From Mariprofundus ferrooxydans PV-1 (GTDB lineage Bacteria > Pseudomonadota > Zetaproteobacteria > Mariprofundales > Mariprofundaceae), in contig NZ_DS022295.1 in the NCBI RefSeq assembly GCF_000153765.1, positions 279,828-343,827 on the forward strand: a stretch of DNA of 64,000 nt, written 5' to 3'. Positions 1-64,000 of this stretch are shown piece by piece. Each line of letters opens with the position of its first letter. Position 1 is the first letter of the stretch. The notes under the pieces were generated by a model. It worked only from the letters and a program-made list of their open reading frames with translations. It was not told the DNA's origin and did not search any database. A program made the translations under genes and the position numbers.

Positions 1-959
1 GCAGATGTCTTGTGCAGGCGCAAGAGCGGGTTGGGTACCGTGCCGGGGAAGCTGAAACTGAAAGAAAAGGGTGAATCGACATGAGCCGGGGCAATCAGCT
101 GCATGCGCTCCAGTGCCTTGATGCGGCTCTGTGCCTGCTTTGCCTTACTGGCCTTGGCCTTAAAGCGGTTAATGTAACTGTTCATGTGTTCAATCTGGCT
201 TTGTTGCTTCTCATGTGCTGCCTGCTGCTGGGCCAGTTGTTCTGTTCGCATGCGTTCAAAAGCCGAGTAGTTGCCGCTATACAGGTTCATGCGCTGCTGC
301 TCGATATGGCCGATGTGGGTGACACAGCGATCGAGAAAGTCACGATCGTGCGAAATCAGCAGCATGGCGCCGGTGTAGGCGCGCAACCATTTTTCCAGCC
401 AGATGACGGCTTCCAGATCCAGATGGTTGGTGGGCTCATCCAGCAGTAACAGATCCGAGCGACACATCAGTGCGCGCGCCAGATTCAGACGCATGCGCCA
501 GCCGCCGGAGAAGCTGGCTACAGCATACTCTTCTTCACCCGGAGCAAAGCCGAGTCCGTGCATAAGGCGGGCTGCCCGGGCTGTCGCGGCGTAGCCGTCA
601 ATGGCGGCTATGCGTTCATGCAGCCTGGCCAGTGCCTCGCCGTCACCACTGCTTTCAGCATGGCCGAGCTGCGTCTCCAGTTCGGTCAGTTCGGCATCGC
701 CTTGCCGGATATAATGAAGGGCTGAAATCGGCAGTGCGGGTGTTTCCTGTGCGACATGAGCGATGATGATGCCTCTCTCCATCCGGAGTTGGCCGCTATC
801 CTCCTCCAGTTGATTGAGAATCAGCCCGAACAGTGATGATTTTCCGCAGCCGTTGGCACCGGTGATGCCCAGCTTGTCGCCGGCATGGATAGTGAAGCTG
901 GCCTCTTCAAAGAGCAGTTTGCTGCCGCGGCGCAGGGTGAGTCGATCGAAATAGAGCAT
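1..959 (-). CDS. ABC-F family ATPase (YheS/Uup-like), 3' part cut off by window edge
   Basis: Cytosolic tandem-ABC protein of the ABC-F class, whose members act on ribosomes rather than in membrane transport. About 319 N-terminal residues are visible. The first ABC domain carries Walker A GANGCGKSS (about residue 36), the signature FSGGWRMRL and Walker B LLLLDEPTNHLDL, followed by the switch histidine in ISHDRDF. After it comes a charged helical linker (about 230-290, repeated K, Q and A: NRFKAKASKAKQAQSRIKAL), which is the ABC-F interdomain linker. The ATG at 959 opens with MLYFDRLTLRRGSKLLFEEA, as in YheS. The second ABC domain lies beyond base 1. YheS-like is the best guess; Uup or EttA are less likely because the start and linker fit YheS. 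Confidence 0.9.
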   Translation of the reverse strand, partial: MLYFDRLTLRRGSKLLFEEASFTIHAGDKLGITGANGCGKSSLFGLILNQLEEDSGQLRMERGIIIAHVAQETPALPISALHYIRQGDAELTELETQLGHAESSGDGEALARLHERIAAIDGYAATARAARLMHGLGFAPGEEEYAVASFSGGWRMRLNLARALMCRSDLLLLDEPTNHLDLEAVIWLEKWLRAYTGAMLLISHDRDFLDRCVTHIGHIEQQRMNLYSGNYSAFERMRTEQLAQQQAAHEKQQSQIEHMNSYINRFKAKASKAKQAQSRIKALERMQLIAPAHVDSPFSFSFSFPGTVPNPLLRLHKTS

Positions 960-1056
960 GCGCCACTCTATGCAGATCAGAGCGAATCAGAACAGTTCGT
1001 GTTTATGTTTGTTATCGCAATCTGCGCCGGTCGATAAACTTCGCACAGAGGACAGG

Positions 1057-1473
1057 TCAGGCATAAGCCGGCGCTACCGACCTGCGGTTACCCTGTCTGC
1101 GATCAATGGCGACCTCTACCTGAGTCGTTCTGCGGTCCGGACATCGGCGACGATCACTGCTCTTACTGCTTATTGTGGCAGGTTGGACAGTGGGGGTTTG
1201 CGGTTTCAGCCATTCCACATCAGCGAGAGGGTCTGTTGTGCCTCTTGTGTTTGATGCCACAACGGGTGCGACGGGGGCCGGGGGGGCATTGTGGTGCTCT
1301 GCTACAGGGTGCGGTTCATGCGGCGTGAAGTGGTGATGACGCGAGTCGAAGGCACCACGTGAGAGTAGCTTTTCCGGTTCATAGAACTTGGGTTCCGATG
1401 CGCGCCATAATATCAGTCCAAGTACAAATACTACGGCACAGAACAGAGCAACAATGATGGTATCTATAATCAT
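1057..1473 (-). CDS. Hypothetical single-pass membrane protein with DRR motifs
   Basis: Unrecognised protein of 138 residues. One hydrophobic segment sits at the extreme N-terminus (MIIDTIIVALFCAVVFVLGL), then a His/Pro-rich linker (residues ~45-75) and an Arg-rich C-terminus with two similar motifs, SSDRRRCPDRR and AIDRRQGNRRS. The topology suggests an inner-membrane anchor with a soluble tail. I chose the ATG at 1473 because GGAG stands 6 bases upstream; a longer frame opening at 1557 has no ribosome-binding site. It starts about 100 bases upstream of the ABC-F gene on the same strand and could share its transcript. No function is proposed. Confidence 0.65.
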   Translation of the reverse strand: MIIDTIIVALFCAVVFVLGLILWRASEPKFYEPEKLLSRGAFDSRHHHFTPHEPHPVAEHHNAPPAPVAPVVASNTRGTTDPLADVEWLKPQTPTVQPATISSKSSDRRRCPDRRTTQVEVAIDRRQGNRRSVAPAYA

Positions 1474-1588
1474 GACTATCTCCTGCCGTGGATAAATTCC
1501 ACATTTGCAAAAAATTGGTCTTACCGGCTTATAGATGACATGCACTTTTTTTGTCAAACCTAAAATAAGTATGGTTTTTAGATATTAG

Positions 1589-1780
1589 ATGCCAGGAGTA
1601 TCAGTGCATGAACATGGCCGGGAGATGGAGAACAGGCATCGGTGTCATGGGCTGTGTTGTGTTATGGGGCTGACTTTTATGAATGCTCTGCTGGAGATCT
1701 GGCTGGGCAACAGGTCGGCAGACAAGCAGCTCAAAGGTGCGATGTTGCAAGGCATTCAACGCATAGCTCAGGTGCGTTGA
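1589..1780 (+). pseudogene. Possible remnant of a chalcone-isomerase-like gene
   Basis: Between the divergent genes at 1473 and 1872, the frame from about 1679 to 1780 reads MNALLEIWLGNRSADKQLKG and then stops. From memory this resembles the C-terminal pattern of bacterial chalcone-isomerase-like proteins (an aliphatic IWLG motif, then charged residues, then LK and a small hydrophobic end). The sequence before it has no such similarity, so if real it is a decayed 3' end. It could equally be a chance frame. The rest of 1474-1871 shows nothing else I can support beyond the promoters the two flanking genes must have. Confidence 0.2.
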
Positions 1781-1871
1781 TTTGTTTCATATGTGTCTGT
1801 TGCATTGACTTGAAACAGCTGCATGGCCAGCCTGCCCGGCACATAAATGTATCACCAAAGGTAGCTATTCA

Positions 1872-4367
1872 ATGTCAGATGATATCGTATCACACCAGCA
1901 AGAAATAACCGACGTTCCGCCACTGGACAAAGATGCCGCCAGCCTGGTTAAAGGAATTCAACGCCACTATTTGCGCACGCTGGGACAGCATACCGAGAGC
2001 CATGCCAATCACTATAAGTATCAGGCGCTTGCTTACACCATCCGCGATCATCTGATGGAAAACTGGAAGGATACCAAGGACGCATACCTCAAAAAAGATG
2101 GCAAGCGCGCCTATTATATGTCGCTTGAATTTCTGATGGGGCGTGCGCTGGGCAATGCCATTCTTAATCTGGGACTGGACGATAATGTGGCAGATGCCAT
2201 GCACCAGCTTGGTTTGAGCTACGAGGAAAAAGTCGAGTTGGAGCGTGATGCGGGCCTTGGTAATGGCGGTCTTGGGCGTTTGGCTGCCTGTTTTATTGAT
2301 AGCTGCGCAACATTGAGTTTACCGGTTACCGGTTACGGGATTCGCTATGAATATGGCATGTTTCGCCAGCTGATTCACAACGGGTATCAGGTTGAAGAAC
2401 CGGATCACTGGTTGAATTACGGTAATGTCTGGGAGATTACCCGCCCGGAATATACCCAACGCGTCCATTTTGGCGGGCGCTCAGAACGTTATCATGATGA
2501 TCAGGGTAAAGTGCGTATGCGCTGGACAGATACCCAGGATGTGCTGGCTATTCCTTATGATACGCCGATTCCGGGTTACAAGAATCACACGGTGAATACT
2601 TTGCGCTTGTGGAAATCTGCGGCTACCGATGAGTTTGATCTGAGTGAATTCAATGCTGGTGATTATACCGAGGCGGTGTCGGCGAAAAACCATGCTGAAG
2701 ATATTTCTATGGTGCTCTATCCGAATGACGCCAGTGAAAATGGCAAGGAGTTGCGCCTCAGGCAACAATACTTCCTCGCTTCGGCCAGCATCAAGGATGT
2801 TCTTCGTCAATGGACCAGAGAGCATGGCGAAGATTTCAGTACATTTGCCGATAAGAACGTTTTTCAATTGAATGATACGCATCCGACTGTCTCTGTGGCG
2901 GAGTTGATGCGCCTGTTGATGGATGAGTATCGTCTGGAGTGGGATGATGCCTGGGCCATTACGACAAAAACAATGGCTTATACTAACCACACGCTGTTAC
3001 CGGAGGCGCTGGAGCGCTGGCCGGTTCACCTGTTTGGTCGCCTGCTGCCTCGCTTGCTGGATATCATTTATGGCATCAATGCCCAGTTCCTGTCCAAAGT
3101 GGCGGAAAAGTGGCCGGGTGACGTGGAGCGTCAGCGTCGTATGTCGATTATCGAAGAGGGTGATGTACAGCAGGTGCGCATGGCATACCTGGCGATTATC
3201 GGCAGCTTTTCAGTAAATGGTGTGGCGCAGTTGCACTCGGATCTGCTGGTTGAGGGCCTGTTCAAGGATTTTTACGACATGTGGCCGGAAAAATTCAATA
3301 ACAAGACCAATGGCGTAACTCAGCGTCGCTGGATGGCATGGTGCAACAAGCCGCTCTCCAGTTTGATTAATAACACGATTGGCGATGCCTGGATTACCGA
3401 TCTGCAGCAGTTGCGCAAGCTGGCCCCATCCATTGAAAATGCCGAATTCCGCAAGCAGTGGGCGGATTGTAAACGCGAGAACAAGGTGCGTTTGGCTAAA
3501 CTGGTGAAGAGTACATGCGGTGTGGATTTTGCTCCGGATGCCATGTTCGATGTTCAGGTGAAGCGTATTCATGAATACAAGCGCCAGCTGTTGAATGTGC
3601 TGCATGTGATTCACCTGTATGATCGTATCAAACGCGGGGATACGGAAAACTGGACGCCTCGCTGCGTATTGATTGGCGGCAAGGCTGCACCGGGTTACTA
3701 CATGGCCAAGCAGATTATCAAGCTGGTTAGCAATGTGGCTGATGTGGTCAACCATGACCCTGCCGTGGGCGACAAGCTGAAAGTGGTATTCTTCCCTAAT
3801 TACAGGGTCTCGGCGATGGAAGTCATTTGCCCGGCGGCAGACTTGTCCGAGCAGATTTCCACTGCCGGCAAGGAAGCATCGGGCACCGGAAATATGAAGT
3901 TCATGATGAACGGCGCTTTGACGATTGGTACACTTGATGGTGCCAATATTGAAATCCGTGAAGAAGTCGGCGACGAAAACTTCTTCCTGTTCGGACTGAC
4001 GGCAGAAGAGGTGGAAAAATCGCGCGGGCACTACGACCCGAACGCCATTATTGCCTCAGATGAAGATTTTCTGCGTGTAATGAACTTGTTGGAGTGCGGT
4101 CACTTCAGTCAGTTTGAACCTGGTTTGTTCGCAGGTATCTGCGGAGCTATTCGCAGCTGTAATGATCCGTGGTTGGTTGCAGCCGATTTCCGCTCCTATG
4201 TCGATGCACAGCAGCGTGCTGCTGAGGCTTATCGCGATCAGGAGTCCTGGGTGAAGATGAGTATCCTTAACACCGCCTACAGCGGCAAATTCTCTACCGA
4301 TCGGACGATGGAAGATTATAATCGCGAGATCTGGAAGTTGCAGTCCATTCGGCCAGCATCCGCATAA
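1872..4367 (+). CDS. glgP: Glycogen/starch alpha-glucan phosphorylase
   Basis: Releases glucose-1-phosphate from the non-reducing ends of glycogen; cytosolic, PLP-dependent GT35 enzyme. At 831 residues it has the normal family length. The PLP-lysine region is clear near residue 675 (EASGTGNMKFMMNGALTIGT, Lys in NMK). The N-terminal signatures RAYYMSLEFLMGR and GNGGLGRLAACF and the site motif LNDTHPTVSVAEL are all intact. The ATG at 1872 follows AAAGGT. A good intrinsic terminator follows, so it is probably monocistronic. The other glycogen genes lie 30 kb away at 32.8-41.5 kb; Pgm there would use its product. Confidence 0.97.
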   Translation: MSDDIVSHQQEITDVPPLDKDAASLVKGIQRHYLRTLGQHTESHANHYKYQALAYTIRDHLMENWKDTKDAYLKKDGKRAYYMSLEFLMGRALGNAILNLGLDDNVADAMHQLGLSYEEKVELERDAGLGNGGLGRLAACFIDSCATLSLPVTGYGIRYEYGMFRQLIHNGYQVEEPDHWLNYGNVWEITRPEYTQRVHFGGRSERYHDDQGKVRMRWTDTQDVLAIPYDTPIPGYKNHTVNTLRLWKSAATDEFDLSEFNAGDYTEAVSAKNHAEDISMVLYPNDASENGKELRLRQQYFLASASIKDVLRQWTREHGEDFSTFADKNVFQLNDTHPTVSVAELMRLLMDEYRLEWDDAWAITTKTMAYTNHTLLPEALERWPVHLFGRLLPRLLDIIYGINAQFLSKVAEKWPGDVERQRRMSIIEEGDVQQVRMAYLAIIGSFSVNGVAQLHSDLLVEGLFKDFYDMWPEKFNNKTNGVTQRRWMAWCNKPLSSLINNTIGDAWITDLQQLRKLAPSIENAEFRKQWADCKRENKVRLAKLVKSTCGVDFAPDAMFDVQVKRIHEYKRQLLNVLHVIHLYDRIKRGDTENWTPRCVLIGGKAAPGYYMAKQIIKLVSNVADVVNHDPAVGDKLKVVFFPNYRVSAMEVICPAADLSEQISTAGKEASGTGNMKFMMNGALTIGTLDGANIEIREEVGDENFFLFGLTAEEVEKSRGHYDPNAIIASDEDFLRVMNLLECGHFSQFEPGLFAGICGAIRSCNDPWLVAADFRSYVDAQQRAAEAYRDQESWVKMSILNTAYSGKFSTDRTMEDYNREIWKLQSIRPASA

Positions 4368-4390
4368 GTAGGGAGCAGATTTAAATAGAG

Positions 4391-4422
4391 AAGCGCGGGG
4401 GGAAATCTCCGCGCTTTTTATT
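4391..4422 (+). terminator. Intrinsic terminator of glgP
   Basis: An 8-bp GC-rich stem, AAGCGCGG (4391-4398) with CCGCGCTT (4409-4416), is followed by a T-rich run ending near 4425. It sits 23 bases after the glgP stop codon. Confidence 0.85.
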
Positions 4423-4523
4423 TTTCATTCTATGCATAATACGCCATAATCTGTTGATAGTATGAGTCTCATGCAGTCTTACATGGGACAAGATGATAAA
4501 TGAAACGTTTACCAGGAGCGCTG

Positions 4524-4832
4524 ATGACTGACGATGATTCGCAGAGTTCACATGCCGGTTTCTTATTGACGGTGCTGGCTGACAAGGATGAAGATGCCTG
4601 TCTTAGGGAAAATGCCGCCGTGTACTTGGGGCATATGGATGATCCGATGATTCTGGCTGCTCTGATTTGTCTGGCATCCGATGCCGATCAGTATGACCGG
4701 CTGCTGGAGCGTTGTGGTAATGCAATCGCCGAAACATGGGACAGGAACCGTGATTTTGATATCCGTCCTGTCATCGATCAGGTCACGGAGCCGGCGCGAG
4801 AAGCCATTCGTGGATGGCTGAACAGTAAATAG
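4524..4832 (+). CDS. Small HEAT-repeat-like protein
   Basis: Protein of 102 residues made of short amphipathic helices in a HEAT/Armadillo-like pattern (LRENAAVYLGHMDDPMILAA, then LASDADQYDRLLERCGNAIA). Such proteins are usually docking scaffolds; no partner is visible. I prefer the ATG at 4524 to the one at 4500 because AGGAG is placed 5 bases before it, inside the upstream reading. It stands alone after the glgP terminator. Function unknown. Confidence 0.6.
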   Translation: MTDDDSQSSHAGFLLTVLADKDEDACLRENAAVYLGHMDDPMILAALICLASDADQYDRLLERCGNAIAETWDRNRDFDIRPVIDQVTEPAREAIRGWLNSK

Positions 4833-4938
4833 TTATATGGAGTACCTTTCTGCGGTTGACTACTCGCCGGCTTTGTCATGTTGGCATGGTAATAAGGCAG
4901 TCAAGCTTTCGCTGGCAGCCTCATTCTTCGCATGATCG

Positions 4939-5706
4939 TTATATGGGTTTTGTTGCGCTGACCACAATACTCCTGCCCAGCAGCATCCCGACTGTGTTGA
5001 TCTGATTGATAACCGGTTCGTTGAAGCGATCCAGCGTTTTGTATTTGCCGCGCTCTTTTTTCCATGCAAGTGATGCGAACAGCCGGATCGGAATATAAAA
5101 CAGAATAAGCCAATAGAGCGAAGGAAACTGCATCTTGTCAGTGGTTACATGCGGCATGTCGAAGCCCGCGCTCATTAGCGCATGAGCCAGATAGGGATAG
5201 GGGATCGGTGTAATGTGGCCTCCTGTACTTTCAATAGCTGTCTCGCCGACATGCAGGGGGCCGAACATACTCCAGAAGCCGGTGGTCAGAAAGCGCATGC
5301 GCGATTTCATGTTCAGTACATTGGGCGTGGTGATGATGACCACGCCGCCCGGTTTCAATATGCGATATATTTCGCGCACAATTGCCCGGTAATTTTCCAG
5401 ATGTTCGGCTACTTCGGTGAAGGTAACCAGGTCAAAGTGAGTGTCCGGATAGGGTAATGCGCCCTGGTTCAGGTCAACGACATCGACTTCGATGTGGTTG
5501 AGCTCCATGAATTCATTGCTGTAGTCCAGCGCGGAGCTGGTAACATCGAATGTCTGCTGTACACGACGGATCAGGTTGCCGGTGCCGCTACCGATATCCA
5601 GATGGTTGCCGCTAATGCCCGAATGGCGCTCTTTAAGCAGGGTAATAGCCGATTCAATCGTCGCATCCAGACTTAGTTTATCGTCTTTTACATCAACTGT
5701 TGTCAT
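4939..5706 (-). CDS. Class I SAM-dependent methyltransferase
   Basis: The fold is clear: motif I LDIGSGTGNLIRRV (about residue 41), an acidic post-I strand (HIEVDVVDL), the motif II region FDLVTFTEVAEHLENY and the motif III region LKPGGVVIITTPN. It belongs to the UbiE/Methyltransf_11 type that modifies small molecules or lipids. Near residues 200-215 is a hydrophobic stretch (SLYWLILFYIPIRLFAS) followed by basic residues, suggesting a membrane-facing C-terminal part. The substrate cannot be told from sequence. It stands alone, divergent from the DUF1841 gene. The ATG at 5706 has only a weak ribosome-binding site. Confidence 0.8.
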   Translation of the reverse strand: MTTVDVKDDKLSLDATIESAITLLKERHSGISGNHLDIGSGTGNLIRRVQQTFDVTSSALDYSNEFMELNHIEVDVVDLNQGALPYPDTHFDLVTFTEVAEHLENYRAIVREIYRILKPGGVVIITTPNVLNMKSRMRFLTTGFWSMFGPLHVGETAIESTGGHITPIPYPYLAHALMSAGFDMPHVTTDKMQFPSLYWLILFYIPIRLFASLAWKKERGKYKTLDRFNEPVINQINTVGMLLGRSIVVSATKPI

Positions 5707-5834
5707 TGGCGAAATCTAGTGTCGAAATTTTCCCAGTCCAGACGCGCATTGCATGCTGTTCTGATCAGGTATCGTGCCGGTTTATTGCACGCGCTACTGT
5801 GTTAGTATAAGCCGGGTACGGTAACGGAGAGAGA

Positions 5835-6293
5835 ATGAGCGATACAGGTACAACAAACAGGCCGAGTCGGGAGCAATTGCGGGCGCACAGGCAGGTATTC
5901 TGGGATGCATGGCATAAGGCGCAGGCCAATCTGCCGTTGAATGCATTGGAGGTGCGCATTGCCCGCGTGATTGAAATGCATCCGGAATATCATCACTACT
6001 TTGATGATATGGAGACATTTCTGGATCGCGACTTTGAAGTGGATGATGGTATGAACCCCTATCTTCATCTCTCATTGCATCTGGCTCTGGAAGAGCAGGC
6101 CGCCACCAAACATCCGCCTGAAATGGCGAGGGCGCTGGATCACCTGATTAGTGTAAAACGGATGGAACGCCATGATGCGCTGCATAAAATCCTTGAGTTG
6201 CTGGCCGAGACCGTCTTTTATGCCCAGCGGGCAGGGGGAGAGCCGGATGTGGCAGCCTATGCCCGTGGTCTGCGGGAGATGGTGACGCCATGA
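5835..6293 (+). CDS. DUF1841 family protein
   Basis: Protein of 152 residues matching the proteobacterial DUF1841 pattern as I know it: an aromatic N-terminal helix (VFWDAWHKA), then HPEYHHYFDD, an acidic DGMNPYLHLSLHLALEEQ core and RHDALHKILELLAE. The family is found in beta- and gammaproteobacteria and has no assigned role. Start ATG at 5835 with GGAGAGAGA directly before it. The next gene overlaps by 4 bases (ATGA), so the two are translationally coupled. Confidence 0.8.
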   Translation: MSDTGTTNRPSREQLRAHRQVFWDAWHKAQANLPLNALEVRIARVIEMHPEYHHYFDDMETFLDRDFEVDDGMNPYLHLSLHLALEEQAATKHPPEMARALDHLISVKRMERHDALHKILELLAETVFYAQRAGGEPDVAAYARGLREMVTP

Positions 6294-6631
6294 TACGTAA
6301 CCTGTTTCTGGCACTGTTTTTCTTTTTCGGACCAGCGCTGCTGATGTTCATGTTGCGCAATATCATATTGTTACTGCGCATATGGCTGGTTGTACGAAAT
6401 CAGCGCAATCAGCAGCAGGACGTTATCGATATCACGCCGGTGGAACGCAATCGCGCCCCGCGCTGGTTTTATCTGGTGGCGGCTGTGCTCGGTGTGGCTT
6501 CTGCGGTTGCCGGTTTTATGTATCTGCAGACGGTGGATAGTGAACGCAGGGTATATGTGCCTGCGCATATGGGGGAGCAGGGCGAGATTGTGCCGGGGCA
6601 TTGGCAGTCGTTGCCGCCAGCGCCGAAATAG
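6290..6631 (+). CDS. Hypothetical two-helix membrane protein
   Basis: Protein of 113 residues with two membrane segments (about 4-35 and 60-78), a short polar loop between them and a C-terminal tail rich in Pro and Gly (VPAHMGEQGEIVPGHW). It overlaps the DUF1841 gene by 4 bases. The tail is predicted extracytoplasmic if the first helix enters from the cytoplasm. It ends only 3 bases from the stop codon of the convergent pilus ATPase gene, leaving no room for a terminator. I do not recognise the family. Confidence 0.7.
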   Translation: MIRNLFLALFFFFGPALLMFMLRNIILLLRIWLVVRNQRNQQQDVIDITPVERNRAPRWFYLVAAVLGVASAVAGFMYLQTVDSERRVYVPAHMGEQGEIVPGHWQSLPPAPK

Positions 6632-6634
6632 AAT

Positions 6635-7726
6635 CTACGACTTGCCGAAGTGCATGGCAAAATCTTCCCTGTGGACAGCATGGGCCAATGCCTGTTCGTA
6701 ACTGACCAGATCATCTTCAACCAGTTGCCTGAGGTGCTGGTCAAAGCTTTGTGACCCGTAAAGGCTATGGCCCTCTTCCATGGCGCGTACAATATCACCC
6801 CAGTGATCCGGATCGAGAATATAGTGACGGATTACCGAGTTTCTGATCATGATTTCCAGTGCGACAATACGGCCTTTTCCCTGTTTCATCGGTAGCAGTT
6901 TTTGAACGATAATGGCACGCAGGTTTTCAGACAGGCGTTCGCGAATACCAGCCTGCTCATCATGTGGGAATGAGGACATGATGCGCTGCATGGTGCCGAT
7001 GGCTGTAGTCGCGTGAACGGTGGACATGACCAGGTGTCCCGTTTCAGCTGCCTGTAGTGCCAGTTGAATCTCTTCACGGCCGCGTACTTCACCTGCGACG
7101 ATAATATCCGGTGTTTCGCGTAGTGCGTCGCTCAACCCCTGCTTGTAACTGGCGACATCACTGCCCAGCTCACGCTGGCTGACGGTGCCACGATAGCTGT
7201 TGTTGTAACGAAATTCGACCGGGTCCTCCAGTGATACAGCATGCACAGGTCTGTGGCGGATCATGTGGTTAAGCATGGCTGCCATAGAGGTGGATTTTCC
7301 GGATCCGGCGGCGCCTGCCATCAGAATAAGTCCGTTGCGGTAGCCTGTAATCTCTTCGAATACCGGCGGCAAACGCAGGGCGGCGAAATCGGGAATATCA
7401 ACCGGAATCAGGCGCGCAACAATGCCGAAGTCGTTGTGGGTGCGCAGCACATGAATGCGGAAGTGAGCCGCTCCCGGCAGGGTGTAATGAAAATCCAGAT
7501 TCCTGATGGTTTCGATCTCTGTTTGCGTAGGCAGAGCGCGTACAAGGTGGCGAATCATCTCGATGGTTTTGTTGCGATCAGGGACGGTTACTTTGTCCGC
7601 CGGCACGGTGACAATGTCGCCATTGATGCGCATGCGCACCCGGTCACCTGTGCGTACAATCAGGTCCGAAGCGCCATTTTTTCCGGCAACGAGCAGCAGC
7701 TCATCAATCAGCGCCGGTTTTTCCAT
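6635..7726 (-). CDS. PilT-family retraction ATPase, third paralogue
   Basis: Hexameric secretion ATPase of the GspE/PilT superfamily, 363 residues. Walker A is GAAGSGKST (about residue 143), the Asp box SLEDPVEF, Walker B DIIVAGEVRG and the His box STVHATT, so it should hydrolyse ATP. It differs from canonical PilT in the Walker A lead-in (AGAAGSGKST rather than GPTGSGKST), and it begins with a PilT-like N-terminal domain (GASDLIVRTGDRVRMRINGD). Its ATG overlaps the pilU stop by one base (TGATG). Most species carry only PilT and PilU here, so the role of a third member (specialised retraction or surface sensing) is open. Confidence 0.88.
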   Translation of the reverse strand: MEKPALIDELLLVAGKNGASDLIVRTGDRVRMRINGDIVTVPADKVTVPDRNKTIEMIRHLVRALPTQTEIETIRNLDFHYTLPGAAHFRIHVLRTHNDFGIVARLIPVDIPDFAALRLPPVFEEITGYRNGLILMAGAAGSGKSTSMAAMLNHMIRHRPVHAVSLEDPVEFRYNNSYRGTVSQRELGSDVASYKQGLSDALRETPDIIVAGEVRGREEIQLALQAAETGHLVMSTVHATTAIGTMQRIMSSFPHDEQAGIRERLSENLRAIIVQKLLPMKQGKGRIVALEIMIRNSVIRHYILDPDHWGDIVRAMEEGHSLYGSQSFDQHLRQLVEDDLVSYEQALAHAVHREDFAMHFGKS

Positions 7727-8886
7727 CAGATGCGTAGTCCGGATGAGTCCTTGCCGCCGGTGAGCTGATCCAGGTCACTCTCTCCGCTACTCGAGTCTTT
7801 GAGGTCTACCATTTTGATCTGCAGGCGCAGATTGTTGACCGAATCGGCATGGCGAAGCGCCTCATCTTCGGTGATATACCCCTCCATCCACAGATTCAGC
7901 AGGGCCTGATCGAAGGTTTGCATGCCATAATTCTTGCCGGCTGCCATCGCTTCCTTGATCTCGCTGATGTCCCATTTTCCGATCAAATCGGCAATACGCG
8001 GTGTGTTTATCAGGATTTCGACTGCCGGCATACGTACATCATCGGGTGTTTTAGCCAGGCGCTGGGAGAGAATTGCCTTCATATTCATAGCCAGATTCAG
8101 GCATACCTGAGCGTGCATCTCCTCCGGGAAGAAGTTCATGACCCGTTCGAGTGCCTGATTGGCATTGTTCGCATGCAACGTTGCCATGCACAGATGGCCT
8201 GTTTCAGCGAACTCCAGTGCATGCTCCATGGTTTCACGATCCCTGATCTCGCCGATCAGAATCACATCAGGTGCCTGCCTGAGCGCATTTTTTAATGCAG
8301 CCTTATACTCCAGCGTGTCGGTACCGACTTCGCGCTGGGTAATGACGGATTTTTTATGCTCATGGACAAATTCGATCGGATCTTCGATCGAGATAATATG
8401 ACCGGGTTGATGCGAGTTGCGCCAGTCGATCATGGCAGCCAGAGAGGTGGATTTTCCGGAGCCGGTAGAACCGACCATCAGGACCAGCCCGCGTGATGCC
8501 ATGACGATATCCTTGAATATTTCGGGCAGGCCCAGCTGATCAATCGTCGGGACATCCGTTTTTACCTTACGAATGACCATACCGACATGGCTTCGCTGAC
8601 GGAAGATGTTAACCCGGAAACGCCCGATGTCCGGATAGGAGAGGGCGAGGTTCATTTCGTATTCAGCGGAAAATGCCGCCTTCTGTCGTTCCGTCATGGT
8701 CGAACTGGCCAGTCTTTCGCACTCGGCGGCGGTCAGCGGGGGTTGTTTCAATGTGAAAACGGAACCATTGATCCGGTAGGATGGGGCCATACCTGCTGTG
8801 ATATACAGGTCGGAAGCATCGCGCTTCTCCATCAATGCGAGTAACTGTTTGATCGATATGGGATTGGTCTGGCTGGTGGCACTCAT
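7726..8886 (-). CDS. pilU: Type IV pilus retraction ATPase PilU
   Basis: PilT-dependent accessory retraction motor at the inner-membrane pilus base. Walker A GSTGSGKST, Asp box SIEDPIEF, Walker B DVILIGEIRD and His box ATLHANNAN are intact. PilU-like features are the start MEKRDASDLYITAGMAPSYR and the C-terminal tail HADSVNNLRLQIKMVDL followed by a Ser/Asp-rich end. The start is ATG 8886: AAGGAG lies 8 bases upstream, whereas the alternative GTG at 8895 overlaps that Shine-Dalgarno itself. Product 386 residues. It lies between pilT and the third paralogue on one strand. Confidence 0.92.
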   Translation of the reverse strand: MSATSQTNPISIKQLLALMEKRDASDLYITAGMAPSYRINGSVFTLKQPPLTAAECERLASSTMTERQKAAFSAEYEMNLALSYPDIGRFRVNIFRQRSHVGMVIRKVKTDVPTIDQLGLPEIFKDIVMASRGLVLMVGSTGSGKSTSLAAMIDWRNSHQPGHIISIEDPIEFVHEHKKSVITQREVGTDTLEYKAALKNALRQAPDVILIGEIRDRETMEHALEFAETGHLCMATLHANNANQALERVMNFFPEEMHAQVCLNLAMNMKAILSQRLAKTPDDVRMPAVEILINTPRIADLIGKWDISEIKEAMAAGKNYGMQTFDQALLNLWMEGYITEDEALRHADSVNNLRLQIKMVDLKDSSSGESDLDQLTGGKDSSGLRI

Positions 8887-8931
8887 GCCCGGCACTCCTT
8901 AAATTGTTGAGATAGGCTGATGATCAATTTT

Positions 8932-9984
8932 TCAGGCCATGCCACCACCGAACAACTTCTTGTTATTGGCTTTTTCCAGTGCGGCCTGGAGCGTTATTTT
9001 ACGCGACTTCACCAGCAATTGCAGGTGTGAATCCAGCGTTTGCATGCCCTCACGCATACCGGTCTGCATGACTGAAACCATCTGGGCGATCTTGTTTTCA
9101 CGGATCAGGTTGCGAATGGCCGGCGTGCCCAGCATGATCTCAAAGGCGGCAACACGGCCGGTTTCATCGGCAGTTTTGATCAGCGATTGCGAAATGACCG
9201 CACGCAGTGATTCGGAAAGCATCGAGCGCACCATCTCTTTTTCAGCAGCAGGAAATACATCGATAATACGGTCAATGGTTTTGGGGGCCGATGAGGTATG
9301 CAATGTTCCGAATACCATATGACCGGTCTCTGCTGCAGTCAGTGCCAGACGTATTGTTTCCAGGTCGCGTAATTCGCCGACCAGAATGACGTCTGGATCC
9401 TCACGCAGAGCACTGCGCAGGGCATTGGCGAAGGAGTGGGTGTGCGGTCCCAACTCACGCTGGGAAATCAGCGAATTTTTTGACTGGTGAACGAACTCGA
9501 TCGGATCTTCGATGGTCAGAATATGACCGCGCTCACTCTCATTGCGGTGATTGACCATGGCTGCCAGCGTGGTCGATTTACCTGAGCCGGTGGGGCCGGT
9601 GACCAGGCAGATGCCGCGTGGTGTCATGGCGATATCGCGAAATATCTGGGGGCTGTTTAGCTGGTCGAGGGTTAGAACTTCGGTGGGAATAACGCGGAAT
9701 ACCGCGCCCATACCGCGACGCTGTTCAAAGGCATTGACACGGAAGCGGGCAATATCACCGAGCGCGAAGGAAAAATCGATTTCCATGTGTTCTTCAAAAT
9801 GCTTTCGCTGTCCATCGTTCATGATGTCATAAACCATCGCCTGCACTTCACGGTGGTCGATTGATGGCATTTTGATGCGAGTCATATCGCCGTTGATACG
9901 GATCATCGGCGGCTCTCCGGACGACAGGTGCAGATCCGATGCCTTGTTTTTGACGGTAAATGCAAGCAGTTCCGATACTTCCAT
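8932..9984 (-). CDS. pilT: Type IV pilus retraction ATPase PilT
   Basis: Main retraction motor of type IV pili, 350 residues, as in the family. Signatures: N-terminal KASDLHLSSGEPPMIRINGD, Walker A GPTGSGKSTT, Asp box TIEDPIEFVHQ, Walker B DVILVGELRDLETIRL, the AIRNLIRE motif near the C-terminus, and His box GTLHTSSA. GGGGAG sits 6 bases before ATG 9984. It is first of three ATPase genes in the order pilT-pilU-pilT-like. No pilin or pilus assembly genes are in the window. Confidence 0.96.
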   Translation of the reverse strand: MEVSELLAFTVKNKASDLHLSSGEPPMIRINGDMTRIKMPSIDHREVQAMVYDIMNDGQRKHFEEHMEIDFSFALGDIARFRVNAFEQRRGMGAVFRVIPTEVLTLDQLNSPQIFRDIAMTPRGICLVTGPTGSGKSTTLAAMVNHRNESERGHILTIEDPIEFVHQSKNSLISQRELGPHTHSFANALRSALREDPDVILVGELRDLETIRLALTAAETGHMVFGTLHTSSAPKTIDRIIDVFPAAEKEMVRSMLSESLRAVISQSLIKTADETGRVAAFEIMLGTPAIRNLIRENKIAQMVSVMQTGMREGMQTLDSHLQLLVKSRKITLQAALEKANNKKLFGGGMA

Positions 9985-10206
9985 GTTGGCTCCCCGGTAG
10001 ATATGTTGACAGCTATGCAGAGCATAGTTGTGTCGTATGGTGTCGGCAAGGATGCGAGTTCACAACTGCCCGACGCTGATTGGGAGTAGAGCAAAGTTGC
10101 TGCCAAATTTTTATAACCGGATAAGGAGAGGGTCATGAACAGACCCGGTCAGGCACCCGGCTATGGAATCATAATATTGATTTATCTTCGGCGCTGCTCA
10201 CGTATG

Positions 10207-10344
10207 TTAGGAGAGCAAGAAAAGCAGATTCAAACATGCCAGCCCAAGTGACGTTAACAACACGATTTTTACTTCATTTCTGTATTCCTCTGGAATGAAG
10301 TTTAAATGCTCTTTGTGATCCTTGATATGAAAAGCTGTTGCCAT
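10207..10344 (-). CDS. 45-residue tail-anchored mini-protein
   Basis: Short gene with an excellent ribosome-binding site (AGGAGG, 5 bases before ATG 10344). It encodes a charged N-terminal half (HIKDHKEHLNFIPEEYRNEV) and one hydrophobic C-terminal helix (about 27-45) that ends the protein, so it should be membrane-inserted with the N-terminus in the cytoplasm. Base and codon use match the neighbours. I do not recognise it. Upstream of pilT (9985-10206) I see nothing else. Confidence 0.5.
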   Translation of the reverse strand: MATAFHIKDHKEHLNFIPEEYRNEVKIVLLTSLGLACLNLLFLLS

Positions 10345-10496
10345 GATGACCTCCTGTTTCCTCGTTGGGAAATGGAGTATGAGTCATGGAAAGCATGATG
10401 ATGTAATTCATATCACCACAGGTCCGGAAGTGCAGGAGTTGGTCTGATGTCAACAGGTATGGAAATGCCTGTTGGTAGAGTCTATGCGGCGGAAGA

Positions 10497-10703
10497 TTAT
10501 TTGTCGTCAGCGTGAATCAAAAGAGGTTCGTTATCAAGGACAAGAAACCGCTCCTTGAATTCCAGCTGCTCCAGGTTTTCTCCGCGGGTAGTGATGCGAT
10601 AAAAAGTCAGGCCATGTTCAAAAACCAGCTGCGTCTCATCGGGAAGATCGGCCAGATAGGATTTCAACTCGCCGACAGTAAACTTAGCCTTGTTCTCGTT
10701 CAT
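10497..10703 (-). CDS. Small hypothetical protein, 68 residues
   Basis: Soluble, acidic protein reading MNENKAKFTVGELKSYLADL and then a beta-rich segment (TQLVFEHGLTFYRITTRG). I prefer ATG 10703 over 10712 because AAGGA lies 8 bases upstream of it, whereas the first ATG abuts that site. The pattern (a helix, then short strands ending in FLVLDNEPLLI) resembles small regulatory proteins with no assigned function. It follows the tRNA-Leu terminator on the same strand, so it needs its own promoter. Confidence 0.6.
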   Translation of the reverse strand: MNENKAKFTVGELKSYLADLPDETQLVFEHGLTFYRITTRGENLEQLEFKERFLVLDNEPLLIHADDK

Positions 10704-10819
10704 GATCTCCATCCTTGTAATTCATTAAATCGATATTGTTAGCTCGACCAGGGTATTAATTTTGACGCTAGTCGAATACAGAGATCATACAATAGTTTGT
10801 TATTGCTGAATAAGGCAAG

Positions 10820-10855
10820 AAAAAAAGCCCGCAACGATAACGTTCAACGGGCTTT
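10820..10855 (-). terminator. Intrinsic terminator after tRNA-Leu
   Basis: On the minus strand, the stem AAAGCCCG / CGGGCTTT (genomic 10848-10855 with 10824-10831) is followed by a run of T (genomic A run 10819-10826). It lies 26 bases past the tRNA 3' end. Confidence 0.9.
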
Positions 10856-10881
10856 GTCAGATTGTGGAGAAGCCTGGATAG

Positions 10882-10968
10882 TGGTACCGGAGGCCGGACT
10901 CGAACCGGCACGCCCTTGCGGGCAAAGGATTTTGAATCCTTCACGTCTACCAATTCCATCACTCCGGC
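10882..10968 (-). tRNA. tRNA-Leu (anticodon CAA, reads UUG)
   Basis: 87-nt class II tRNA with encoded CCA. The acceptor strands are GCCGGAG and CTCCGGT, with a G-U first pair and discriminator A. The anticodon arm is AAGGA-TTCAAAA-TCCTT, giving CAA. A variable arm (GCCCGCAAGGGC) follows, and the T arm GCCGGTTCGAGTCCGGC is perfect. The long variable arm and D-loop (GGAATTGGTAGAC) are typical of Leu. It is the only tRNA in the window. Confidence 0.97.
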
Positions 10969-11156
10969 ATATCTGATGTTTCGAAGACGCCGCGAAGCAT
11001 TGTCATCTGCGTCAAAGCTGTCAAGCAGCAGAGAGCGAACAATGATGATCACATACGAGCGGAGAGGGAATCTTTGTTCGGTCGGCAATGCAGCTGTCTA
11101 AACAGCGCAATATAGCTGTGGTGATTGCAGTGTTGCATTTATGCTAGCTTGCGCGA

Positions 11157-12281
11157 ATGAGTGATGAAATTGCAGAGATTGCACGGAATATTATTAAGGA
11201 ACTGGCGCCGTTGAAGGGCGTGCGGGTGATTGCCGCGATGAGTGGCGGAGTGGACTCATCGGTGATGGCGGTGCTGCTCAAAGAGGCCGGTGTGGATGTG
11301 ATCGGGGTGTTTCTCAATGTCTGGGATTATTCACGTGACGAGGTTAACCGCCACGGCTCCTGCTGCTCTCTGGAAGACTCATATGATGCACGGCGAGTAG
11401 CCGACCACATCGGCATTCCATTTTATGCTATGGATATGAGAGATGAGTTCCGGCGGGATGTGATCGACCCTTTTATTCAGGATTATGAAACAGGGCGTAC
11501 CCCCAATCCTTGTGAGCGGTGCAATCGTTTTGTGAAATTCGGTGCGCTGCTTGAGGCTGCAGACAAGCTCGAGGCTGCCTATGTGGCAACAGGTCACTAT
11601 GTACGGCGGCGCGACGATAACGATGGTATACACCTGTTCAAAGGCAATGATGCACGCAAGGATCAGAGTTATTTTCTGGCAACCACAAACAGGGCTCAGG
11701 CGGAGCGCATCCTGTTTCCTGTCGGTGGTCTGGAGAAGGATGATACGCGCAGGCTGGCCCATTTTTATAAACTGCCGACAGCAGATAAACATGAGAGTCA
11801 GGATATCTGTTTTATTCCTGCCGGTGATCGTATTGCATTTCTCAAACGTGAGGGTGCCGAGGCCGGATTCAGGGAAGGCGATATCGTCGATACAACAGGC
11901 CGCATTCTCGGTCGTCACCAGGGTATCGCGCATTACACGCTCGGGCAGCGCAAGGGACTTGGATTACCCGATGGCCCATGGCATGTCGTTGCGCTCGATG
12001 GTGCGACAGCGCGCGTAACAGTAGCGCACCCGGAAGATGCGATGATCGGGGGCGTGGATGTGAGTGAGGCGGTATGGATCAGAGAGCCGAAATCAGGCGA
12101 AGCGGTAACTGCAAAAGTGCGCTATCAGATGCAACCTGCAGCCTGTGTGCTGGAGCATTTTGATGAGAGCCTGCGCGTAACATTTGCGCAGCCGCAGAAG
12201 CCGAGTGCACCGGGGCAGGTGGCAGCCTTCTACGCCGGAGATGAACTGCTCGGTGGCGGTATTGTCAGCCGGGTCGACTAG
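11157..12281 (+). CDS. mnmA: tRNA 2-thiouridylase MnmA
   Basis: Inserts sulfur at C2 of U34 in tRNA-Lys, -Glu and -Gln; cytosolic, 374 residues. The PP-loop is SGGVDSSV (about 29-36). The catalytic cysteines are in NPCERCNRFVKF and HESQDICFIP. The NPCxxC form has an extra cysteine where E. coli MnmA has Asp, which fits iron-sulfur-binding variants; that is inference. The C-terminal beta-barrel domain is complete. It starts 188 bases after tRNA-Leu on the opposite strand and ends 35 bases from a convergent gene. Confidence 0.95.
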   Translation: MSDEIAEIARNIIKELAPLKGVRVIAAMSGGVDSSVMAVLLKEAGVDVIGVFLNVWDYSRDEVNRHGSCCSLEDSYDARRVADHIGIPFYAMDMRDEFRRDVIDPFIQDYETGRTPNPCERCNRFVKFGALLEAADKLEAAYVATGHYVRRRDDNDGIHLFKGNDARKDQSYFLATTNRAQAERILFPVGGLEKDDTRRLAHFYKLPTADKHESQDICFIPAGDRIAFLKREGAEAGFREGDIVDTTGRILGRHQGIAHYTLGQRKGLGLPDGPWHVVALDGATARVTVAHPEDAMIGGVDVSEAVWIREPKSGEAVTAKVRYQMQPAACVLEHFDESLRVTFAQPQKPSAPGQVAAFYAGDELLGGGIVSRVD

Positions 12282-12316
12282 GTAAGGATTTTCTGCCGCG
12301 GGGAGTGTGACTCCGG

Positions 12317-12637
12317 TCAGGCGAGCAGGTCTATTTTTGTAGTTTCCGGTTTTTGTGTCTGCGGATTGACAGGGCGCGCCTGTTCAACAGCCTCATTATC
12401 AGCCACTTTTTCAGTCGCCTCTTTTTCAGCGGCGATATGCAGTTCGACCGGCTGACTATTCTGTGTCGGACTGTTATGCAGCTGAGCACCGGCCAGTTGT
12501 CTGGACTGGGGAGATAGTTGCACGGTATCCGTGGCTTTTCTCGACTGCTCTGACTGGCTGACCTGATTTTGCTGTGACTGATTGAGATTGCCGAAATCGA
12601 CAACGGCAGCAGGTGTGGAAGCAGGTAAAATAATCAT
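12317..12637 (-). CDS. Uncharacterised flagellar-regulon protein, 106 residues
   Basis: Gln/Ser-rich, probably disordered small protein: MIILPASTPAAVVDFG, then NLNQSQQNQVSQSEQ, DTVQLSPQSRQLAG and an acidic Pro/Thr tail ending KIDLLA. AGGAG lies 7 bases before ATG 12637; longer frames start without one. It diverges from flagellin and has a near-consensus sigma-28 promoter of its own (12742-12768), so it should be expressed late with the filament. The TVQLSPQ segment recalls small motility-associated proteins and anti-sigma-28-like proteins, but I cannot place it in a family. Confidence 0.7.
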   Translation of the reverse strand: MIILPASTPAAVVDFGNLNQSQQNQVSQSEQSRKATDTVQLSPQSRQLAGAQLHNSPTQNSQPVELHIAAEKEATEKVADNEAVEQARPVNPQTQKPETTKIDLLA

Positions 12638-12741
12638 GGTTTTCTCCTGTAAAATCAGATCCCGTCTGACATCCTGCCAATGGGAGCTGCATCTTGTGCG
12701 GAGGAGTCCATGTACCACCGTTTATACGCTTACGCTTGATT

Positions 12742-12768
12742 ATATCGGACAGGTTGAAGTCGACTTTA
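12742..12768 (-). promoter_or_regulatory. Sigma-28 (FliA) promoter of the 12317-12637 gene
   Basis: Read on the minus strand: TAAAGTCG, an 11-base spacer, then TCCGATAT, close to the sigma-28 consensus TAAA(G)-N11-GCCGATAA. The predicted start is near 12735, leaving a leader of about 100 bases before ATG 12637. Confidence 0.8.
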
Positions 12769-13006
12769 ATTTTAATTGCAGCGGATATCAGTTGTGCTGC
12801 ATACCCCGTAGGGATGCGCTATGTCTGGTTATATATATTAGTAAATATATACCGATAGGAGGGGGGCTCCGGAGTAGTTGGCAGTTATTAAAGTAGGCAG
12901 GGGAATGAGCCGATATACTATATGGTACAGTGGTCGGATATCAGTTGGAAGAAAGCGGATATTGCACGTCGAGAAAAATGTTTTGAAAAATAATTGCATT
13001 TTTTTC

Positions 13007-13033
13007 TAAAGTCCGGGTTTTTCTCTCCGATAC
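13007..13033 (+). promoter_or_regulatory. Sigma-28 (FliA) promoter of flagellin
   Basis: TAAAGTCC (13007-13014), an 11-base spacer, then TCCGATAC (13026-13033). It shares element form and exact spacing with the divergent promoter at 12742-12768. Transcription should begin near 13040, about 95 bases before the flagellin ATG. Between the two promoters (12769-13006) I see no gene. Confidence 0.85.
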
Positions 13034-13043
13034 ACTTAAACAC

Positions 13044-13107
13044 GAAGGCTGAGGAACATCCTTCAAGGGGAAAATCCCCACCGTGACAGGGCATGATGTC
13101 GTTCACG
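13044..13107 (+). promoter_or_regulatory. Structured flagellin leader with GGA-in-loop hairpins
   Basis: The flagellin leader can fold into three small hairpins. In the first, GAAGG (13044-13048) pairs with CCTTC (13060-13064) around a loop carrying AGGAA. In the second, GGGGA (13067-13071) pairs with TCCCC (13075-13079). In the third, CGTGA (13082) pairs with TCACG (13103). A GGA in a hairpin loop plus the AAGGAGA ribosome-binding site is the arrangement CsrA uses to repress flagellin in other bacteria. CsrA binding here is inference. Confidence 0.4.
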
Positions 13108-13133
13108 TTTAACACAAACTAAGGAGAGAACAA

Positions 13134-14252
13134 ATGCTATCAGTCCAAACCAATAACGCGGCAATGACCGCCCTGAAAAACCTCAACACCAACAGCATGG
13201 CACAGGATCAGTCGTTGAACCGTCTGTCATCCGGCTTCCGCATCAACAGTGCGGCGGATGACTCATCCGGTTTTGCGATCTCATCCAAGCTGGATGCGCA
13301 GGCTGGTCGTTTGAAAGCTGCCAGTCAAAATGCAACTCAGGCAACTGCCATGGTAAAGATGGCAGATGCAGGTGTGAACGAAATCCAGAATATGTTTAAT
13401 CGTATCCTGACTCTGGCTACCCAGGCCTCCTCTGGAAACAATGCAGGGGAACTGGCCAAGTTGGATGCAGAGCGCATCAAGCTGGAAACACAGATCGACA
13501 ATATTGCTAACAGCACCAATTACAATGGTGTCAGTTTGCTCAATGGTACTTCCGGCTCCTCGGCAACCCTGGCCGCCCCTGTCGCTGGTATAAGCGCTAC
13601 AGTGCAGGCCACAGGTGCAGCTAGCGGTGCAGTCACCCTTAGCACGCTGACCAATGCCGGTGGTGGCATTGATATCACCCTGACCAATGCTGCTGGTACT
13701 GCCCAGACGGTGAACGTTACCGTACCTGCTGCCGGTACCACGTCCTCAGTTGCATTCAATGATATCGGTCTGACACTCTCGGTTGACAGTAACCTGGTGA
13801 CTGGTGGCGCTGGCACAGTCAATGTTACAGCCGGTGCTTCATCCAGCTTCCAGGTGGGTGCCGACAATGCTGCTACGAACCGTGTCAGTATTAATCTGAG
13901 TAACAGTTATACCACGGCCAGCCTGTTTACCGGATACGGTGGTGTGGCAACTGCTGGCCTGACCACTAATACTGATGCACAGAACTATATCGACAAGGCT
14001 AGCTTTGCGTTGGATAAGCTGATTACTCAACGTGCCGACCTTGGTGCTACCCAGAACCAGTTGGGCTTCGTACAGGCTAATCTGGCTACCAGTATCGAGC
14101 AGACGACTGCTTCAGTATCAGCTATCAAGGATGCCGATATGGCTGCTGAAATGGCTAACTTCACCAAGAACAAGATCTTGACTCAGGCTGGTACGTCCAT
14201 GTTGGCACAGGCCAACCAGGCTTCCCAGAACGTTCTGACACTGTTCAGATAA
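13134..14252 (+). CDS. fliC: Flagellin, filament subunit
   Basis: Exported structural protein of 372 residues. The N-terminal D0/D1 helices are textbook (NLNTNSMAQDQSLNRLSSGF, INSAADDSSGFAISSKL), and so is the C-terminal half (KDADMAAEMANFTKNKILTQ, ending NVLTLFR). The central third (about 145-285) is a Ala/Gly/Thr/Val-rich variable domain exposed on the filament surface. AAGGAG precedes ATG 13134 by 8 bases. It is driven by the sigma-28 promoter at 13007 and followed by a strong hairpin, then flaG and fliD. Confidence 0.97.
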   Translation: MLSVQTNNAAMTALKNLNTNSMAQDQSLNRLSSGFRINSAADDSSGFAISSKLDAQAGRLKAASQNATQATAMVKMADAGVNEIQNMFNRILTLATQASSGNNAGELAKLDAERIKLETQIDNIANSTNYNGVSLLNGTSGSSATLAAPVAGISATVQATGAASGAVTLSTLTNAGGGIDITLTNAAGTAQTVNVTVPAAGTTSSVAFNDIGLTLSVDSNLVTGGAGTVNVTAGASSSFQVGADNAATNRVSINLSNSYTTASLFTGYGGVATAGLTTNTDAQNYIDKASFALDKLITQRADLGATQNQLGFVQANLATSIEQTTASVSAIKDADMAAEMANFTKNKILTQAGTSMLAQANQASQNVLTLFR

Positions 14253-14260
14253 GAGACAGG

Positions 14261-14292
14261 TTAACCCTCTCCCGGTAACGGGAGAGGGTTAA
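14261..14292 (+). terminator. Perfect 14-bp hairpin after flagellin, no U-tract
   Basis: TTAACCCTCTCCCG (14261-14274) pairs perfectly with 14279-14292 around GTAA. No T run follows, so it is a weak intrinsic terminator at best. It more likely protects the 3' end of the abundant flagellin mRNA or lowers read-through into flaG. It is 8 bases past the flagellin stop. Confidence 0.6.
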
Positions 14293-14322
14293 GTCCCAAT
14301 AAAGGCAAAGGAGGTTAATGAC

Positions 14323-14694
14323 ATGGCTGTTATAGATTCAAGCATACCACGCAGTCCTGTGCTTTCTTCGCCGACTATGGGGGCAGCTGTAGTCAGATCG
14401 GGGAATCAGCAACAGGCAACTCCCCCCGTCTCGGCTGAACAGGCGCAGGCCAAACCCGAGCAAAAGGCTTCACTAAAGGATGTGCAGCAGGCGGTACAAC
14501 AAGCCAATGCATCACTTCCAGGCTCAAATGAAGCGATTTCGTTCGGTTATGAAGAAAAACTCGGACAGTTATATGTTCAGGTGACGGACAAACACAGCGG
14601 TGCTGTGATTCGTGAAATACCGTCCAAGGAATTTATTCAGCACAGCGTGTTTATGCGTGAAATGATAGGCCTGCTGCTGGATAGAAAGGCCTGA
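14323..14694 (+). CDS. flaG: FlaG family flagellar protein
   Basis: Protein of 123 residues with a disordered Gln/Pro/Ala N-terminal half and a C-terminal FlaG domain (about 65-123: SFGYEEKLGQLYVQVTDKHS, VIREIPSKEFIQHSVFMREM, then GLLLDRKA). FlaG proteins are linked to filament length and stability. AGGAGG lies 8 bases before ATG 14323. It stands 70 bases after flagellin and 4 bases before fliD, in one filament operon. Confidence 0.9.
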   Translation: MAVIDSSIPRSPVLSSPTMGAAVVRSGNQQQATPPVSAEQAQAKPEQKASLKDVQQAVQQANASLPGSNEAISFGYEEKLGQLYVQVTDKHSGAVIREIPSKEFIQHSVFMREMIGLLLDRKA

Positions 14695-14698
14695 CCAA

Positions 14699-17056
14699 GT
14701 GGCTACAACGAGTTCAATCGCAAGTCTGATATCCGGCCAGGTGGCCGGGTTTGATGCTCAGGGAGCTGTTGACGGGCTGCTGGGTGTCCGAAAATTCGAG
14801 ATCAGCCAACTGCAGAAGAAGCAGGACACGATCACGGCCAGGCAGGATGCGTTGCTGCAGATAAATAATGCAGTGAGCGGTCTGCGCAGTACGGCCATCG
14901 GCATGGCGGACAGTACCGCCTTTTTCGGATACACTGCCAGCCTTGCCAGCAGCTCTTCTGCGGTTTCCGCCTCTTCCCTGTTGGATGTCAGTGGTACATC
15001 CGGCGTGTCGGCGGGTCAGCATAATATCATTGTTTCACAGGTGGCACAGGCTGAGCGCATTTCATCGTCTGTTGCCGTTAAAGACAGTACAGGTACGGCT
15101 GTGGCCAGCGCTTCTACAGTTATGAACCTGAGTGGTTCGTTCCAGTTGGCTGGTTCCACGGTGACCGTCAGCCCTTCTGATTCCCTTAATGACATTGCAG
15201 CCAATATCAACCAGTTGAATACCGGGGCAAGCGCGACAGGTGTAAGTGCTTCGGTGATGAAGGTAGGCACCAATGATTTCCGCCTGATTCTGGCATCCGA
15301 TACTACCGGTGCGACTGGCTTTACACTTTCCGGCGCCAATCTGGATGCGGCTGGGCCACTGGCGGCATTGCAGTTGGGCGCGACCGGACAAACTAACGCC
15401 TATCAATCTTTGCAGCTTGCGCAGGATGCGCAGATCTCGATTGACGGGCTGAGTCTGACACGCTCTACAAATATTATTACCGATGCGCTTTCCGGTGTTA
15501 CGCTGAGCCTGAAGCAGGCCGATCCGGCTGTGACAGTAAGCATGAATATCGGCATCGATCAGCAGGCTTTGCGGGCCAATGTTCAGTCCTTTGTGGACGC
15601 CTATAACAGTCTACAGACTATGATCAGCGATCAGTTTAAATTCGATCCGAAGACTAATACCAGTGGTCTGCTGTCAGGGGATCCACTGCTGACGACGATC
15701 CAGAGCAACTTGTCGAATAGCCTGTTCAAGAGCGTGCCCGGTCTGGCATCCGACAGAAACAGTCTGGTGATGATTGGTGTTGAGCCGGATATGAACGGGC
15801 AGTTGATGATTAATGAAAATCGTTTTGGCACATTTCTGGCGAATGATCCGACGGCCATTCGTGATGTCTTTGTCGCTCAGGGTAGCAGCACCAATAACAG
15901 TTTACAGTTTTTAACCAACGGACTGACCACGCCATCGGGTACTTACAGCGTCAATGTGACGCAAGCGGCCAGCAAGGCTGTCTTGACGGGAACTACCGAT
16001 CTGACGCCAGGTCTGGCCGCGAATGAAACCGTTACAATCACCGATACCGGCACCTCGCGTCAGGCAGCCATAAATCTGACTGCCGGACAGACGCAGAGTC
16101 AGATAATTTCGGCACTCAATGCAGAGCTATCGACTGATTACACCGAGCAGCACCAGCTTTCTACAGCCCTGACTGCCGGCGGACTGCCGGCTACCGGCTC
16201 CACCACGCTATCTGCTCTGGGGCTCGGTGTTGCTGCCGGCGATACGATCAGTATCAGCGGCACGCGGCGTTCAGGCGTAGCGGTAAACAGCAGCTTTACC
16301 GTGTTGAATCCTGCTACTGATACAGTTTCGACGCTGCTCACAGCCATACAGTCCGCCTTTAATCAGGAAGTTGGTGCAACCATAGATGCGACCGGCAAAG
16401 TGACGCTGACGGACATCACTACGGGAGACAGCCAACTTTCCGTTGCCCTGACTGCCAACAATCAGGGTGGTGGTACGCTGGCATTTGGTGCTGATACCAT
16501 TGTTACAAATGGTCGTTACGCGCTGCCAGAGCAGGCGGTGGCATCCGGAAACATGATCTCAATCGAGTCAAAATCCTATGGCGGCGGTAGTGGATTCAGT
16601 CTTTCGCAAAGTGCGAACGGCCTGGGTATTGCTAATCAAACCATTGCCGGAACCGATGTTGCCGGAAGCATCAACGGGCTGGCTGCGACGGGGAGCGGCC
16701 AGATGCTGACCGGCATATCCGGGAATGTGGATGGATTGTCTCTGCTGTATACCGGAACAACAACAGGTGCTGTGGGTAACCTTACTGTAGGCATAGGCAT
16801 TGCATCAGCCCTTGACGGTATCCTGAATCAGTACTCGAATCCTGTAACAGGCCTGATCCAGAATAGCATGACCCAGGAACAGGCGACATTTGACAGTATG
16901 ACAGCGAAAATAGATGCACTGACCAGGCAGATGGAGCAGCAGCGAGTATCCCTTACTAATCAGTTTAGTTCGATGCAGCAGGCAATGGCCTCACTGCAGA
17001 ATTCCAGCAGCTTCCTATCTCAGGCAAGCGGGTTGGCCAGTGCGCGTGCTGCCTGA
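14699..17056 (+). CDS. fliD: Flagellar filament cap protein FliD (HAP2)
   Basis: Cap that catalyses insertion of flagellin at the filament tip. FliD_N features: the segment at residues 1-115 (GFDAQGAVDGLLGVRKFEIS, QLQKKQDTI coiled coil). FliD_C ends with EQATFDSMTAKIDALTRQME and MQQAMASLQNSSSFL, the usual C-terminal helices. At 785 residues it is longer than most FliD (about 450-680), with the extra length in Thr/Ser/Gly-rich middle domains. Start GTG 14699 follows flaG by 4 bases with AAGG upstream. The gene end is followed by 224 bases holding the fliS promoter. Confidence 0.93.
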   Translation: MATTSSIASLISGQVAGFDAQGAVDGLLGVRKFEISQLQKKQDTITARQDALLQINNAVSGLRSTAIGMADSTAFFGYTASLASSSSAVSASSLLDVSGTSGVSAGQHNIIVSQVAQAERISSSVAVKDSTGTAVASASTVMNLSGSFQLAGSTVTVSPSDSLNDIAANINQLNTGASATGVSASVMKVGTNDFRLILASDTTGATGFTLSGANLDAAGPLAALQLGATGQTNAYQSLQLAQDAQISIDGLSLTRSTNIITDALSGVTLSLKQADPAVTVSMNIGIDQQALRANVQSFVDAYNSLQTMISDQFKFDPKTNTSGLLSGDPLLTTIQSNLSNSLFKSVPGLASDRNSLVMIGVEPDMNGQLMINENRFGTFLANDPTAIRDVFVAQGSSTNNSLQFLTNGLTTPSGTYSVNVTQAASKAVLTGTTDLTPGLAANETVTITDTGTSRQAAINLTAGQTQSQIISALNAELSTDYTEQHQLSTALTAGGLPATGSTTLSALGLGVAAGDTISISGTRRSGVAVNSSFTVLNPATDTVSTLLTAIQSAFNQEVGATIDATGKVTLTDITTGDSQLSVALTANNQGGGTLAFGADTIVTNGRYALPEQAVASGNMISIESKSYGGGSGFSLSQSANGLGIANQTIAGTDVAGSINGLAATGSGQMLTGISGNVDGLSLLYTGTTTGAVGNLTVGIGIASALDGILNQYSNPVTGLIQNSMTQEQATFDSMTAKIDALTRQMEQQRVSLTNQFSSMQQAMASLQNSSSFLSQASGLASARAA

Positions 17057-17194
17057 TCATTGACCGCTAATACAGGCCACACATTGTTGTTCTGATGATT
17101 TCTCATATATTAGTTATTAAAATGCATGCGGCCATGTCGCATATGGGCTGTCTTTTTCAGGTTGCCGGTAAACGCAAATAGTTGAAGTTTTTAT

Positions 17195-17221
17195 TTTAGT
17201 TCAGTGTTTTCCTACCGATAG
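17195..17221 (+). promoter_or_regulatory. Probable sigma-28 promoter of fliS-fliT
   Basis: TTTAGTTC (17195-17202), an 11-base spacer and ACCGATAG (17214-17221). The -10 matches well and the -35 matches five of eight consensus bases. It sits 60 bases before ATG 17281. Confidence 0.55.
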
Positions 17222-17280
17222 ATATGTATAACCGGACAGAGCGATGATCGCTCAATCAAACAAACCGCACGGAGGCAAAA

Positions 17281-17688
17281 ATGACACGCTATCAGGCATA
17301 TCAGGGAAATCAGGTAGAAGGGGCAGGGCCGCTTGGATTGGTGCTGCTGACCTATGAGGCACTGTTTAAATCACTGGGCAGAACGAGAATGGCGATATTG
17401 GCTGCGGATATGTCTGCTGAAGCCACTCATACAAGCAGAGCGGTGGAGGCACTGATCGAATTGAACAGTAGTCTGAACATGGAAGCCGGTGGTGATATTG
17501 CCCAGAGCCTGGCCAGTCTGTATATATATATGATGAATCGTTTGTCAAACGGGCTGTGCTCAGCTTCAACCGAGCATGTGGATGAAGTGATACGTCTGGT
17601 GCAGGAGCTGCGTGAGGGTTGGATGCAGCTGTCTGCTCAGCAGCAAGCAGGACAGCAGCGCTCACACCTGAAGGTTGCCGTTGGATGA
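17281..17688 (+). CDS. fliS: Flagellin export chaperone FliS
   Basis: Cytosolic chaperone that binds the C-terminus of flagellin before export. 135 residues, matching the family: start MTRYQAYQGNQVEGAGPLGL, LVLLTYEALFKSLGRTRMAI, then a helical bundle with SLYIYMMNRLSNG. GGAGG is 6 bases upstream of ATG 17281. It overlaps fliT by 4 bases. Confidence 0.93.
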   Translation: MTRYQAYQGNQVEGAGPLGLVLLTYEALFKSLGRTRMAILAADMSAEATHTSRAVEALIELNSSLNMEAGGDIAQSLASLYIYMMNRLSNGLCSASTEHVDEVIRLVQELREGWMQLSAQQQAGQQRSHLKVAVG

Positions 17689-18029
17689 ATGCGTCCGATG
17701 ATCAGCTCGCAGTGACGGATGCAACGCAGTTGCTTGCTCAATGCCGTACCCGGCTGGATGATCTGAACAGGGCGGTGAAGCGGCAACAGTGGCAGGAGGC
17801 GGCTGTTATTGCAGCTGATTATGCCGCCATGCTGGCCATGTTGGGTGAGATCGGAACGCCGGCATCCGTGGCGGAAGAAATAGTACAGCTGGATATACGG
17901 CATAGGCGGTGTATGCGCACGCTCTCCCGCCAGATGGCGGCAGTGACTGAGGATATCGCCAGTCTGGAAGCCGGAGAGAAGGCGGCCCGGCGTAGCAGGG
18001 ACTTGGTTACAACGATCTACCATCAGTAA
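17685..18029 (+). CDS. fliT: FliT-like flagellar chaperone
   Basis: Helical protein of 114 residues starting at ATG 17685, which overlaps the fliS stop (ATGA). A longer frame opening at 17619 inside fliS is rejected because of that overlap. The position after fliS, the size and the all-helical, charged pattern (RTRLDDLNRAVKRQQWQEAA) fit FliT, the chaperone of FliD. Sequence identity to the family is weak, so the name rests mainly on context. Its last 23 bases overlap the 3' end of the convergent algC gene. Confidence 0.65.
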   Translation: MNASDDQLAVTDATQLLAQCRTRLDDLNRAVKRQQWQEAAVIAADYAAMLAMLGEIGTPASVAEEIVQLDIRHRRCMRTLSRQMAAVTEDIASLEAGEKAARRSRDLVTTIYHQ

Positions 18030-19401
18030 AATGTATCTGGCTGTTGAGCCACTGTTCCACTTCTTCCCTTATGGCGTGCAGCAGAGCTTTATTGGCCGCT
18101 TCAAAGCGCAGCACAATTGCAGCTTCCGTATTGGAAGCGCGTAACAGAGCCCAGCCCCAGGACTCCTTGTCGCCATACTGAATGCGCAGACCGTCCACGC
18201 TGTTAATCTGATAGCCGCGTGACTCAAAGTGTGTTCGGGCTGTTGCAACCAGGCCGAATTTTTCATCATCAGGGAAAGGCAGACGGATCTCCGGTGTCGT
18301 TTCGGAGCGGGGCAGTGCTGCGACCAGCCCGGACAGAGGTTGGTGACCCCCAGCCAGCAGCTGCATGATGCGTGCACCGGCATAGACGGCGTCATCAAAG
18401 CCGAAAAACCGGTCAGCAAAGAAGAAATGACCGTTCATCTCACCGGCCAGCAGTGCGCCGGTCTCCTTCATTTTGGCTTTGATCAGCGAGTGGCCGGTGC
18501 GCCACATAACAGCATTGCCGCCTGCCGCCCGGATACCTTCATACAGGTGCTGTGAGGATTTGGCTTCGGAAATGACAGTAGCGCCCGGATAACGGGTGAG
18601 CAGCTGTTTGGCCAGCAATAACAGTAATATATCGCCGGCAATCAAACTGCCACATTCATCGACAATACCGATACGGTCGCCATCACCGTCAAAGCCGATA
18701 CCGATATCAGCCTGATGGGCGCGCACGGCATCTGCCAGATCACGCATATTCGCTTCCACGGTCGGGTCGGGATGGTGATTCGGGAAAGTGCCGTCCGGCT
18801 CACAATAGAGCTCGATCACCTCGCAACCCAGGCTGCGATAGGCGGGAGCTGCAACAATACCCGAGGGGCCGTTGCCGGCATCGATTACGACCTTCAGTGG
18901 ACGAGATAGCGGGCAATCCGCCACGATGAGGCGATGATAAATATCGCGAATATCGATGGTCGTGATCACGCCGGGTTTGTCCGCTTTCGGTAACTGTTGC
19001 TGCATCAGCTCTTTTAGCGCCTGAATCTCATGGCCATGCAGGCTGTCGCGTCCCCGCATCATTTTGAAACCGTTGTGATCAGCCGGGTTATGGCTGGCGG
19101 TGACCTGAATACAACCGGCGCCATCCCGGTGGAAGACGGCATAGTAGGCCAGAGGCGTTGGTCCCATCCCCATATCCAGTACATCAATGCCGGCGTCATT
19201 GAGCCCCTGCATGACTGCCCGCTGCAGAGTCGGCCCGCTTAAGCGCACATCACGACCAACGATGACAGGGCGCTGCTCGCCTGCGGGCAGGGTTTTGGCA
19301 AATGCCATACCCAGCCGGTAGCCCAGCTCGGGGGTGATTTCCCGGCCGGCAATGCCGCGAATATCGTATTCACGAAACGTGTGATGTGGAAACTGCTTCA
19401 A
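18007..19401 (-). CDS. algC: Phosphomannomutase/phosphoglucomutase (AlgC type)
   Basis: Interconverts mannose- or glucose-6-phosphate and the 1-phosphate for exopolysaccharide or LPS precursors. Alpha-D-phosphohexomutase family: the catalytic serine loop is TASHNPADHNGFKM, the metal loop GFDGDGDRIGIV, and the substrate loop GEMNGHFFF. From TTG 19401 (with AGGGACGG just upstream) it has 464 residues, the length of AlgC, and begins LKQFPHHTFREYDIRGIAG. A frame from GTG 19530 would add 43 residues without family similarity. It is convergent with fliT. Confidence 0.9.
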   Translation of the reverse strand: MKQFPHHTFREYDIRGIAGREITPELGYRLGMAFAKTLPAGEQRPVIVGRDVRLSGPTLQRAVMQGLNDAGIDVLDMGMGPTPLAYYAVFHRDGAGCIQVTASHNPADHNGFKMMRGRDSLHGHEIQALKELMQQQLPKADKPGVITTIDIRDIYHRLIVADCPLSRPLKVVIDAGNGPSGIVAAPAYRSLGCEVIELYCEPDGTFPNHHPDPTVEANMRDLADAVRAHQADIGIGFDGDGDRIGIVDECGSLIAGDILLLLLAKQLLTRYPGATVISEAKSSQHLYEGIRAAGGNAVMWRTGHSLIKAKMKETGALLAGEMNGHFFFADRFFGFDDAVYAGARIMQLLAGGHQPLSGLVAALPRSETTPEIRLPFPDDEKFGLVATARTHFESRGYQINSVDGLRIQYGDKESWGWALLRASNTEAAIVLRFEAANKALLHAIREEVEQWLNSQIHFTDGRSL

Positions 19402-19571
19402 AAACCCGTCCCTGGTATTATTTTGAACAAGCCACCCGGTTATTATCAGATCATACGCATGCGGTTTGTTTCGTCTTTCCGCTGTATCATCTGGGGTGAA
19501 CGCTTGTGATTCTACCGGGAGTATAAACACACTGCTTGCGATACGAAAGACGGGACTTAAGCTGCACGGCC

Positions 19572-21530
19572 ATGTCTACTCCCTCATCTTCCGGTCTGAA
19601 TGAAGCCCAGTATCAGGCTGTCTACTATCGCAACGGTCCATTGCTGGTTCTTGCCGGTGCAGGCTCCGGTAAAACACGCGTCATTACCGAGCGCATTGCC
19701 GCTCTGGTGGAGCGTGACGTGCCTGATCATGCCATTACTGCTGTGACTTTTACCAATAAGGCTGCGAAGGAGATGCGGGAACGTCTGCAGCAGCGACTGG
19801 GCGATAAAGCGAATGGGCTGCGCATCTGTACCTTCCATGCGCTCGGGCTGGCCATGGTGCGTGAGCATGCCGATCTGGTCGGTCGCAAGGCCAATGTTTC
19901 CGTGTTTGCCGGAGCCGAGCAGAAAACGGTCATGCGCTCGGTCCTCTCCGAGATGAAACTGGCAGCCGATGCTGATCAGGTGGACCGCATGTTATCGCGT
20001 GTTTCATCGCTGAAGAGTGGCCTGCTGGAGGTGCATGAAAATCAGCTGGCTGCGATTCGTGAAACCTATGATGCGCTGCTGGAAAAAATGAATGCCGTGG
20101 ATTTTGACGATCTGCTGGTGCTGCCGCTTCGACTGTTGAGCGAACATGACAATGTGCGTGCGATCTGGCGTGAGCGGGCGCGTTATTTCCTGGTCGATGA
20201 GTATCAGGATTCCAGCCGCATTCAGTATCAGCTGGTACGCCTGCTGGTGCCGGATGACGGTAACCTGACGGTGGTGGGCGATGATGATCAGTCCATTTAC
20301 GGCTGGCGGGGGGCTGAAGTGAAAAACCTGTTTCAGCTGGAGCGGGATTACACCAATCTGCATGTGGTACGGCTGGAGGAGAACTACCGCTCCACCGGCT
20401 CGATTCTGCAGGCTTCCAACTCCCTGATTGCCAATAATAGCGAGAGGCTGGGTAAAACACTGCGCTCCACGCTCGGTCAGGGCAAACCGATCCGGGTATG
20501 GGGCAGTCCCAATCCGGAAGAAGAGGCGCGGCGTCTGGCTGGCGACATCAAATCACATCATGCGCGCTCCGGCGGTCAATGGGATGCCTATTGTGTGCTC
20601 TATCGCGCCTCATTCCAGTCCCGTTCTATTGAGCTGGCGCTGCGCGAAGCCGGCATCCCGTATCATGTCAGCGGCGGCATGTCCTTTTTTGATCGGGCCG
20701 AGATTCAGGATATTCTGGCCTATCTGCGACTGATCGCCAATTTCAGTGATGATCTGGCTTTTATGCGGGCGATTGCCCGGCCGCGACGCGGCATAGGTTC
20801 CAAAGCGTTGGGTGATCTGGGCTTTTTTGCCATGGCCGAGGATTGTTCGTTGCTTGAGGCATGCCTGAAAGAGGAGCTCGATCACAAGCGGGCGGAGGCA
20901 CTGCGAGAATTCGGCGATATGATCGTCGGACTGGAGCACCAGTTTCGTCACGGTGAGCCGGATGATGCGTTTGATGCCGTGCTGGATCTGACCCGCCTGG
21001 AAGCGGCGATTCGCGCCGAGGCTGATGACCAGGAGGTGGCTGAGCGCCGGATGAGCAATGTGCTTGAGCTGCGTCGCTGGTGGGTGATACATACCGAGCG
21101 CGGTGGCGACCTGACGGAGTTTCTGCAGCATATCTTTTTGCTGGCCGAGAAGCAGGATGATGATCCGTCCGGACAGGTGCGTTTGATGACGGTGCATGCG
21201 GCCAAGGGGCTGGAGTTCGACCAGGTTTATGTGATCGGGATGGAAGAGGGCATTTTCCCGCATCGTAATGCGCTGGATGAAAACCGTATGGAGGAGGAGC
21301 GTCGACTGATGTATGTTGCGATGACCCGCGCCCGGTTTTTGCTGACGCTCAGCTATTCGCTAACCCGTCGCCGCTTCGGCACGATCGAAAAGTGCGCGCC
21401 ATCGCCGTTTCTGAAGGAGCCGGATCAGTCCGTGCTGCGCTGGGTGGACAAGGATGCCGACAGCGAAGAGGCGCATGAAGAGGCGCAGGACCACATGGCG
21501 GCCATGCGCAAAATGCTTGGTCTGGAGTAA
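19572..21530 (+). CDS. rep: ATP-dependent DNA helicase, Rep/UvrD family
   Basis: SF1A 3'-5' helicase of 652 residues from ATG 19572, matching Rep in length (673 in E. coli). Motif I is AGAGSGKT, Ia TFTNKAAKEMRER, II DEYQDSS, III GDDDQSIYGWRGAEV, IV ENYRSTGSILQASN, V VRLMTVHAAKGLEF, VI VAMTRAR. Rep-like rather than UvrD or PcrA because of the opening LNEAQYQAVYYRNGPLLVLA and the short C-terminus. A TTG start at 19536 is possible but has no extra family support. Divergent from algC, convergent with uvrC. Confidence 0.93.
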   Translation: MSTPSSSGLNEAQYQAVYYRNGPLLVLAGAGSGKTRVITERIAALVERDVPDHAITAVTFTNKAAKEMRERLQQRLGDKANGLRICTFHALGLAMVREHADLVGRKANVSVFAGAEQKTVMRSVLSEMKLAADADQVDRMLSRVSSLKSGLLEVHENQLAAIRETYDALLEKMNAVDFDDLLVLPLRLLSEHDNVRAIWRERARYFLVDEYQDSSRIQYQLVRLLVPDDGNLTVVGDDDQSIYGWRGAEVKNLFQLERDYTNLHVVRLEENYRSTGSILQASNSLIANNSERLGKTLRSTLGQGKPIRVWGSPNPEEEARRLAGDIKSHHARSGGQWDAYCVLYRASFQSRSIELALREAGIPYHVSGGMSFFDRAEIQDILAYLRLIANFSDDLAFMRAIARPRRGIGSKALGDLGFFAMAEDCSLLEACLKEELDHKRAEALREFGDMIVGLEHQFRHGEPDDAFDAVLDLTRLEAAIRAEADDQEVAERRMSNVLELRRWWVIHTERGGDLTEFLQHIFLLAEKQDDDPSGQVRLMTVHAAKGLEFDQVYVIGMEEGIFPHRNALDENRMEEERRLMYVAMTRARFLLTLSYSLTRRRFGTIEKCAPSPFLKEPDQSVLRWVDKDADSEEAHEEAQDHMAAMRKMLGLE

Positions 21531-21584
21531 TTCAAAAACATTTCAATACTGGAAACACAAACAGATGATGTTATCGCTGGGCTG

Positions 21585-23420
21585 TTATTTGTGCAGTGAC
21601 AGAAATATCTTCTCGGCCAGCTTATCCGATATGCCGGGGGCCTGCGCCAGCTGTTTGCGACCGGCCTTCTTGACCCCTTCAATGCCGCCGAAATGTTTGA
21701 GTAGCGATATGCGCTTGGCAGGCCCTATCCCCTCAACCGTGTCCAGTACCGAGGTGAACATACTCTGCTTCTTGCGCTTGCGCATATAGGCTCCGGCAAA
21801 GCGATGCGCCTCATCGCGTACGCGGGCGATCAGCAGCAGTGCCGCTGAATGGCGGCCGGGCTTAAGCGGTTTGCCGATGCCGATGGCACCACTATCTGTC
21901 CAGCCGGGCCAGATGGTCTCCTCGCCAACCCTGCGCGCGTCGCCCTTGGCTACACCTGCCAATTTTAACTCATGCAGACCGGCATCTGTGGCGCACTGCA
22001 GTGCTACACCCAGTTGCCCCCGACCGCCGTCAATGAGCATCAGGTCGGGGCAGGGGATGGTATCTTCCCGAATGGCGCGGAAGAAGCGCTCCAGCACGGC
22101 TTGCATGGCCCCGTAATCATCGCCTTCGATGACCTGGCCTGCGATGCCGTCGAGTTTGTAGCGGCGATAATAATCCTTCTCGGCTCCCTGCCAGCCGGCA
22201 TAGGTGATGGCCGCAACCATCTGTGTACCGCCCAGATGCGCATTATCGACTGCGGCAATACGTTCGGGTACGACCTCCATCGCCAACATCTCGGCCAGTG
22301 CCGCAAAGGCAGGTTGTTGGCTTTCCTGTTTGCGACTGGCAATGATCTGCGCACCGGAGTGACCGATCTGCTGCAACCATTGCAGCCTGGAGCCGCGCAC
22401 GGGGCTGTGTACGGCGGTTTTCTTGCCGGGTTTGATCAGGGCGATCAGGCGGTTCAACTCCTGAATATTCTCCTTGCATGTGTTGACGAGGATATCTGCG
22501 GGCGGCAGCTCTTTTTCATAACGCTCAATCAATAGTGACTGCAATATTTCCAGCTCCCCGGCATCAGTGGCCTGATCAATACGAATATTGTGCGTCCCCA
22601 GATCTCGACCACTTCTGCGTACGCCGATGCAGGCCAGTACAGCCGTGGTATGCCGGATCAGCACGATGCCGTCGGCATCGTCGGGCAGATCTCCGCCTTC
22701 AGATCCGGCCAAAACCGAGCGCAGGGCACGAATGCGATCACGCAATATGGCCGCCTGCTCAAACTGCATGGCATCAGCCGCCTGTTGCATCTGTTGCTCC
22801 CAGCCTTTGAGCAGATCATTGTCCCGGCCACGGAGAAATTGTCGAACTTCATCCACCTGTCTTCGATATTGGGCCTTAGACACAATATCGCAGCAGGGTG
22901 CCGAACAGCGGCCGATCTGGTGCTGCATACAGGGGCGGGAGCGGTTGTTGAATACGGCATCTTCACAATCCCTGAGCAGAAACATGCTCTGCATGATGTG
23001 CAGCGTTTGATGCACGGCGCCTGCATTGGGGAATGGACCGAAATATTCGCCGGGGAGAGTGCGGTTGCCGCGGTACATTGTCAGCTTCGGAAAGGGTTCA
23101 TCGCTTAACAGGATGTAGGGATAGGTCTTGGAATCCTTCATCAGCACGTTATAGCGCGGTTTAAGCTGCTTGATCAGGTTATGTTCGAGCACCAACGCCT
23201 CGGCTTCCGATGGCGTAACGGAAAAAGCGATATCCCTGACCTGCCTGACCATGGCGATGGTGCGCGGCGACTCCGGCTGGCGCTGGAAATAGCTGGATAC
23301 GCGCTTTCTCAGGTTGCGCGCCTTGCCGACATAGATGACTTTGCGCGCATGATCGAGCATGCGGTAAACACCGGGTTCGCGTGGCAGTGCGGTTAATGCA
23401 ATCGGTGGTTCAACCCACAT
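21585..23420 (-). CDS. uvrC: Excinuclease ABC subunit C
   Basis: Makes both incisions of nucleotide excision repair. 611 residues, normal length. The N-terminal GIY-YIG domain has the form GVYRMLDHARKVIYVGKARN (Tyr and Arg of the nuclease). The Cys-rich region (CEDAVFNNRSRPCMQHQIGR C) follows, then the UvrB-binding UVR helices (about 200-240), the RNase H-like C-terminal nuclease domain (LMIDGGRGQL with Asp) and tandem HhH motifs at the end (GIGPAKRISLLKHFGG, ISDKLAEKI). The ATG overlaps the preceding stop by one base (TGATG); last gene of a six-gene operon. Confidence 0.97.
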   Translation of the reverse strand: MWVEPPIALTALPREPGVYRMLDHARKVIYVGKARNLRKRVSSYFQRQPESPRTIAMVRQVRDIAFSVTPSEAEALVLEHNLIKQLKPRYNVLMKDSKTYPYILLSDEPFPKLTMYRGNRTLPGEYFGPFPNAGAVHQTLHIMQSMFLLRDCEDAVFNNRSRPCMQHQIGRCSAPCCDIVSKAQYRRQVDEVRQFLRGRDNDLLKGWEQQMQQAADAMQFEQAAILRDRIRALRSVLAGSEGGDLPDDADGIVLIRHTTAVLACIGVRRSGRDLGTHNIRIDQATDAGELEILQSLLIERYEKELPPADILVNTCKENIQELNRLIALIKPGKKTAVHSPVRGSRLQWLQQIGHSGAQIIASRKQESQQPAFAALAEMLAMEVVPERIAAVDNAHLGGTQMVAAITYAGWQGAEKDYYRRYKLDGIAGQVIEGDDYGAMQAVLERFFRAIREDTIPCPDLMLIDGGRGQLGVALQCATDAGLHELKLAGVAKGDARRVGEETIWPGWTDSGAIGIGKPLKPGRHSAALLLIARVRDEAHRFAGAYMRKRKKQSMFTSVLDTVEGIGPAKRISLLKHFGGIEGVKKAGRKQLAQAPGISDKLAEKIFLSLHK

Positions 23421-24103
23421 CAGGTATCTGTATTGCTGCCGATCTCAAGCGTTGAGCATGCGGCAGTAGGGCAATGATCGAGCAGCGGGCACTGGCTGCA
23501 CAGCGGCTTTGTTCGACAATACCGCTTGGCATGTTCGACGATCAGGGCATGAAACTCCTGAAACAGCGGCAGGCTTTCCGGCAGACGCTGCTGGAAATAG
23601 TGCTGTATATTGTCATATGCCAGTTGGTGATCGAAATGCTCAAGCCGGGTAAACAGTCTCTTTGTATAGGCATCAACGACAAACACCGGTTTATCGAACG
23701 CATAGAGCAGGATCGAGTCGGCCGTTTCCGGACCGATACCATACAGCGCCAGCAACTGCTTGCGTAGCAGGCTCTGCGGGCGATTTATCAGTCCGCTGCG
23801 TTGGCCGTTTTGCACATAGAACTGGGAGAAATGTTGCAGATAGCGTGCCTTCTGCAGGTAGGAGCCGGATGATCGGATCATCTCCGCCAGCTGATGCAGA
23901 TTGCTGGCGGCAATAGATTCGCAGTGGAGCATATCGTGTGCCTTCAGGTTGGTGATGGCTTTTTCCACATTTTGCCAGCTTGTATTCTGCGTCAGAATTG
24001 CGCCGAGCATGACCTCAAACGGGGTCTCTGCCGGCCACCAGTGTTGCGGTCCATAAGCGGTAAAGAGCCGCTCATAGACCTCAATCGGAGTCAGTTTTTG
24101 CAT
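23420..24103 (-). CDS. Endonuclease III-like DNA glycosylase (HhH-GPD, 4Fe-4S)
   Basis: HhH-GPD protein of 227 residues. It has LYGIGPETADSILLYAF (helix-hairpin-helix) followed by VFVVDAYTKRLFTRL with the conserved Asp. At the position of the catalytic lysine of endonuclease III (GRKTA in E. coli) it has Glu (GPETA), so it should be a monofunctional glycosylase without AP-lyase activity, as in MagIII-like members. C-terminal cysteines in C-x6-C-x2-C-x5-C spacing (YCRTKPLCSQCPLLDHC) predict a 4Fe-4S cluster. It overlaps rluB by 23 bases and uvrC by one. The base it removes cannot be told. Confidence 0.9.
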   Translation of the reverse strand: MQKLTPIEVYERLFTAYGPQHWWPAETPFEVMLGAILTQNTSWQNVEKAITNLKAHDMLHCESIAASNLHQLAEMIRSSGSYLQKARYLQHFSQFYVQNGQRSGLINRPQSLLRKQLLALYGIGPETADSILLYAFDKPVFVVDAYTKRLFTRLEHFDHQLAYDNIQHYFQQRLPESLPLFQEFHALIVEHAKRYCRTKPLCSQCPLLDHCPTAACSTLEIGSNTDT

Positions 24104-24942
24104 CCGGGTTGATCACGCGATCCCTGAGCTTACGGATTTCGCCGCGGTTGAGTGCGCGCCATGTACCCTTGGGCATATCTTCATCGAGCTTGATCGGCCC
24201 GAAGCGGGTGCGCATCAGACGGCGAACCGGATGGCCGCACTCCTCCAGCGTACGCCGGACTTCCCGCCAGCGGCCGCGCAGGATGATGATATTCAGCCAT
24301 GTGTGGCCGGCACTCTCCGAATCTACCGTGACTTCCCACGCATCGCTGGTATCACCGCGACCGATATCCATGCCGCCACGGCGCAGCTTGGCCAGTGTTT
24401 CCAACTCTACGATGCCGGCTACGCGGGCGCGGTATTCTCGTGGCACTTTTGCTGCCGGATGTGTCAGTGCCCGCGTCAGCGCACCATCATCGGTCAGCAT
24501 CAACAGCCCCTCGGTATCCATATCCAGCCGTCCGATTGACTGCACGTTGGGTGCAACGTCAATGAAGTCATAGATCAGCGGTCGTTTTTTCTTGTCCAGG
24601 CGTGAGCAGAGCTGACCTTTCGGTTTGTTGTAGAGGATATAGGTGTGTCCCTGTTGCGGTTCGACCAGTTTATCGTCCACCATGACGGTATCGCCGCTTT
24701 TCACGATAACGCCCGGCGCTTCTATCAGTTGGCCATTGATGCTGACACGCCCGGCCTGAATCCATCGATCGGCCTCACGACGGGAGCAGAGGCCGCAATG
24801 GGCCAGATAGCGGTTGATGCGCTCCGGGTTACCGGGGGAGGGCTCTGCCGCATACTTTGGCGCGGATTTGCGCGTGCCGGGCAGACTCTTTCGCCGTGGC
24901 TGCTTCTGTGGTCTCTGTTTTTGCGGCTTATGCGCTGGTTTG

Positions 24943-24950
<8 letters not shown>
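24081..24950 (-). CDS. rluB: Ribosomal large subunit pseudouridine synthase B-like
   Basis: Pseudouridylates 23S rRNA (position 2605 in E. coli RluB). 289 residues from ATG 24950: a Lys/Pro/Gln-rich N-terminal tail, an S4 domain (PERINRYLAHCGLCSRREAD, SINGQL) and the RsuA/RluB catalytic core with GRLDMDTEGLLMLTDDG (catalytic Asp in RLDMDT). C-terminal motif LRGRWREVRRTLEECGHPVR. ATG 24950 overlaps the end of scpB by 8 bases; a longer frame from 25001 lies wholly inside scpB and is rejected. Confidence 0.92.
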
Positions 24951-25509
<559 letters not shown>

Positions 25510-25514
25510 GTCGC

Positions 25515-26306
25515 TCAATGAATACTCTGTTTGGCTAACAGTGTGACCGGGCCGTAGCAGTCACTCTGCACCACGCTGATGTTCTGTTGTCGCCATAACT
25601 CCAGAATTGCCAGCACCGTGGTAACCAGTGCTTCCCGACCGGGCGTATCTTGCAGCAACTCATCGAGTTGCAGGCTGCCGGATGTCAGGCGCTCGAGTAC
25701 CGCACGCATCTGCTCGCGCACGCTCATGGTTTCGGCAAAGATCTGATGGCGCACTTCACCGCCGACCCGTTTAAGCACGTGACGGAAGGCCATCAGCAGC
25801 GCATCCAGATCGCCCTCGGGTAATGGCCGAACGATATTGGCTGCCTCCGGGAAGACGGAGCGGGCAAACAGATCGCGTCCCAGACGTGGCCTCTCACCCA
25901 GTTGCTCAGCCAGTAAACGGTATTGTTCATAAGCAATCAGCTGGGCGGCCAGCTCTGCACGCGGATCAATCTCATTGCCCTCATCATCGAGTTCGGGGCG
26001 CGGCAGCAGCATCCGCGATTTTAACTGCATCAGCGTACTGGCCATGACCAGATAATCTCCGGCGATATCCAGATCGAGACTGATTTCATCATCTTCTGAT
26101 TGTTGATCAGAAGGTTGCTGTAACAGTGTGAGATACTGGCGGGTCAGCTCGGCAATAGGGACATTAAAGATGTCCATCTTCTGACTGCGGATCAGATGCA
26201 GCAGCACATCCAGCGGCCCCTCGAACTGATCCAGGTGCACAGCTGGCATGGTCGGCTGTTTATCGCCTGCGGCGGGAAACAGCTCGGCCTGCACAGCTGT
26301 GTTCAT
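25515..26306 (-). CDS. scpA: Segregation and condensation protein A
   Basis: Kleisin of the SMC-ScpAB complex, 263 residues. The N-terminal part HLDQFEGPLDVLLHLIRSQK, MDIFNVPIAELTRQYL and the conserved helices DYLVMASTLMQLKSRMLLPR are family signatures. The C-terminal winged helix (VTTVLAILELWRQQNISVVQ) would bind SMC. Its ATG overlaps the trpS stop by 4 bases (ATGA). The SMC gene is not in the window. Confidence 0.95.
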   Translation of the reverse strand: MNTAVQAELFPAAGDKQPTMPAVHLDQFEGPLDVLLHLIRSQKMDIFNVPIAELTRQYLTLLQQPSDQQSEDDEISLDLDIAGDYLVMASTLMQLKSRMLLPRPELDDEGNEIDPRAELAAQLIAYEQYRLLAEQLGERPRLGRDLFARSVFPEAANIVRPLPEGDLDALLMAFRHVLKRVGGEVRHQIFAETMSVREQMRAVLERLTSGSLQLDELLQDTPGREALVTTVLAILELWRQQNISVVQSDCYGPVTLLAKQSIH

Positions 26307-27334
26307 ACGCGGTAGCCCATTTTCAGAGATTTACGTACCTTTTCCATAGTCCGTGATGCTTCATGGCGGGCTTTCTCGTTGCCGAGCTTGACGATATCGC
26401 GCAGATCATCCGGCCTGGAGGCAATCTCCGCCCGCCGGTCGCGGATGGGTTGCAGTTCCGCTTCCAGATGTTTGAGCATGCACATTTTGCAATCAATGCA
26501 GCCGATCGAAGCGGTGGTGCAGCCATCCTGCACCCATTCGCGCTCTGCTTCGGTGGAATAAACCTTATGAAAATCCCATACCGGGCACGCTTCCGGTGTG
26601 CCGGGATCATCGCGACGCACGCGCGCCGGATCTGTCGGCATGGTTTTCACTTTCTTTTCGGTGATTTTCCACTCTTCACCCAGCTCGATCGTGTTGTTAT
26701 ACGACTTGCTCATCTTGCGTCCGTCCAGTCCCGGCAGTTTTGCCGCAGGCATCAGCAATGACTCCGGTTCGGGGAACAGAGGTGGGATGCCCTGACGATA
26801 GAGGTGGTTAAAGCGACGGGCCACTTCACGGGTTAGTTCGATATGGGGAATCTGATCCTCACCTACCGGAACGCCGTCGGCACGGTACATCAGAATATCG
26901 GCCGACTGCAGCAGCGGATAGCCGAGAAAGCCATAGGTGCCAAGATCCTTTTCACGCAACTGTTCGATCTGATCCTTGTAGGTGGGTACCCGCTCCAGCC
27001 ATGAGAGTGGCGTCATAAATGAAAACAGCAGGTGCAACTCGGCATGCTCGGGCACTTCCGACTGGATAAATACAACCGCCTTCTCCGGGTCGATACCGAC
27101 AGCCAGCCAGTCAATCAGCATATCCCAGATGGTATCCTTGACTATAGAGGGATTGGCGTACTCGGTTGTCAGGGCATGCCAGTCGGCGGCGAAAAAATAG
27201 CACTGATGCTGCTCCTGCAGTTGCAGCCAGTTTTCCAGTACACCCTTGTAGTGGCCCAGGTGCAGTTTGCCTGTGGGGCGCATGCCGGAAAGGATGCGTT
27301 TGGATGTTACCTGTGTCAGATCTGTTGTGCTCAC
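26303..27334 (-). CDS. trpS: Tryptophanyl-tRNA synthetase with Cys cluster
   Basis: Charges tRNA-Trp; class I synthetase of 343 residues. HIGH-type motif GKLHLGHYKG (about 22-31) and KMSKS motif in GRKMSKSYNN (206-214). The C-terminal part carries Cys250, Cys272, Cys279, Cys282 and Cys285, a spacing close to the C-x22-C-x6-C-x2-C that binds a 4Fe-4S cluster in Thermotoga TrpRS. Start GTG 27334 has AAAGGGG about 6 bases upstream. First gene of the operon trpS-scpA-scpB-rluB-nth-like-uvrC. Confidence 0.95.
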   Translation of the reverse strand: MSTTDLTQVTSKRILSGMRPTGKLHLGHYKGVLENWLQLQEQHQCYFFAADWHALTTEYANPSIVKDTIWDMLIDWLAVGIDPEKAVVFIQSEVPEHAELHLLFSFMTPLSWLERVPTYKDQIEQLREKDLGTYGFLGYPLLQSADILMYRADGVPVGEDQIPHIELTREVARRFNHLYRQGIPPLFPEPESLLMPAAKLPGLDGRKMSKSYNNTIELGEEWKITEKKVKTMPTDPARVRRDDPGTPEACPVWDFHKVYSTEAEREWVQDGCTTASIGCIDCKMCMLKHLEAELQPIRDRRAEIASRPDDLRDIVKLGNEKARHEASRTMEKVRKSLKMGYRV

Positions 27335-27625
27335 GGTGTCCCCTTTGTGATATGCCGATATCTTTTAAGCGAACGATAACAAAGCCGGAGGTGGAAGGCG
27401 ATTCAGACGATGTGTTTCTGCTGATGTGGGTTAATGCCATGGCGTACATAGGCTTGGATGTCGGGCGGATCCAGCTTTAATTATCCTGCTCTGTAACCGT
27501 TGCAAAAGAGAGTGATGGCTGAACAGGAAGCTGTGCTGCCTGTCACTGATCTGCCTCTTTCCGGGGCTTAGTCTTCAAAGCCAGCCGGTCATGATGCCGC
27601 TGCAGAAAAAGACAGGAGATTCGCT

Positions 27626-27736
27626 ATGATGATTCGTATTCATGAAGACAAAAGTACGACAAAACCTGCAACCAGAGACAATGCCAGCGGCAAGGTGAAC
27701 TACCCGTTCCCGCGCCCGCTGTTTACCAATAAATAG
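27626..27736 (+). CDS. Possible 36-residue mini-protein
   Basis: ATG 27626 has AGGAG 7 bases upstream. The product is hydrophilic, with an Asp/Lys/Thr-rich middle and a Pro/aromatic end (GKVNYPFPRPLFTNK). No membrane segment. The upstream stretch 27335-27625 holds no other convincing gene. I do not recognise it; it could be chance. Confidence 0.35.
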   Translation: MMIRIHEDKSTTKPATRDNASGKVNYPFPRPLFTNK

Positions 27737-27796
27737 GTGGTACAGATCCGCTCAAAGAGAGGGAGTCACGCTGTGAGTACTAACTCCGCATGCATT

Positions 27797-29956
27797 CTAC
27801 TGTTTGGGCTTGCGCCTTCGGGGCGTCACTTTCCTGCCGCGCAATTCTGATCTGGCGGGACGAGTGATCGGGTTGCGCTTGCGTGTGTCCCGGCCCGTGC
27901 CGCTTGTGCCGCCACGGGCCGGCGGCACCAATGATGTGACATCATTGCCGATCAGCTCCGCTCTGCCCATTTTGATCAGGGCATCGCGCAATATCGGCCA
28001 GTTTTCCGGGTCATGATAACGCAGGAAGGCCTTGTGCAGTTCCCGCTGTTTTTTCCGCTTCGGCGTGAATACCGATTCACTCTGCTGACTGATTTTTCGT
28101 AACGGGTTTTTGCCCGAATAATACATTGCCGATGCTGTTGCCATCGGAGAGGGCAGGAATGCCTGCACCTGATCGGGCCTGAAACTGTTGGCTTTCAGCC
28201 ACATGGCCAGATTGAGCATATCCTCATCCGTTGTGCCGGGGTGCGCGGCGATAAAATAGGGGATCAGATATTGCTTCTTGCCGGCCTTTAGCGAGGCGGC
28301 CTCAAACATCTGTTTAAAGCGGTCGAAGCTGCCTATGCCCGGCTTCATCATTTTCTCCAGCGGTCCGTCTTCGGTGTGTTCGGGCGCAATCTTCAGGTAG
28401 CCACCGACATGGTGGGTGGCCAACTCCTCGATATATTCAGGTGAAGTTACGGCCAAGTCGTAACGCAGGCCCGATGCGATAAAGATGCGCTTGATACCGC
28501 GCAGGCTCCGCGCACGCCGGTAAAGCCTGATCAGGGGCGTATGATCGGTATTCAGGTTTTTGCAGATATCCGGAAACACACATGAGGGCTTGCGGCAGGC
28601 TGCTTCAATCTCGGTTGATTTGCAGGCCAGACGGTACATATTGGCCGTGGGGCCGCCGAGGTCTGAGATTGTGCCGGCAAAGCCGGGTGTTTTATCCCGA
28701 ATCTGCTCGATTTCGTGGATGATAGAATTTTCAGAGCGGCTCTGGATGATGCGCCCCTCATGCTCGGTGATCGAGCAGAATGTACAGCCGCCGAAGCAGC
28801 CGCGCATGATATTCACCGAATGTTTGATCATATCGTAAGCAGGAATACGCTGCTTGCTGTAGGCATGATGCGGTATGCGTGAGTAGGGCAGACCGAAGAC
28901 GTAATCCATCTCGTCAGTCGTCAAGGGTATGGCCGGTGGATTGAGCCATACCTCACGTGTGCCGTGACGCTGCATGAGTGCGCGTGCATTGCCCGGATTG
29001 GTCTCCAGATGTAGCAGGCGTGAGGCATGTGCATAGAGCACCGGGTCGGCTTTTACAGTTTCAAACGACGGTAGACGAATCACCGTATTCTTACTGTTCA
29101 GGCTGCGGGACATCAGTCGTATTGGTTGTGCTTCTGTTGCGCTGTTTTGCTCCGCACAGCGCGACGTATTCGCCTCCTTCATGGCATACGGGTCGGGATG
29201 TTCGACCAGTTTACCGGGTGTGTCCACCTCGGTGGAATCAATTTCATGCCAACCATCGGGTACGCTGTTACGCATCAGGGCGGTGCCGCGAATATCGTTT
29301 ATATCCCGGATCGACTCGCCGTTTGCCAGTCGGTGGGCAATCTCGATGATCTGACGCTCGCCATTGCCGAAGACCAGCAGGTCGGCCTTGGAATCGGGCA
29401 GTACCGAGCGACGTACGGTGTCCGACCAGTAATCGTATTGGGCGATGCGACGCAGTGAGGCTTCGATACTACCGATAATCACCGGTACACCCTTACATGC
29501 TTCACGACAGCGCTGGGCATAGACGGTAACAGCCCTATCCGGTCGTTTACCGGCTACACCGCCCGGAGTATAGGCATCGTCCGAGCGGATACGGCGCTCG
29601 GAGGTGTAGTGGTTGACCATTGAGTCCATATTGCCGGCGGTGACACCGAAAAAGAGATTCGGTCTGCCGAGCGCGCGAAAATCATCGGCCGATTTCCAGT
29701 CCGGTTGGGCGATAATGCCGACCCGGAAACCCTGCGCCTCCAGCACACGCCCTATCACGCCCATGCCGAAACTCGGGTGATCCACATAGGCATCGCCGGT
29801 GACAATGATGATGTCGCAGGCATCCCAACCGAGTGCATCCATCTCGGCCCGGCTCATTGGCAACTGCTCGGCCGTAGTCAGTTCGGGCCGGTAGCGCGGC
29901 ATTGATGTGATCGGCCGTGGAGTCTCCATATCGGTAACGGGTGCGTTGTTGTTCAT
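27797..29956 (-). CDS. YgiQ-family radical SAM protein
   Basis: Radical SAM protein of 719 residues with N-terminal B12-binding-like domain ([40 protein letters not shown]) and SAM cluster motif [10 protein letters not shown] (CxxxCxxC). The C-terminal end is Arg/Lys/Pro-rich. The family (UPF0313, YgiQ) has no assigned substrate. ATG 29956 is chosen over TTG 29962. The last gene before a 178-base gap to map (29957-30134), in which I see nothing. Confidence 0.92.
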
Positions 29957-30134
29957 CGGCAAACTCTAACGCGAATGCCCTCTGAATGCTGCAGCACCCT
30001 GAATAGGGGTTTATGGCGTTGCGGGCGAACAGGTCGAGTTGCCCGGGTCTGGTTCTGCATGATTGGAGTAAAGCCTCACAACGCAATAAAACGGCGGATG
30101 AAGCCCGTTCGAAGGTTTGTTAAGTGAGGAATAC

Positions 30135-30893
30135 CTATGCTTCTGTGCTGGGAACGGTGAGAATTTCGTAGCCGGTGTCGGTCACTGCAAGTGTGTGTTC
30201 GAACTGCGCCGAGAGCGATTTGTCACGCGTGACCACTGTCCAGTGGTCTGCCAGAACCTTGACCGCAGCTTTACCGAAATTGACCATCGGTTCGATAGTG
30301 AAAACCATGCCCGGTTTCAGCATCATTCCGGCGCCGGGTTTGCCATAGTGCAGTACCTGCGGATCTTCGTGAAATACCCGACCGATACCGTGACCGCAGT
30401 ACTCTTTCACGACGGAACATTTTTCGCCTTCCACATAGGTTTGAATGGCATGACCGATATCGCCCAGCGTGGCGCCGGGGCGCACAACCGCAATACCGAT
30501 CTCCAGTGCGCGCCGTGCCACCTCGGTTACTTTCCGTGCCTTGATTTTCGGCTCGCCGACATAAAAGGTTTTGCTGGTATCGCCATGCCAGCCATTGATG
30601 ATGGTGGTGACATCGACGTTGATGATATCGCCTTCGAGAATCTTTTTGTCGCCGGGGATGCCGTGGCATACAACGTGATTGACCGAGGTGCATACCGACT
30701 TCGGGAAACCGTGATAATTGAGCGGGGCAGGGATGCCGCCGGCCTCAATTGTAAACGCGTGAACCAGATCATTGATCTCATCGGTAGTGATCCCGGGCTG
30801 GATGTAGGGTTCGATCATCACCAGTGTATCGGCGGCATGCCGGCAGGCGGGTTTCATTGCCTCGATATCTGCTGCTGATTTGATCTGAACCAT
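30135..30893 (-). CDS. map: Methionine aminopeptidase, type I
   Basis: Removes the initiator methionine from nascent proteins; cytosolic. 252 residues. The five metal ligands are recognisable in INVDVTTIINGWHGDTSKTF (Asp, Asp), EYCGHGIGRVFHEDPQV (His), FTIEPMVNFG (Glu) and SAQFEHTLAVT (Glu). CTSVNHVVCHGIPG gives the His of the active site. GGAG sits 5 bases before ATG 30893. It lies between the YgiQ-type gene and the divergent sixA. Confidence 0.97.
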   Translation of the reverse strand: MVQIKSAADIEAMKPACRHAADTLVMIEPYIQPGITTDEINDLVHAFTIEAGGIPAPLNYHGFPKSVCTSVNHVVCHGIPGDKKILEGDIINVDVTTIINGWHGDTSKTFYVGEPKIKARKVTEVARRALEIGIAVVRPGATLGDIGHAIQTYVEGEKCSVVKEYCGHGIGRVFHEDPQVLHYGKPGAGMMLKPGMVFTIEPMVNFGKAAVKVLADHWTVVTRDKSLSAQFEHTLAVTDTGYEILTVPSTEA

Positions 30894-31072
30894 GGTAACT
30901 CCGTCTGTGTCCTGTTGGTGTGCCCGCTACTCTGTACTAAACTCCGTGCAAGGTCATTATTGACAAGCTTTCACCACAAAGATGAGCGTAATGGTCGAAA
31001 GGGTGATCCGACAGGCTTGTCGTTATTTGTTTGTATGCCTTTCGTGGTGAGTGATGATAGGGGGGGGGAGTT

Positions 31073-31546
31073 ATGCGGGTATATCTGGTGCAACACGGGT
31101 TGGCAAAAGAGAAAGATCAGGATGCGGCCCGACCGCTCTCTGCTCAGGGACGGGAGGATGTGACCCGCATAGCCGGGTTTCTCGGCCTGTTTGAGAAGCC
31201 ACGGCCGGCGCGGATTTTGCACAGCGGAAAATTGCGTGCGCAGCAGACGGCGGAGATGTTTAGCGAAGCATGGGGTAATATTCCTGTTACACAGGCGGCG
31301 GGTTTGTCGCCCGATGATGATCTATCCATCTGGGCGGATCGTTTGAACGCGATGGACGAGGATCTGTTGCTCATCGGGCACCTGCCGCACCTGCAGCGTC
31401 TGGCCGGGTTGATGCTCTGTGCAGACCCCGGGCGTGAGGTGGTTCGTTTTCGCAATGGCGGCGTGGTTTGCCTGGAGCGCTGCGACAACGGCTGGTCCAT
31501 CCTCTGGCAGCTGAATCCGACGCTGTTTTATGGTGAGGATAAATAA
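31073..31546 (+). CDS. sixA: Phosphohistidine phosphatase SixA-like
   Basis: Histidine phosphatase superfamily protein of 157 residues that dephosphorylates phosphohistidine on HPt domains in the best-known member. The opening MRVYLVQHGLAKEKDQDAAR has QHG in place of the usual RHG; ILHSGKLRAQQTAEMF and LIGHLPHLQRLAGLM supply the remaining active-site His and Arg. Its ribosome-binding site is an unusual 9-G run (31060-31068) followed by AGTT and ATG 31073. It converges on the transglycosylase gene 3 bases away. Confidence 0.88.
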   Translation: MRVYLVQHGLAKEKDQDAARPLSAQGREDVTRIAGFLGLFEKPRPARILHSGKLRAQQTAEMFSEAWGNIPVTQAAGLSPDDDLSIWADRLNAMDEDLLLIGHLPHLQRLAGLMLCADPGREVVRFRNGGVVCLERCDNGWSILWQLNPTLFYGEDK

Positions 31547-31549
31547 GTG

Positions 31550-32704
31550 TTACAGATCAGCTGTGGCGACGGTTGTGATTTCTGCCAACTCAGGTGATGG
31601 CTTCTTGATCAGCGGATTGGCTGTGATTTTGGCACGGCTCAGATCTTTCACCGGTATATTCAGTCGCATGCCCTGCCTGAGTCCCCTGGCTACCAGCTCC
31701 GGATTCTCTTTTTTTAATACGTAGACGGACACACGATAGTGTCTGCTGATCTGAGCGATGGATTCCCCGCGTTGTACGCGGATATACAATTTGTTCGACG
31801 CCGCAGACGGGATGATGTGATGCACGCGTTTTGCTCCCTTTTGTGTAATACGCAAGCTCAGCTGTTTCGGCCTGTCGTGATAATATTGCATGCGGGCCAG
31901 TTTCGGATTGAAGCGGAACAGCTGGTTTTTCCGCATGCCGGCAACGTTGTGCAGTCGCTCCAGATCCACCGGTGAGTGAATCACCACGGTGCTGGTCGGG
32001 TAAGGTGGGGGCAGCAGTAGCTGACCATCTCGTTGCAGTGCAATCAGGCCGAGAATATGACGGATATAGGTTTTGGTGATGGGCGGCAGTGGCAACCGCC
32101 TGAGTCCGTCGCCGTTGTGCCACGGGTGTCGATCGATCCGGCGCTGTACGCCGCTCGGGCCGAGATGATAGGCGGCGAATGCCAGCGGCCAGCTGCCGAA
32201 ACGGGCGTATTGCTTTAATAAAAAATGGGCGGCACCGCGTGTGCTGGCCTCAATGTCGCGTCGACCGTCCACCAGTTTGTTGCTCCTGATGCGCAGGTCG
32301 GTCGCCGTTTCAGGCATTAACTGCCACAGGCCTGTAGCGCCGACTTCCGATCTAGCATAGGGGTTATATCCGGACTCCACGACCGGGATCATCTGCAGTG
32401 CAATCGGCGCACCGTAGCGCGCCAGTGTCTCAACCAGTGGCTGCCTCACATAGCGGGAGCGCTCGCTAATACGCTGCCAGGAGGGGCCGTAGACACGCAT
32501 GGCCTCGGCCTTTACCGACGCGATCTCTCCCTCGGAGAGATCTGCAAGAAAGGGGCTGGGAGGAGGTGTTGCGACTGCGGTGGCAGGGGGAGGTGGCGGG
32601 CGAAACCAGTCGCTGAAGCTGCTTCCGCCGTTGAATTGGGCGCAGGCAGAGAACGTCGTGAGGCTGGCCAGCAGGATAACAGTGCGTATATCTCGAATAT
32701 TCAT
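31550..32704 (-). CDS. Membrane-bound lytic transglycosylase, MltD-like lipoprotein
   Basis: Cleaves peptidoglycan glycan strands in the periplasm. 384 residues from ATG 32704. Signal peptide with lipobox FSAC (Cys21), then the SLT domain with VVESGYNPYARSEVGATGLW (catalytic Glu) and AFAAYHLGPSGV, then a LysM-like repeat near the C-terminus (YIRVQRGESIAQISRHYRVS, LRQGMRLNIP). MltD is longer and has two LysM repeats; this one shows one clear LysM, so it is MltD-like. A GTG at 32752 would add 16 residues before the signal peptide. Confidence 0.9.
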   Translation of the reverse strand: MNIRDIRTVILLASLTTFSACAQFNGGSSFSDWFRPPPPPATAVATPPPSPFLADLSEGEIASVKAEAMRVYGPSWQRISERSRYVRQPLVETLARYGAPIALQMIPVVESGYNPYARSEVGATGLWQLMPETATDLRIRSNKLVDGRRDIEASTRGAAHFLLKQYARFGSWPLAFAAYHLGPSGVQRRIDRHPWHNGDGLRRLPLPPITKTYIRHILGLIALQRDGQLLLPPPYPTSTVVIHSPVDLERLHNVAGMRKNQLFRFNPKLARMQYYHDRPKQLSLRITQKGAKRVHHIIPSAASNKLYIRVQRGESIAQISRHYRVSVYVLKKENPELVARGLRQGMRLNIPVKDLSRAKITANPLIKKPSPELAEITTVATADL

Positions 32705-32770
32705 GCCGCCACTATGCTTAAGGGCGCGCGGGTGAAATATGACGGGAGTCACGTCCCGGTCATCGGGATG

Positions 32771-34252
32771 TTAGTCTGTGCTGCGGTCGTATTTGCGGTT
32801 GAGCCGGGCTGCTTTTTGCCAGCAACCGTTTTCTGCATCCGGAATACTGTCCAGGCGCCAGCACCAGTTGTTCTCCAGTGTGCCTGGCGTGTTGAATTTT
32901 GCATCACTGTCCAGCTCCAGCAGATCCTGCATCGGAATGACGGCAAGCATGGCCGGCGAAGCAAGGGCCGCTTCTATCATGGCCCAGGCAATGTCGGCAG
33001 GCCTGGTGTCCAGCACTTGAAGTGCATGCTGGCGTATATGCTCGTCTGCATGGTTAAACCAGCCTACGGTCGTATCGTTGTCATGGGTGCCGGTATAGAC
33101 AACGCTGTCGACGTCATGATTACAAGGCAGATAGGGATTATGATCATCGCCGCCAAACGCAAACTGCAATATTTTCATGCCGGGCAGACCAAAATCCTTT
33201 CTCAGGGTTGTCACTTCATCGGTGATAATACCCAGATCTTCCGCTACCAGCGGCAGCGCTCCCAGTTGCTGCTGCAGAGTTTCCAGCAGTGCACGGCCGG
33301 GCGCTTTGCGCCATTCGCCGATGATGCCGTCACCACTTTCGCCCGGAATAGCCCAGTAGGCTTCCAGACCGCGAAAATGGTCGATACGCAACAGGTGCAT
33401 GCGCTCCATCTGGTGTCTGACACGTTCAACCCACCATGCGAAATGATCTTCAACCATTTTATCCCAGCGATAGAGCGGATTACCCCAGCGCTGCCCGGTA
33501 GCAGAGAAGTAATCCGGTGGTACGCCGGCAACTTCATCGCACAGTCCGATGTCAGAAACGGTGAACATCTGTTTGGCGGCCCAGACATCTGCAGAGTCAT
33601 GAGCTACATAGATGGGCAGATCTCCGAATAATTCTATCCCGCTGACTTCAGCATAGGATTTGATGGCTTTCCACTGACAGTCGAACATGAACTGCTCGAA
33701 TATAACCTGTTGAATTCGCACGGTATTACAGGCGCGCGTTGTGGCCAGTGCCTCGGTGTCCTGATCCCGCAAGGTTTGCGGCCAGTGCCACCAGGCGCGA
33801 TCAGCCAGGATCGATTTCAGCGTGGAGAAGAGTGAGTAATCCTCCAGCCAGCTGCTATGTTGCTGGCAGAAGGCTTGCACATCCTGCTGCAGCTGCGTAT
33901 CGGCTGCCGCCTGCTGCCAGAAATTCAGTGATGCTTTTGTGCGCAGTTCGGCATGGCGTTCAGCCGTCAGTTCATCATCCAGATCCGTCTCATCGAGCCA
34001 GCCTTTGCTGGTGAACTCGCGCAAATCCAGCAGTTCCGGGTTGCCGGCAAATGAAGAGAGCGACTCGTATGGTGAGCCATGCCCGTGCGTCGGTCCCAGC
34101 GGCAGAAACTGCCAGACGCTGAAACCGGCTGCTGCGATGGCATCAATAAAGGCGAACGCTTCCTTGCCCAGGACACCTTTATGAAACGGGCCGGGCAGGG
34201 ACGTAATGTGCAAAAGCACTGCCGATTTACGGCGGTCAATCCATGTAACCAT
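32771..34252 (-). CDS. malQ: 4-alpha-glucanotransferase (amylomaltase)
   Basis: GH77 enzyme that disproportionates maltodextrins, cytosolic. 493 residues. Catalytic residues: Asp in LLRIDHFRGLEAYWAIPGES, Glu in VAEDLGIITDEV, Asp in YTGTHDNDTTVGW. The N-terminal RKSAVLLHITSLPGPFHKGV is typical. AGGA precedes ATG 34252 by 8 bases. In the leftward half of the glycogen cluster after GH57 and glgC; it would process limit dextrins left by GlgP. Confidence 0.96.
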   Translation of the reverse strand: MVTWIDRRKSAVLLHITSLPGPFHKGVLGKEAFAFIDAIAAAGFSVWQFLPLGPTHGHGSPYESLSSFAGNPELLDLREFTSKGWLDETDLDDELTAERHAELRTKASLNFWQQAAADTQLQQDVQAFCQQHSSWLEDYSLFSTLKSILADRAWWHWPQTLRDQDTEALATTRACNTVRIQQVIFEQFMFDCQWKAIKSYAEVSGIELFGDLPIYVAHDSADVWAAKQMFTVSDIGLCDEVAGVPPDYFSATGQRWGNPLYRWDKMVEDHFAWWVERVRHQMERMHLLRIDHFRGLEAYWAIPGESGDGIIGEWRKAPGRALLETLQQQLGALPLVAEDLGIITDEVTTLRKDFGLPGMKILQFAFGGDDHNPYLPCNHDVDSVVYTGTHDNDTTVGWFNHADEHIRQHALQVLDTRPADIAWAMIEAALASPAMLAVIPMQDLLELDSDAKFNTPGTLENNWCWRLDSIPDAENGCWQKAARLNRKYDRSTD

Positions 34253-34329
34253 AATCGTGTCCTTTATTTAGCTCTATCAGCCACGCATGGCCTCACATCC
34301 TGGTGGGAAGGGTGGATGACATGTGGCAC

Positions 34330-36027
34330 TCAGGAATCTGCGCCGCCTCTGCGCATGGTACCGCCGCCTTCAGCATCGCCGCCGCCATGTGAAATGGAAG
34401 CATGTAGCGATACAGGAACCGGACAACCCAGCAGTTGATAGAGTTTGCCGAGATGGCGTCTGTAGAGACTGTCAAAATCACGTACGGCAGCCCCCGGATT
34501 ATAATCACCAAACCACCAGCACCAGTCCGAGCCTTCACAAATACGCAGCTGCTCTTTTGCCGCTTCCTGCTGCTCGGGGCTCAGGGCGTCGATATGTTTG
34601 TCATAGGCATGTTTTGCTTCGATCAATAATTCCCAGCCGCGCGTTTTGGCTGTGTCACCAATCCATGTGGAGAGATTGCCATATACCCATGATCCCGATA
34701 CCAGATGATCCAGTTTGTCTGTTGTCGGGTGCGCTGCCAGATAATCACTGCATGTAGTCAGATTATAATCATCATTTTCAGCAATTGACTGATAGAGCCT
34801 GGTCAGAAATGGCAGTGCATTTTCGTGATAATGCTCCCATGCATTTTCACCATCCATAATGATGGTAACAACCGGTGCATCCATGCCTTGGGTACGGTGA
34901 TGGATGCCGGCCAGTTCGTGCATGAAGTTATTTACCGCATCCTGGGTGTGCCAGCGCGAATATTCAAAGCCGAGCAGGTCTGACAGACGGTCATCGCGGA
35001 AGAAACAGGTGATCTGCTCTTTGCCTTTGCCAACCAGCCAGGGGTGATAGAGATCGCGGTTGCCCTGTTGCTCGCGCAGATTGTATTTCAGCGAATGATG
35101 CAGTACGGCTTCGCCCGTGGCGCACCACTGGAAGTCGGCTTTGCCGAGTAGGCCCAGCGTTGCATCGGAGACAGCCCCTTCGGCCGGCCAGCAGCCACTT
35201 GGAGTTTGGCCAAAGACCTGTTCATGATGGGTACGGGCCATGGCAATATGCTCTTCAGCCCGTTCACGGCCGCCGGGGTAGGGTTCAGCCGGCAGCAGGG
35301 CATCCGCTACTGTTTCATGTGCGGTGTTGAAATCCAGCATCAGCGGAATAATCGGATGTGCGTAAGGGGTCGTGGTCAGTTCAATTTTGCCATCTTCCAC
35401 CAGCTTGCGGTGGGTGGCCGGGATTTTATCCAGCAGGGATGCAATCAGCGTGATCAGGTCGCGTCTGTCCTGATAGGTAAAGTCCTTGGCTTTTTCGATC
35501 AGGCGGCGGGCGACAAAGTTGTGCTGCCGTACTGTTTCACCCAGCCATGCAAGATGATACCAGGTGACCAGATCAGTGAAATAACTGTTACCCAGATAAC
35601 CGGTTGCATCGTGGCTTTTTGCATGTTCAGCCATCTGCCAGAGCAGTGAATAGGCAGGGTAGCGATGCATATTGCGCTCGTGATTCAGACGAAAGCAGCT
35701 CTCCAGCAAAAAGGCGCGGCCTGCCGCATCGTACTGACCATGCTGGTCTGCCAGTGCCGCAAGTAGCGGGTCATTCAACTGGTCCTGGTCGCCGTTAAGA
35801 AAATCGCGCAGATGTGCTGCATAATCTTCAATCTGCGCTGTTAGCGAGGGCACATAATTGATTACAGCGCGGGCGCCCGGCAGTTGCGAGATGATCTCCG
35901 CCATATCGGTGTAATCCTTGATGGCATGCAGGTAGACCCACGGCAGATGATAGCGCCCTGAATCGGCATCGCGATAAAACGGCTGATGCATATGCCAGTA
36001 AAAAATCACAGAAAGTGGTCGACTCAT
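34330..36027 (-). CDS. GH57 family alpha-glucan hydrolase or glucanotransferase
   Basis: 565 residues from ATG 36027, with AAGGAG 5 bases before it; a frame from 36126 has no signal for start. GH57 motifs: HMHQPFY (region 1), GCWPAEGAVSD (expected nucleophile Glu in WPAE), TCFFRDDRLSDLLGFEYSRW (acid/base Asp in FRDDRLSD) and IMDGENAWEHY. No signal peptide, so cytosolic. GH57 includes alpha-amylase, pullulanase and branching enzymes; the branching role is already filled by GlgB, so an amylase or debranching function is likelier. Its place between glgC and malQ ties it to glycogen turnover. Activity not determined. Confidence 0.88.
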   Translation of the reverse strand: MSRPLSVIFYWHMHQPFYRDADSGRYHLPWVYLHAIKDYTDMAEIISQLPGARAVINYVPSLTAQIEDYAAHLRDFLNGDQDQLNDPLLAALADQHGQYDAAGRAFLLESCFRLNHERNMHRYPAYSLLWQMAEHAKSHDATGYLGNSYFTDLVTWYHLAWLGETVRQHNFVARRLIEKAKDFTYQDRRDLITLIASLLDKIPATHRKLVEDGKIELTTTPYAHPIIPLMLDFNTAHETVADALLPAEPYPGGRERAEEHIAMARTHHEQVFGQTPSGCWPAEGAVSDATLGLLGKADFQWCATGEAVLHHSLKYNLREQQGNRDLYHPWLVGKGKEQITCFFRDDRLSDLLGFEYSRWHTQDAVNNFMHELAGIHHRTQGMDAPVVTIIMDGENAWEHYHENALPFLTRLYQSIAENDDYNLTTCSDYLAAHPTTDKLDHLVSGSWVYGNLSTWIGDTAKTRGWELLIEAKHAYDKHIDALSPEQQEAAKEQLRICEGSDWCWWFGDYNPGAAVRDFDSLYRRHLGKLYQLLGCPVPVSLHASISHGGGDAEGGGTMRRGGADS

Positions 36028-36153
36028 AGTCTCTCCTTGCGCTCCACCTTCGTGGTCGCCCTCATGGACAATGTCATCAGCGCTGGTGTTTGTCGAATTA
36101 TGTGGCTGGTCAGGGTTCAACAGCAACCCCTGACAGCAGGTGGATTATGTGGA

Positions 36154-37440
36154 TTATGCTTCATGCATGTTCTGCCCGAGCATTTCAGGCGTGACAAGTA
36201 CAATGCCACCTTCCGATACATGGAAACGTTTGGCATCCTCAACCGGATCTTCACCAATCACGGTTCCTTCGGGAATGATCGTGCTCTTGCCGATGACGCA
36301 GCGTTTGATGCGGCAGTTATGCCTGATTTCCACATCCGGTAGAATCACGGAATCCTCGACCAGCGTATGCGAATGAACGCGAACGCTGGAGAACAGCAGC
36401 GAATGCCGGATGGTAGCACCGGTCACGAGGCAGCCGCCTGATACCAGAGAATCAATGGCATGACCGCGGCGCTCATCATCATCAAAAGCGAACTTGGCCG
36501 GCGGCAGCTGCTCCTGATGGGTCCATATCGGCCAGTTTTTGTCATACAGGTTCAGCTCAGGCGCGATGTCGCACAGGTTAATATTGGCTTCCCAATAGGC
36601 ATCAATGGTTCCGACATCGCGCCAGTATCCCGATGCGCTGGTATTGCCGGCCATAAACGGGAAGGCAAATGCGTTGGCATGTTTGATGGAATGGGGGATC
36701 AGATCATGACCGAAATCATGTGTGGATGCTTTATTTATCGCGTCGGCAACAAGCCGGTCACGCAGGTATTGCTTGGAGAAGACATAGATGCCCATGGAGG
36801 CCAGAGCCTGGCCCTCATCGCCGGGTATCGGCTTGGGGTTTGATGGCTTTTCGGCAAATTCAGTAATACGGGAATCATCGTCAATGCCCATCACACCGAA
36901 TGCCTTGGCTTCTTCCAGCGGAACAGGAATACAACCAACAGTAATATCGGCACCCTTGGCGACATGAGCCGCGATCATTTTACCGTAATCCATCTTGTAA
37001 ATATGATCACCGGCGAGGATGACGACATATTCGGGGTTGTAGTGGCGGATAATATCCAGATTCTGGTAAACGGCATCGGCGGTGCCTGCGTACCAGCCTT
37101 CGCCCTTGCGCTGCTGGGCGGGCAGAACTTCGACAAACTCGCCGAACTGACCGGACATGAAGCTCCAGCCGCGTTGCAGATGGCGTTGAAGGGAGTGCGA
37201 TTTGTACTGGGTGAGGACAGAGATGCGGCGAATGCCGGAGTTGATGCAGTTGGACATCGGGAAATCGATGATGCGAAACTTGCCGCCAAACGGTACAGCC
37301 GGTTTGGCGCGCCAGTTGGTCAGATCTTTCAGTCTTGATCCGCGGCCACCAGCCAGAACCAGAGCCACCGTGTTGGCTGTGAGCTTACTGATATTTCGTT
37401 CCATTTGCGGGCCCATACTATTGTCGGTTTGCGGTGCCAT
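36154..37440 (-). CDS. glgC: Glucose-1-phosphate adenylyltransferase
   Basis: Makes ADP-glucose, the committed step of bacterial glycogen synthesis. 428 residues. Signatures: LVLAGGRGSRLKDLTNWRAK (nucleotide binding), FRIIDFPMSNCINSGIRRIS, DHIYKMDYGKM and GYWRDVGTIDAYWEAN (glucose-1-P site), with a C-terminal left-handed beta-helix of hexapeptides. The ATG follows an 8-G run by 8 bases. First gene of the leftward glgC-GH57-malQ set, diverging from pgm. Confidence 0.96.
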   Translation of the reverse strand: MAPQTDNSMGPQMERNISKLTANTVALVLAGGRGSRLKDLTNWRAKPAVPFGGKFRIIDFPMSNCINSGIRRISVLTQYKSHSLQRHLQRGWSFMSGQFGEFVEVLPAQQRKGEGWYAGTADAVYQNLDIIRHYNPEYVVILAGDHIYKMDYGKMIAAHVAKGADITVGCIPVPLEEAKAFGVMGIDDDSRITEFAEKPSNPKPIPGDEGQALASMGIYVFSKQYLRDRLVADAINKASTHDFGHDLIPHSIKHANAFAFPFMAGNTSASGYWRDVGTIDAYWEANINLCDIAPELNLYDKNWPIWTHQEQLPPAKFAFDDDERRGHAIDSLVSGGCLVTGATIRHSLLFSSVRVHSHTLVEDSVILPDVEIRHNCRIKRCVIGKSTIIPEGTVIGEDPVEDAKRFHVSEGGIVLVTPEMLGQNMHEA

Positions 37441-37541
37441 TGTTGCATCCCCCCCCTGTGGTGGTTTTCATATCGTGAACGCATACTAGCAGCAAAATTT
37501 GTGTTCTGCCATGTAGTGATTTCATGGCGTCTTCGCGCTAG

Positions 37542-39206
<1,665 letters not shown>

Positions 39207-39257
39207 GATTTGCCGCACGCCGTAGCACTAGAAAATACAGCCCAATGAGAGGAATGT

Positions 39258-41450
39258 ATGAAAAAGATCAACCTTAGTGATGAAGCATGGGCGGTTCTGG
39301 AAGCCCGTAGTTATGATCCGTTCGCTTATCTGGGACGGCATCCTGAAGGTAGCGGCGTGGTGGTGCGGGCATTCAAACCTCGAGCGGAAAAAATGTGGCT
39401 GCTGCCTGAGGGTGGTAAAGCCATGCCGATGGCTCGTATCGAGGGTACCGATTTTTTTGAAAAGCAATGGAAGAGCGGTGATCTGGACCGGAATTATCGA
39501 TTGCGTATAGAACAGGCCGACGGTCACAGCTGGGAAGAGGAGGATGTCTATCGCTTTGCCCCGATTCTCGGTGAGATGGACCTGCATCTGATCGGTGAGG
39601 GCAACCATTTCGAAAAATACCGGATTATGGGTGCACATGTGCGCGAGCATGGAGGTGTGTCGGGCGTCAGCTTTGCTGTATGGGCGCCGTCGGCACGACG
39701 TGTCTCTGTTGTAGGTAATTTCAATCACTGGGACGGGCGCGAACACCAGATGCGTGTGCGCGGCGGATCCGGCGTGTGGGAGCTCTTCATTCCCGGCCTG
39801 TGCGAAGGAGAAACCTACAAGTTTGAACTCCGTTCGCAGCACGGAGAGGTATTTGAAAAGGCAGACCCGTATGCTCAGCAGATGGAGCTGCGTCCGGCTA
39901 CTGCCAGTGTTGTGCATAATGCCAAAGCTTATACCTGGTCTGATGATGCATGGGTAGATAACAGAGCGGTGCTTCAGGCAGCCGACAAGCCGATGAGTAT
40001 TTATGAAGTACATCTGGGGTCGTGGCGTCGTCAGGCTGATGATGGCAGCGAGTATATGAACTACCGGGAACTTGCCCATCAGCTGGTCGAATATTGTCAG
40101 TGGATGGGTTATACACATATCGAACTGATGCCGGTCACCGAACACCCGTTTGACGGCTCCTGGGGTTATCAGACGGTCGGTTATTTTGCTCCGACCAGCC
40201 GATTCGGCACGCCCGATGAATTCCGCTATTTTGTCGATTATTGTCATCAGAATAACATCGGTGTGTTTCTTGACTGGGTGCCGGCGCACTTTCCCAAGGA
40301 TGCGCACGGACTGGCGCGCTTTGACGGTACGCCGTTGTATGAGCATGAAGACCCGAGACTTGGCGAGCACAAGGATTGGGGCACCTATATCTTCAACTTC
40401 GGTCGTAATGAGGTGCGTAATTTCCTGATTGCCTCGGCGCTGTTCTGGCTGGATGAATATCATCTGGATGGACTGCGTGTGGATGCCGTGGCATCGATGC
40501 TGTATCTGGATTATTCACGTGAAGAGGGCGAGTGGATGCCCAATAAATACGGTGGCCGTGAAAATCTGGAGGCGGTTGAATTTATCAAACAGTTCAACTG
40601 TCTGATACATGAGCGTTTTCCGGGTGCTGTGACCATGGCTGAAGAGTCCACCTCATGGCCGATGGTGTCGCGGCCTGTCTATCTGGGGGGGCTGGGCTTT
40701 ACCATGAAATGGAATATGGGCTGGATGAACGATACCCTCTCCTATTTCGAGAATGAGCCGATTTACCGCTCTTATCATCACCACGCGCTGACTTTTTCCA
40801 TGGTCTACGCCTTTACTGAGAATTTTATCCTGCCATTTTCACATGATGAAGTAGTGCATGGCAAGGGTTCGATGCCGCAAAAAATGCCGGGGGATGATTG
40901 GCAGAAATTCGCTAATCTGCGTCTGTTATACACCTATATGTATACCCATCCGGGCAAGAAACTGCAGTTCAACGGCCTGGAATTCGGTCAGTGGCCGGAA
41001 TGGAATTTCGATGTGTCGTTGTCATGGGATCAGGCCAACTTTATGCCGCACCGTGGTTTGCAACTGATGATGCGGGACCTTAATCATCTGTACAGGGACG
41101 TGCCGGCCCTGCATGAGGTGGATTTCGATGGTGCCGGTTTTCAGTGGATTGATTGTAATGATGCGGAGCAGTCAGTGTTGAGCTATATCCGCCGCGATAA
41201 AAATGGAGGGCCGGTGGTGGTTGTGCTCAACCTTACTCCGGTTCCCCGTGATCATTACCGCCTTGGTGTGCCCCTGGCCGGCCATTACAATGAAATCATG
41301 AATAGTGATGCCAAAACCTATGGCGGCAGCAATCAGGGTAATGCCGGTGGTGTTGCAGCAGAAGAGAAGCCCTGGATGAATCAGCCATACTCGGTCAGTC
41401 TGACACTACCGCCACTCTCCTGTCTGATATTCCGACCTGCACAGGCGTAG
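39258..41450 (+). CDS. glgB: 1,4-alpha-glucan branching enzyme
   Basis: Creates alpha-1,6 branches in glycogen. GH13 enzyme of 730 residues with an N-terminal CBM48-like domain ([19 protein letters not shown], then [20 protein letters not shown]). Catalytic Asp in [12 protein letters not shown], Glu in [11 protein letters not shown], Asp in [15 protein letters not shown] sits 6 bases before the ATG. Second gene after pgm. Long antisense frames inside it are shadows. Confidence 0.97.
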
Positions 41451-41499
41451 CAGGTAGAGTCCACGCTCATCAGGCTGAGGATTACTGTTTTTGTCCTCC

Positions 41500-42099
41500 T
41501 CAATTGTCCGCGCTGTCTTCCCGATTACACAGCAGGGTGGCGGCCACCTGAGCGATGGTGGGATCGAACTGAACGCCTGCATTGAGACGCAATTCCTGCA
41601 GGCAATAGGAGATGGGACGGGCTCGCCGGTAGGCGCGATCACATGTCATGGCATCCACGGCCTGAGCGATAGCGATAAAGCGTGAGCCGATTGGAATTTC
41701 ACGGCCTTTCAACTTTCCAGGGTAACCGTTTCCGTCCCACCACTCGTTTTGGTGAATAATCATTTCGCGCTCAGCAGCAAGTGATGGAACCATGGCCAGA
41801 ATATTCCCCGCCATTTGCGGGGCATGTTCCACGACCTTGCGTTCATCCAGGTTCAGTCGGCCGGGTTTGAGTAGAATATAATCGGGCACACTGATCATCC
41901 CGATATCATGGATCAATGTTGCATTGCAGATTTGTTGCTTCACTTCAGGTTCGATATTAAAGCGCTTCAGCAGCTTGACGACAAACGCATGCTGATTACT
42001 GCGCGAAACATGATCTCTGTGATAGGCAGCTCGCGAGTCCAGTGCGCCGATAAGGGCCAGTAGTGCTTCATTCTGCCCCGGCTTTGCAAACCGCTTCAT
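41500..42099 (-). CDS. HD-GYP domain protein, likely cyclic-di-GMP phosphodiesterase
   Basis: 199 residues, a nearly bare HD-GYP domain. Visible: His30 (YHRDHVSRS), HD dyad at 64-65 (LIHDIGMISVPDYILLKPGR), then HQNEWWDGNGYPGKLKG (116-132) with GYP, and REIPIGSRFIAIAQAVDAMT. No receiver or sensor domain. ATG 42099 has AGGGGA 6 bases upstream. Enzyme activity on c-di-GMP is inferred from GYP; the HQNEWW form departs from the common HHERWDG. It lies tail to tail with glgB, 50 bases apart. Confidence 0.85.
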   Translation of the reverse strand: MKRFAKPGQNEALLALIGALDSRAAYHRDHVSRSNQHAFVVKLLKRFNIEPEVKQQICNATLIHDIGMISVPDYILLKPGRLNLDERKVVEHAPQMAGNILAMVPSLAAEREMIIHQNEWWDGNGYPGKLKGREIPIGSRFIAIAQAVDAMTCDRAYRRARPISYCLQELRLNAGVQFDPTIAQVAATLLCNREDSADN

Positions 42100-42278
42100 T
42101 GACGTCCCCTGATATGTGGATTGTTGCCTGAAATCATGCATAACAGTGAGCCGGATGTATATATATTCGTGGTCATATTCTTGATTACGAGCAATTTTTA
42201 GGGTCGAATAAGATGCAGCTTCGCCTCACTCGCACTTCATAGTGGGGTGATTATATTTCCTGATGGACAGGGCAGGGA

Positions 42279-42899
42279 TCAGAATGAGTATGTTTGCGCT
42301 TTTTTTGGAATATCGGGTTTAATGAGCAGTGGTTTGCCGTAATGCATGGGGCCGAAGGGTGTGTTGATAACCGGCCGGATTTTCAGCGCAACACCTTGTG
42401 GAATCCGACCATTTTCACCGGCAAATGCCAGGGCCATATCCAGTAGTTCCATTGCATTTTCAGCGTCAAAGAACTCAAGCATATTCAGTTTAAGGTGCAG
42501 CGGGATATCGAGTACCTGTCCGGCGGGCAGTGATATATCCTCCTCCAGCGTACCGCTGATGGTTTCACGGCCATCGAGAATCAGAGTCCAGTCCATGCGA
42601 CTCAGCGTGGTGGCGATACGATTGGCCAGCGGATTTTCGCTTGTTAAATGCAGCGTCAGATCAAGTGGCAGGTTGTTTCTTGATACGGCCAGTGTGGCGC
42701 GTGCCATCTGATACACATTCAACTGATCCGGTGAATCGATATGCATCAGATCAATTCCGGCTACCCGCACTGCAGATATATGGTCGAGTTTGAATTTTAC
42801 CTGCGAAAGATCATAGGCTTGCTTGAATGAGGCGCAGCCGGCGGTGAGTAACAGGAGTGTCATGACGGAATAAATGGTGAGTAGGCGAAGTTTGTTCAT
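42279..42899 (-). CDS. LEA type 2 family lipoprotein
   Basis: 206 residues from ATG 42899 (GGAG, 6 bases upstream). Signal peptide with lipobox LTAGC (Cys22). The rest is beta-rich and fits LEA2/WHy domains (KFKLDHISAVRVAGIDLMHI, LPLDLTLHLTSENPLANRIA, then LEEDISLPAGQVLDIPL). These are thought to bind membranes or other proteins under stress; the role here is unproven. A frame starting at 43004 would place 35 residues before the signal peptide and is rejected. Confidence 0.8.
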   Translation of the reverse strand: MNKLRLLTIYSVMTLLLLTAGCASFKQAYDLSQVKFKLDHISAVRVAGIDLMHIDSPDQLNVYQMARATLAVSRNNLPLDLTLHLTSENPLANRIATTLSRMDWTLILDGRETISGTLEEDISLPAGQVLDIPLHLKLNMLEFFDAENAMELLDMALAFAGENGRIPQGVALKIRPVINTPFGPMHYGKPLLIKPDIPKKAQTYSF

Positions 42900-43120
42900 C
42901 TCTCTCTCCTGCATCGGCGCTTGGGCAAGTATAACAGACCGTCGTAGATATGCTGTGTTATAAATTACATCAGGACAGGACCGGGCAGGTGCCGAAGCAG
43001 GCAAAAAGGAGAGGAGGTGACTATGTAGCCCTTGAATATTCGTTAGTTACAGGGGTATATTCGCAGTTATAGAGCCATGCTGCTGTTTGGGCGTAAACAC
43101 TCTGTGGAGCGGAGGATTCA

Positions 43121-43528
43121 ATGAAACATTTACTGACGGATATTTCAGGTATCGGAGAAAGCACGGCTGCACGACTTTCTGAGTATGGTATTGATTCGGT
43201 CAAGATGCTGCGCAAGTGCGGTGTGAAAAAGCTGTGTCGGGTGCCTGGTTTTGGTGAAATTCGCGCAGCGGCAACAGTGGCCGCCGCTGAACGCTTGAAG
43301 GATGCTGACAAAGCTGCCAGGCGGGACGCGGACAAGTGTGCACGGAAGGCGGCAAAAGAGGCCATGCAGGCTGGGAAGGATGTCAAAAAGGACGCCAGAA
43401 AAGCTCGGGAAGAGGCAAAAAAACTGGCCAGAGCTGCGGAGAAGGATGCAAAAAAAACCAGCAAAAATGCAGGTAAAAAAGCGGCCAAAACTGACAAATC
43501 CAAAAAAAGAAAAAAGAAAAAGAAATAA
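43121..43528 (+). CDS. Helix-hairpin-helix protein with histone-H1-like tail
   Basis: 135 residues. The N-terminal 60 hold tandem HhH-like motifs (DISGIGESTAARLSEYGIDS, then LCRVPGFGEIRAAATVAAAE), typical of nonspecific DNA binding. Residues ~65-135 are Lys/Ala-rich with regular spacing (KAAKEAMQAGKDVKKDARKA, ending in KKRKKKKK), like bacterial histone-H1/AlgP tails. Probably a nucleoid-binding protein. GGAGG is 6 bases before ATG 43121. No operon partner. Confidence 0.72.
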   Translation: MKHLLTDISGIGESTAARLSEYGIDSVKMLRKCGVKKLCRVPGFGEIRAAATVAAAERLKDADKAARRDADKCARKAAKEAMQAGKDVKKDARKAREEAKKLARAAEKDAKKTSKNAGKKAAKTDKSKKRKKKKK

Positions 43529-43750
43529 ATCCTTTCTTTATTAGACAGAAGAGTCCTTCTATCTTCAGTATAAATTGAACACAGGGGATTACTGACGTGC
43601 TGTACGCAGTTACGTCCGCCTGATTTGGTCTGATTGACAACTGTTTGATTTCATGAGGTTATACATAGGGTGAAACCTGTTTGCCTACTGGTAGAGTCAA
43701 CAGCGTGCAGGGCAATAATCCGGTTTGCAAAAGATCACCTGATGGCGTGT

Positions 43751-44131
43751 TTACCAGCGGATGATTATGTCGCGTTTGCCCCAGCGTCGGGCGGCTTTGA
43801 CATCGCGACCCATATAGATGTCTATCTTGCGGCGCCAGCGTTTGTGCATCTTGTCTTTGACCAGATAATAGCCGGGTAGGCCGTCTATTTTTACACGTGT
43901 ATTGTGCCGGAGTCCCATTTTAATCAGGTCGCGGGAGACTGCTATAATCTTCATGCCCGGTTTGATGTGATCACCCCAGGCACCGACGGACGGATTGCCG
44001 TTGGTCTGCGATTTGAGCGAGTTATAGGCGCTGGCCTGCACGTGGAGTTTGTGCCCGCCTCTGGCGAAAGCCTCGCTATAGCCGGAGAGGAGTACAATCA
44101 GGGCGATGAACAGGTGTGGTGTGAGTTTCAT
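43751..44131 (-). CDS. 3D-domain exported protein
   Basis: 126 residues with a signal peptide (MKLTPHLFIALIVLLSGYSE AFA) and a double-psi barrel of the 3D type: VQASAYNSLKSQTNGNPSVG, VKIDGLPGYYLVKDKMHKRW, then KIDIYMGRDVKAARRWGKRD with Asp residues of the domain. The 3D domain is the catalytic core of MltA transglycosylases; as a standalone protein its peptidoglycan role is inferred. The ribosome-binding site is weak. Confidence 0.75.
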   Translation of the reverse strand: MKLTPHLFIALIVLLSGYSEAFARGGHKLHVQASAYNSLKSQTNGNPSVGAWGDHIKPGMKIIAVSRDLIKMGLRHNTRVKIDGLPGYYLVKDKMHKRWRRKIDIYMGRDVKAARRWGKRDIIIRW

Positions 44132-44159
44132 GCGACGAATCGTGACAGCAAATCAGGCT

Positions 44160-45779
44160 TTATCTGTGATGCTGCTCAATAATGGCAGCTGCCGCTTTCA
44201 GGCCATCGACGGCAGCCGAGACAATGCCGCCGGCATAGCCTGCGCCTTCACCGACCGGATAGAGGCCGCTGATGCTGACGCTTTGCATGTCATCACCGCG
44301 TTCGATGCGGATAGGTGAAGAGGTGCGGGTTTCACTGGCCAGCAGATTGGCTTCATCGGTGATAAAGCCGCGCATCTTGCGATCAAATCCCCGTAACCCT
44401 TCAGCCAGCGGCGTTGCTACCCATACGGGCAGCAGGGCGTGGAGATCGGATGCAATGGCTTGCGGTTTGAAGCGGGTGGGGGCGAGTCTGCCTGTCGCCT
44501 GTCTGTTAACGAAGTCGGTCAGGCGCATGGCGGGAGCGGCATATTGTCCGCCGGCTGCCTGAAAGGTGACCTGCTCCAGCTGGCGCTGGAAAGCAATGCC
44601 CATTAACGGGTCATCCGGAATACCGTGACGGGAGATATCATCGGGCGTGACCTGCACGACAATGCCGGAGTTGGCCCACTGACCGCCGCGTTTGGCATTG
44701 CTCATGCCGTTGACGGCCATGCCGCCGGCTTCGGTTGGTGAGGGTACAATCAAGCCGCCCGGACACATGCAGAAAGAGTAGATGCCGCGATGGCCCAGAT
44801 GTGGATCTGCCGCCTGATGGGTCAAGCTGTATTCGGCAGCACCGAGTGCAGGCTCTGCAGCATGGGCGCCGAACTGGATGCTGTTGATCAGTGACTGTGG
44901 GTGTTCGGCGCGCAGGCCCACGGCAAAGGCTTTGGCTTCCATGCGTATGCCCAGTTGCTGCAAACGTTCAAAGGTATCGCGGGCCGAATGGCCGGTAGCC
45001 AGAACCACGTGGTCGGCATCTATCTCTTCGCCATTTGTAATACGCACACCGGTCACTGCGCCTGCGCTGATCAGCAGATCATCCACGCGGCTTTCAAAGC
45101 GGTAATCGACACCCAGTCCGGACAGGTGCTCGCGCATGTTGCGCACGATGCGCACCAGTTTGTCCGTGCCCAGATGAGGATGGGCATCCACAAGAATATC
45201 GGCTCTGGCACCGAAGCGGACAAAGGTATGCAATACCCAGCGCAAATAGGGGTGCTTGATGCGGGTGTAGAGTTTGCCATCGGTATAGGTGCCTGCACCG
45301 CCTTCGCCGAAGCAGATATTGCTCTCGCTGTTCAGCTCGCCACGTGAGCGCAGGCGACCGATATCGCGCATGCGCGTCTCCACCGGTTTGCCACGCTCCA
45401 GCAGCGTGACGCGGATGCCGGCTTCGGCCAGTGACAGGGCGGCAAACAGGCCGGCCGGCCCTGCTCCGATGACAATAGCGTGTTGCTTGCCGTCATGTCT
45501 GCGTGTGAATATCTCCGGAGTGGTTGGTGTCAGTGCGGAGTGCTCGATCAGCCGGCAGTTGCCGGGTAGGGGGTCAAGCGGCTGATTCAGCTCAACTTCA
45601 TAGGTGCAGACAAAATGAATCTCGTTTTTTCTGCGTGCATCAAGAGCCCGGCGGACACAAACCGCAGTGATGATCGCGGCTGCATCCAGCTTCAGGTGCG
45701 CTGCCAGATATCGGATGACCGATTCATCTGTTTCGTTCAGCTTGACCGGGACATTGGCGATTGCGTAGCGCACACTCAC
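44160..45779 (-). CDS. FAD-dependent oxidoreductase (COG2509 type)
   Basis: 539 residues. FAD-binding Rossmann motif [21 protein letters not shown] about residue 100, [20 protein letters not shown], and the C-terminal FAD site [20 protein letters not shown]. The N-terminal ~100 residues are a non-FAD domain also seen in COG2509 members. Substrate unknown. The start GTG overlaps the panD stop, so it is co-translated with pan genes; a role in CoA metabolism is possible but unsupported. Confidence 0.85.
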
Positions 45780-46153
45780 GCTGCAGCAAGGTGACCGTGA
45801 CTGGTGTGGGTAATGCTGTTGTCGTGATCCACATAAACCAGCGTCGGGTTAAAATGAGCCGCTTCTGCCGCGTCCAGTTCGGCATAGGTGCAGATGATCA
45901 GCAGATCACCGGGGCTTGCCTTGTGTGCGGCAGCGCCGTTCACGCCGATTGTGCCCGAACCGCGTGGTGCGGTGATGGCATAGGTGGTAAAGCGCTCACC
46001 ATTGGCCACATTGTAGATATGCAGCTGCTCAAATTGCAGGATATTGGCTGCATCCAGCAGGTCCTGGTCGATGGCGCATGAACCCTCGTAGTCGAGCTCG
46101 GCGTGGGTCACTGTGGCGCGGTGTACCTTGGATTTCAGCATGGTCAGTTTCAT
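45776..46153 (-). CDS. panD: Aspartate 1-decarboxylase
   Basis: Makes beta-alanine for pantothenate. 125 residues. Self-cleavage between Gly24 and Ser25 in YEGSCAID gives the pyruvoyl group. Other family marks are [40 protein letters not shown] 46153 overlaps panC by 4 bases. Confidence 0.97.
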
Positions 46154-47004
46154 TGGGATTCCTCCGTTTGATGGAGCGGTATATTGTCGATCAGGCGTGC
46201 ACTGCCGACTCTGGCGGCGATAAACGCGCGCGCCGGTCGACTGTTCAGCCGGTTTTTATTTTTCAAAGAGTTCGGGTTGCGAACATCCAGATATTCGGCA
46301 CTGATATCGGCAGCGGCGAGGATGGCGTTGGCCCGATCTTTTAGCACACCAATATCACTCTCGCCGGCAGTTGCCAGTTGCTGCATGGCACGCAGGGCCT
46401 TTGACAGGGCAACAGCCCGGTTGCGATCAGTTTCGGATAAATAACGGTTGCGACTGCTCATGGCCAGCCCGTCGGGTTCGCGTACGGTTTCAACGCCGAG
46501 TACTTCCACAGCCATTTGCAGATCACTGACCATGCGGCGGATGATGGCCAGTTGTTGCCAGTCCTTTTCACCGAACAGGGCGATATCCGGCTGTACGATA
46601 TTGAACAGGATATTGACCACCGTGACCACGCCATCGAAGTGGCCGGGACGGGCTTTACCGCACAGGTGTTCGGAGAGCTGTGTGGCTTTGAGGGTTATTT
46701 TCGGACCGCTTGCCGGGTAAAGTGTGGCCGGGTTGAAGAGAAAATCGACACCGGCATCGGCACACAGTTTGGCATCGGCATCAAAGGTGCGCGGATAGTT
46801 ATCCAGATCCTCATTCGGACCGAACTGCAGCGGATTTACATAGATACTGACGACAACGATATCGGCAAGCTGTTTTGCCTTGCGGATCAGGCTCATGTGG
46901 CCTGCATGCAGGCAGCCCATGGTCGGCACAAAGGCGATGGTTTTACTGGCGCGCAGCGACTTCAGCTGACGCCGGATTTCAGCAGGGGTGTGTGCGATTC
47001 TCAT
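46150..47004 (-). CDS. panC: Pantothenate synthetase
   Basis: Condenses pantoate and beta-alanine using ATP. 284 residues. Nucleotide-binding motifs [20 protein letters not shown] and [19 protein letters not shown], then [20 protein letters not shown] and [13 protein letters not shown] overlaps panB stop by 4 bases. Order panB-panC-panD-oxidoreductase. Confidence 0.97.
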
Positions 47005-47789
47005 TCGGGAAACCGACCGGACTTCACATCATCGGCCCAGCGACTGACGGCATCGCTCATGATCTGGCGCAGATTGGCGTAAGCCGGAGCAAACGGGGGA
47101 TTGGATGCGGATATGCCGAGCAGGTCATTCCACACCAGCACCTGTGCATTACAGTCGCTGCCTGCACCTATGCCTACCGTCGGAACCGGGAGCGTGCCTG
47201 TTATTTCACCGGCCAGATCGGTTGGTATATTTTCCAGTACAAGACTTACTGCACCGGCATTGCATACAGATTCGGCATCCTTGAGCAGTTGCAACCGCTC
47301 GCCTTCACTCTTGCCGCGCTTGCCGTAGGAGCCGAATTTCTTCACAGACTGCGGTGTCAGTCCGATATGCGCCACGACAGCGATACCACGATCGGACAGA
47401 AAGCGGATGGTTTCGGCCATATGTTCGCCACCCTCGATTTTGACGGCGTCGCAGCCGGTCTCCTGCAGTACGCGCACGCTGCTGGCAAAGGCCTGCTCTT
47501 TTGATTGCTGGTAGGTACCGAAGGGGAGATCACATACTACCCATGCATGGCTGCGACCGCGTACGACAGCAGCGGTATGGTGGATCATCTGGTCCAGGGT
47601 AACGGGAATCGTGGAGTCATAACCGAGACAGACCATGCCCAGCGAGTCGCCAACGAGCAGGACGTCGCATCCGGCCGTTTCGGCAATTTGGGCACTTACG
47701 GCATCATAAGCCGTCAGCCATACGGTTTTTTCGTTATGCTGCTTGGCGCGCAATAGCGTCGCTGCAGTAATCTGTTTTTGTCTGGTCAT
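47001..47789 (-). CDS. panB: 3-methyl-2-oxobutanoate hydroxymethyltransferase
   Basis: First step of pantoate synthesis. 262 residues from ATG 47789 (AAGGAAG 4-5 bases upstream); a frame from 47813 is rejected. Signatures: LTAYDAVSAQIAETAGCDVL, LVGDSLGMVCLGYDSTIPVT, GVRVLQETGCDAVKIEGGEH and AHIGLTPQSVKKFGSYG. First gene of the pan operon. Confidence 0.97.
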   Translation of the reverse strand: MTRQKQITAATLLRAKQHNEKTVWLTAYDAVSAQIAETAGCDVLLVGDSLGMVCLGYDSTIPVTLDQMIHHTAAVVRGRSHAWVVCDLPFGTYQQSKEQAFASSVRVLQETGCDAVKIEGGEHMAETIRFLSDRGIAVVAHIGLTPQSVKKFGSYGKRGKSEGERLQLLKDAESVCNAGAVSLVLENIPTDLAGEITGTLPVPTVGIGAGSDCNAQVLVWNDLLGISASNPPFAPAYANLRQIMSDAVSRWADDVKSGRFPE

Positions 47790-47959
47790 CGCTTCCTTTC
47801 CGCTTCGGTCCACCTTGGTGGTACCGTCTTTCAGGATGAGCGAAGCTTATACGTTGTCAGGGCAGAATGTCACGGTCAGTTTGTGGCTTGCGCATGGTGC
47901 GCTGCCGAATAGAGTCCTTATATGTGGAATTCCCGACCATAAGGCGGTGTGGTGAATAA

Positions 47960-48709
47960 ATGAACGCTATTCTGGTGTCGTTGCGACTGATGGTGCGTCC
48001 GCTTCTGGGGGCTCTGCGGGATATTTCTCCCATTCTGGTTGTTATTGTTGTGTTTCAGACACTGGTTCTGCAACAGCCGATTCCGCATCTGGGCGGCATG
48101 ATTGTCGGTTTTCTCTGTGTGCTTGCGGGGTTGGCCCTGTTTGTACGGGGACTGGAGAGTGCGCTATTCCCGCTGGGTGAGAATCTGGCCAGCGCATTCG
48201 CCTATAAGGGCAGCGTGTTCTGGTTGCTGTTGTTCTCCTTTTTGCTCGGTTTTGGTACCACGGTTGCCGAGCCTGCGCTGATTGCCATTGCCGGCAAGGC
48301 TGCCGATATTGCAGCGTCTGCCGGCCTGATCGGAAGCGACCAGCTTGCACGCGATGGATACGCCAACGGGCTGAGGCTCAGTGTGGCACTGTCGGTCGGC
48401 CTGGCCATCCTGATCGGTGTGATGCGTATTCTGCGCGGTTGGCCGCTGCCCTGGTTGATAGTCAGCGGCTATCTGTTAATTGAAATCATGACTCCTTTTG
48501 CGCCCGAAGAGATTATCGGTATCGCTTATGATGCAGGCGGCGTAACCACATCGACGATTACCGTACCGCTGGTTGCGGCTCTGGGTGTGGGTCTGGCTTC
48601 GGCCATTGAGGGGCGCAATCCCGTGCTGGACGGTTTCGGGCTGATCGCACTGGCTTCATTGTTGCCGATGGTCTTCGTCATGATCTACGGGCTGGTCGTG
48701 CTCGGATGA
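47960..48709 (+). CDS. DUF1538 membrane protein A
   Basis: 249 residues, about seven membrane helices. DUF1538 signatures are GFGTTVAEPALIAIAGKAAD and AYDAGGVTTSTITVPLVAAL. From memory, paired DUF1538 proteins in Halomonas (UmpAB) have been reported as a two-part Na+(Li+,K+)/H+ antiporter; the substrate here is unproven. First gene of the operon; overlaps the next DUF1538 by 4 bases, with a PII-like and a CBS gene following. Confidence 0.85.
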   Translation: MNAILVSLRLMVRPLLGALRDISPILVVIVVFQTLVLQQPIPHLGGMIVGFLCVLAGLALFVRGLESALFPLGENLASAFAYKGSVFWLLLFSFLLGFGTTVAEPALIAIAGKAADIAASAGLIGSDQLARDGYANGLRLSVALSVGLAILIGVMRILRGWPLPWLIVSGYLLIEIMTPFAPEEIIGIAYDAGGVTTSTITVPLVAALGVGLASAIEGRNPVLDGFGLIALASLLPMVFVMIYGLVVLG

Positions 48710-49473
48710 TGTCACTATTGCTGGATATTTTCGATACTTTCCGCAACACGCTCGATGATGTCGCTCCGATCATCGGCACACTGTTCTTTTTTCAGTATGT
48801 GGTACTCAAAAAGCCGCTGGCGAATCTCGATCGTATTTTGATCGGTCTGTTTATGGTTGTGCTCGGACTGACCCTGTTTCTGGTGGGACTGAAGGAGGCG
48901 ATCTTTCCGCTCGGGGATGCGATGGCGCGTCAGCTGACCAACCCCGCCTTCCTCTATGAGCCCGGCCAGACGCCGACGTATCTGTGGAATGATTATTTCT
49001 GGGTCTATATTTTCGGGTTCTCAATCGGTTTTGCGACGACGGTTGCCGAGCCTGCGCTGATTGCCGTCTCGATCAAGGCGGAAGAGATTTCCGGTGGCGC
49101 CATCTCCGCTTTCGGATTGCGGATGGCTGTGGCAACCGGTGTGGCGATCGGCGTATCCATCGGCTGTTTCCGCATTGTCAGCGGTACCTCGTTGTGGACA
49201 TATATTGTCGTGGCCTATGTTGTGGTATTGTTACAAACCATGATGGCCCCGAAAATGATAGTCCCTCTGGCTTTTGACTCAGGCGGCGTTACGACGTCAA
49301 CCGTCACCGTACCACTGTTGGCAGCACTCGGTCTGGGGCTGGCCAGTACCGTGCCCGGACGCAGTCCGGTAATCGACGGGTTCGGTCTGATCGCCTTTGC
49401 CAGCGTGTTTCCCATAATGGCCGTGCTTGCCTATGCCCAGTTTTCGGCCTGGCTGATTCGCAGACAGAAGTGA
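48706..49473 (+). CDS. DUF1538 membrane protein B
   Basis: 255 residues, the paralogue of the upstream gene. It shares GFATTVAEPALIAVSIKAEE and AFDSGGVTTSTVTVPLLAAL, so the two likely form a heteromeric channel or transporter. It has an extra loop before the motif (TNPAFLYEPGQTPTYLWNDY). ATGA overlap with its partner means fixed stoichiometry. Followed after 24 bases by the PII-like gene. Confidence 0.85.
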   Translation: MMSLLLDIFDTFRNTLDDVAPIIGTLFFFQYVVLKKPLANLDRILIGLFMVVLGLTLFLVGLKEAIFPLGDAMARQLTNPAFLYEPGQTPTYLWNDYFWVYIFGFSIGFATTVAEPALIAVSIKAEEISGGAISAFGLRMAVATGVAIGVSIGCFRIVSGTSLWTYIVVAYVVVLLQTMMAPKMIVPLAFDSGGVTTSTVTVPLLAALGLGLASTVPGRSPVIDGFGLIAFASVFPIMAVLAYAQFSAWLIRRQK

Positions 49474-49497
49474 TGAATTGTGTAGGAGGAGAGTGAT

Positions 49498-49848
49498 ATG
49501 CATTTTAAACTGATTATTGCATTGGTGGATGAAGGACAGACCAAGAGTATCATGCTTGCAGCGCGTGAAGTGGGTGCTACCGGTGCAACCGTAATTGGTT
49601 CGGCGCGGGGTGAAGGGTTGTCGCCGAAAAAAACGTTCTTCGGGCTGAACCTGGAGTCGCAACGTGATATGCTGATGTTCATTGTTGAGGAGCACCTGAG
49701 CCGGGAGGTGCTGGAGCATATTGCCATGATCGGCGGATTTGATGATAACCCGGGCAGCGGGGTGGCTTTCCAGCTGGATGTGGAAGATACCATTGGTCTG
49801 GCCAGACAGATCAAGGCCATTGAAGATGATGTGGAGGAGATTCTATGA
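49498..49848 (+). CDS. PII-like signalling protein
   Basis: 116 residues of GlnB-like fold: FKLIIALVDEGQTKSIMLAA, then AREVGATGATVIGSARGEGL and C-terminal helix. Canonical PII marks are missing: the T-loop has no Tyr51, and the ATP-binding GxxGxGKIFV is replaced by NPGSGVAFQLDVEDT. So it should bind a different effector or none. It lies between the DUF1538 pair and the CBS gene and could gate the transporter. GGAGGAG precedes ATG 49498; it overlaps the CBS gene by 4 bases. Confidence 0.8.
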   Translation: MHFKLIIALVDEGQTKSIMLAAREVGATGATVIGSARGEGLSPKKTFFGLNLESQRDMLMFIVEEHLSREVLEHIAMIGGFDDNPGSGVAFQLDVEDTIGLARQIKAIEDDVEEIL

Positions 49849-50255
49849 CAGACGAACGCAAGATTATCCGTGTAGTCGATGTGATGAAGGAAAAATACGA
49901 TGTGGTGGACGGCCTGAGTACCGTGCGCGATGTGCTGGTGCATATGCGTCATGTTGAAACCAAATGCGTCATTGTGGACAAACGGGATGGCAATGATGAA
50001 TACGGGATTGTCGTGCTGGCCGATATCGCCCGGCATGTGCTGGCCGTGAACAAATCGCCCGACCGTGTCAGTGTCTACGAGATCATGACCAAGCCGGCAG
50101 TGACGGTAAATCCGGAGATGAATATTCGTCATGCCAGCAGGCTGTTTGCCCGCCTGGGACTCTCGCGCGCTCCGGTTGTCAATGGCAGCGGTGAAATTAT
50201 CGGTATCGTCAGCCATACGGATATGGTGCTCAAGGGCATGTTGAAGCTGATTTAA
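49845..50255 (+). CDS. CBS-pair protein
   Basis: 136 residues with two CBS motifs and nothing else: VVDVMKEKYDVVDGLSTVRD with YGIVVLADIARHVL, and VYEIMTKPAVTVNPEMNIRH with GEIIGIVSHTDMVLKG. CBS pairs sense adenosine nucleotides. Last gene of the DUF1538-DUF1538-PII-CBS operon, so probably part of its control. Overlaps the PII-like gene by 4 bases. Confidence 0.87.
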   Translation: MTDERKIIRVVDVMKEKYDVVDGLSTVRDVLVHMRHVETKCVIVDKRDGNDEYGIVVLADIARHVLAVNKSPDRVSVYEIMTKPAVTVNPEMNIRHASRLFARLGLSRAPVVNGSGEIIGIVSHTDMVLKGMLKLI

Positions 50256-50303
50256 TATCGCTTTATTTGTTATATATGCAGGCTAGGGTAGCCGTATTGA
50301 ATA

Positions 50304-50329
50304 ACCCGGATGGTCTCACTCATCCGGGT
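50304..50329 (+). terminator. Hairpin after the DUF1538-PII-CBS operon
   Basis: ACCCGGATG (50304-50312) pairs perfectly with CATCCGGGT (50321-50329), with an 8-base loop. No T run follows, so it is a partial or regulatory stop rather than a strong terminator. It lies between the CBS gene and the 52-residue lipoprotein. Confidence 0.45.
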
Positions 50330-50349
50330 AAGGGAAGAGGTATTTGCCT

Positions 50350-50508
50350 ATGCGTTTGGCTGTGATGATGGTTTTTTCTTTGCTACTACTGACATCTTGC
50401 AGTCTGGTGCGATCGGCTATGGTGACGACGATGGATGTTATTACTGCACCGTACCACTGGATTACCGATGATGATCACTATGATGAAAAAGATGATACCA
50501 TCAACTAA
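50350..50508 (+). CDS. Small lipoprotein, 52 residues
   Basis: Signal peptide with lipobox LLTSC (Cys17), then a short charged tail ending in an Asp-rich segment (ITDDDHYDEKDDTIN). ATG 50350 with AGAGG 9 bases upstream. Probably outer membrane lipoprotein; function unknown. It stands between the CBS gene and the ElyC-like gene. Confidence 0.6.
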   Translation: MRLAVMMVFSLLLLTSCSLVRSAMVTTMDVITAPYHWITDDDHYDEKDDTIN

Positions 50509-50545
50509 AACGCCACTTTATCCGGATTCATGAGCTGAACCCGTA

Positions 50546-51319
50546 TTGAACCTGTTACTCAGCAAGATGATTACCGAGCTGCTGTTGCCGCCCGGCGGGT
50601 TGATAGTGCTGGCAGCCACAGGGCTTGTTTTCTGGAAACGATCCTGGGGACGGGCCATCGTTATACTGGCATTGGCCCTGCTGTGGTTGCTCTCTACTGC
50701 ACCTGTTCGCGATTTGCTGCTCAACCCTCTGGAGCAGCGCTATCCGGCGCTTGATATATCACAATTACAACAGATGAAAGCAGACGATAGTGCGATTGTC
50801 GTACTCGGTGGGGGGCTGTATCCACGGGCGCCGGAATATGGTGGTCAGGATTCTCTGCATGATGATGGACTGATGCGCACGCTCTATGCCGCAGATCTGG
50901 CGCTGAAAAGTAATCTGGATGTCTATGCAACAGGCGGAGCGTTCAAGCCGGGTCAGGCGGAACCGGAAGGGTTGATCATGGCGCGGATGCTGATCCGCTT
51001 TGGCGTTGACCCTGAACATATTCATTCAGAAAACCGGGCTCGTACGACCTGGGAAAATGGTCTCTATATCAGGGATATGATGAAAAAAGCCGGTATACAT
51101 CGGATCATTCTGGTGACTACAGCGTGGCATATGCCCAGATCTGTCCGGGTATTTGAATCGCTGGGCATGCACGTGATAGCCGCCCCGTGCTCCTACAGGG
51201 CCGGGCGACAGGCGTATGATCTGCGCAGCTATCTGCCCCGCTGGAATGTGCTGTCGGATTCAGGCGACGGATTGCATGAGTATCTTGGTCTGCTCTGGTA
51301 CCGGCTGGCATATCAGTGA
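50546..51319 (+). CDS. YdcF/ElyC-like DUF218 membrane protein
   Basis: 257 residues, two N-terminal membrane helices and a DUF218 domain (DDSAIVVLGGGLYPRAPEYG, SENRARTTWENGLYIRDMMK, LVTTAWHMPRSVRVFESLGM). ElyC in E. coli affects lipid-carrier use for peptidoglycan. TTG 50546 is chosen because the sequence NLLLSKMITELLLPPGGL aligns with ElyC from its first residue; ATG 50567 is the alternative. Role inferred from family. Confidence 0.82.
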   Translation: MNLLLSKMITELLLPPGGLIVLAATGLVFWKRSWGRAIVILALALLWLLSTAPVRDLLLNPLEQRYPALDISQLQQMKADDSAIVVLGGGLYPRAPEYGGQDSLHDDGLMRTLYAADLALKSNLDVYATGGAFKPGQAEPEGLIMARMLIRFGVDPEHIHSENRARTTWENGLYIRDMMKKAGIHRIILVTTAWHMPRSVRVFESLGMHVIAAPCSYRAGRQAYDLRSYLPRWNVLSDSGDGLHEYLGLLWYRLAYQ

Positions 51320-51444
51320 ATAAAGTATGATGAGGTGTGAAAGTTCATATATCGGTGCGTTGATGACTTTTTACGAAGCGATGATGTGTGACAGAATGCA
51401 TCTGCTGTCATGATGCTGGTCAAGGCGATTAAACAGGATTAGAA

Positions 51445-54297
51445 ATGGCTATAGCAGGATCCTTAGGAGGTGGCGTGAGCCGTTCAGAGTCGGAGCAGAC
51501 TGCATTGCCGGATGAGTTGTTTGCCGCCGGAAGCAGTTATTTGGAGCAGTTACTTGATCAATACCGGCAGGATCCGGGGTCGCTGCCGGCAGAGTGGGGC
51601 GCCTATTTTGCTTCACTGGCCGAAGAGCAGGGTGACGACGCTCCACCTGCACATCAGCAGATGCTCACGCGCATGGCGCCCGCTGCCAGTGCGGCTCAGC
51701 AGCAGCCACTGCGTGAGGGGGATGTAGAGTACCCGTCTCGAGCGATGTATCTGATCCATGCCTATCGGGTACACGGGCACCTGCATGCGAATCTGGACCC
51801 CCTGCATTTGAATCCCCGTCCAGTCACTCCGGAAATGGAGCTGGCCTATTACGGTCTGTCAGAAGCTGATCTGGATCAGGTGTTTCCGGCCGGTGATCTG
51901 ATCGGAGAGCGCAACAGGCCGTTGCGCGATATTCTGTCGCATCTGAAAAAGAGTTATTGCGGTTGTATCGGGCCGGAATTCAGACATATCACCGATTCTG
52001 CGCGTAAGCACTGGATTCAGTCCCGCCTGGAGCGTAATGCCTTCAGGCCGGATGAGGATGATGATACCCGTCGCCATATTTTCGGCCGTATTATGCATGC
52101 CGAAGAGTTTGAGCGTTTTCTGCATACCCGCTATGTCGGGCAGAAACGGTTTTCGCTGGAGGGTGGCGAAAGCCTGATTCCGATGCTGGATGCGCTGATT
52201 CAGAATGCCGGCAGCAATGGTACCCGTGAGATTATCCTTGGTATGGCGCATCGGGGCCGTCTGAATGTACTGGCCAATATCATGGGCAAGTCGCTGGCTG
52301 AGATCTTCACCGAATTTGAGGGCTCTCAACTGAAGGAGGAGGCGCACGGACAGGGTGATGTGAAATATCATATGGGTTTTTCATCCGATGTGCGAACGCC
52401 GGGCGGTGTGGTGCATCTGTCGCTGGGGTTCAATCCGTCGCATCTGGAGATCATTACACCGGTAGTCCTGGGCAGTGTGCGGGCGCGTCAGTGCCGTCGC
52501 GGTGACAAGGCTCGGCGCGAGGTAATGGGCGTACTGGTGCATGGCGATGCTGCATTTGCCGGCCAGGGCGTGGTAGCTGAGTCGCTGGAGCTATCCAAAC
52601 TCAACGGGTTTCGTATCGGCGGCACAATCCATATTGTTGTGAACAATCAGATCGGCTTCACCGTTAATCCGCATGACGCACGTTCCACGACCTACTGCAC
52701 GGATATCGCCAAAATTATTCATGCACCGATTCTGCATGTGAATGGCGATGACCCGGAGGCCTGCTGTCAGGCTGTGGAAATTGCCGTCGATTACCGCAAT
52801 ACATTTCACGAAGACATTGTCATCGACCTGATCTGCTATCGACGGCACGGTCATAATGAGACCGATTCACCGGAAGTCACTCAGCCGCTGATGTACCGGC
52901 GTATTGCCGAGCATCCAACTGTCGAGCAGGTGTATCGCGATCGCCTGATCGCCGCAGGTGTTCTGACTGCAGAGGGCGCCGATGCCATGGTGGAGGCGTA
53001 CCGTGATTGCATGGATAAGGTCAGACGTGCCAAAAACCGTCCGGCACCGAATGTTCTGAACAGTCTGCAGGGGCGTTGGGAAGGATTTTTATCCGAGGGG
53101 ATGGATGAGCCGGATACCGGTGTGAGCGCTGATCTGCTTGGCATGCTGGTGCGCAAGGTGCATCGCCTGCCGGCTGAATTCTCGCTGCATCCGCGGGTGG
53201 AAAAGATTTACGAAGCACGTATAGGGATGATGGACGGACTGGAAGCGGTAGACTGGGGCTGCGCTGAAAGTATGGCCTATGCCTCACTGGTTTATGAGGG
53301 TGGCTGGGTACGTATATCCGGTGAAGATTCGGGACGCGGCACTTTTTTTCATCGTCATGCCGTGGTTTACGATCAGCAGACGGGCAAGAGCATGATTCCC
53401 CTCCGGCAGGTGGAGAACGGGACGCTGTCACATTTCATTGTCGTGGACAGCATGCTTTCGGAGATGGCGGTTCTGGGCTATGAGTACGGCTATTCGGTGG
53501 CCGAACCGAGGGCATTGGTCATATGGGAAGCCCAGTACGGTGATTTCGCCAATGTGGCGCAGGTGGTGATCGATCAGTTTATTGCAGCCGGCGAATCGAA
53601 GTGGAAGCGCTTGTCAGGGCTGGTGTTGTGGTTGCCGCATGGCTATGAAGGGCAGGGAGCTGAGCATTCATCGGCCCGGATGGAGCGCTATCTGCAGTTG
53701 TGCGCAGAGAACAATATGCAGGTGGTTTACCCATCGACGCCGGCGCAGTTGTTTCACCTGTTCAGACGTCAGTTGTTATCGAAAGTGCGTAAGCCGCTGA
53801 TCATGATGGCGCCGAAGAGCATGTTGCGCCAGAAGCTCTCTTTCTCGTCGCTGGATGAGTTTACTGCCGGCACCTTTCAGCCGGTGTTGCCTGAGCAGGA
53901 GATTGTTCCGGCGGCGACCCGACGCGTGCTGCTGTGCACAGGCAAGGTCTACTATGACCTGCTTGCGGCGCGTAACGAACGTGGCATCAGTGATATCGCC
54001 ATCATCCGTATCGAGCGGCTCTACCCGTTCCCTGTCAATCAATTACGATCGGCGCTGGCGCAATATGAAGGTGTCAGGGAAGTGTGCTGGGTTCAGGAGG
54101 AGCCTGAAAATCAGGGTGCATGGCTGTATATGAACAACCAGATCAGAAAACTGTTGTTGACTGAACAGAAAGTGTATGCCGTGACCCGTCCCGAGGCTGC
54201 GGCGCCGGCGGTGGGCTCTATCAAGCGCCATCAAATGGAGCTCTCCGTGCTGCTGGATCAGGCGCTCGGCAAGAGTGTTGAAGGTATGCTGGTTTGA
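51445..54297 (+). CDS. sucA: 2-oxoglutarate dehydrogenase E1 component
   Basis: Decarboxylates 2-oxoglutarate with TPP. 950 residues. Signatures: N-terminal E2-binding segment (GSSYLEQLLDQYRQDPGSLP), GMAHRGRLNVLANIMGKSLA, GDAAFAGQGVVAESLELSKL, NNQIGFTVNPHDARSTTYCT, CYRRHGHNETDSP, and SGEDSGRGTFFHRHAVVYDQ. ATG 51445 has AGGA 6 bases before it; an alternative GTG at 51475 has AGGAGG 4 bases upstream and cannot be ruled out. Followed after 54 bases by sucB. Confidence 0.96.
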   Translation: MAIAGSLGGGVSRSESEQTALPDELFAAGSSYLEQLLDQYRQDPGSLPAEWGAYFASLAEEQGDDAPPAHQQMLTRMAPAASAAQQQPLREGDVEYPSRAMYLIHAYRVHGHLHANLDPLHLNPRPVTPEMELAYYGLSEADLDQVFPAGDLIGERNRPLRDILSHLKKSYCGCIGPEFRHITDSARKHWIQSRLERNAFRPDEDDDTRRHIFGRIMHAEEFERFLHTRYVGQKRFSLEGGESLIPMLDALIQNAGSNGTREIILGMAHRGRLNVLANIMGKSLAEIFTEFEGSQLKEEAHGQGDVKYHMGFSSDVRTPGGVVHLSLGFNPSHLEIITPVVLGSVRARQCRRGDKARREVMGVLVHGDAAFAGQGVVAESLELSKLNGFRIGGTIHIVVNNQIGFTVNPHDARSTTYCTDIAKIIHAPILHVNGDDPEACCQAVEIAVDYRNTFHEDIVIDLICYRRHGHNETDSPEVTQPLMYRRIAEHPTVEQVYRDRLIAAGVLTAEGADAMVEAYRDCMDKVRRAKNRPAPNVLNSLQGRWEGFLSEGMDEPDTGVSADLLGMLVRKVHRLPAEFSLHPRVEKIYEARIGMMDGLEAVDWGCAESMAYASLVYEGGWVRISGEDSGRGTFFHRHAVVYDQQTGKSMIPLRQVENGTLSHFIVVDSMLSEMAVLGYEYGYSVAEPRALVIWEAQYGDFANVAQVVIDQFIAAGESKWKRLSGLVLWLPHGYEGQGAEHSSARMERYLQLCAENNMQVVYPSTPAQLFHLFRRQLLSKVRKPLIMMAPKSMLRQKLSFSSLDEFTAGTFQPVLPEQEIVPAATRRVLLCTGKVYYDLLAARNERGISDIAIIRIERLYPFPVNQLRSALAQYEGVREVCWVQEEPENQGAWLYMNNQIRKLLLTEQKVYAVTRPEAAAPAVGSIKRHQMELSVLLDQALGKSVEGMLV

Positions 54298-54351
54298 TGA
54301 GGCTGTGTGCGGCTACATTCAGAGGAAAACGAAGTGTGATTGGAGTGATCG

Positions 54352-55503
54352 ATGGATATTGAGATTAAGGTACCCAGTCTGGGCGAGTCGGAAACCGAGG
54401 CCACGCTGATCAGCTGGCTCAAGCAGGAGGGTGATGATGTTGCCGTGGATGATGTGCTGGCTGAGATTGAGAGCGACAAAATCACCATGGAGATCACGGC
54501 GCTCGATAGCGGCGTGCTCAAGCAGATTATCAAACAGGCAGACTCCACTGTAGAGCCGGGCGAGGTGATCGCTATTGTTGATGACAGCATCAAGCCTGCA
54601 ACAGTAAAAACGGATGCCGGGCAGCAGGAGATGCCTGCTGCTCCTGCGCCGGAAACCAGGGCCGAAAAAGCCCCTGCGCCGGCAGCCAGGGCTGAAAAAG
54701 CCCCTGCCGGCAAGGCGAAAGTAACGCCTTCATCGCCAGCTGAAGCCGAGCCGGCGGTCGGTACCAAACAAGCGGAGAAACCGGCTCCGACGTCCGATAG
54801 CGAGCGTAGCGAACAACGTGTACCCATGAGCGGATTGCGCCGTCGTATTGCCACGCGTCTGAAAGAGGCCCAGAACACGGCGGCGATGCTGACCACGTTT
54901 AATGAAGTGAATTTGCAGGCGGTGATGGATCTGCGTAGCCGTTATGGTGCGGCATTTCAGGAGCAGCACGGTGTTAAGCTCGGTTTTATGTCCTTCTTTG
55001 TGCGGGCTGTATGTCAGGGGCTGACGAAGCATCCGGCGCTCAATGCATTCATCGATGGCGATGAGATCGCTTACCATAATTACGTCGATGTCGGCATCGC
55101 GGTGAGTACCGATAAAGGGCTGGTTGTGCCGGTATTGCGTGATGCACATCTGCTCGGATTGGCGGATATTGAAAAGGGTATCGCCGATCTGGCGGGCAGG
55201 GCGCGCAGTGGCGGTCTGATGCCGGATGATCTGAAAGGCGGCACTTTTTCGATCACCAACGGCGGTATCTACGGCTCGATGCTATCCACTCCGATCCTGA
55301 ATCCGCCGCAGAGCGGTATTCTCGGTATGCACACGATTCAGCAGCGACCTGTGGCGGAGAATAATAGTGTGGTCATTCGTCCGATGATGTATCTGGCACT
55401 CTCTTACGATCACCGGCTGATTGACGGCTCCGAAGCCGTACGTTTTCTGGTGACGGTAAAGGAGACGCTGGAGTATCCGGGTAGTCTTACGCTGGAGCTG
55501 TAA
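54352..55503 (+). CDS. sucB: 2-oxoglutarate dehydrogenase E2 (succinyltransferase), no subunit-binding domain
   Basis: 383 residues. N-terminal lipoyl domain with Lys43 in [11 protein letters not shown], then an Ala/Pro/Lys-rich linker (80-155) and the catalytic acyltransferase domain with [16 protein letters not shown] (His and Asp) near the C-terminus. The peripheral subunit-binding domain, normally between linker and core, is not recognisable; the linker runs straight into [20 protein letters not shown]. The family is usually about 400 residues. GGAG sits 6 bases before ATG 54352. No lpd (E3) gene follows; the next gene is convergent. Confidence 0.94.
54643..54702 (+). repeat. Two tandem 30-bp repeats in the sucB linker
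   Basis: Units 54643-54672 and 54673-54702, in frame, differ at few positions and encode two 10-residue copies of the form [10 protein letters not shown] / [10 protein letters not shown]; a third partial copy follows. This extends the flexible Ala/Pro linker and suggests recent slippage. Confidence 0.8.
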
Positions 55504-55515
55504 GAGGAGTAACTC

Positions 55516-56715
55516 TTACTGGCGGGCATCCTCGTGGATGGAGATTCTTACCGTATCATCGAGAATACCTGCCGGAATATCGATGCGGGCGTGATGCAGT
55601 CCGGTATCGTGATAGAGATCGCTCACACGTCGCTTGATCAGGGTCTGATTGGCGGGCGAATTCCTCATATCGAAAAAATCCCTGAGTTCGAGGATGATTG
55701 TATCGGTGGATACCTGTTGGTTGCCGGTCACCTCCACCCTGTTGATGGGCGGATAGTTCTCAGTGGTTAACGGCTTTTCTGTCGACGGTTGTGAATCCTC
55801 ATGACGCTTATCAGGGGTGGCTATGCGGGTGGTTGGCTCTGAAGTCAGTACCTCCGGATAATGTTCCGGTATCAGTCGGTTCTTGAAGTTCACCGATGCC
55901 AATGCCAGCAGCCTGCTGTTGATATGGGCAGCCTTTTTAAGGTCTGCCAGCGAGGCCTGACGGCTCTCGGTATCGGTGGGTACATCACGCATGCTCAGCA
56001 CGTAATAGAGCGGCTTGCCAATGTGTCGTATGGCAATGAGCAGCTGTTGCCGGCGGCCAATCTGTTTGATTTTGGCAACGGCATTTTCCTGTTTGGCAAA
56101 TACGCCGAGACTGACCAGCAAGCGATTGTCGGGAAGGTCATTCAGGCCGATCTGCCAGGTTTGCAGAGCCTGATCCACATCATAACTATCGAGTTGTTGC
56201 CAGCCTCTGATCAGCCAGTCGGGTGCAGATGTTGATACGGGCGGCGATGCAGCTTCAGGCACGGCTTCATCTGTTATCCGGGTGTCGTGCTTGAGTGATT
56301 TGGCTGAAGTGGCAAGCAGGGTTGCAGTGATACCGGCGGCCTCTTTCAGATCAGCCAGCTGTTGCTGACGCAGGGGCCAGGCGAGCGCTACATCTCTGGC
56401 GCTGAGCAGGTAGTAGCGCTGGCGGACATGAATGATAAAGGTCTGTTGAGCCGAACCGATTTGATGCAGTTGCTGCCAGGCATTCTCCGCTTGTTGATAG
56501 ACGCCGAGCACGGCAAAGAGGCGGGAGTCCGCCTGATTGTTGACGCCCTGCTGCCAGCGCAGAAGAGCCTGTTGTGGATGTTGAATCTCCAGCTCCTGCC
56601 AGCCTGACTGTACCCAGTCGTTCTGCTGAGGCTGTTCTGCTGCGAGTGCAGTGCAGGCGAAGCCGCACAGCAGTACGATTATCGGTTTAAACCATCTGTT
56701 TATCTGTTCTCCCAT
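55516..56715 (-). CDS. Exported protein with duplicated domain and POTRA-like end
   Basis: 399 residues from ATG 56715. Signal peptide (FKPIIVLLCGFACTALAAEQ), then two copies of a ~115-residue domain (copy 1 about 30-150, copy 2 about 165-290), each with a GWQ-L-…-QAL-W motif, LGVY or LGVF, QxENA, a YYLLS or YYVLS strand and LADLKEAA/LADLKKAA. The C-terminal ~80 residues (NRVEVTGNQQVSTDTIILEL RDFFD) look like a POTRA domain. Function unknown; secretion or surface assembly is a guess. Convergent with sucB. Confidence 0.75.
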   Translation of the reverse strand: MGEQINRWFKPIIVLLCGFACTALAAEQPQQNDWVQSGWQELEIQHPQQALLRWQQGVNNQADSRLFAVLGVYQQAENAWQQLHQIGSAQQTFIIHVRQRYYLLSARDVALAWPLRQQQLADLKEAAGITATLLATSAKSLKHDTRITDEAVPEAASPPVSTSAPDWLIRGWQQLDSYDVDQALQTWQIGLNDLPDNRLLVSLGVFAKQENAVAKIKQIGRRQQLLIAIRHIGKPLYYVLSMRDVPTDTESRQASLADLKKAAHINSRLLALASVNFKNRLIPEHYPEVLTSEPTTRIATPDKRHEDSQPSTEKPLTTENYPPINRVEVTGNQQVSTDTIILELRDFFDMRNSPANQTLIKRRVSDLYHDTGLHHARIDIPAGILDDTVRISIHEDARQ

Positions 56716-56870
56716 ACCCGCCCCCGAAATCCCATCCACAGGTTGCAAACATTATCACACTCTGTGTCAACGGTGAAAGCAACGTGGCGGAGCAGGGGAG
56801 ATGGATGAGTAGCTGTGAGCTGATCGGGAGTAAGCAGAGATAAATCCGGGGATAGCGTTCGCAATAAATG

Positions 56871-56905
56871 GACGGATCGCCTCATCACGGATGAGGCGAT
56901 CCGTC
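56871..56905 (-). terminator. Perfect 16-bp hairpin after htpG
   Basis: GACGGATCGCCTCATC (56871-56886) and its exact complement (56890-56905) around ACG, 12 bases past the htpG stop. No long T run follows on the minus strand, so termination is probable but not certain. Confidence 0.65.
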
Positions 56906-56916
56906 ACATGCGGACT

Positions 56917-58845
56917 TTACTGCGCTAGCAGCGCATTCATTTTGCGTACGAAGCCGGCCGGATCTTCCGGCAGTGCGCCTTCGGCCAGAATAGCCTGATC
57001 GAACAGGATACTGGCGTAGTCTGCGATCTTCTCTTTCGAACGCATTTTAGCCAGACGAATGACCAGTTCATGATCCGGATTGATTTCCAGAATTGGTTTC
57101 ATATCCGGTATATTCTGGCCGGCCTGCTTGAGGATGCGCTCCATATTGGAGCTCATATCAAACTGATCGGAAACCAGGCAGGCGGGTGATTCGGTCAGCC
57201 GATCGGTCACGCGAACTTCCTTGACCTTGTCGCCCAGCGCTTCGGTGATTTTCTTCACAGCCGGTTCAGCAGCCTTGACCTTCTCCTCGTGCTCTTTCTG
57301 CTCCTGCTCGGCATTCTCACCGATACCGGAGAGGTCCAGTTCGCCCTTGGCAATCGACTGCAGTTTTTTGCCGTCGAATTCGTTGAGGTGGCTGGTCAGC
57401 CACTCATCGATGCGATCGTGCAGCAGGATGACTTCGATACCCTTCTTGCGGAATACCTCCAGATGCGGACTGTGTTTGGCTGCAGCCAGCGATTCGGCGG
57501 TGATGTAGTAAATGGTATCCTGTCCCTCAACCATGCGTGCGCAGTAATCGCTCAGCGATACACTCTGCTCATCGCTCGTGGTGGAGGAGAAGCGCAGCAG
57601 CTTGGCAATACGCTCGCGGTTGCCTGCATCCTCGATGACACCCTCTTTCAGGCAGTTGCCGAATTCAGCCCAGAAGTCGGCAAAGTCGGTATTGGCTGCG
57701 GCATCTTGGTTTTCACCATCGCTCTGACCAGCCTTGTCAGCCATCTCTTCAAGCAGGCCGAGAACGCGTTTGGTTGCACCCTTTTTCATTGCATCCATGG
57801 CAGGGCTCTGCTGCAGGATTTCGCGCGATACGTTCAGCGGCAGATCGTTGGTATCCATGACGCCGCGTACAAAGCGCAGATAGCGTGGCAGCAGGTCTTC
57901 GGTGGCTTCCATGATGAACACACGGCGCACGTAGAGTTTGACGCCATGTTTGGCTTCCGCCTGCCAGAGATCGAATGGTGCGCGCTTTGGCAGGTAGAGC
58001 AGCAGTGTGTACTCGTATTTACCTTCCAGTCGCTGATGCAGGTTTGCCAGCGGGTCTTCAAAATCATGGCCGATATGCTTGTAGAAGTTGTTGTACTCTT
58101 CATCGGTGATGTCGGACTTGGAACGGGTCCATAGTGCCGATGCCTGGTTGATCGTTTCGATTTCAGCCGGTTTCTCTTCTTCCCCTTCAGCTGCCGGCAG
58201 CGGGGTACCTAGCATGCGGATCGGGAACGGGATGTGATCGGCATATTTATGGATGATCGATTTCAGGCGCCAGCTGTCCAGGAACTCGTCGGCTTCTTCA
58301 CGCAGGTGCAGCGTGATTTCGGTGCCGCGGCCATCCCTGTGGATGGTTTCCAGCTCATACTCGCCGTCGCCGGCACTCTCCCAGCGTACGCCATGCTCAT
58401 GCTCAAGACCTGCACGGCGGGTGGTCAGTGTGACACGATCGGCAACCAGGAAGGCGGAGTAAAAACCGACGCCGAACTGGCCGATCAGATGGGCATCCTG
58501 CTCCTGATCGCCGGAGAGGCGTCCGAAAAACTCCTTGGTGCCGGAGCGGGCAATGGTGCCGATATGCTCGATCACTTCGTCGCGACTCATACCGATACCG
58601 TTATCGCGGATGGTGATGGTGCGGTTTTCCTTGTTTACGTCGATATATACATGCAGGTCGGAATCGCCTTCAAACAGCGCATCATCCGTAGTTGCTTCAA
58701 AGCGCAACTTGTCGGCGGCATCGGAGGCATTGGAGATCAATTCGCGCAGGAATATCTCTTTGTTGGAGTAGAGCGAGTGAATCATCAGATCCAGCAGCTG
58801 TTTGACCTCCGTCTGAAAAGCACGGGTCTCTTTGGTTGTTGTCAT
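56917..58845 (-). CDS. htpG: Hsp90-family chaperone HtpG
   Basis: ATP-dependent chaperone, 642 residues. GHKL ATPase motifs: [58 protein letters not shown]. The middle domain has [20 protein letters not shown], and the C-terminal dimerisation part is complete. GAGGAG stands 5 bases before ATG 58845. Followed by a 16-bp hairpin. Confidence 0.97.
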
Positions 58846-58938
58846 CTGTTCTCCTCAATACTAACGGGGATGGGATTAATCAGGTTCATAGATAGGGACG
58901 CACGTCGCCCGATTCAAGGGCGGGATTGTGATTGATGC

Positions 58939-59454
58939 TTATTCTGTCGAGATGGTTTCCCTGAGCAGGCGAAACAGGCTGCGATGCGATTTCGGCGGTT
59001 TGCCAGCCTGCAGCTCGCGAGAAGCATTTCGCACCAACTGGCGAATCTGACCGGCATCGGCATGGGGGTATAAGGCCATGAACTCGGTGATGGCGGTCTG
59101 TCCGTCGGTCATTAACCGCTCACGCCAGCGCTCGATACGGTGGAAGTTTTTATCCTCTTCCTCCTTTTTGGCTTCGAGGCCGGCAATGGTTTCTACCAGT
59201 GATTCGGTATCATTCTGGCGCAGCAGCTTAACAATAAATTTAAACTGTCGTTTGGCCGCACCGTGTTTCATGCTCTGTACGTCGACCAGCGCCTTGAACA
59301 GCTCCGGCGGCAGTTGCATACGCTCCAGTGGCAGGATATCGAGTTTGGAGAGCTTTACGGCCAGCTCATGCAACTCCTTGATCTCACGCTTCTGCTGGCT
59401 TTTATTCAGCCGTTCTACCGGTTCATAATTTTCTTCATCAAAGGTATCATACAT
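58939..59454 (-). CDS. darP: Ribosome biogenesis factor DarP (YjgA)
   Basis: 171 residues, helical. YjgA marks: LNKSQQKREIKELHELAVKL, PLERMQLPPELFKALVDVQS, then AAKRQFKFIVKLLRQND. It associates with late 50S precursors in E. coli. Divergent from the cupin gene, 93 bases upstream of htpG. Confidence 0.9.
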   Translation of the reverse strand: MYDTFDEENYEPVERLNKSQQKREIKELHELAVKLSKLDILPLERMQLPPELFKALVDVQSMKHGAAKRQFKFIVKLLRQNDTESLVETIAGLEAKKEEEDKNFHRIERWRERLMTDGQTAITEFMALYPHADAGQIRQLVRNASRELQAGKPPKSHRSLFRLLRETISTE

Positions 59455-59523
59455 GCGCCAAGCCTAGCGGTTGTCAGAAATGCTGTCTTCGGCTGTGTTT
59501 AAACCGGATAGAGAGAGGGTGAA

Positions 59524-59862
59524 ATGAAACTGGTGCAACTGGCGGAAATCGATGCGGGGCCGGTGAATCATACCTCGGGCATCATGCGCAAGATATTGCT
59601 GGGGGAGGGTGATCTGCCGGCATCCGTACGCCTGTCGCATGCGCTGTTTAAGCCCGGTGAGTCTGTTGAGATGCATAAACATGATCGTCTGTTTGAAGTG
59701 TTCTATGTGCTGAGCGGGCAGGGTCAGTTGATTGTGGAGGAGCGTCCTGTCGATATTGGTGCCGGCAGCTGCTTTATGGTTGAGCCCGGAGAGATGCATG
59801 CGCTGATTAATGACGGTGATGTTGATATGGCATTGATCTATTTTGGCCTGCATGCCGACTGA
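59524..59862 (+). CDS. Cupin domain protein
   Basis: 112 residues, a single cupin barrel. Metal ligands are in ESVEMHKHDRLFEVFYVLSG (two His and a Glu) and VEPGEMHALINDG (His). Small cupins of this form bind metal and modify small molecules or sense them; function unknown. GAGAGG 5 bases before ATG 59524. Confidence 0.8.
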   Translation: MKLVQLAEIDAGPVNHTSGIMRKILLGEGDLPASVRLSHALFKPGESVEMHKHDRLFEVFYVLSGQGQLIVEERPVDIGAGSCFMVEPGEMHALINDGDVDMALIYFGLHAD

Positions 59863-59901
59863 TCTCGACAGGGTGTATGCCGGGTGAAACAGGATAAGTA
59901 G

Positions 59902-59930
59902 TTAGCGATGTCGCCGGCTTGGTCTATAAT
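59902..59930 (+). promoter_or_regulatory. Possible sigma-70 promoter of cbpA-cbpM
   Basis: TTAGCG (59902-59907), a 17-base spacer and the consensus TATAAT (59925-59930). It is 85 bases upstream of the cbpA GTG, in the 153-base gap after the cupin. The -10 is perfect; the -35 is poor. Confidence 0.5.
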
Positions 59931-60015
59931 CGAATCTACCAAAGCTATAACCGGGATTTGTGTGATATGAAACGACTCTGCTGACTCTGCAGGGTTTCAC
60001 AAGGATGGAGCTGCC

Positions 60016-60957
60016 GTGGAATATAAGGATTACTACAAGATTATGGGCTTAAAGCGCGATGCGACGCAGGATGAGATCAAGCGTGCTCATCGCAAGCTGG
60101 CACGCAAATATCACCCTGATGTCAGCAAGGAAGCGGATGCCGAAGCGCGGTTTAAAGAGGTAGGCGAGGCCTATGAGGTACTCAAGGATCCGGAAAAGCG
60201 GGCGGCATATGATCGACTGGATCCGAATATGCAGGCCGGCCATGATTTTCAGCCGCCTCCGAACTGGGACAGCGGTTTTGAGTTTCAGGGTGGCGGATTT
60301 ACCGGTGCAGGCGGCAGTGGTTTTAGTGATTTCTTCCAGCAGTTATTCGGTCAGGGCTATGGCGGCCAGGCTGGCGGAGCCCGTTTTAGCGCGCGCGGCC
60401 AGGATCACCATGCCAAGGTAATGGTCGATCTGGAGGATGCCTTCCACGGTGCAACGCGCAGCATCACGCTGCAGTCCCCTGAACTGGATGAGCACGGGCG
60501 GGTTCATGTCAGCAATCATACGATTCATGTAAAAATTCCCAAGGGGATCAAGGAGGGGCAGCAGCTTCGGCTCAAGGAGCAGGGGGCAGCTGGTATGGGG
60601 CAAGGGGGCAAGGGAGATCTCTATCTGGAAATCCATTTTAACCCGCATCCGCTCTATCGCCCGGAGGGACGTGATCTGCATATGCAACTGCCGGTGACCC
60701 CCTGGGAGGCTGCGCTTGGCGCTACGGTAAATACGCCAACTCCGAATGGAACGGTAGGGGTGAAGATTCCTGCCGGTTCAAACAGTGGCAATAAACTGCG
60801 CCTGAAGGGGCGGGGCATCCCGGGCAATCCTGCGGGTGATATCTATGTTGTCCTTAGTGTGGTGGCTCCGCCGGCCGATAGTGAGCAGGCCAGAGCGCTA
60901 TACAAAGAGATGGAAAGCAAACTGGCATTCAACCCGAGAGCCGGGCTGGGGGTGTAG
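60016..60957 (+). CDS. cbpA: Curved DNA-binding protein CbpA (DnaJ family)
   Basis: Class II J-domain cochaperone, 313 residues. J domain with HPD in RKYHPDVSKE at about 33-42, a Gly/Phe-rich segment (GGGFTGAGGSGFSDFF) and two C-terminal beta domains; no zinc finger. The start is GTG 60016 with GGAG 5 bases upstream. Followed 3 bases later by cbpM, its known inhibitor. Confidence 0.95.
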   Translation: MEYKDYYKIMGLKRDATQDEIKRAHRKLARKYHPDVSKEADAEARFKEVGEAYEVLKDPEKRAAYDRLDPNMQAGHDFQPPPNWDSGFEFQGGGFTGAGGSGFSDFFQQLFGQGYGGQAGGARFSARGQDHHAKVMVDLEDAFHGATRSITLQSPELDEHGRVHVSNHTIHVKIPKGIKEGQQLRLKEQGAAGMGQGGKGDLYLEIHFNPHPLYRPEGRDLHMQLPVTPWEAALGATVNTPTPNGTVGVKIPAGSNSGNKLRLKGRGIPGNPAGDIYVVLSVVAPPADSEQARALYKEMESKLAFNPRAGLGV

Positions 60958-60960
60958 GCG

Positions 60961-61269
60961 ATGAATAACTTAACGGTACTAACCGGCATCATTGTTGAAG
61001 AGAACGACTGCTTTACACTGGCTGAACTCAGCCGTGCCTGCGATATGCCTGCCGAGTGGATACTGGCACTGGTGGAAGAGGGCGTGATCGAGCCGGTCGG
61101 CAGTGAGGACGGACACTGGCAGTTTAGCGGTCGCTGTCTGCGTCGGGTGCGTATTATTCAGCGGCTTGAGTCGGATCTCGGGTTGAATCTCGCCGGTGCA
61201 GCGCTGGCGCTGGAGTTACTCGAAGAGGTGGAGTCTCTGCGCAATCGCATTGCAGTGCTGGAGCGCTAA
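60961..61269 (+). CDS. cbpM: Chaperone modulator CbpM
   Basis: 102 residues. MerR-like helix-turn-helix start (TLAELSRACDMPAEWILALV), VEPVGS-type hinge and a Leu-rich C-terminal helix. CbpM binds the CbpA J-domain. It ends 19 bases from the stop of the convergent exosortase gene. Confidence 0.9.
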   Translation: MNNLTVLTGIIVEENDCFTLAELSRACDMPAEWILALVEEGVIEPVGSEDGHWQFSGRCLRRVRIIQRLESDLGLNLAGAALALELLEEVESLRNRIAVLER

Positions 61270-61288
61270 AGCACGCACCTCTCTTCTG

Positions 61289-62932
61289 CTACCAGTAGGA
61301 CCACTGCGCAAAGGCAAGGACATATGCGGCGAGTAACAGATTGGCGGTCATATGAGCGATAATGGCATCTATCATCTCTCCTCTGAAGTAGCGAGCTGCG
61401 GCAAAAGCGATGCCTGCCAGTGTGCCGGCCAGCAGCGAGCCATGCAGTGCACCAAAGGCAATCGATGAGATCAAGGTGGCACAGATCTGTCGGGTGGGCG
61501 TGGAAAAGCGGGCAAGAGCATGTTCGCAATAGGTCAGTAAAAAGCCGCGAAAGGCCATCTCTTCGGCCAGTGGCACGATAATAACGGCTCCGATGATTCT
61601 GAACAGAAGCCAGCCGGCGGCAGCGAACAGAGAGGCGGAGAAGAGCGTGTGGGTAAATGCCTGTGCCTCTTCTGCCGATGCAGGGACCATCATAATCCAG
61701 ATCACAGATACTATGATGCCTGTGCCAATTGCGAGCGGATGCGGCCGGATCATCCAGGGGCGGATGATCCGACGATAGTGAAACAGGATAGCACCGACAA
61801 TCACTACACGAACAGGATACAACCAGTCGAATGATGCGGTGAACAGCAGCGTGGCAAGGGAGGCTGCAATCAGTGCCAGCTGTGGCACCAGCAATCTGTT
61901 TTCATCGTCCAGATGTAGAATCTTTGTCGTCGGCCGATTAGTGAACCACCCTGTTCGTTTGATCGCAACAATGGATAATAGGCCTACAATGGTGAAGTTC
62001 CACCATCCGGCCGCTGAATGGAAACCTTGAATCGCGATTTCGGGTGACCATGAGGAACCGATCGCCATCAGCAGCGCAATGCGCAGCGTATTGAGCAGCC
62101 AGATAACAACAATGGCCAGTGGTATTACCAGCAGGACATTTGGAAAAATCAGCTGTGCCCTGATGATATAGATGTAACCGCCCAGAAACAGTAAAATCAA
62201 CCCTATGCCCTGATAGCCCAGACAACCGGGTGCAATTATGACGCTGAATGTACCAACGGTGACAATGGTGGTCGAAATATCGACCGCCAGCTCATAGCCG
62301 AGCAGGTGATCAATCCAGCCGGCAAGCTGGACGGTTGGTGTAAACAATATACCGGCTATGATTTTATCGTATTGTCCGAACCAGATGGTGGCTATTTTAT
62401 AGAGCAGTAGACAAACGATGACCGCAAACAGCTCCCATCGTTGTTCGCGTACAAAGCGTAGCCAGAATTGTAACGGAGCAAGCAGGAGCATGGCGGTTGC
62501 CATGGCTGCGGCTATTGCTATCAACAGCAGGCCTGAGAGGCCGGACAGGGCGTTGTCGGTCGGTGATGCTCCGCTTATATAGTCGAGCAGGAAGTATATG
62601 GCTGCCAGTAGTACGCCATGTATTGCAACGTACACCTTTCTCTTCTGATGCGTTCCCAGAATTAGCTCGCGATAGTTGCCAAACCGGGCCAGCAGAATAA
62701 TGGCGAAGCCAAAAAAGCCTTTCACAATGTAGGCGGGAAACAGATTGAAGTAGCCGATGCTAGAGAGTAGGCCGCCGCGCAGTTTGAACGGCGTCAGGTA
62801 TGCCTGCAGTAGGATATCGAGGCCGCTGAGCTCGGCAAATACGACCAACCACAAGATCAGCGTGAAATAGGTCCGGGCTCCGTGCTGCGCACATATGCTG
62901 TTCCCCCCGGCAGGGGGGGCGGCGCTGATCAC
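61289..62932 (-). CDS. xrtE: Exosortase E/protease fusion (VPEID-CTERM system)
   Basis: 547-residue membrane protein. The N-terminal part is an exosortase: Cys237 in APGCLGYQGIG, Arg284 in NTLRIALLMAIG and His305 in IQGFHSAAGWWNF are the expected catalytic triad. The C-terminal part (about 400-540) is a CPBP/CAAX-type glutamic protease: EE457-458 (PLAEEMAFRGFLLTYCEHAL), His497 (FGALHGSLLAG) and His527 (AIIAHMTANLL). About 14 membrane segments. The start is uncertain: GTG 62932 has no clear ribosome-binding site, and the first codons span C- and G-rich runs. It lies 30 bases after the VPEID-CTERM-like gene on the same strand, so they are probably co-transcribed. Confidence 0.88.
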   Translation of the reverse strand: MISAAPPAGGNSICAQHGARTYFTLILWLVVFAELSGLDILLQAYLTPFKLRGGLLSSIGYFNLFPAYIVKGFFGFAIILLARFGNYRELILGTHQKRKVYVAIHGVLLAAIYFLLDYISGASPTDNALSGLSGLLLIAIAAAMATAMLLLAPLQFWLRFVREQRWELFAVIVCLLLYKIATIWFGQYDKIIAGILFTPTVQLAGWIDHLLGYELAVDISTTIVTVGTFSVIIAPGCLGYQGIGLILLFLGGYIYIIRAQLIFPNVLLVIPLAIVVIWLLNTLRIALLMAIGSSWSPEIAIQGFHSAAGWWNFTIVGLLSIVAIKRTGWFTNRPTTKILHLDDENRLLVPQLALIAASLATLLFTASFDWLYPVRVVIVGAILFHYRRIIRPWMIRPHPLAIGTGIIVSVIWIMMVPASAEEAQAFTHTLFSASLFAAAGWLLFRIIGAVIIVPLAEEMAFRGFLLTYCEHALARFSTPTRQICATLISSIAFGALHGSLLAGTLAGIAFAAARYFRGEMIDAIIAHMTANLLLAAYVLAFAQWSYW

Positions 62933-62962
62933 GGGTTTATCACTGTAGATCGGTTGAGACTG

Positions 62963-63124
62963 TTATTTTTTCGGCTTCATCAGCATCAGCACGCCAGCCA
63001 GCAGACCGATTGCCTGCAGTGACAAGCCGCCGTCGATTTCCGGTGCTGTTGGAGGAATAAGTGCCCATGCGGTCGATGTATAGAGGCATAGCAGTGCTGT
63101 GGCGAAGATCATGTTTAATTTCAT
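62963..63124 (-). CDS. VPEID-CTERM-like exosortase substrate, 53 residues
   Basis: Signal peptide of 21 residues (MKLNMIFATALLCLYTSTAW A), then about seven residues before the sorting motif PEID (29-31 region; APEIDGGLS), a hydrophobic helix (QAIGLLAGVLMLM) and a basic end (KPKK). This is the tripartite sorting signal of exosortase substrates, with PEID in place of PEP. AAGGAT stands 6-7 bases before ATG 63124. It sits directly upstream of xrtE, which is the strongest support. After both cuts only about ten residues would remain. The gene is below usual length cut-offs, so it is easily missed. Confidence 0.82.
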   Translation of the reverse strand: MKLNMIFATALLCLYTSTAWALIPPTAPEIDGGLSLQAIGLLAGVLMLMKPKK

Positions 63125-63475
63125 GTTTGCATCCTTTTCTTCAGGAGTGTTAAACGTTGTGGGAAAAGACTAACTGACCGGATTACACCACTACAAGTTA
63201 GCAACTTTATCCTGCTTCAAAGGGTACACGGATAGAATACTAAAATACAGTTTTTTTCCAAAATCCGGGTGCTTGAGACCACAACAACACTGCCTCCCAA
63301 CGACTCCATATCTCACCCGCGAAAAACTCTGTCGGGCAATCAGTTCAAGTGAGCATTCCGTAGTCAAACTTCAACATTACAGGCTGAGGCTGTAAACAGT
63401 TGATGTTACTTCTGGTAAAAGCAAAAAGCCGGCCCTGCGTGAGCGGGGCCGGCCTTGATCGTAGAGCGCGGGGGT
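63125..63475. other. Intergenic region upstream of the VPEID gene
   Basis: 351 bases without a gene. The part at 63180-63290 is AT-rich and must carry the promoter for the exosortase operon; on the minus strand TGGTGTAAT near 63187-63195 has the form of an extended -10. The far end holds the terminator of the DUF3012 lipoprotein. No repeat or tRNA seen. Confidence 0.5.
63421..63455 (-). terminator. Intrinsic terminator of the DUF3012 lipoprotein
   Basis: On the minus strand, GCCGGCCC (63446-63453 reversed) pairs with GGGCCGGC (63428-63435) around a 10-base loop, followed by a run of T (genomic A 63423-63427). Strong and well formed, 22 bases past the lipoprotein stop. Confidence 0.9.
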
Positions 63476-63658
63476 TTACTTTTTGTACTGGCCCATCACG
63501 CAGTATTTGGCATAGGTCGCAGCATCATTGCTGCTCCAGTCAGCCTTGGGTTTTTCCTTGATCTTGTTGCACCAGGCCTCCGTGCCTGGCTCGGGTGAGC
63601 AGGCGGAGAGGGTGAAGAGCAGCAGCATTGAAGCGATTGCGGTCAATATGATTTTCAT
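63476..63658 (-). CDS. DUF3012 small lipoprotein
   Basis: 60 residues. Lipobox LSAC with Cys20, then a compact domain with two Cys and a conserved pattern (GTEAWCNKIKEKPKADWSSN, then DAATYAKYCVMGQ), which I recognise as DUF3012. GGAGG is 5 bases before ATG 63658. Role unknown. It has its own terminator, so it is independent of the exosortase pair. Confidence 0.82.
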   Translation of the reverse strand: MKIILTAIASMLLLFTLSACSPEPGTEAWCNKIKEKPKADWSSNDAATYAKYCVMGQYKK

Positions 63659-63705
63659 TGAAACCTCCGTAAAATGGTAAGGGTAGATTAACGTCAGCAG
63701 CCAGT

Positions 63706-64000
63706 TCAGGCCAGCAGATCGCGGATTTCAGCCTGAGTCAGCGGGTTGGGCAGGCGGGCGCCGAGTTGCGATACCACGCGTGCGGCGGCATGTGAGCCCA
63801 GATGACCCGCCTGCTGCCAGTTAAGGCCGTTGGTGATGCCATAGAGTACGCCGGCGGCATACATATCACCGGCACCGGTGGTATCGATAGCATCAACGCT
63901 GACGCCTTCAATCGGGTAGGCCTCGCCCTGATGCATAATGATCGAACCGTTCTTGCCCAGTGTCAGTGCGACATTGGCGCAGTGCTTGTGAATGGCATGG
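63706..64000 (-). CDS. PfkB-family sugar/adenosine kinase, 5' part beyond the window
   Basis: The C-terminal 97 residues are visible. The PfkB signature [20 protein letters not shown] (with the catalytic Asp in GAGD) and the ending [15 protein letters not shown] are close to bacterial adenosine kinase-type members. The reading frame is open to base 64000. Substrate not determined; adenosine kinase is a guess. Confidence 0.85.

Follow-up and report, generated by a model that had tools for sequence, protein, structure and literature searches.

In Bacillus (hag) and Campylobacter (flaA), flagellin is repressed by CsrA and released by FliW, which is an established regulatory circuit (PMC7652899, PMC4894983). 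The CsrA consensus obtained by SELEX is RUACARGGAUGU, in which ACA and GGA are 100% conserved and GGA lies in a hairpin loop (PMC7652899). CsrA can also act positively, i.e., in E. coli it activates ymdA by undoing a structure that sequesters the Shine-Dalgarno sequence (PMC7492729). Here we describe a small gene on the minus strand (12317..12637) next to flagellin in Mariprofundus ferrooxydans PV-1, very probably a late gene of the flagellar hierarchy that is subject to additional regulation. All positions refer to the window, meaning the whole stretch of 64,000 nucleotides that was analysed, unless a contig is given.

The earlier note had described a near-perfect minus-strand sigma-28 promoter resembling that of flagellin, and its exact letters are present: TAAAGTCG-ACTTCAACCTG-TCCGATAT at minus strand 12768-12742 for the small gene, and TAAAGTCC-N11-TCCGATAC at 13007-13033 for flagellin. 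The strict pattern TAAAGT-N14-CCGATA has exactly two perfect matches in the window, the small-gene promoter (12743..12768, minus strand) and the divergent flagellin promoter (13007..13032, plus strand), and four in the whole 3.0 Mb genome, versus none for the reversed pattern. The two remaining sites belong to a second small gene (C4:1387583) and to a place amid unrelated ORFs (C2:18094). When one mismatch was allowed, 82 sites were counted versus 56 in the reversed control, and since the excess shrinks in this looser pattern, the strict one is the informative form. The small-gene promoter is far above chance, with TAAAGT and CGATA forming invariant columns in 18/18 orthologues and the bases between them drifting in the alignment of the upstream regions. 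A TAAA-type -35 element and a CCGATA-type -10 element are thus kept at the correct spacing across the orthologues, and FliA itself is encoded at C4:73173-73847 (253.9 bits, cut-off 189.6).

Orthologues were found by protein and profile searches in 18 of the 23 Mariprofundus genomes, including the named records M. erugo P3, M. micogutta ET2 and strains EBB-1 and KV, as well as several MAGs. No convincing orthologue was found outside the genus, where the sister-genus matches are weak (E 0.002-0.4) and those that look related have only the central motif of the protein in common, and viral contigs held no relative; as judged from these searches, the gene is specific to Mariprofundus. It is absent from G003 and G017, two genomes in which FliA, FlgM and FliW are missing as well. 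Three flagellated congeners (G007, G011, G022) are without it too, so it is not essential for the flagellum. FliA, FlgM and FliW are present in most flagellated congeners; G018, whose assembly is 78% complete, has the small gene and no FliA match above the cut-off. In most of the twelve larger regions, mnmA adjoins the small gene, and in several of them flagellin is next to it or a few genes off. The gene lies between uvrB-like and oadA-like genes in G008, G010, G012 and G014, and adjoins gltX-like and ychF-like genes in G021, these names being read from ORF starts and not from a family search. Promoter, leader and ORF stay together in every case, including the five species in which they lie away from flagellin and mnmA, and because they travel as a unit to other neighbourhoods, adjacency to flagellin is not the cause. 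The placement of the gene in the late flagellar regulon, proposed earlier, is well supported since the promoter is conserved in 18 orthologues and persists where the gene lies away from flagellin, and since neither of the two congeners without FliA, FlgM and FliW has the gene; its transcription in vivo would be expected to depend on FliA.

The 106-residue Gln-rich ORF with a good ribosome-binding site, which had been placed about 100 bases downstream of the promoter, is real. A distance of about 104 nt separates its ATG at 12637 from the -10 element, AGGAG (12644..12648, minus strand) precedes the ATG by 6 nt, and the product contains about 15 Gln among its 106 aa. A longer in-frame GTG start at 12718, taken from the ORF list, is not conserved in relatives; therefore, the ATG at 12637 is the right start. 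The dN/dS of about 0.10-0.19, taken from pairs with measurable dS and a non-identical protein, indicates strong purifying selection. Conservation is seen at the N-terminus (MII-P--TP), in the centre (DTVqlSaeARelA), which the G014 orthologue carries twice, and at the C-terminus (PEtTKIDvvA, with its KIDvvA end). The protein matched no database family or known domain in Pfam and family searches, a PDB sequence search for distant homologues gave nothing credible (best E 0.47), and the predicted structure is disordered, at low confidence (mean pLDDT 54.1, pTM 0.17). A flagellar export chaperone of the FliS/FliT/FlgN type is not supported, as there is no family match and no helical-bundle fold in the disordered, low-confidence model (mean pLDDT 54), and the earlier description of the protein as chaperone-like likewise found no support. 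Secretion is plausible for a product that is small, disordered and late-expressed, and most likely the protein would serve the late flagellum as an accessory factor that is either exported or short-lived.

The promoter and ORF singled out in the earlier note thus hold, but a conserved structured leader between the two was overlooked. The 5' leader of about 100 nt (12638..12736, minus strand, with the transcription start placed by the -10 element) contains an RNA element of two predicted hairpins (12664..12721, minus strand), which our covariance model R1 recovers at 64.2 bits (E 3.7e-15) in the window. R1 matches the same 18 Mariprofundus genomes at 45-73.5 bits, with one strong match per genome, and nothing else above 22.3 bits among 78 genomes of the class; because 17 of the 18 matches were used in building it, the eighteenth being nearly identical to one of them, its information lies in the gap below the 18. 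Hairpin 1 (12699..12720, minus strand), CGGUGG-UACAUGGACU-CCUCCG, has an ACAnGGA loop of the CsrA-site type and a 3' arm complementary to the Shine-Dalgarno sequence. It appears in the alignment of the upstream regions as an invariant GG-GG-ACA-GGA-U-CC-CC block, and the 20-nt form GGyGGyACAnGGAyUCCyCC has a single exact match in each of 18 genomes, always at the small gene, with just two extra places (in G002 and G009) when one mismatch is allowed. Across 84,980 species the hairpin 1 pattern gave 41 stretches, and those outside Mariprofundus and the Zetaproteobacteria fall in unrelated taxa in about the number expected by chance, which we estimate at about 30. The outer pair of hairpin 1 is compensatory (C-G in 11, A-U in 6); it is the only pair that covaries, and the other four are invariant and neither support nor contradict the fold. 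Hairpin 2 (12665..12681, minus strand), which is formed around GGCAGGAUGUC with the core GGCAkGAwGUC at 12668-12678, a GGA/UGA triloop and a covarying stem, is better supported by covariation than hairpin 1, with 91.7% of cells paired and 23 double-change cells versus 11.2 in shuffles (0/500), a comparison that can be inflated by shared ancestry; slid versions of the hairpin are far worse. A leader uORF starting at the AUG of hairpin 1 was rejected, as it is not conserved and other species have A or C in place of the U of that AUG. At gathering score Rfam gave no match at the locus and, elsewhere in the window, only tRNA and the Zeta-pan RNA (RF03111; 47787-47838, minus strand, 70.1 bits). A single-copy 57-nt RNA element without an Rfam family is a conserved leader worth describing.

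In minimum-energy folds, the 3' arm of hairpin 1 usually pairs with the Shine-Dalgarno sequence and often with the start codon too, the predicted probability of this pairing being 0.43-0.99 in 18/18 leaders. In 18/18 leaders the Shine-Dalgarno sequence is more closed than in the average shuffle, which is marginal per species (fractions 0.015-0.47), few species being individually clearly below their own shuffles; in this run the constant nine-base ATGATTATT was appended to all leaders except that of G002, whereas some species have slightly different coding starts. No signal of species-by-species co-adaptation between the arm and the ribosome-binding site was seen (own -13.79 vs swapped -13.78 kcal/mol), and CCUCC would pair with any Shine-Dalgarno sequence. 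GGA and its flanking complementary arms are present in 18/18, but in 17/18 the minimum fold is predicted to be one other than hairpin 1. For most species the unbound hairpin has near-zero probability, and forming it costs between 0 and about 10 kcal/mol more than the minimum fold, a price that a protein binding the loop tightly could pay.

CsrA is encoded in 23/23 genomes, most flagellated ones having a second copy close to fliW. In genome G000 the gene order by ORF reading is flgM, likely flgN, flgK, flgL, csrA and fliW. This flagellar cluster (C3:1071000-1079000, L181) includes flgM, flgK, flgL and an 85-aa CsrA (C3:1076533) with an extended C-terminus, whose gene is overlapped at its end by the fliW ORF. 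Set against the CsrA consensus, hairpin 1 has an invariant ACA and GGA, a variable letter between them and an unmatched closing GU, and from its sequence it looks like a switch that CsrA could read.

The leader of flagellin (FliC; 13134..14252, plus strand; Pfam PF00669/PF00700) occupies 13033..13133 on the plus strand and is conserved as well: the stretch ACA-GGCA-GA-GUCGUU is invariant, and most species have GAGGAAC. It has GGCAkGAwGUC in common with the small-gene leader, here as GGCAuGAuGUC at 13090-13100. Since R1 finds only a short and weak match in the flagellin leader (8.3 bits), the resemblance is a lead and not a case of homology. A wider GGCAkGAwGUC regulon was considered and rejected, as among 14 places in the genome the setting of promoter, leader and Shine-Dalgarno sequence occurs only in the two flagellar leaders, and the others are by eye coding or scattered. 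Upstream of the flagellin gene of G022 (L144), the GGCATGATGTCG element occurs twice, with one copy upstream of the sigma-28 promoter. Elsewhere in the window, an ORF that follows and overlaps FliS takes the place of FliT (17619-18029, plus strand) and has only a sub-threshold DUF2153 match, and three consecutive PilT/PilU-like ATPase ORFs lie at 6635-9984 on the minus strand.

Taken together, we lean slightly towards a sigma-28-dependent late gene whose leader would work as a translational switch set by CsrA. The small gene would be monocistronic and transcribed by the FliA (sigma-28) polymerase. In the off state, the conserved CCUCC arm would pair with the gene's own Shine-Dalgarno sequence and start codon and prevent translation, while in the on state the same arm would close hairpin 1, show ACAnGGA to CsrA and free the Shine-Dalgarno sequence. 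CsrA, antagonised by FliW, which would in turn be bound by unexported flagellin as in the known systems, could set translation of the small gene in step with filament export. Activation by CsrA is narrowly favoured over repression. If it applies, flagellin and the small protein would be made reciprocally, and we know of no such reciprocal output of the flagellin checkpoint elsewhere. The fullest version of this idea, a genus-specific riboregulatory device in which the hairpin of a sigma-28 mRNA would both bind CsrA and supply the anti-Shine-Dalgarno arm, with CsrA switching the small protein on just as it switches flagellin off, is speculative and we consider it doubtful.

The strongest alternative is that the leader of the sigma-28 late gene is a CsrA repression site only, where CsrA bound to the hairpin 1 loop and to the GGA of the Shine-Dalgarno sequence would block the ribosome. 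This is unlikely, yet a realistic prospect: GGA is found in both places and in the flagellin leader too, and Bacillus hag and Campylobacter flaA are well-established precedents (PMC7652899, PMC4894983), whereas the distance between the two GGAs varies widely, from about 60 to 100 nt or more, and repression has no need of a conserved anti-Shine-Dalgarno arm and GGyGG. We find it rather unlikely that the leader is read by a factor other than CsrA (temperature, an sRNA or another RNA-binding protein) and that the GGA loop is coincidental. The divergent closing GU, the UGA/GGA triloop of hairpin 2 without a known reader and the lack of an Rfam match at the locus would fit such a factor, but ACA and GGA are invariant, whereas the positions that CsrA reads loosely vary. 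It is improbable that the transcript acts mainly in trans, with the sigma-28-made leader soaking up CsrA and the coding function being secondary; although the flaA mRNA of Campylobacter is a CsrA target that titrates CsrA (PMC4894983) and no part of the locus is more conserved than the hairpin 1 block, purifying selection on the ORF is strong and each leader offers one strong CsrA-type loop only. That the gene is an orphan ORF that merely hitch-hikes beside flagellin, its promoter resemblance being inconsequential, agrees with a small protein without a known domain but is hardly credible, being already contradicted by a promoter that is conserved in 18/18, by the joint relocation of promoter, leader and ORF, and by a dN/dS of about 0.1.

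With the CsrA-set switch that we prefer, the flagellin-FliW-CsrA circuit would gain a second target that can be tested, and this beyond the organisms in which it is usually studied. The class concerned, the Zetaproteobacteria, is of interest for how its members change between swimming and growth as stalks or mats, and little genetics is available for it.

One of the closest likenesses is to the second small sigma-28 gene of G000 and its sister-genus relatives, which have a sigma-28 promoter, a short protein and the motif D-x-V-x-I/L-S-x-x-A-R (hhalign probability 43% over 23 residues between the two products); however, its N- and C-termini are different and it has no hairpin 1 leader. This gene has its strict promoter at C4:1387583-1387608 (locus L180, 3584-3915), encodes an 85-aa protein (MAIISAQPVDGL...) and lies beside response-regulator-like ORFs, and the similar proteins of the sister genus (L188, L190) have sigma-28-like promoters. 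In G012 (L198, C28:47576-47773), there is a second protein whose centre is DTISISAEAQKLA and whose short C-terminus is similar, with no evident sigma-28 promoter. The anti-sigma-28 factor FlgM is likewise small and late and has a DSVqvs-like stretch, but our protein lacks the sigma-28-binding C-terminus; its identity as FlgM was rejected, as it has no PF04316 match, the profile comparison by hhalign gave a probability of 0.6%, and the true FlgM is a separate gene at C3:1073283. The Fed proteins of Campylobacter, likened here by description and not by sequence, are also sigma-28-dependent and not parts of the filament (PMC5223770), whereas the host here is a free-living iron oxidiser. The E. 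coli ymdA leader has in common with ours the Shine-Dalgarno sequestration, predicted here and shown by experiment for ymdA, together with CsrA-type leader sites, but the sequence and the gene are unrelated and ymdA is non-flagellar. The CsrA-FliW-flagellin circuit of Bacillus hag and Campylobacter flaA combines, as does this locus, a sigma-28-type late gene, a GGA-bearing leader hairpin (here a predicted one) and csrA with fliW in the flagellar cluster, but in Mariprofundus the controlled gene would encode a small disordered protein instead of flagellin, and the anti-Shine-Dalgarno arm is built into the hairpin that carries the predicted CsrA site.
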